From the IMG/VR virus record IMGVR_UViG_3300044655_000344, positions 1-22,251 of that record: a stretch of 22,251 bases of DNA. One strand, 5' to 3'. The notes below the pieces were generated by a model, which was not told where the DNA came from, did not search any database, and saw nothing but the letters and a program-made list of their open reading frames with translations. A program made the position numbers and the translations under genes. Source of the DNA: a virus. Shown here piece after piece: positions 1 to 22,251 of the stretch; positions within the stretch are counted from its first letter, which is position 1; every line of letters starts with the position of its first letter.

Positions 1-395
1 GTAGTTACCTGAAGTTGCGAATACCCATCTCTTAATCTGATCGGTTGAACATAAGAATCCAAAGAAACAGATAAAACAGAACTGCCACCACTAATAACAT
101 GAACATTTGCTGATACCTCCGAGTTGATTTCGCAATTGACAAAGTAATCACCGACCTTAGCAATGGCTGCCAATTCAGTAAAGATTGCCTCTGTTGATAT
201 AGATACAGCACGTGTGCGATTAACTGCTACGTCTTGGAATGCATCTACTAAGAGTAAATTGGCATCACAGGTTCTAATAACACCACCTGTAGCAGTAACG
301 CTTACAGCAACGCTTAAGTCTGATGAAGCATCGGCTTGGTATTGAGTATAGCCATTGACTACATAACCACTTGCGACGTAGAGTTGATCAATCAT
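1..395 (-). CDS. Phage structural protein, N-terminal part (runs off left edge)
   Basis: An open frame from an ATG at 395 to the window edge encodes at least 131 residues, beginning MIDQLYVASGYVVNGYTQYQ. It is Thr/Ser/Val-rich with alternating hydrophobic residues, as in beta-rich virion proteins. No known domain, signal peptide or membrane segment is recognised. The start is supported by AGGA seven bases upstream inside GAGGACTAAAAGATG, and the stop of the 64-aa gene before it (399-401) lies in that same leader, so translation is probably coupled. Position after the fibre genes suggests a tail-tip, fibre or neck component, but that is inferred from context only. The stop codon is outside the window. 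Confidence 0.75.
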   Translation of the reverse strand, partial: MIDQLYVASGYVVNGYTQYQADASSDLSVAVSVTATGGVIRTCDANLLLVDAFQDVAVNRTRAVSISTEAIFTELAAIAKVGDYFVNCEINSEVSANVHVISGGSSVLSVSLDSYVQPIRLRDGYSQLQVT

Positions 396-402
396 CTTTT
401 AG
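394..402 (-). repeat. CTAAAAGAT boundary motif, copy 1
   Basis: CTAAAAGAT carries the TAA stop of the 64-aa gene, and its final AT begins the ATG of the next gene. AGGA lies just upstream. It is one of six boundary copies in the window. Confidence 0.7.
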
Positions 403-593
403 TCCTCGATATTGAAGAACTGCTTTGCCTCTTCGAGCGTGTCGAACCAGTACCAACCATCCACTGGATAGGTGTATTCGGTTCTATTTTCTTTTAGTAG
501 TCGGTATGCGTCATATGCACCGAACACAAAGTTAGGTGCTTGTAAGAATACGCCGTCTTGATCTACTTTATAAAATGCTTCAGTTTGTTCCAT
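399..593 (-). CDS. Small tail-fibre-associated protein, 64 aa
   Basis: A short acidic protein, MEQTEAFYKVDQDGVFLQAP at the N-terminus, ending with the aromatic motif VDGWYWFDTLEEAKQFF at about residues 44-60. From memory, small phage proteins with this YPVDGWYWF...EEA..FF ending often sit beside tail-fibre genes, but their biochemical role is not established. The start has AGGA seven bases upstream, inside the last codons of the endonuclease-like gene. The stop overlaps the leader of the next gene. It could be a fibre-assembly helper or a small virion protein; this is inference from neighbours. Confidence 0.7.
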   Translation of the reverse strand: MEQTEAFYKVDQDGVFLQAPNFVFGAYDAYRLLKENRTEYTYPVDGWYWFDTLEEAKQFFNIED

Positions 594-596
594 GTA

Positions 597-1187
597 TTAT
601 TCCTGTTTAATAAATGTAAATGTATGACCTTTATGAGATTTACATTTACCATTTGCGCATTGACTTACAGAACCAGTACTAAAACCATGTTCTTTTATTG
701 ATTTCTCACCAATTAAGGTATATGATTCACCTGTTGCAATATTGGTAACTAGTATTGGTTTAGATCTTGATTTACGAATGGCTTCTGCATTCGCCTCCCT
801 ACCTTCTACTGTTTGAACTCTATTACTAATAACCAATTTACCTTCATCAGTTTTCCAGTAATCAGACATCACATCACTATGTCTTTCTCGTTCACCTTCT
901 TTAGACCATCTTTTTATACATCCAGCCTTTACAAGTGGTTGTGCTTCTTTAATGTTATTTTCCATAGTATCAATTCTAACATTGTCTGCACTATATGGAC
1001 CTTCATCATTAAATCGGCACATGTTATACTGTCCTTTGTATATCCCACGTTGATCATATTTTCCTGATGATATCCATATATCTTTCCATTCTTCAAAAGT
1101 CAATTCCCAAGGGATATTTCTTTTGTTTTCAGCATTCCATTTTTGCGTGTAGAATTGTTTTTTCATTTTAGTATCTAAATCATTCAT
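597..1187 (-). CDS. Homing-endonuclease-like protein with C-terminal NUMOD1 repeat, 196 aa
   Basis: The N-terminal third holds the pattern W-x-L-x-F-x-EW...RG...Y-x-MCR at residues 27-58, followed by GPYSADNVRI and ENN, which I recognise from phage-encoded putative HNH-type endonucleases. The C-terminal 50 residues (PILVTNIATGESYTLIG... to the end) fit NUMOD1/IENR1, a DNA-binding repeat of intron-encoded nucleases. A complete His-Asn-His triad is not evident, so catalytic activity is uncertain and a degenerate or DNA-binding-only protein is possible. It is a basic, soluble-looking, non-structural protein sitting among fibre genes, as expected of a mobile gene. It has its own sigma70-type promoter and an AGGA seven bases before the ATG. 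An intron or intein partner is not seen. Confidence 0.7.
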   Translation of the reverse strand: MNDLDTKMKKQFYTQKWNAENKRNIPWELTFEEWKDIWISSGKYDQRGIYKGQYNMCRFNDEGPYSADNVRIDTMENNIKEAQPLVKAGCIKRWSKEGERERHSDVMSDYWKTDEGKLVISNRVQTVEGREANAEAIRKSRSKPILVTNIATGESYTLIGEKSIKEHGFSTGSVSQCANGKCKSHKGHTFTFIKQE

Positions 1188-1217
1188 AGTAGTATCCTAT
1201 TAGGTAATTAAAAACAT

Positions 1218-1246
1218 AGTATACTACTATTTATCCCTACTGTCCA
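1218..1246 (-). promoter_or_regulatory. Sigma70-type promoter for the endonuclease-like gene
   Basis: On the minus strand -35 TGGACA (1241-1246) and -10 TATACT (1218-1223) each match the consensus at five of six positions, with an optimal 17-base spacer (1224-1240). The predicted start of transcription is near 1211, giving a leader of about 24 bases with an AGGA before the ATG at 1187. The spacer also contains the late-promoter-like ATAAATA. Confidence 0.6.
1228..1234 (-). promoter_or_regulatory. Late-promoter-like ATAAATA element
   Basis: The coding strand reads GGATAAATAGTAGTATAC in the gap between the LRR adhesin and endonuclease genes. ATAAATA resembles the core of the T4-type late promoter (TATAAATA). 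It could alternatively be just the spacer of the overlapping sigma70 promoter. Confidence 0.35.
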
Positions 1247-1250
1247 CCCC

Positions 1251-2822
1251 TTAGCCAACCACGGACCAGCCTTTGGCTGTTGCTATTGATGGTGTATCCG
1301 TTGCAGTTCCCCAATTACCGGTTACTGTAATAGTTTTACCTGTTACAGTAGCCAAATTAGAATAGATGTTATTCAATTGAACACCTGACAATTGATTATT
1401 TGCAATTGTATGTGTCTGATTAATACCCGACCAATCAAGTTCTGTAAGATTAGCATAACTTGGTAATCCAACTGTTCCGGTATTACCAGATGTTGCTGAT
1501 GGAAATGTTTGACTAATAACGATTCTATTAACAGGTGCTTGTGAAATCGTAAATATACCAGACACTGCTGTTGCTGCCAAACCAGTCGTTTTGAATGTAC
1601 CAGTGAATGGATAATATATATCACCTACACCAAGACAGCCACTGAACATATTATTAAGGGTTACTGCAGAACTAATATTAATACCTGTATTAACAACTTT
1701 TGTTAATGCAACGCAACCATTGAAAGCATTTTGGAATGTGGTGACACTACTAGTATCACCTATCGGTGGTATTTCTGTCATATTTCTACAATCTTGCCAA
1801 GTACTTACCATTGATGTGCAGGTAGTGGTTATTGTCGAAAATGAAGGAGATTTTTCCAGCATATAACAACCCTGAAACATATTATTAACTGAGGTGCAGT
1901 TCGTGAAATCAAAAACGGCTTCACCTGTATCTTTTAGATTGATACAGTTTTGAAAAGGACTCACAACCTGACCAGATATCTTAAAATTCAACGGTGGTAG
2001 TGTGGTAATTGAATAGCAGTTTTGGAAAGTAGCATTAAATGTTATATTGTCAGGTATTACAAAATATGGGATCTCTTTTAATTTGTAACAATTTTGAAAT
2101 GTGGAAGTTATAGTTAATGTTGGTGATGATACCGATAAATTGAAATTTACCAAAGGAGGGATATATTCCAATTCAAAACAATCAGCGAAAGTGCTTATAT
2201 AATAGGTTGGTGTTGCATTGAATACTAATTGGGATGGTAATACCTGTAATGCATTACAACTTTGAAATCCTACATTTGATAATCTAAAATTAGAATTGAA
2301 TAATATTCGTTCTACCATTTTAAGTGCTGGCCCAGTACCACCAACGGTGATATTAGCACCACTATACGTGGTATTAGCAATGATATCGATATATTTTTTA
2401 GGTGAAACACCCTGTTGGTTTGTATGATTTGATATAACAAATGAAGTAAATGACGCACCACTTGTAACTGGAGTAATAGTGATCAGAGCAGTTTTATAAC
2501 CACGTGAAGTCACTGCCGATGATATGTTAGAAGGTTCATAAGTATGTTCTGCTTTTACACCAGAACCATATGTATTATTAGTACCATCACCCCAATCAAC
2601 GTAATAAGATCCAGTACTCATCAAACAGTTAAATGCAGCGAATTGACTACCAATATTTGTGTAATTTGAATCTGAAACCGCAAACAACAAGGCAATCTTA
2701 TTTTCATTTTCACCAATCGTTGGCATTGGTGTCCAATCACTTGGTCTTACCCAATTATGTCTGTTCTCGCTAATACCAGACTTACTCGTGATATTACTTT
2801 CTTTCAGTGTTTTGACTGACAT
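1251..2822 (-). CDS. PKD plus leucine-rich-repeat tail adhesin, 523 aa
   Basis: Probable receptor-binding or fibre-tip adhesin. After about 70 residues comes a PKD-like segment with YYVDWGDG at 73-80 and HTY at 93-95. Residues about 185-400 hold nine BspA-like leucine-rich repeats, each with an F/W-x-x-C core followed by L/I and IPP-like residues; the cysteines are at 189, 215, 245, 269, 293, 319, 345, 370 and 396, a period near 25. A C-terminal cap has TELDWSGI and ends TAKGWSVVG. No signal peptide is present, as expected for a virion protein. The start overlaps the stop of the previous gene as TAATG, with GAGGT upstream. BspA-like repeats mediate surface binding in other systems; attachment to the host is inferred. 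Whether it is on a fibre or elsewhere on the virion is unknown. Confidence 0.75.
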   Translation of the reverse strand: MSVKTLKESNITSKSGISENRHNWVRPSDWTPMPTIGENENKIALLFAVSDSNYTNIGSQFAAFNCLMSTGSYYVDWGDGTNNTYGSGVKAEHTYEPSNISSAVTSRGYKTALITITPVTSGASFTSFVISNHTNQQGVSPKKYIDIIANTTYSGANITVGGTGPALKMVERILFNSNFRLSNVGFQSCNALQVLPSQLVFNATPTYYISTFADCFELEYIPPLVNFNLSVSSPTLTITSTFQNCYKLKEIPYFVIPDNITFNATFQNCYSITTLPPLNFKISGQVVSPFQNCINLKDTGEAVFDFTNCTSVNNMFQGCYMLEKSPSFSTITTTCTSMVSTWQDCRNMTEIPPIGDTSSVTTFQNAFNGCVALTKVVNTGINISSAVTLNNMFSGCLGVGDIYYPFTGTFKTTGLAATAVSGIFTISQAPVNRIVISQTFPSATSGNTGTVGLPSYANLTELDWSGINQTHTIANNQLSGVQLNNIYSNLATVTGKTITVTGNWGTATDTPSIATAKGWSVVG

Positions 2823-3151
2823 TAGACTACCTCAGTACCAAATGCATTAAACGATACGTTTGCAACATTTGAATAAACGGTAACTACGTCTGTAGTAGCC
2901 AATGATATACCAAGTGTTAAGAATAGAGTATCATTACCCGCCACGAATGAATCATATACAATATAATGTTTTGGATCCAAAGCCGCACCAGCGGGTCTCA
3001 CAGCCACTCTCACTGAAGCACCAGATGAATTTTGATTACAGACTGCTAGGGTGCTGATAATTGAAGATGTTGATGCAGGTACTGTGTATAAGGTGGTTGC
3101 AGTAGCCGCAGAAGGCACTACCTGACCTAAGATTTTGTATGTATTAGCCAT
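2822..3151 (-). CDS. Small beta-rich virion protein, 109 aa
   Basis: MANTYKILGQVVPSAATATT is followed by LYTVPASTSSIISTLAVCNQ and a C-terminal VSFNAFGTEV. This resembles a family of small phage structural proteins commonly annotated as virion or tail-fibre proteins in environmental tailed phages; I recognise the pattern from memory only. It is all-beta looking, with no membrane segment. The start has the strongest Shine-Dalgarno in the window (TAGGAGGT), and both its ends overlap neighbours as TAATG, so it is co-translated with the fibre protein upstream and the LRR adhesin downstream. A role as fibre subunit or decoration protein is inferred. Confidence 0.7.
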   Translation of the reverse strand: MANTYKILGQVVPSAATATTLYTVPASTSSIISTLAVCNQNSSGASVRVAVRPAGAALDPKHYIVYDSFVAGNDTLFLTLGISLATTDVVTVYSNVANVSFNAFGTEVV

Positions 3152-4125
3152 TAGAGACCTCCTAAAAGAAATGATGCTTCAAATCCAACTGCTGCAGTAG
3201 TTCCACCACCACCACCTCCAGATGAACTGATAATGCCGTTGCTGATCGTGATTGTAGTGCCATCGACTTTAACCACACCGGCTACTGATGTACTAGCAGT
3301 TGGTAAAGGAGAATTCTTCCATAAGTCAGTTACTGCATCGTATTTTAAATAATCACCTGCAACTGGTGAGGTTAATGAGACTGAGTGAAGTTCACCTAGT
3401 TCTAGTCCGTTGGCGACTTTAACTAAGATTTCACCTGAATTGGCAGCATTACCTACGACACCAATGTATACCATATGATTTGGAGCAGTTGGTCTATTAG
3501 CATATCCAAATATTAATTGACCAGCAGTAGTTGATAACCAAACCGAGTCTCCATCGACTGCTGTGCTGGTATTAATCCCTGATAATCTACCTTCTGTGAT
3601 TACATATCCAGTGCCGTTATTAGCAATATCAGTTTCTAAAAGACCAAGAGTCTTAGATGAAGTCGATTCGTAAGTAGCCGATGCCAAACTTACATTTAGG
3701 CTTGAGTTGGTAGCAGAACTGATGTATACTGGCTGACCTTTATACATTGGACTACCAGATGTGTTCTTAACTAACTGTTTTAATACAGTAGTGTACGTGG
3801 CTGCCGCTGCACTCAAAGTACCATCACCTGCTACAGTTATAGTAGTACCATCTGCTTTTACACCACCTAAAACCGAAGTAGTTGCTACTGGAAGTGAATA
3901 AGGTGCTGCTAATGAGTTGATTGTTAGATTATTGTTTGCGAGTGATAACGTGACGTTACTACCAGCAGTAAAAGTAACTGTATCACCAAGGCTAACATCT
4001 GATGTTGAACCATTGGCTGATAAGGTTACTGTTGTATTTTGTAAATTAGAGAAATTGTCGTCTAATTCTTGCCACGTTAACTGGCTACCTTTGCCATAAC
4101 GTGTTACGATTATTGGTTTAGCCAT
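3151..4125 (-). CDS. Tail fibre protein, 324 aa
   Basis: The N-terminal segment MAKPIIVTRYGKGSQLTWQE with LDDNFSNLQNT is the typical opening of phage fibre proteins that trimerise on the virion. Two copies of a fibre motif occur: TSVLGGVKADGTTITVAGDG at about residues 83-102 and TSVAGVVKVDGTTISN-like near residues 280-300, where the second copy reads VKVDGTTITISNGIISS. A six-glycine run precedes the C-terminal AAVGFEASFLLGGL, a plausible flexible tip. The start has AGGA seven bases upstream. A hairpin and an 18-base palindrome lie in the short gap before it. It is probably one component of the distal fibre together with the next two genes; host-receptor specificity cannot be read from sequence. 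Confidence 0.75.
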   Translation of the reverse strand: MAKPIIVTRYGKGSQLTWQELDDNFSNLQNTTVTLSANGSTSDVSLGDTVTFTAGSNVTLSLANNNLTINSLAAPYSLPVATTSVLGGVKADGTTITVAGDGTLSAAAATYTTVLKQLVKNTSGSPMYKGQPVYISSATNSSLNVSLASATYESTSSKTLGLLETDIANNGTGYVITEGRLSGINTSTAVDGDSVWLSTTAGQLIFGYANRPTAPNHMVYIGVVGNAANSGEILVKVANGLELGELHSVSLTSPVAGDYLKYDAVTDLWKNSPLPTASTSVAGVVKVDGTTITISNGIISSSGGGGGGTTAAVGFEASFLLGGL

Positions 4126-4144
4126 TACTGAATCCTGTTTAAAG

Positions 4145-4172
4145 AGGTGTCAAATCACCTGACTTGACACCT
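4145..4172 (-). other. Hairpin between two tail genes
   Basis: AGGTGTCAA and TTGACACCT form a perfect 9-bp stem around a 10-base loop. On the coding strand it is followed only by CTTTAAACAGG, so the U-tract is too weak for a confident terminator. It may be a leaky attenuator, an mRNA stabiliser or a processing site. Confidence 0.45.
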
Positions 4173-4178
4173 AAAGAT

Positions 4179-4196
4179 AATTAGTTTAAACTAATT
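4179..4196. repeat. 18-base perfect palindrome over a stop codon
   Basis: AATTAGTTTAAACTAATT is a perfect palindrome that includes the last codons and the TAA stop of the 137-aa gene. Its function is unknown. Being AT-rich, it could be chance, but it adjoins the 4145-4172 hairpin. Confidence 0.5.
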
Positions 4197-4594
4197 GTAA
4201 TGTTGTTTGTTGAAACTTGGAAGGTATCATCGATGTCGATTGGTTTGGCAGTGGTTACTGCGCCCCAATATAAGACGTTACCTGAAGTTTGTGCATCCAT
4301 GATAGCAACATGAGAGATTGTACCCCATGAAGCAGTTGCTACTGGGAATGTGACGGTTGCTGAGTTAGCAGATGAACCGCCCGATGCTGCACCGAATGCA
4401 ATTGATTGACGTTGATAAGCAGTACCTGATGTACCGACTTCGTCAGTTAAAGTACCTGCTTCTAAGTTAGAAGCGGCATTTGTAGATGTATTAGTGAATA
4501 AACCCAAGTATAAAGCACTTGGTTGTGTAAAAGAAGCCACACGTAATGTATGGTCTAAGATTTTGTTTTCTAAGTAATTAGATGCTGCAGTCAT
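4181..4594 (-). CDS. Phage virion/tail-fibre family protein, 137 aa
   Basis: MTAASNYLENKILDHTLRVA, then LYLGLFTN, a central YQRQSIAFGAA, the motif VTFPVATASWGTISHVAI at about 81-98 and a C-terminal DDTFQVSTNNITISLN. This matches a widespread family of roughly 130-150-residue phage structural proteins, often annotated as tail-fibre or virion proteins. Its C-terminal half is related to that of the preceding 175-aa protein, so the two look like paralogues. The ATG has GGAGA five bases upstream. It is the first gene after a terminator and a late-promoter-like element, so it may head its own transcript and be made in different amounts from the genes before it. Confidence 0.75.
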   Translation of the reverse strand: MTAASNYLENKILDHTLRVASFTQPSALYLGLFTNTSTNAASNLEAGTLTDEVGTSGTAYQRQSIAFGAASGGSSANSATVTFPVATASWGTISHVAIMDAQTSGNVLYWGAVTTAKPIDIDDTFQVSTNNITISLN

Positions 4595-4633
4595 TTGATT
4601 CTCCGTGGAATATGATTAGTAAAGGCTGTATTG

Positions 4634-4640
4634 TATTTAT
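4634..4640 (-). promoter_or_regulatory. Late-promoter-like ATAAATA element
   Basis: The coding strand reads AGATAAATACAATACAG, immediately after a terminator and about 40 bases before the ATG at 4594. This terminator-then-promoter order is what a start of a new transcription unit looks like. ATAAATA resembles T4-type late promoters; a sigma70 -35 box at the right distance from TACAAT is not seen. Confidence 0.45.
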
Positions 4641-4642
4641 CT

Positions 4643-4665
4643 AAAAAACCCTTTTAAAAGGGTTT
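4643..4665 (-). terminator. Rho-independent terminator
   Basis: On the coding strand AAACCCTT and AAGGGTTT pair around TTAA (palindrome 4646-4665) and run into six T residues, 15 bases after the stop of the 175-aa gene. This is the clearest terminator in the window. Confidence 0.75.
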
Positions 4666-4680
4666 AAAAGTGTTTTAAAG

Positions 4681-5208
4681 TTATACTACACGACTTGTTG
4701 TGTATAACTTCATGTTGTTCTCTGGGATAACGAGTTTATCACCAGCATAAATGTACTTTGGTGTATCGAATTTAACATAGAATAAAGCAGTATCATTGCT
4801 TTGAGCCCATGAGGGTTTACCAAACCATTTGGTAGCAAAACAAGCGTGCGTTATTTCACCCCAATCAGTTGTGGCAGTTGGGAATACGATTTCAGATGTA
4901 TTTGTAATTGCCCATCTGTCATTAGGTGGGTACAAACTAATATTAAATTTGTATTGGGCGATTTCCAATGGAATATAATCCGATGCAGTTATTTCAAACT
5001 GGGTTGGAATCTCTAACATCCATGGTTGATAACTCGCATTTGCTTCTATTCTAGTTGGATCAACGGTGATAATACTTTCTAATTCACCTTGTTGGTTATC
5101 ACGAAATAACCTTACTGATCTATGGGTTTGATCCCATGAATTAACGTTATTACTCAACATCAATTGTAGCATTACAAGTCTTGTTGAAAGTGGAATTCCT
5201 GTTATCAT
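4681..5208 (-). CDS. Virion protein, paralogue of the next gene, 175 aa
   Basis: MITGIPLSTRLVMLQLMLSN opens a 175-residue soluble protein. Its C-terminal half holds VFPTATTDWGEITHACF at about 108-124 and YAGDKLVIPENN near the end, which align with FPVATASWGTISH and DDTFQVSTNN in the 137-aa protein that follows. The N-terminal part is different and unrecognised. The ATG has AAGGAAA upstream, in the leader after the stop of the hub C-terminal gene, where CTAAAAGATAAGGA overlaps that stop. Most likely a tail-tip or fibre-base component; a terminator follows directly, so it ends a transcription unit. Confidence 0.7.
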   Translation of the reverse strand: MITGIPLSTRLVMLQLMLSNNVNSWDQTHRSVRLFRDNQQGELESIITVDPTRIEANASYQPWMLEIPTQFEITASDYIPLEIAQYKFNISLYPPNDRWAITNTSEIVFPTATTDWGEITHACFATKWFGKPSWAQSNDTALFYVKFDTPKYIYAGDKLVIPENNMKLYTTSRVV

Positions 5209-5220
5209 GTTTGTTTCCTT

Positions 5221-5229
5221 ATCTTTTAG
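5221..5229 (-). repeat. CTAAAAGAT boundary motif, copy 2
   Basis: Overlaps the TAA stop of the 615-aa gene and runs into the AAGGAAA ribosome-binding site of the 175-aa gene. Confidence 0.7.
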
Positions 5230-7073
5230 GTTGGCATTGTGGTAGTAAATGCGATATTACCATCAATGGTATTATAAGTTAGGTATGCGATTACATCACC
5301 TTCTATGTCTGAATTACCAGCAGTGTAGTAATTTGCTGTTACTGTTACAGCAGCAGATGACATAGTTTTAGTTTCAGTAGCAGTTGGATTTGAGAAACTA
5401 GTACCTGATTGAACTGGTGTACCACCTTTCCATAAGTAAGCATCGATCTTAACTGGATTGCCTGGACTGTAGAACGGTGAAGTTCCAGTTGTACCCCAAA
5501 CACCTTTCAATTCAATTACTATTTTAGTTTCATTTGGATAGGCTGCTTTAATAGCATCAAAGTTTACTAATACAACTTCAGATGTAGATCCAGTTGTATC
5601 ACCACCCCATGTTAAGAATGCATTACCAGTAGCAGGGAATCTTGATATTTGACCAGTACCTCGTTTACCAACAGGTATAGTTTGTGATGCATTTGGCAAA
5701 ATGATCTTAGCGCGTGCATCTAACAACAAACCATTTTGTCCTGGAACCCAAACCAATCCAGCCGTATTAGCAGCAAATACCGCACTTTGTTTATTGAAAT
5801 CATCTGGATTAACCGCAGTGAATACATTCCAGTTTACTGTGAAACTAGCAATGTTTGGATTTGCACCCTGTGCGTTGAATATTGCTAAGTTTTCTGGGCA
5901 ATATTCATTATATAAAAATAAGATAGTATACTCAGTATTCTCAACCAAATTACAAGTTGCTGATAAGGCAAAGTCAGTCCAACCATATGCACCAATACCA
6001 CCAGAACCTTCATTTACCAATACAGTATTATCACTGGCCTTTACTATTTGCATATACACTGAAATAAAATCACTGTTTTCTGTTATTACTGCATTTTGAC
6101 CATTAATCTTAGCAATGTATTCACCACGACCACCATAAGCCAAACTGCTGTTCTGATCTATAATTGATGAACACACATACGTTGCAGTATGTGGTGCAAT
6201 AAATGAAACATACATCATAAGTTTATTATCAGTTATAGAACTACAAGGTGGTAAGTTACTAGCGGTATACGAACCAGAAGATGCTATCATCATAGCACCT
6301 CCATTTTGTACTAGAGCACCACCAATTGCATTGGTAAGTGTAGAATCCGCAGCAAGCCCGTTTGAAACAGAAGTAGTTATGGCTTTATTATCTAACGCAG
6401 CCAGTACCGTATTGGCTGATTTTGGAATAATACCAGTTTTCTCATCACGTTTTGTATAGATAAGTCCACTTGTATTATAAACTGCTGAATCATATTCTAA
6501 CGCAGTAATACTAATACCAATCACATCAGTATCATCTTCTTGAATTGAAGTGATTCTAAACTTCTTAAAACTGTATCCATAAAGTGAGTTAGTAACTGTG
6601 ATAATATCACCGGCTTTTAAACCAATTGCTGTGTAATCAGTAGTGAACTTGATAAGAGTATCTAATCTACTTTGCTTTAACTCAACAGTTGCAATAAACT
6701 GTGCTTGAATTGGGTCATTGATAAGGTTAGTATCAATTAGTAGAGTGTTATCGATTTCATCAGCGTATCGATCTGCTACTGGAATCTCAACGTCTATTTG
6801 GTCAGTTTTATCACTTAAGTCCTTGTGTGGGTAAGTGACAGTACATTTGTTATAAAGATCAGTGATCCCAGTTGATGAGACTGAGATACCACCTATGATA
6901 TTTGTGTCATTGAAAGCAAATACAGTTGGTCCTGCTTGTTTGATGGTAAAAGACCATTTGCCAGCAGAGACATCATATGTTATCCATGCACCGCATGCGG
7001 TGAATAACTTTGTTAAGTTACTCATACATGATTGTCCAGTATCTACTGTTCCATTTATCGAAAAGTCGTACAT
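5226..7073 (-). CDS. Central tail hub, C-terminal part, 615 aa
   Basis: Residues 1-200 match the second half of gpJ-type phage tail hub proteins: SINGTVDTGQS at 5-15, the GAWITYDVSAGKWSF stretch at 28-42, FNDTNIIGGISVSSTGITDL at 54-73, YPHKDL, then NDPIQAQFIATVELKQSRLD at 119-138 and LKAGDIITVTNSLYGYSFKK. The protein begins just where the first half of a hub would join, with Met in place of the residue before YDFSING, and the first half is encoded separately by the 247-aa gene. Residues about 210-615 form a beta-rich extension with a tryptophan-containing, ligand-binding-like tail. The start has AGGA ten bases upstream in AAGGACTAAAAGATAATG. It likely sits at the tail tip, forming the hub with the 247-aa protein; assembly from two chains is inference. 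Confidence 0.75.
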   Translation of the reverse strand: MYDFSINGTVDTGQSCMSNLTKLFTACGAWITYDVSAGKWSFTIKQAGPTVFAFNDTNIIGGISVSSTGITDLYNKCTVTYPHKDLSDKTDQIDVEIPVADRYADEIDNTLLIDTNLINDPIQAQFIATVELKQSRLDTLIKFTTDYTAIGLKAGDIITVTNSLYGYSFKKFRITSIQEDDTDVIGISITALEYDSAVYNTSGLIYTKRDEKTGIIPKSANTVLAALDNKAITTSVSNGLAADSTLTNAIGGALVQNGGAMMIASSGSYTASNLPPCSSITDNKLMMYVSFIAPHTATYVCSSIIDQNSSLAYGGRGEYIAKINGQNAVITENSDFISVYMQIVKASDNTVLVNEGSGGIGAYGWTDFALSATCNLVENTEYTILFLYNEYCPENLAIFNAQGANPNIASFTVNWNVFTAVNPDDFNKQSAVFAANTAGLVWVPGQNGLLLDARAKIILPNASQTIPVGKRGTGQISRFPATGNAFLTWGGDTTGSTSEVVLVNFDAIKAAYPNETKIVIELKGVWGTTGTSPFYSPGNPVKIDAYLWKGGTPVQSGTSFSNPTATETKTMSSAAVTVTANYYTAGNSDIEGDVIAYLTYNTIDGNIAFTTTMPT

Positions 7074-7074
7074 T

Positions 7075-7083
7075 ATCTTTTAG
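7075..7083 (-). repeat. CTAAAAGAT boundary motif, copy 3
   Basis: Lies in the 13-base gap between the giant adhesin and the hub C-terminal gene, between AAGGA and the ATG, so it is part of the ribosome-binding region at the apparent insertion junction. Confidence 0.7.
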
Positions 7084-7086
7084 TCC

Positions 7087-10000
7087 TTATAATTTTAATT
7101 GATCAACATTTCGTTGGAATGTTGTACCACTTGGTGTTGTTATTTTGATAATTAATTCAAATGACTTTGCAAATGGCGTTATGTATATGACACCCAACAC
7201 GGCATTTATAGCATCTTTATAATTAGTAACTGACACTTGATCATTAACATCCGATACAATCAATGGTGTACCTACGACATAGTTAGGAACGTAGGTGTTA
7301 TTCACTGAAGTATATACATAAGTTGAAGAAACCACGTCGATAGTTTGATAGAAACTACGTATAGTATTAGTGTCATACCCAATTCCACTTGCAACAACAA
7401 AAGATATTGGCCATATGTAATTTGATCCGGTATTATCCCAAGATAGTGATGGGTAGGTTTCATTTGGTAAAATTTCTTCACGTATCAAGGTAGCAGTTGC
7501 ACCAGAGGTATTCAAAGTATAGAATCTTGAATTACTAGAGGTGCTAGTAATTGCATCATTTTTAAAATGACAAATTGAAAGATCTTGGTTAAAAGAAGAT
7601 TGATTATAGTATCCAGTAAGGGAATTTACAACCGTGTAAGTTAGAGTTTTACTTAATGACCAAATACTACCGCTATATGAATAAAATGCATATGTGTGGG
7701 GAGTGTTAGCAACTCTTGTACCCATCGCAACTACAAACTTTGTTCCAGTATCATCAAAAGTAATATTACCATTCCCAAGATTCGTGCTATCATAGGTATG
7801 TGATATGGACTGTGATAATACAAATTGACTACTGGTATTTGCTCTTGTGTAAACATAGAGATTTGAATTACTGGTAGTAACCATTATCAAACCATTATTC
7901 GAAAAAGCACCAGTCATTCCAAATCCACCAGATGCGGTTTGCTCAGTTATTACTTGTGATCCTATTTGAAGTCTTCCGTTTTCTACTGTCGATGCAAAGT
8001 CACCGCGCATGGCAACTAATGATGAAACGTCTTTACAAGTGAACATTCTTAGACCAAAGGAATCGTATTCGGTATTTTGAGAACCAATTACTGTGCTGCT
8101 CTGTGTCAAATTACCTGTACTTGTATCACGTGTATAAACATATACACGACCTGCCTTACTAATACCAGACACTGTTTCACCGATCGCACCAACATATATG
8201 ATATTTCCATCGTATGACGTTTTTACTGAAACACCATATATAGCCGCACCACATGTAATTGAACCCATTATACCAGTATCTAATTCTCTAACACTAACTA
8301 AACCATTTCCTCTATTAATTCTAACTAATATCTTACCATTAGGTGAAAGATAAGACTCTAAATAATAAGGCCAAATACCATTAATGTTAGTACTATTTGT
8401 TGTAGGACTTCCATACTGGAAAGTTGCAGTTGGTATGCTTAATGAATTTACTGCAGTGGTATCATTTGGGAATACAGATAATGTGTATTTTCCAGTTTCA
8501 GTTGCAGTTATAGTTGGGTTGGAATGACATGGATATGCAGTGTTTGCTGTGAATGATTGTGTACTTGATGCTAATGATAATACGGTAGTATTGATATTCA
8601 CCAAGTTGAATGAACGAGTTCCAGTTTCTGAATTAGAACTATTTGTTGCATTCCATGTAAATGATAAATCATAACCATAACCAGCAGTGGTTGTTATAGC
8701 CATATTAGAAATGTAGAAGTTAATACCACCAGCAGTTCCTACTACAGTTAATACTCCATTGGTTATAGATGATGTTACACCAGCAGTTGGTATAAAACCC
8801 ACATATGACATACCGCTATTAAGCATACTAGGAGTCAATGTTAATGTCCAAGTTGGATTGGTATTACCAGAATCAACGATTGAAGGTAATAATCCATTTG
8901 TGCTTAAAGTAATACTAGAACCAGCATTGTACGTATACGAACTTGTGATACTACTTAATGGATAAACATCAGTAATTGTCATATTTTGATTCCAAGCAAC
9001 GGTGCCTGATACATCACCAGTTGTCCAACTAACAACAGTTTGGATAGTAAAAGCGCCATTGTAGTAGTTGTTCAATGATGCTGTTGCTGTTGTTTTTACA
9101 GTATCCCATTCGGCTAATGAATTAATACCAGTTAATGTTATTACATTGCCATTAACAGTTTTTGTTACACCTGCTGATAAACCACTCCATGCAACATTCC
9201 AAGAAAAACTACTTGAATTAGTAACATTTATTGGTTGGATAACAACAGTAACATTAGTACCTGAATTCAACTGAGTTGGATTTGATAACCAATCCAAAGT
9301 AAATGAACTACCTTCTGTTTTAGTATATGAGGTATAACTTCCAGATGGAACTGACGCTGGACTGAATATAACATCAATTGGTCTAGTAGAACCAGTTGCA
9401 GATACTTGTTGAACACCACCTTTGGTTTGTGTATAGGTAAAGTTATCAGTTGTTGTAGAGGCAGTCAAGTAGATTAGGGTTGGGAATAGTGCATTTATCT
9501 GATCTTTGGTACCTGTATAACTGTAATTGGTAACTGCATTACCAGCAGTTGTTCCAAATTTACCAGTAGTACTTACTAAAGTAATAGTAAAAGATGGGTT
9601 AGTACTATCTAGGTCAGTAATCTGTGGTGTGTTTGAAGCAAATATTGAACTAGCAACATTAGGCGTGTATACACGACTTAGCGTAATATTAGAAGATACT
9701 TCACTATGAATACCAATATTAGAATAAGTGATTACTGCACTTCGTACTTTAGCAGCAGGTGTAGTTACTTGACAAGTCAATGTAAAACTACTTGTATAAT
9801 CAGAACCTGGGACTAGGGTTATTGTAGATAATCTATTATTGATCTGTGATCTAGTTCCAACGAGAGTTGTAACACCATTACTATAACTGAAAGTTCCACC
9901 AACACCAGTGGATGTTGCATTGCGAATGGCAGTTAGTGCTGCAGCCGTTAATGTGTATGTGTAATTACTTGGTGACACTGATGTACTTGAATCTGTGATA

Positions 10001-12297
10001 ACACTCCCATTATATCCATCACCATGAAGAAGTAAATTGGTATAATTATCGGCAGTAAACGCAATAGTAGGTACTGTGAAATTATTGATATATCTACATG
10101 TTTTAGATATACGAACTTCATCCATGTAAGATTTAGCAAAATTTGAATTGTAAGCACCCAATTGAAGTGGTATACTAGCAAATCTAGGTGTACCAGTTAC
10201 TGTATGACTTGCTTCAGCAACACCATTTACGAATAACGTTATTGTATTTGATTTCTTTTGGAAGGTAACTGCTATGTGATGCCAATCTGACAATGATAAA
10301 ACGGTAGTACCAACAATATGACGTTCTGCACCATCAAAATAAAAGAAATGTCCTTTGTGTGCCGAATCAATACCAAATGACCAGTAATTATCAATACCTG
10401 TCGATTCCATTAATCCTACATTCAATGGGAAATTACCAGTTACAGAATTGCCTCTAATAAATGATTCTACTGTATAATCGGTATTATACCATACCCAATC
10501 TTCTGATGCATTGACTGATAAATTACCATTTGTGAAAGCAAGAGATCCAGCACCAAACTTTGGAAATGTGGTTTTAATTGAGGCAGTTTGACCAAGATCA
10601 TATGATGTCGCTGCTTCTAATTGAACTAATGTAGTGGTGTTTCCATCGACCAATAAATGACTAGCAGTTGATGGTGCTGTAAATGACGTTCCAGAATAAC
10701 GAGCAATATCAGAAAATCTAACATCAGAAATTCTTATTGACTCATTGATAGCATAATTAACACCAATCATCGAATAGGCTGTTATGGTATAACCAACAGT
10801 CAAGTTTTGATTATTACTAAATCCAATATATCCAGTTTCTATTTGTGAACTTAGTAATACACGAGTACCATTAATGTATATTGCATACGTACATGCTTTG
10901 ACATCATTTGGGTTAGTATTAGTTCTAACAATTGCAATATGATTCCAAGCATTAAATGTCATACTACCACTACTATTATTGATATATGATCCCTGTGTAT
11001 GGAAATGAAAACTATTTACACCTGGGTCATATCGTAAAGACCATTCATTTCCAGTAGTACCATACTTATTTTCTAAACCAGTATATTGTGATTTTGATAG
11101 AATTGGAAATGAAGTCATCGAACTCATACCACTGGCTGCATAAAGAAAGAACTCAATTGTGAAATTCGGTGTAGTTATATCACCAATTGTGGAATTTTCT
11201 GCAATAGTTCGTCTGTCTACTGAACCACTCATATTATTGCCGTTGTAATATACTTCAGTTGCCTTATCATATGCATTAGTTGGTATTCTTCCAGAATTTA
11301 CAATTGTAGTACCAGAACTACTCATGGAATGCATACTAGAATTTATAGATAATGTTTTAGGCGTATTACCTTCAGAGGCTGTTGACTCGTTATCAGTGAT
11401 TTGTGGTAAACCAGAGAGTACAAATGGGACATCCTCGCTGTAAGAGCCAGTTTGTGTGAACAATCCAAGATATCTAACAGTTTCGCATATTAGATTTTGA
11501 GTTACAGTTTGATTTTTAGTCGCAGTTGCATTGATTGCGTAGTAAGTTAAAACAAACGAACTAGTATTTGTCGATGAAAATGTAAAATACATTGAATTCA
11601 GGTGACTATTTACTTGTGTTTTAGTACCTGATATTGTGATAACTCTAGTAGTTGGATTTATAGATACCGTTCCACCGCTTCCAACGGTACTAACGGCTGT
11701 TATTCCAGTGGCTGAATTTGGTGTAACAGTCACTGTCCAATTTGGCTGTTGTACTGAATAATCATAAACTACTGGATTACCAGTTATCTTTTGGGCCACT
11801 CCATTTTCAAAAGAAAAATCATAAGCAGCACTTAGTACATCATACTGTAAAATAGTAGTTGATACATTCCATGATACGTAATTTGTAGTTTGGTATTCGA
11901 TAGTAGCCATGTATGAGAAACTACCATACACTTCTTCATTAATGATGATGGTTGGACTTTTAATCAAGTTCCAAGTAACTGCTGAATTAATACCACTTAT
12001 TTTCCATACATTATGTGTTGGATTTGTTACAACACATCCACTCGGTATAGTTGCCCATTGAACTTGACAATCTAAAAGAGTATTGCGTAAATCAATGATA
12101 TAACAAGCACCAATAAATGGATAATTGATAATCTCAGTAATATTAGAACCAACTGGTAGGCTATGTGGTGCACCTTGGTAAATCGTTAATGATTGAGTTG
12201 CTGGTGTTAATGTACTGAATGTGATGCTAGGTGTTCTTTGATCGATGTAATCATTGGTATCCAAACCAATGCCATTTAAATCTGTTATGCTCTTCAT
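7087..12297 (-). CDS. Giant multidomain tail adhesin, 1736 aa
   Basis: A very large beta-rich protein beginning MKSITDLNGIGLDTNDYIDQ. Two LamG/concanavalin-like domains lie near residues 375-540 (FTIEFFLY...WNHIAIVR...IYINGTRV) and 605-740 (YTVESFIR...WHHIAVTFQ...LFVNGVAEASH...MDEVRIS). About five Ig/cadherin-like units carry G-T-[KR]-x-Q-[IV]-N: near residues 226 (GTKTQVNSHL), 812 (GTRSQINNRL), 929 (GTKDQINALF) and 1189 (GTAGGINFYI), with a diverged unit near 1062; several contain ITDxDS. Residues about 1310-1620 look propeller-like (SPNGKILVRI, RVYVYTRD, FDDTGTKFVVAM). The ATG at 12297 is preferred: it makes an ATGA overlap with the 247-aa gene and has AGGAG 11 bases upstream; the frame stays open 11 codons further but with no better start. 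Probably a carbohydrate-binding adhesin at the tail tip. It separates two halves of the hub. Confidence 0.75.
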   Translation of the reverse strand: MKSITDLNGIGLDTNDYIDQRTPSITFSTLTPATQSLTIYQGAPHSLPVGSNITEIINYPFIGACYIIDLRNTLLDCQVQWATIPSGCVVTNPTHNVWKISGINSAVTWNLIKSPTIIINEEVYGSFSYMATIEYQTTNYVSWNVSTTILQYDVLSAAYDFSFENGVAQKITGNPVVYDYSVQQPNWTVTVTPNSATGITAVSTVGSGGTVSINPTTRVITISGTKTQVNSHLNSMYFTFSSTNTSSFVLTYYAINATATKNQTVTQNLICETVRYLGLFTQTGSYSEDVPFVLSGLPQITDNESTASEGNTPKTLSINSSMHSMSSSGTTIVNSGRIPTNAYDKATEVYYNGNNMSGSVDRRTIAENSTIGDITTPNFTIEFFLYAASGMSSMTSFPILSKSQYTGLENKYGTTGNEWSLRYDPGVNSFHFHTQGSYINNSSGSMTFNAWNHIAIVRTNTNPNDVKACTYAIYINGTRVLLSSQIETGYIGFSNNQNLTVGYTITAYSMIGVNYAINESIRISDVRFSDIARYSGTSFTAPSTASHLLVDGNTTTLVQLEAATSYDLGQTASIKTTFPKFGAGSLAFTNGNLSVNASEDWVWYNTDYTVESFIRGNSVTGNFPLNVGLMESTGIDNYWSFGIDSAHKGHFFYFDGAERHIVGTTVLSLSDWHHIAVTFQKKSNTITLFVNGVAEASHTVTGTPRFASIPLQLGAYNSNFAKSYMDEVRISKTCRYINNFTVPTIAFTADNYTNLLLHGDGYNGSVITDSSTSVSPSNYTYTLTAAALTAIRNATSTGVGGTFSYSNGVTTLVGTRSQINNRLSTITLVPGSDYTSSFTLTCQVTTPAAKVRSAVITYSNIGIHSEVSSNITLSRVYTPNVASSIFASNTPQITDLDSTNPSFTITLVSTTGKFGTTAGNAVTNYSYTGTKDQINALFPTLIYLTASTTTDNFTYTQTKGGVQQVSATGSTRPIDVIFSPASVPSGSYTSYTKTEGSSFTLDWLSNPTQLNSGTNVTVVIQPINVTNSSSFSWNVAWSGLSAGVTKTVNGNVITLTGINSLAEWDTVKTTATASLNNYYNGAFTIQTVVSWTTGDVSGTVAWNQNMTITDVYPLSSITSSYTYNAGSSITLSTNGLLPSIVDSGNTNPTWTLTLTPSMLNSGMSYVGFIPTAGVTSSITNGVLTVVGTAGGINFYISNMAITTTAGYGYDLSFTWNATNSSNSETGTRSFNLVNINTTVLSLASSTQSFTANTAYPCHSNPTITATETGKYTLSVFPNDTTAVNSLSIPTATFQYGSPTTNSTNINGIWPYYLESYLSPNGKILVRINRGNGLVSVRELDTGIMGSITCGAAIYGVSVKTSYDGNIIYVGAIGETVSGISKAGRVYVYTRDTSTGNLTQSSTVIGSQNTEYDSFGLRMFTCKDVSSLVAMRGDFASTVENGRLQIGSQVITEQTASGGFGMTGAFSNNGLIMVTTSNSNLYVYTRANTSSQFVLSQSISHTYDSTNLGNGNITFDDTGTKFVVAMGTRVANTPHTYAFYSYSGSIWSLSKTLTYTVVNSLTGYYNQSSFNQDLSICHFKNDAITSTSSNSRFYTLNTSGATATLIREEILPNETYPSLSWDNTGSNYIWPISFVVASGIGYDTNTIRSFYQTIDVVSSTYVYTSVNNTYVPNYVVGTPLIVSDVNDQVSVTNYKDAINAVLGVIYITPFAKSFELIIKITTPSGTTFQRNVDQLKL

Positions 12298-13037
12298 ACT
12301 TGGTAAATCTCCTGTTCTGCGATCCCGCATCCGTATCTTGTGTTGGTCATGTAGTCGTATACCACATCACCGGCTTTACTTAATGTATTGTGTACTTTGA
12401 ATTTGACATTACCTAATCCAGTAACTGACTTAGTACTATTGTATTTAACCTTTACTAGACAAAAACACAGATCAGACATCTTATGGTTGATAGTCCACTT
12501 TGGCATAACTTCCCATGCATTTCTTTTAGTGCCGTTTACATTACTTGGGAATACCTGATTGGCTGCTTCACTACCACCACAATAACAATAGAATTCGATT
12601 AAATCTGCAATATCAGTTGAAGTATTACCATTTGCATCAGTAAAACTGGCAGCAGTAATACCATTACTTTTAAAATTAATTGTGTTTTCATTCCAATAGA
12701 CTCGTTCTATATCCAGTTGACTATCTGCACCAGTGCTGTATAATTTACCAGTAGATTCACAAATAGCCAAACAATACCACATTGTCATACTATCATCTGC
12801 TAAGACTGCATCACAAACAATACCAGCAGTAACAGTAGTTCCATAAACAACTGGGATGTGATGTGTAGTATCTGGATCTACTTGCTCACGAGTACCTTTC
12901 TTATTAACTGGTTTATCGTCCGGTTGTAATTGACTTAATAAGTAACCTAAACCTGCGATCTTTGCTGCTGAGATAGCATTATCCATATTGAATACACTAC
13001 CAAGCATACCTCCTACATCTTCTAAAAAACTTGACAT
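12294..13037 (-). CDS. Central tail hub, N-terminal part, 247 aa
   Basis: Matches the first part of gpJ-type tail hub proteins: IPVVYG at 61-66 followed by AGI, WYCLAICES at about 87-95, then LCFCLVKVKYN, VTGLGNVKFKV, and the diagnostic DVVYDYMTNTRYGCGI close to the C-terminus (about 224-239). Normal hub proteins continue for several hundred residues beyond this motif; here the chain ends eight residues later with EQEIYQV. The continuation is found 5.2 kb downstream in the 615-aa gene. The start has AGGAAG upstream. The stop overlaps the ATG of the giant adhesin as ATGA. It is probably a half of a two-chain hub at the tail tip, or a truncated one. Confidence 0.75.
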   Translation of the reverse strand: MSSFLEDVGGMLGSVFNMDNAISAAKIAGLGYLLSQLQPDDKPVNKKGTREQVDPDTTHHIPVVYGTTVTAGIVCDAVLADDSMTMWYCLAICESTGKLYSTGADSQLDIERVYWNENTINFKSNGITAASFTDANGNTSTDIADLIEFYCYCGGSEAANQVFPSNVNGTKRNAWEVMPKWTINHKMSDLCFCLVKVKYNSTKSVTGLGNVKFKVHNTLSKAGDVVYDYMTNTRYGCGIAEQEIYQV

Positions 13038-13046
13038 CTGCTCTTC

Positions 13047-13709
13047 CTATAAGTTATTAATAAAATCAAAACCACTTTGTTGTTTTGGTGATGAACCAGT
13101 AGAGGTACTTTGTTTACCAAAATCGAATGTTGCTTTCTCTAAGACTGGTACTCTATCCATAGAGGCATCGTTTGGAAAGAACTTCTTCATTGAACTGGGT
13201 GATGTACATCTACCAGAGACTTTCTTACTTAGAATATCCACTTGACTAGCACAAACTAGAATAAGAGTATTTGTACTTGTCATATTAATACTATCCCATT
13301 GTTCATCGAGTGAATAGTTGGATACTAAACCAATAAAACGACCAACTGGATTTAGGGAAACAGGCAATAGATTACCAGTGGCATTATCGTAAAATGCTCT
13401 GAATACTTCTATCTTACTGGTTTTTATCTTACTATTTACAATCTCATAGATTGCAGAATCTGGGATAGCGGCTAGTGTGATGTTTAATTGGTTTCCAGTT
13501 ACTTTTAAATCACTAGATGACTGAGTAATACCAAGTAATCTTCCTAATGCCGTATATGTTTCACCATTGAATGTTCTATCAGTTAATGAATCAGAAAAAC
13601 GTAGTATATTTTGTGCGTAAGTACCACTATTACTCGTTCTATATTGATCAATAGTCAACTTAACAAATAGATTACTTTGAATTGAGTTATAACTTGCTAA
13701 TGTAGCCAT
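13047..13709 (-). CDS. Minor tail protein, gpL-position (DUF2163-like), 220 aa
   Basis: YTALGRLLGITQSSSDLKVT at about residues 52-71, NQLNITLAAIP and the later PVGRFIGLVSNYSLDE are the pattern of the DUF2163/gpL-like minor tail proteins that sit between the tape-measure and hub genes. Only two cysteines are visible in the C-terminal half (VCASQ and SGRCTSP), so the four-cysteine iron-sulphur site reported for lambda gpL is not evident. It ends FDFINNL. Stop and start of adjacent genes abut: the preceding gene ends TAA directly before this ATG. Likely part of the tail-tip complex joining the tube to the hub. Confidence 0.7.
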   Translation of the reverse strand: MATLASYNSIQSNLFVKLTIDQYRTSNSGTYAQNILRFSDSLTDRTFNGETYTALGRLLGITQSSSDLKVTGNQLNITLAAIPDSAIYEIVNSKIKTSKIEVFRAFYDNATGNLLPVSLNPVGRFIGLVSNYSLDEQWDSINMTSTNTLILVCASQVDILSKKVSGRCTSPSSMKKFFPNDASMDRVPVLEKATFDFGKQSTSTGSSPKQQSGFDFINNL

Positions 13710-14090
13710 TTAGATCACCTGTGTAAAGACAAATGCACCAGACCAACTGACTTGGTTACGTGCCATGATCGTCCACTCTGGGAATGTGGTACATAAAACG
13801 GTGTATGATTCATCACTTCCTGGCTGAACATTACCATAATACCACGGGAATTTGGCATATGGGATAGTGATTGTAGCACTAGTAAATCTATCTAGTGCTT
13901 CAGCCGCAGTGATTAGTGTACGTAACTCAGTCCAAGGTATACCACTTGGTAGTTGAACCGTGATAATCTTTGGTTGTGTTCCACGTGAAACTGCACGGAC
14001 TTGTCCGCTCCGTGCTGTCGTTTGACCAACCATCTTTTTACGGTTGATTGATATTGATTCTGCTCTGTCAATTATAAATTGAAAACTCAT
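13710..14090 (-). CDS. Minor tail protein at the gpM position, 126 aa
   Basis: MSFQFIIDRAESISINRKKM opens a 126-residue beta-rich protein with VQLPSGIPWTELRTLI in the middle and WTIMARNQVSWSGAFVFTQ at the end. The sequence itself is not firmly assigned to a family; the call rests on size, its place directly after the tape measure and before the gpL-like gene, and general similarity to phage tail proteins of this position. The ATG has AAGGAA upstream, in the leader CTAAAAGATAAGGAATAGAC that also carries the tape-measure stop. Probably a tail-tip initiator component contacting the tape-measure C-terminus. Confidence 0.65.
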   Translation of the reverse strand: MSFQFIIDRAESISINRKKMVGQTTARSGQVRAVSRGTQPKIITVQLPSGIPWTELRTLITAAEALDRFTSATITIPYAKFPWYYGNVQPGSDESYTVLCTTFPEWTIMARNQVSWSGAFVFTQVI

Positions 14091-14100
14091 TGTCTATTCC

Positions 14101-17100
14101 TTATCTTTTAGGCATTCCACGTGCACCTTGCATAGTTACTGCATAGATGAACGATGGGTCTGCTGCAATCATTGCTTTGAAACTCTGTGCGTCTACTGCA
14201 TTGATATTGTATGTTACATTGGTTGAACCAAGATCTGAAGCAGTTTGGCTTGCTGATGAGATTGATGCTGGACCTCTTATTAATTCAGGGCCTGATTCAC
14301 CTGCAATACCCCATTTTCCAGCAGGTAAGTTACCACCAGTTGCAAATAGACCACCGAAGAAATCACCGACATCATCCCAAATGGATGAACCAGAATTCTG
14401 ATCATCTTGTAGAACACCATAACTACTTCCACCGTAAGATGATTTACCAGTATTACCACTGAAGAAATCACTAATACCACCAGTAATATCATCCCACCAA
14501 GATGTACCGCTTTGTGCTGGTTTAGCCACTGCATTGATGACATTACCTAAAATGTTATTACCTTTCTTTGCCACGCCATTCATTGTGCTACCTGCTTGTG
14601 ATCCTGCTACTATTACATACATTGGGTTGTTATAAGTACCCATCACTCCACCTGATTTACCACCTGATGAACTACCGCCTCCAAATACACTTGAAATGGC
14701 ACCACCAATACCAGAATTACCATCTAAGCCAAGCATACTAGCAATACCACCAAATAAACCACCACCACTACCACCACTTGATGAACCACCATTCAAAATG
14801 TTAGAAAGTAAAACTGTGATTTGACTTCTGAGTAGTTCTTCGACTATACTAGAGAGGAAGCCTTTCCATTCAAACTTACCGGTTTTGGCAAATTTGACGA
14901 TCATATCCTCCATTCCTTGTGTGGTTGTTTTGAATAAACGGCTGGCTTGGTTGGCTGCATTAGTAGCATCTTCAGTATAAGAGTTCAATGCTTGTTTCCA
15001 TCCAGTTGCAAAGGTTCTTGAATTAGCATAGGCTGCTTGTGTAGCACCTTTTAACTCTTGTGTACCTTGGTATGCTGCTTTGTAGTAATCTTTTACCGTC
15101 TCTGCATCGAGTTGGTCGCGAGACATTCCTTGTCGAGCGGCTAAGGCTCTTAGTTCAGACTCTGCAGATTGTCGTGCAGCAGCATCAATATCATAATACT
15201 TTTTCTCAATCTCAGTCATTGAAGATTTAGCAATCTCATCTTGAATGGCTTGTAGTTTATCTAAGTTAGCATTATGCTCTTTTAGTACAAACGCTTTACG
15301 TAATTGTTCTTCTTGCGCTGCTTGAAGTTCTTTTGTTTTAGCAATTAATTGATCAATACCTTCGAAGTTTGCTGCGTAGTAGGCTTTAACTTGCTCAATT
15401 GGCAACTCTTCGGGTTTAATACCTTGTTTTTCAGCAGCCAATCTTATTGCTGCTTTTGCTGCTTCATCTGCTGCTGCACCGATATCATAGTATTGTTTTT
15501 CAGTATCAGACAGCGTAGTTTTATTGATATCATCTTGTAGTTTACGTATTTCTTTTTGCTGATCTAATCTACGTGAGTTAACTGCTTGGACGATATCATT
15601 TTGAGCAATCTTAGCATTAAGAGCATCTTGTGCTGCTTTTTGCTCATTTAATAACTGGGTAGTTGCAGCAATCACTGCCTTTCTATCAGTTTCTGGTATT
15701 TGTTCTACCGTTATACCGCGTTGTGCAGCAATCGAGCGAAGTTGTGCCTCTTCAGCGTCTTTCGCGGCATTTTTGATATTATTATACTGCTGTACAACTA
15801 ATGGCAATCCAACATTTGCTGCTTCTCTATTAATAGAGTTGATTGCATCTTGTTGTTTGTACAATTCTTGAAGAGAGAATTTGGCTTGATCATTTGCACG
15901 TGTCAAACGTTGTTTAGTAGCAAGATCTTTATCAGCAGATGCTTGTGCTGCATCATACGCATTTTTTAAATCTTCCAAACCTTTAACTACGTACTTATCA
16001 CCAAGATCTAGTTCTTGTTTTGTTGCATCATCTTTTAGTTTCTTAACGGCTTCTTCGTATTTGTTAAGTCGATCCATATCGGCTTTAACACGTTCTTGCT
16101 GTTCAGGACCTAGACCAATCAATTGAATATCAGTTTGCATTGATTGATTCATTGCACGATACTGTTTTGTCAATGCTTCAGTTGCAGTTTCTGCTGCTTT
16201 TTGAAGTTTCCACTGAGCAGTATTCATTAGTTCAGTTTCTTTACCAGCCTTACCCATTTGTTCTTCGGTAATACCTAACGCTTCATTAAGTTCTTTAACA
16301 CGTTTTTGAACTGGGTCTAACTCTTTTGCTAATTGCTTTTGCTCTTCTTTTGTTTTACCTGTAGCATCACCGGTGCCTTTAATGGCATCCTTCATCTTTT
16401 CATTTTCGTTAGTGATACCGGTGAAATAATCTTTTAGTTTTTCAAAACCAAGGAAACCAGCAACTGTTGCACCAACTAAAGCAGCAATCTTTAGTAATTG
16501 TTGACCCATAACATACAACTGGGTTAACATGTTACTACCACCTTCTGGTATAACAAACATTTTAGAAATTGCTTCGCCTATACTACGAAATTTAGTTGCG
16601 ATAGACACTGGAATCATATTACCAATGGCTTGACCAGCGGATGAAGCAAATCGAAGTATATATTGACCTGCATTAGCCAATGGTGTTAATATCGCATCTG
16701 GAATTATTCTTGCAAAAAGACCACCAATCGATCTACCAATACTAATTACCTTACCACCGATTGCTTCCAATGGTGCTAACATATTTCCCGCTGATGGTAG
16801 ATGAATAGCCTTTATAATAGACTGCCCAACATAAGATAAACCTTGGGAAATTGCATTGTATGCTTTCCATACAACGGAAGATGAACCACTTGCAGCGGCT
16901 GACATACGACCAAAACCACTTGTCACCGAACCTAATAGTCCACCAAGGTAACCAAGAGATTCTGATATCGCAACAAATGCGAATCTAACAATACGCAATG
17001 GTGCATACATAAGAACTAAGGCTTCGATAACATTTAGTATTGTACCACCCCATTCTTTGAAGAAGTTACCAACCTTAGTCAAAGCAATGGCTAAATCAAG

Positions 17101-17817
17101 CATAACAACGGTTAATGCTTGTGCAGCACCTGTATTTTCATTGAATTTCTTACCTAGTAAGGTAAAAGTATTATCAATTTCTGTCATACCTTGTGCTAAG
17201 GTATATGTACTCTTACCCCATTTATCATCAATGACTTTACCAGCATCTTCAATGGCATTTTTAAGGGTTTCGGCAGATATTTTTCCATCAGATGCCATTA
17301 ATCTTAGAACACCAGAAGTAACACCGAGTTTATCACTCATTGCCTTAGCAACATCTGGCATATGTTCAAGAACACTTCGCATTTCCATCGCATCAGGTCT
17401 ACCTTTTGCAAATGCTTGTGATAATTGAAGAATGGCTGATGCAGCACCACCTGCACTTTCACCAGTAAGAATCAGTTCTTTGTACAAGGTTGATGTCATA
17501 TTCAACAATTCTTGTTGAGAGATATTGACATCTCGTGTATTAACTGCTAATTTATAGAATAAATCACCAACTGCGGCAATAGGAGCACCTAATTGATTAG
17601 CAGTAGCAGCAATTTCGTTGAACATTGCTGAAGTATTTTGACCTTCTTGTGCTACTTGACCCAATCTATTAGTCAATTGGGTAATAGAATCACTCATTTT
17701 AACTAATTCAGATACAGCAACACCAGTTGCTAATCCTGCAAGTGCTGATTCGAGGCTCTTTACATTGGCTAGTGCTCTACTGGTATCTACGACGATTTCA
17801 TATGTGGCTGATGTCAT
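14101..17817 (-). CDS. Tape measure protein, 1238 aa
   Basis: Sets tail length and sits in the tail lumen. The N-terminal 210 residues fit the tape-measure N-terminal domain (ALANVKSLESALAG, LTNRLGQVAQE, QAFAKGRPDAMEMRSVLEHM). Hydrophobic segments lie near residues 265-290 and 440-458; long coiled-coil-prone helices span about 465-930 and contain three degenerate repeats of about 98 residues (cores QYNNIKNAAKDAEE, YYDIGAAADEAAK, YYDIDAAARQSAE). A Gly/Ser-rich stretch near 1005-1080 and AGESGPELIRGPASIS at about 1168-1183 are typical lambda-gpH-like ends. I choose the ATG at 17817 rather than the ATG at 17859: AAGGAAAGCGAA is the ribosome-binding site, and it makes an ATGA overlap with the gene before. 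Confidence 0.9.
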   Translation of the reverse strand: MTSATYEIVVDTSRALANVKSLESALAGLATGVAVSELVKMSDSITQLTNRLGQVAQEGQNTSAMFNEIAATANQLGAPIAAVGDLFYKLAVNTRDVNISQQELLNMTSTLYKELILTGESAGGAASAILQLSQAFAKGRPDAMEMRSVLEHMPDVAKAMSDKLGVTSGVLRLMASDGKISAETLKNAIEDAGKVIDDKWGKSTYTLAQGMTEIDNTFTLLGKKFNENTGAAQALTVVMLDLAIALTKVGNFFKEWGGTILNVIEALVLMYAPLRIVRFAFVAISESLGYLGGLLGSVTSGFGRMSAAASGSSSVVWKAYNAISQGLSYVGQSIIKAIHLPSAGNMLAPLEAIGGKVISIGRSIGGLFARIIPDAILTPLANAGQYILRFASSAGQAIGNMIPVSIATKFRSIGEAISKMFVIPEGGSNMLTQLYVMGQQLLKIAALVGATVAGFLGFEKLKDYFTGITNENEKMKDAIKGTGDATGKTKEEQKQLAKELDPVQKRVKELNEALGITEEQMGKAGKETELMNTAQWKLQKAAETATEALTKQYRAMNQSMQTDIQLIGLGPEQQERVKADMDRLNKYEEAVKKLKDDATKQELDLGDKYVVKGLEDLKNAYDAAQASADKDLATKQRLTRANDQAKFSLQELYKQQDAINSINREAANVGLPLVVQQYNNIKNAAKDAEEAQLRSIAAQRGITVEQIPETDRKAVIAATTQLLNEQKAAQDALNAKIAQNDIVQAVNSRRLDQQKEIRKLQDDINKTTLSDTEKQYYDIGAAADEAAKAAIRLAAEKQGIKPEELPIEQVKAYYAANFEGIDQLIAKTKELQAAQEEQLRKAFVLKEHNANLDKLQAIQDEIAKSSMTEIEKKYYDIDAAARQSAESELRALAARQGMSRDQLDAETVKDYYKAAYQGTQELKGATQAAYANSRTFATGWKQALNSYTEDATNAANQASRLFKTTTQGMEDMIVKFAKTGKFEWKGFLSSIVEELLRSQITVLLSNILNGGSSSGGSGGGLFGGIASMLGLDGNSGIGGAISSVFGGGSSSGGKSGGVMGTYNNPMYVIVAGSQAGSTMNGVAKKGNNILGNVINAVAKPAQSGTSWWDDITGGISDFFSGNTGKSSYGGSSYGVLQDDQNSGSSIWDDVGDFFGGLFATGGNLPAGKWGIAGESGPELIRGPASISSASQTASDLGSTNVTYNINAVDAQSFKAMIAADPSFIYAVTMQGARGMPKR
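14103..14111 (-). repeat. CTAAAAGAT boundary motif, copy 4
   Basis: Encodes the last residues (Pro-Lys-Arg) of the tape measure and abuts its TAA stop and the AAGGAA of the next gene. Confidence 0.65.
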
Positions 17818-18116
17818 TTCGCTTTCCTTACTATATCTGCTGATTGAGTTTGAAGCCATTCAAACAAAGGTTCAGTCATACCTCGTGGTGCTTGTTTACT
17901 TTTACCCTCGTCTAAATCCATAGCGTAATTGTAATTAGCAATGATGGTTCGTTTGTTTTTTAGTTTGGTGTTACGTCTTGCGTAACCAGTTCTGATAGGA
18001 GTTAATTCCCTCATCTTTAAGGCTGCTTCTGCAGGTAGTTTGGCAAATGATTTAGAAAGTCCATTAAGGCGAACACTAATACCATCACCAGTTTGCTTAA
18101 ATCCAACAGTACTCAT
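17814..18116 (-). CDS. HK97-gp10-like tail completion protein, 100 aa
   Basis: The motif TPIRTGYARRNTKL at about 40-53 followed by IIANYNYAMDLDEGKSKQAP and G-x-x-EPLFEW is the signature layout of HK97-gp10 family proteins (P-x-x-TG-x-L/A..., then pYA..l-x-x-G-x-S...APrG), which complete the tail before head joining. It is short but contains the whole core. In most phages this gene lies between the connector and the major tail protein; here it lies between the chaperone and tape-measure genes. Both ends are ATGA overlaps (start with the chaperone stop, end with the tape-measure start), so it is translationally coupled. An alternative is a tail protein of the same fold with another role. Confidence 0.7.
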   Translation of the reverse strand: MSTVGFKQTGDGISVRLNGLSKSFAKLPAEAALKMRELTPIRTGYARRNTKLKNKRTIIANYNYAMDLDEGKSKQAPRGMTEPLFEWLQTQSADIVRKAK

Positions 18117-18376
18117 TCTTCTTCACCTCTGGCTTTCTTAATCATTCGTATCATCTCTGCTTGAGATGGAATGTTTGACTTGGGCTGGTTACCATGTGCT
18201 TTATCATGTAGATATGTCTGATATCTACTAGATACATCTATTACATATAAATCAAAAGTGCTACCATATTCAAGTATTTGACTGGGTAACATCTTATATC
18301 TGTGAGCCATGTTATCGATAGTAAGGACGGATTGGATAAATCCGTCGTTATCGAAATCTAACTCACTTTCTATTAC
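18113..18376 (-). CDS. Tail assembly chaperone, frameshift extension (gpT-like)
   Basis: Second part of a G/GT-type tail assembly chaperone. Entered by a -1 slip at GGGAAAG, the frame is open for 22 linker residues (containing DFDNDG) and then 65 residues starting MAHRYKMLPSQILEYGSTFD, ending KKARGEEE. The full fusion is 186 aa: positions 18672-18376 joined to 18376-18113, with base 18376 read twice. The ATG at 18310 lacks any Shine-Dalgarno (CTTACTATCGATAAC precedes it), so separate initiation looks unlikely. YGSTFDLYVIDVSSRYQTY resembles the short T-domain that follows a frameshift in many tail chaperones. The chaperone coats the tape measure before tube assembly and is not in the virion. 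Stop overlaps the next ATG. Confidence 0.8.
   Translation of the reverse strand, partial: VIESELDFDNDGFIQSVLTIDNMAHRYKMLPSQILEYGSTFDLYVIDVSSRYQTYLHDKAHGNQPKSNIPSQAEMIRMIKKARGEEE
18326..18346 (-). other. Hairpin downstream of the frameshift site
   Basis: GACGGATT pairs perfectly with AATCCGTC around a 5-base loop. On the coding strand it begins 29 bases after the slippery heptamer, farther than the usual 5-9 bases of frameshift stimulators, so its role is unproven. Confidence 0.4.
18341..18358 (-). repeat. 18-base repeat encoding DFDNDG, copy in chaperone linker
   Basis: GATTTCGATAACGACGGA is identical to the sequence at 19869-19886 and encodes Asp-Phe-Asp-Asn-Asp-Gly in the -1 frame of the chaperone extension. 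Confidence 0.7.
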
Positions 18377-18672
18377 TTTCCCAGCAATTCCACGATTTTT
18401 GTAATGATTTTCATTAACACCGTGGTTGGTAAAGTAACGTCCTCAGTAATAACTTCCTTGCCCTGTTCATCTAAGATAAGAGTACGAACTAGATTAAGCA
18501 TTGATGCTGCATCTTGCTGGTCTCTGTTAGCAAGTTTGAGGAATAAGTCTAGGGGTTGGCGATCCCACGTATGAAACGCGAGTGGTTCACCGAATTCGGT
18601 AACTACATCTTCATCATCTAAAATGACTTGAATAAGTTGTGGTTTTGATGCTAATTGTGATATATGTTTCAT
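18373..18672 (-). CDS. Tail assembly chaperone, gpG-like, 99 aa
   Basis: MKHISQLASKPQLIQVILDD, EFGEPLAFHTWDRQPLDLFL and TLPTTVLMKIITKIVELLGK fit the first domain of phage tail assembly chaperones, and the position between tail tube and tape-measure genes agrees. The ATG at 18672 is chosen because it has GGAG nine bases upstream and an ATGA overlap with the 59-aa ORF; a longer reading from 18765 has no ribosome-binding site. The last three codons are CTG GGA AAG followed at once by TAA, so a -1 slip on G GGA AAG would bypass the stop and give the longer fusion. It binds the tape measure during tail assembly and is absent from the finished virion (family knowledge). Confidence 0.85.
   Translation of the reverse strand: MKHISQLASKPQLIQVILDDEDVVTEFGEPLAFHTWDRQPLDLFLKLANRDQQDAASMLNLVRTLILDEQGKEVITEDVTLPTTVLMKIITKIVELLGK
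18376..18382 (-). promoter_or_regulatory. Programmed -1 ribosomal frameshift site GGGAAAG
   Basis: In the zero frame the heptamer is split G GGA AAG and is followed directly by the stop TAA. This is the X XXY YYZ pattern and exactly the heptamer used by lambda G/GT. The -1 frame downstream is open to 18113. Confidence 0.85.
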
Positions 18673-18848
18673 TGCTCTGCTCCAATTCTGTTCGATAGTT
18701 CGTTTGCCAAGATTCTTAGAAAACTTAGCCTGCTTTGCACTTTTGCGACGTCTGCTGTTGCGCATTTTAGTTCGTTCTGTGATTTTGCTAGTTCTGCAGT
18801 TAGACTCTGTAAGAGTTCTGCGTCTGTCTTTTCTTCAATAATCTGCAT
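18669..18848 (-). CDS. Small coiled-coil protein, 59 aa
   Basis: An ORF of 59 residues starting MQIIEEKTDAELLQSLTAEL and ending NELSNRIGAEQ. Leu/Ile/Val recur at heptad-like spacing through almost the whole length, suggesting one long coiled-coil helix. The ATG has AGGA ten bases upstream in AAGGACTAAAAGATC. Its TGA overlaps the ATG of the chaperone gene, and its last codons carry the GGAG used by that gene, so the two are coupled. It occupies a different frame from an N-terminal extension of the chaperone frame, which I reject. Function unknown; a helper in tail-tube or tape-measure assembly is a guess from position. Confidence 0.7.
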   Translation of the reverse strand: MQIIEEKTDAELLQSLTAELAKSQNELKCATADVAKVQSRLSFLRILANELSNRIGAEQ

Positions 18849-18849
18849 G

Positions 18850-18858
18850 ATCTTTTAG
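18850..18858 (-). repeat. CTAAAAGAT boundary motif, copy 5
   Basis: Lies between AAGGA and the ATG of the 59-aa gene, in nearly the same leader (AAGGACTAAAAGAT) as at the hub C-terminal gene. Confidence 0.7.
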
Positions 18859-18869
18859 TCCTTAAAGGT

Positions 18870-18897
18870 GAATAAGGGGTTGACAAACCCCTTATTC
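18870..18897 (-). other. Strong hairpin after the major tail tube gene
   Basis: GAATAAGGGGTT and AACCCCTTATTC form a perfect 12-bp stem with a 4-base loop, just after the tube-gene stop. No T-run follows on the coding strand (ACCTTTAAGG), so it is not a classic terminator. It may stabilise the tube mRNA or mark a processing or attenuation site that keeps chaperone expression lower. Confidence 0.65.
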
Positions 18898-18909
18898 GTG
18901 TTATAATTA

Positions 18910-19410
18910 CTACAGAGTTGCAGATACGACAAAGTCGCCTGTTACTGTAATGGTTACAGGAGTGACCCAAACTGGGCTGTCAGCAGAAACTGTTGGCGCT
19001 AAACCGGTTATGTACCCCTGGCCTTTAATGAAACGGTCCGTTGCCCCGCCTTCCTCAAATTTCAAAGAGAATGTAACCAAGGTTTTGTTACGTGATAAAC
19101 CTAACAAGCCCTGAGCAGCAACAGTATCAGTTTGTACTGAAGTAATTGTAGTACCAAAGAAAGATACTGAGTCAACAACTAAGTTCATACTAACTGAGTT
19201 AGTAGAAGTAGTTGCAACTTGTTTCTTCGCAGTGCTGTCCAATTGTGCCCAAGAGAATACGTCGTTAGATGCATTCAATGTGATATCTTTTAAAGATGGC
19301 ACAGTTAAAGGGCTTGCGCCCATAGTTAATGTTCCAAGAGCAATACCTGAATCTAATTTCAATTCAATTTGTGAGGTTGTTCCTGGAGCGGGATTGATGT
19401 AATTTGCCAT
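18910..19410 (-). CDS. Major tail tube protein, 166 aa
   Basis: Forms the stacked rings of the tail tube. MANYINPAPGTTSQIELKLD opens a small beta-rich protein of the right size, ending ITVTGDFVVSATL; it has TSTNSVSMNLVVDSVSFFG in the middle and a RNKTLVTFSLKFEEGG segment. The order terminator, tube, chaperone with frameshift, tape measure is the usual one for long-tailed phages and carries much of the assignment. The ATG has AAGGAAC upstream. A 12-bp hairpin follows the TAG stop, fitting a highly expressed gene with reduced downstream expression. A domain search could decide between tube and a tube-like minor protein. Confidence 0.75.
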   Translation of the reverse strand: MANYINPAPGTTSQIELKLDSGIALGTLTMGASPLTVPSLKDITLNASNDVFSWAQLDSTAKKQVATTSTNSVSMNLVVDSVSFFGTTITSVQTDTVAAQGLLGLSRNKTLVTFSLKFEEGGATDRFIKGQGYITGLAPTVSADSPVWVTPVTITVTGDFVVSATL

Positions 19411-19422
19411 AATTTTTGTTCC

Positions 19423-19815
19423 TTATACAAGTGCTTGGAATGTAAATTCCACGGTTGTCAACATAAGATCGTCAATGTATTCACTGGTAGATGTAGCATC
19501 TTTTCGGAATCCTTTTGGGACTGGTATAGAATCTTTTGCTAATCTAATCATTTGAACTACTTGACTATAGTCTGTTGGTAGTTGTTTTGCATCAGTAGTG
19601 AAGTAAACTCTGATAGTTGTGACTTCCTGATCTATATCACCATCTGTTAGTAATGGGATAAATGCAGTTTGCTCGATTTGTTCAGCATCTACATAAATCT
19701 TCTTAACATTCTTGATGAATAGTTCAGTGCCATTTGGTTTAAATGGCAATTCATCTGAAACTTTATAGTTTTTTAGACTAAGTTGTTTCAAATAGGCAAT
19801 GATGTCTTGTCTCAT
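19423..19815 (-). CDS. Tail terminator protein, 130 aa
   Basis: MRQDIIAYLKQLSLKNYKVS and a later TTIRVYFTTDAKQLPTDYSQ with DDLMLTTVEFTFQALV match the size and alpha-beta pattern of tail terminator (gpU-like) proteins, which cap the tube and join it to the head. The position directly before the tube gene and after the connector supports this. The ATG overlaps the connector stop as ATGA, so translation is coupled. The family assignment is mainly positional; a neck protein of similar size is the alternative. Confidence 0.65.
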   Translation of the reverse strand: MRQDIIAYLKQLSLKNYKVSDELPFKPNGTELFIKNVKKIYVDAEQIEQTAFIPLLTDGDIDQEVTTIRVYFTTDAKQLPTDYSQVVQMIRLAKDSIPVPKGFRKDATSTSEYIDDLMLTTVEFTFQALV

Positions 19816-20297
19816 CTTACTCTCCGTAAATTGAAGGTTCCTTGTTTGATTTCATTTGTTTCAACAGTTCCGTCGTTATCGAAATCATACCAGTCACCGT
19901 GGGTAATCAATTCTCCAAAAAGTTGATCTGCTTTGATTCTATAGAAAGATATCTTGTTAAACTCGCTATTCTCACTATTGCCAAAGTTAGCCACTTTTGG
20001 TAGAATGTATTCTGCTAATGCTTCATATACGCATAAGTCAGTGAAGTCGTTATGACGTGATAGAATCTTAGCAGAGTCAAAGGCATCTTGAGTATTCAGT
20101 TTCCATTTATAATCACGATACCATTGACTACTTGCCAATTTGCTTACGAGTCTTTCAGTAGCACGTACTAAAAGAACATTGATGATACTATCAGAAAGTC
20201 CTTCATTTTCATCAAAGATGCGTTGGTCTCTATCGAGAACGTCTTGGTATTCTGCGAAAGAGGTTACATTATCGTCTGAATCAAAAACAAAGGACAT
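19812..20297 (-). CDS. Head-tail connector (gp6-like adaptor) with EF-hand loop, 161 aa
   Basis: Probable adaptor beneath the portal ring. The helical core ATERLVSKLASSQWYRDYKW (residues 46-65) with YEALAEYILPKVA at 91-103 and YRIKADQLFGEL at 119-130 resembles gp6-type head-tail connectors, and it directly follows the capsid gene. Residues 138-149, DFDNDGTVETNE, form a complete EF-hand calcium loop: Asp at 1, 3 and 5, Gly at 6, Val at 8, Glu at 9 and Glu at 12. The codons for DFDNDG are repeated exactly in the chaperone linker. The ATG has AAGGTG upstream. Calcium binding is inferred from the loop alone. Confidence 0.65.
   Translation of the reverse strand: MSFVFDSDDNVTSFAEYQDVLDRDQRIFDENEGLSDSIINVLLVRATERLVSKLASSQWYRDYKWKLNTQDAFDSAKILSRHNDFTDLCVYEALAEYILPKVANFGNSENSEFNKISFYRIKADQLFGELITHGDWYDFDNDGTVETNEIKQGTFNLRRVR
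19869..19886 (-). repeat. 18-base repeat encoding DFDNDG, copy in connector
   Basis: GATTTCGATAACGACGGA encodes the first half of the connector EF-hand loop and matches 18341-18358 base for base. Confidence 0.7.
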
Positions 20298-20307
20298 TCA
20301 ATTCACC

Positions 20308-21144
20308 TTAGATTGCTGCGTCAGCAGTTAATTTCAAACCGTGTGTCGGCATAATGATTTGTGCACCTGCTTGCGCAGTTAACACTAAGTCAGTAGCACG
20401 TGCTGCTGCTTGACGTTGAGTTTCCAAAGCGATAGTGCCGCGAGCAGCAAGGCCAAAGGCAGATGGCGCAAATACTGCACCTACTGAATCGCCTGAACCG
20501 TCGATTGCAACTAAACCGCTTTCAAAGATTGCAACACCAGCGATAGTGCCGATGTAACCAGCAGTTAAGATTTGGTTACCCAAGTTACTTAATGCAGATG
20601 CACCTGAAGTGATTGCCAATTCTTTTTTCAATTGGTATGCTTGTAAAGGGTTAACTACAGCATAGAAAGGACCAACCAATTTACGTGAACGTAAAGTAGC
20701 AGCCGCTTTTAAGATGTGGTCAACAGTTAATTCTGCACCTGCACCTGGACCCGCTTCTGTTAAAGATGCGAATTTAGAGAACAACATCGTGTCAACTGAT
20801 TCAGCAATTGCACGACCTGATTGTTCACCCAATTGAGCAAGAACATTACCTTGTGCAGAACCTTGTAACATATCAGTAATGCGATGTGCAACAACGTGTT
20901 CAACTAGGGTGATTGTTTGTGAACTTGTGTCAGTATCTTTGAAAGATGCAGCAGATTCATCAGTGATTAAATCAGCAGCAATATTTGCCCATACAGGTAC
21001 TTGAACTTGTTTTCCTGAGTTCATAGGAACATCGTAAACAGTTGACAATTGACGTGCAATTGAACTTTCGTATGCTTGATATTGTGCTGCTGCAAGTAAA
21101 GGAACAAAAAGTTCCGAGTTAAGAGCGGTTGTGTTATTAGGCAT
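20308..21144 (-). CDS. Major capsid protein, 278 aa
   Basis: Builds the head shell. MPNNTTALNSELFVPLLAAA, a central LTVDHILKAAATLRSRKLVG with PFYAVVNPLQAYQLKKEL, and a C-terminal GLAARGTIALETQRQAAARA with ATDLVLTAQAGAQIIMP follow the plan of HK97-fold capsid proteins of about 280-330 residues: an N-terminal arm, P-domain with a long helix and a C-terminal A-domain ending. Codon use is more GC-rich and regular than in the adhesins, as expected for a highly expressed gene. The start has CGGAG about ten bases upstream. It follows the scaffold gene, with no sign of a protease or of a cleavable delta domain. Confidence 0.85.
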   Translation of the reverse strand: MPNNTTALNSELFVPLLAAAQYQAYESSIARQLSTVYDVPMNSGKQVQVPVWANIAADLITDESAASFKDTDTSSQTITLVEHVVAHRITDMLQGSAQGNVLAQLGEQSGRAIAESVDTMLFSKFASLTEAGPGAGAELTVDHILKAAATLRSRKLVGPFYAVVNPLQAYQLKKELAITSGASALSNLGNQILTAGYIGTIAGVAIFESGLVAIDGSGDSVGAVFAPSAFGLAARGTIALETQRQAAARATDLVLTAQAGAQIIMPTHGLKLTADAAI

Positions 21145-21158
21145 GATTTAAAACTCCG

Positions 21159-21824
21159 TTATAGTTTGCCTTCGGCTTTCGCCTCGGCGTATAATTTTCT
21201 GTGTGCCGGATTAGCCATATCCAATTGACTTATATCCAACTTTGTGTTAGTACCAGCGCTATGGCTAGACTTAGTGTTTGTTGTGGCAGGCGTAGGTTGA
21301 ACAAAGTGAGGATTCGATTGTAAGAACTCTTGTACTAAATCCTGTACACCCAGTGGACTTCCATTATCCGTGTATCTTACCGTTCCTTTCGAATCAACTA
21401 CTTCGACTTCACCATCCCCATTTAAACGAACTTGACCCTGCAGTAAAGTCTTTACTTGTTCAGCGTTAACAGCCTTAAGTTGGCTTGCTGCGCTGAGGAT
21501 TGGAGTATTGACTTTATAATCTTGAATGATCGCGTCACGTTTAGAGATTTCAGCATCTTTCTTACTTGCTAGTTCCTTTAAGATGGTCTCGAATTCACCT
21601 CGTTTTACTGCTTCTTCTTGCTTTTGTTGTTCAGCAGATTGAACCAATTGTTTGAGATATTCTGGATCACCTAAGCCATCATATTTCTTAGATACTTTAT
21701 GCTCAACACTTGAACGTGTTTTAGCCATCAATGCATCTACCTCGGCTTGCGTATAAGTTTTTGCTGTTTCTTGACTTGCAGTGTCAATTACTGTTTGTTC
21801 TGTTGCCAATGTTTGTTCGGTCAT
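21159..21824 (-). CDS. Capsid scaffolding protein, 221 aa
   Basis: Guides procapsid assembly. After a short acidic N-terminus, YTQAEVDALMAKTRSSVEHK starts a long charged helical stretch to about residue 105 (KKYDGLGDPEYLKQLVQSAE, then FETILKELASKKDAEISKRD), typical of GP20-like scaffolds. The C-terminal part ends LDMANPAHRKLYAEAKAEGK, a basic helix like those that bind capsid proteins. The ATG at 21824 is chosen over the TTG at 21842 because GGAGG and AAGG precede it; the TTG falls within that ribosome-binding site. It is the first gene after the late-promoter-like gap and sits just upstream of the capsid gene. Confidence 0.75.
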   Translation of the reverse strand: MTEQTLATEQTVIDTASQETAKTYTQAEVDALMAKTRSSVEHKVSKKYDGLGDPEYLKQLVQSAEQQKQEEAVKRGEFETILKELASKKDAEISKRDAIIQDYKVNTPILSAASQLKAVNAEQVKTLLQGQVRLNGDGEVEVVDSKGTVRYTDNGSPLGVQDLVQEFLQSNPHFVQPTPATTNTKSSHSAGTNTKLDISQLDMANPAHRKLYAEAKAEGKL

Positions 21825-21866
21825 TGTTACCTTCGCCTCCAAATGAGTAATTACTATATCTAGTAG

Positions 21867-21873
21867 TATTTAT
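21867..21873 (-). promoter_or_regulatory. Late-promoter-like ATAAATA element before head genes
   Basis: The coding strand reads GCATAAATACTACTAGATA about 45 bases before the scaffold ATG. No sigma70 pair with good spacing is visible. A 12-bp-arm palindrome lies immediately upstream. Confidence 0.45.
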
Positions 21874-21876
21874 GCA

Positions 21877-21901
21877 ATATACCTACTACTAGTAGGTATA
21901 T
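21877..21901. repeat. 25-base near-perfect palindrome next to the promoter-like element
   Basis: Two perfect 12-base arms (AATATACCTACTA is the first arm plus the central base) flank a single C. It lies three bases upstream of ATAAATA. It may be an operator, a terminator-like hairpin for the portal gene (no T-run follows) or an RNA processing site. Confidence 0.6.
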
Positions 21902-21924
21902 AATGTTATAACGTTACATATGTT

Positions 21925-21933
21925 ATCTTTTAG
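21925..21933 (-). repeat. CTAAAAGAT boundary motif, copy 6
   Basis: Overlaps the TAA stop of the portal-like gene at the start of the longest non-coding gap. No gene starts immediately after it. Confidence 0.65.
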
Positions 21934-22251
21934 TCTTCCAGTTCACCAGTTTCAGGAAATTGATCTGGATTCATGGCTGTAGTATCTTTTAGTGCAGCCA
22001 ATTCATCCTCGTCCAGTGACAGCCAATCTAAAATAGAAATGTCAATGGCTTGCTTAACACGTGGGTCTACTGGGTTAGTATCAGCAGCAACTTTTAAATT
22101 GGCAATCTCATTACCAGTGTCTCTGATGTTAAATGCTTTCGGATAGCATACTTCACCATCCCAGGTGGTATCTTGATATGCACAGAAAAGTTTCCACATT
22201 TGTTCTTCTGCCAACTCAAGATTGTTTGCTTTTGATGCTAACTTAGCATTG
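21930..22251 (-). CDS. Portal protein, C-terminal end (runs off right edge)
   Basis: The frame is open to the window edge, giving at least 106 residues; an apparent TTG start at 22214 has no support and I treat the gene as truncated by the window. NNLELAEEQMWKLFCAYQDT, then TWDGEVCYPKAFNIRD and TGNEIANLKVAADTNPVDPR resemble the C-terminal region of phage portal proteins (helix with E-E-x-[MI]-W-x-L-F, then ypk.FniRD). An acidic tail ends ETGELED. Being directly before scaffold and capsid genes supports this, since portal-scaffold-capsid is a common order. Without the core of the protein the call stays moderate. Confidence 0.6.
   Translation of the reverse strand, partial: NAKLASKANNLELAEEQMWKLFCAYQDTTWDGEVCYPKAFNIRDTGNEIANLKVAADTNPVDPRVKQAIDISILDWLSLDEDELAALKDTTAMNPDQFPETGELED

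Follow-up and report, generated by a model that had tools for sequence, protein, structure and literature searches.

A tail hub gene opened at one point in a phage lineage, with a probable receptor-binding protein gene between its halves

The window, meaning the whole stretch of DNA analyzed here, is an IMG/VR virus record of 22,251 bases whose main genes lie on the minus strand. In their reading direction, capsid-type and tail genes come first, followed by a tape measure gene, genes for a 126-aa protein and a 220-aa gpL-like protein, three genes for proteins of 247, 1736, and 615 aa, and small fibre-like genes (Table 1). Tape measure, small tail proteins, gpL-like protein, and hub is the order expected around a gpJ/pb3-type hub, and it is the order of the window. 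The gpL-like protein matches phrog_2048 (tail; E 1e-19), and PF09931 only at E 0.019. A first-pass annotation, made from the sequence alone, had read the 247-aa and 615-aa proteins as the first and second halves of one hub, with a LamG and Ig-like adhesin between them in a separate frame. We confirm this layout: all three ORFs lie on the minus strand where they were placed, the first reaches its stop codon eight residues past the motif YGCGI, and the third resumes after the linker that joins the halves in unsplit homologues. The middle ORF is counted from the ATG at 12297; a 1747-aa ORF from 12330 is a mechanical call only.

Table 1. Features of the split hub locus, in window coordinates.
Feature	Coordinates	Strand	Basis or remark
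N half of gpJ/pb3-type hub, 247 aa	12294..13037	-	aligns with P19250A J residues 1-249; ends ...MTNTRYGCGIAEQEIYQV
Middle gene, 1736-aa adhesin	7087..12297	-	own ATG overlaps N-half stop (ATGA)
C half of hub with variable C-terminal part, 615 aa	5226..7073	-	aligns with P19250A J residues 274-479
Hub portion of 615-aa protein	6468..7073	-	first 200 residues match hub profile
Captured hub linker, middle-protein residues 1-22, MKSITDLNGIGLDTNDYIDQRT	12232..12297	-	profile test; M..L..LN start
Conserved Ig-like anchor, middle-protein residues 23-150	11848..12231	-	alignment of 24 middle genes
Best LamG/ConA-like lectin domain of middle protein	10099..10497	-	PF13385, residues 612-744 of 1747-aa frame
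GGAG, Shine-Dalgarno-like, for middle gene, within N-half coding sequence	12309..12312	-	
AAGGA over middle stop codon, Shine-Dalgarno-like, for C half	7084..7088	-	
gpL-like tail protein (HDI / hub attachment), 220 aa	13047..13709	-	immediately upstream of split hub
Tape measure, 1252 aa, PF20155	14101-17859	-	

Further along the minus strand, the Gp80 podophage-fibre domain (PF23140) occurs in two neighboring genes (4181-4594 and 4681-5208; E 5e-39 and 2e-7). The N-terminal part of the second is different, and the pair looks like a small tail-fibre gene that was duplicated and then diverged. At the end of the tail cluster, a 523-aa protein with DUF285-like repeats (1251-2822, minus strand; E 1e-4, below the cut-off) is a candidate surface-binding protein. 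A 196-aa protein encoded after the tail genes (597-1187, minus strand) has a weak I-HmuI NUMOD-like match (E 6e-4, below the cut-off) and is perhaps, judging from this match, a free-standing homing endonuclease.

The 247-aa and 615-aa proteins belong to the same family. In tblastn, they match (E 1e-20 and 2e-14) adjacent parts of a single hub protein, J of Methylophilaceae phage P19250A, which is annotated as a host specificity protein and carries both halves in one continuous ORF. Aligned with this unsplit homologue, a check that the first-pass annotation had proposed, the halves fall on neighboring parts of it. Single-chain homologues that align with both halves comprise P19250A J and dozens of IMG/VR contigs, and their halves are joined by a linker, mostly of 22-36 aa (e.g., SLTALNTYSNQTITYTLYSGGTST). 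Profiles of 41 unsplit cores and of 19 N halves match T5 pb3, the first over residues 264-723 (E 2e-26) and the second, weakly, over residues 255-480 (E 0.0017). The hub fold was compared in an unsplit relative (L045): residues 1-496 were modeled (pLDDT 79.7), and the model matches the hubs T5 pb3 (E 2.9e-22), DT57C, and lambda gpJ (8e-19), with Z of 20.8-22.1. The 247-aa protein has no match in Pfam or PHROG, and the 615-aa protein reaches 21.0 bits against PF13550 (Phage-tail_3), for which the curated cut-off is 23. These results would fit two unrelated tail proteins with a superficial likeness to hubs. However, both match adjacent parts of one protein, and the unsplit-relative profile matches T5 pb3, which makes an unrelated origin extremely improbable.

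By profile alignment, the cut corresponds to about residues 300-325 of lambda gpJ, ahead of the PF13550 part (lambda 330-498). In a published description of the hub, HDIII replaces a loop of HDIV (PMC11101478), and from this description and the order of the strands we place the cut, by inference, at the HDIV-to-HDIII crossing. HDII-HDIV are a single chain in the cited solved examples, whereas they are cut in the window and in 80-odd relatives. The hub of the window is thus a split relative of gpJ rather than a standard one.

Relatives of the window were gathered as about 170 loci among the matches listed, and each was classed by whether both hub halves share one ORF. These loci were picked by their likeness to the window and include some near-duplicates, and their counts are therefore not frequencies in nature. 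Among the matches listed, 81 hubs are unsplit; the unsplit relatives that had been sought thus exist, and the relatives are hubs. At another 81 listed loci, the hub is cut and a linker-led gene follows, with both halves seen at 59 and with an N half, a linker-led gene, and no C half seen at 22. Five listed loci have a cut hub and no adhesin between; in such two-gene loci, for example, L147 (MNSLTELNNYSALSVAYDDQGTGAQTLADRYQING), the linker runs directly into the C half. The first-pass annotation had known of no phage with exactly this layout. We likewise found none described, but the layout is not unique to the window, since 80-odd contigs share it within a single lineage.

Like the window, every split case comes from metagenomic sequence, and an assembly or indel artefact might in principle have broken one long hub-adhesin gene. 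Against this, a second contig (L002) has a 247/1642/614 layout like that of the window, with an N half 89% and a C hub 86% identical, and so an indel error in a single assembly does not account for the split. Furthermore, the same cut recurs across many samples, in 80-odd contigs whose start signals are conserved. The relatives rule out sequencing error as the origin of the split, and an artefact of any such kind has practically no chance of being the explanation.

Hub-core trees group the split loci into a single lineage (support 97/82), which also holds the five two-gene loci and three unsplit hubs. A single clade of the three-gene rows is not rejected (p-AU 0.12), whereas placing every split row in one clade is (p 0.003). 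The two-gene loci may be intermediates, or they may have lost the adhesin. Unsplit hubs within the split lineage (L137, L146, and L171) stand beside two-gene loci and have possibly been re-fused after adhesin loss. A prophage search for a host in a species-genome collection returned no split hub and three unsplit ones in MAG contigs (L102-L104). The gene is also unsplit in the cultured phages P19250A, HTVC202P, HTVC111P, and Kolga, and no isolate with a split was found.

The two junctions carry signals of their own. In the window, the stop of the 247-aa gene and the start of the 1736-aa gene overlap in GTATGA, with GGAG 11 bases upstream; the 1736-aa gene ends in TAAGGA, and the next ATG lies 13 bases past the stop codon. 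Such overlaps and Shine-Dalgarno-like sites are the ordinary signals of three separately translated genes. Across the 86 listed loci, the second start lies at -5, -1, +2, +6, +7, or +19 from the N-half stop, in relative frames 2, 1, and 0 at 72, 12, and 2 loci, respectively, and a Shine-Dalgarno-like site precedes the second gene in 83/86. At the middle-to-C junction, such a site is found at 50 of 56 loci, and the stop is fused to GGA or AGG at 42 of them. The commonest first junction, a 4-base ATGA overlap in the -1 frame (65/86 loci), is a point in favor of programmed frameshifting or stop readthrough that would fuse the N half with the middle protein, or all three chains. Frameshifting cannot, however, explain a junction that occurs in all three relative frames, and the frequent Shine-Dalgarno-like sites and the stop and separate start at the middle-to-C junction also argue against a fusion, which we consider very unlikely.

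Insertion of an intron, intein, or homing endonuclease was rejected as the source of the middle gene: an Rfam search of the window found no intron or other RNA family, and the middle proteins have adhesin-type and sub-threshold Pfam hits only.

The lineage does not appear to keep an intact hub elsewhere in its genomes. When an unsplit hub was used to search 16 whole records, just one of which (L152) appears complete, no unsplit copy emerged, only the two halves (N half alone in L124), in line with the first-pass reading. The L152 record (G012) has 28,389 bases with identical 123-base ends, a split hub, and no further hub copy; its middle gene lies at the record start and is complete at 672 aa. 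Given the identical ends and the complete middle gene, this is probably a complete genome that lacks any other hub. The ends also suggest a circular genome of ~28.3 kb, a good reference for this uncultured lineage.

The middle protein begins with hub sequence. Its N-terminal ~20-22 residues correspond to the segment that joins the halves in unsplit hubs, which bears out the earlier suspicion that the adhesin had captured this linker. A profile built from the linkers of 31 unsplit hubs alone scored a mean of 9.2 at the starts of 65 middle proteins, compared with -23.4 (sd 7.2) at 43,864 other positions within these proteins. The protein start was the top-scoring position in 48/65 proteins (chance of ~1 in 670 each). 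A few members (L042) match the linker weakly and over a short stretch. Among the matches listed, all 86 second genes begin M..L..LN, and the linker is kept in 86/86 while the N halves have diverged to ~35% identity. In the model of the unsplit L045 hub, the linker is an ordered helix (262-272) and strand (275-278). When the middle protein is folded alone (AlphaFold), order is poor over residues 1-20, and residues 21-150, which form Ig domains, have pLDDT mostly of 86-95. A linker predicted to be disordered alone, next to confident Ig domains, is as would be expected for a docking peptide.

Behind the linker, the Ig-like anchor is conserved throughout the family, and the anchors of the two deep split clades are homologous (hhalign P 1e-7), which argues for a single origin of the linker-plus-anchor module. 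The distal parts are far more varied. Complete middle proteins have 543-1736 aa (median 743), the window's being the longest, and it contains a lectin-like domain, Laminin_G_3 (PF13385, E 1.7e-19), in two stretches. Pfam searches gave LamG ends in the window and L002, BNR-like and FG-GAP repeats in L028 (L025 and L030 below cut-off), a fibronectin III end in L041, and glycine-rich ends in L024, L034, L041, and L042 (L026 below cut-off). Comparisons of closely related pairs reveal swapped distal parts. L158 and L162 have N halves that are 96% identical, anchors 85%, distal parts 25-28%, and C hubs, over the part compared, 94%. Between the window and L002, the N half is 89% identical, the anchor 57%, the parts beyond it 46 and then 26%, and the C hub 86%. 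Distal parts that diverge while the hub halves stay alike are a pattern of receptor-binding proteins. From its domains and this distal variability, the middle protein is probably one of these.

The two contigs also differ elsewhere. Past the hub, the 615-aa protein (5226-6467, minus strand; a match to phrog_24956, of unknown function) is 36% identical to that of L002, compared with 86% in the hub part, and this fast-changing stretch may be a second variable module of the tip. Compared by eye, the tape measures of the window and of L002 (4455-8231) differ strongly in their first parts and are near-identical in their last few hundred residues, which suggests mosaic exchange.

We propose, with a probability of roughly 0.77 and on the basis of sequence comparison and structure models, that the hub is built from separate chains and that the receptor-binding protein is docked on it via the hub's own linker peptide. 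The first gene would supply the N-terminal hub part, the third gene the C-terminal hub part together with a distal extension of its own, and the middle gene a receptor-binding protein made of the hub linker (~20 residues), the Ig-like anchor, and exchangeable binding modules. The three would be translated separately via overlapping or closely spaced start and stop signals. The chains would then fold together, with the adhesin linker occupying its single-chain position (helix and strand) and tethering the adhesin, and each hub protomer would display one adhesin. Cutting the chain would release the adhesin's far end, which would have to come back to the loop if the hub were a single chain. It would also let the binding gene be exchanged whole, through recombination inside a single gene. 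The first-pass annotation had envisaged a hub of two chains; because the linker sits on the adhesin chain, it would be three here, in addition to the separate gpL-like protein.

The linker might instead be a fossil of the break, with the adhesin in the gap attached to the virion through its Ig anchor or at some other point, while the hub halves close linker-free. In keeping with this, the anchor is conserved as well, and the linker leads the C half in the five two-gene relatives, where a break ahead of the linker would leave it as a natural byproduct. However, retention of a motif in 86/86 genes over deep divergence would not be expected of neutral remnants, and the linker is an ordered helix-strand element in unsplit hubs. 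We therefore regard a fossil linker as unlikely, and a docked linker as the better account.

A docked linker might also do more than tether. The adhesin could complete the hub in trans, its linker being a needed tube-closing element that receptor binding pulls out, opening the tail; we offer this tentatively, as a possibility that we do not favor. In T5, the hdIV-FNIII linker is pulled like a zip (PMC10038345). By analogy, and more speculatively, pulling on the linker could help to open the hub.

Several known systems resemble parts of this arrangement. Lambda L, I, and J correspond to T5 pb3, as do the GTA hub and megatron (PMC10721106, PMC10038345). In lambda gpL/gpI/gpJ, the domains of the one-chain T5 hub are spread over separate genes, with the tip gene I (also K) in the gap (PMC10721106). 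However, the lambda break lies between HDI and the rest, upstream of gpJ, whereas here gpJ itself is cut and the gap gene encodes a probable receptor-binding protein that begins with hub sequence. The lambda break site has been called a focus of hypervariability in a study of the siphoviral hubs of Alishewanella phage LSH1 and Salmonella phage Jersey, to which new receptor-binding parts are attached at different points; unlike the window, these hubs are described there without a break within HDII-HDIV or an adhesin gene that bears a linker (PMC13243795).

The hubs of RcGTA and roseophage R4C are also split over two proteins (PMC7296036, PMC10276861). Their megatron has a large TIM-barrel/mannanase-like peripheral domain between an adhesin-like part and the central PF13550 part, seemingly in the same crossing of the hub chain, although comparing the R4C insert with the hub profile gave no usable alignment. 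This insert is enzyme-like and sits in one continuous chain, whereas the window has a separate lectin/Ig-like gene and a chain broken on both sides. The nearest cultured relative, P19250A J (APC43904), shares the tail-gene neighborhood, and the halves are 28% and 32% identical to it, but it is a single 1100-aa chain with a ~24-residue linker and no adhesin in that linker. Another conserved phage gene in separately translated parts is nrdD, interrupted by a homing endonuclease gene (PMC4837284); the insert in the window differs in being a structural binding protein that starts with hub sequence, without intron RNA. The open-licence papers searched, which are weak evidence on this point, describe no cut at this site and no hub peptide leading a receptor-binding gene. 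Split hubs were already known from lambda and GTA, but the cut site reported here was not found described.

Tail hubs close the tail and relay the receptor signal to DNA release, and they are usually viewed as a conserved core with binding parts on its ends. Here, a whole lineage has opened the core hub gene at one fixed point, with a probable host-recognition gene placed there and a hub peptide kept as an adapter. If the linker docks, this would be a natural plug-in socket for exchangeable receptor-binding proteins, and the receptor-binding proteins of uncultured phages could be found by reading the gene between the hub halves. It would also provide a direct, testable link from receptor binding to the opening of the tail.
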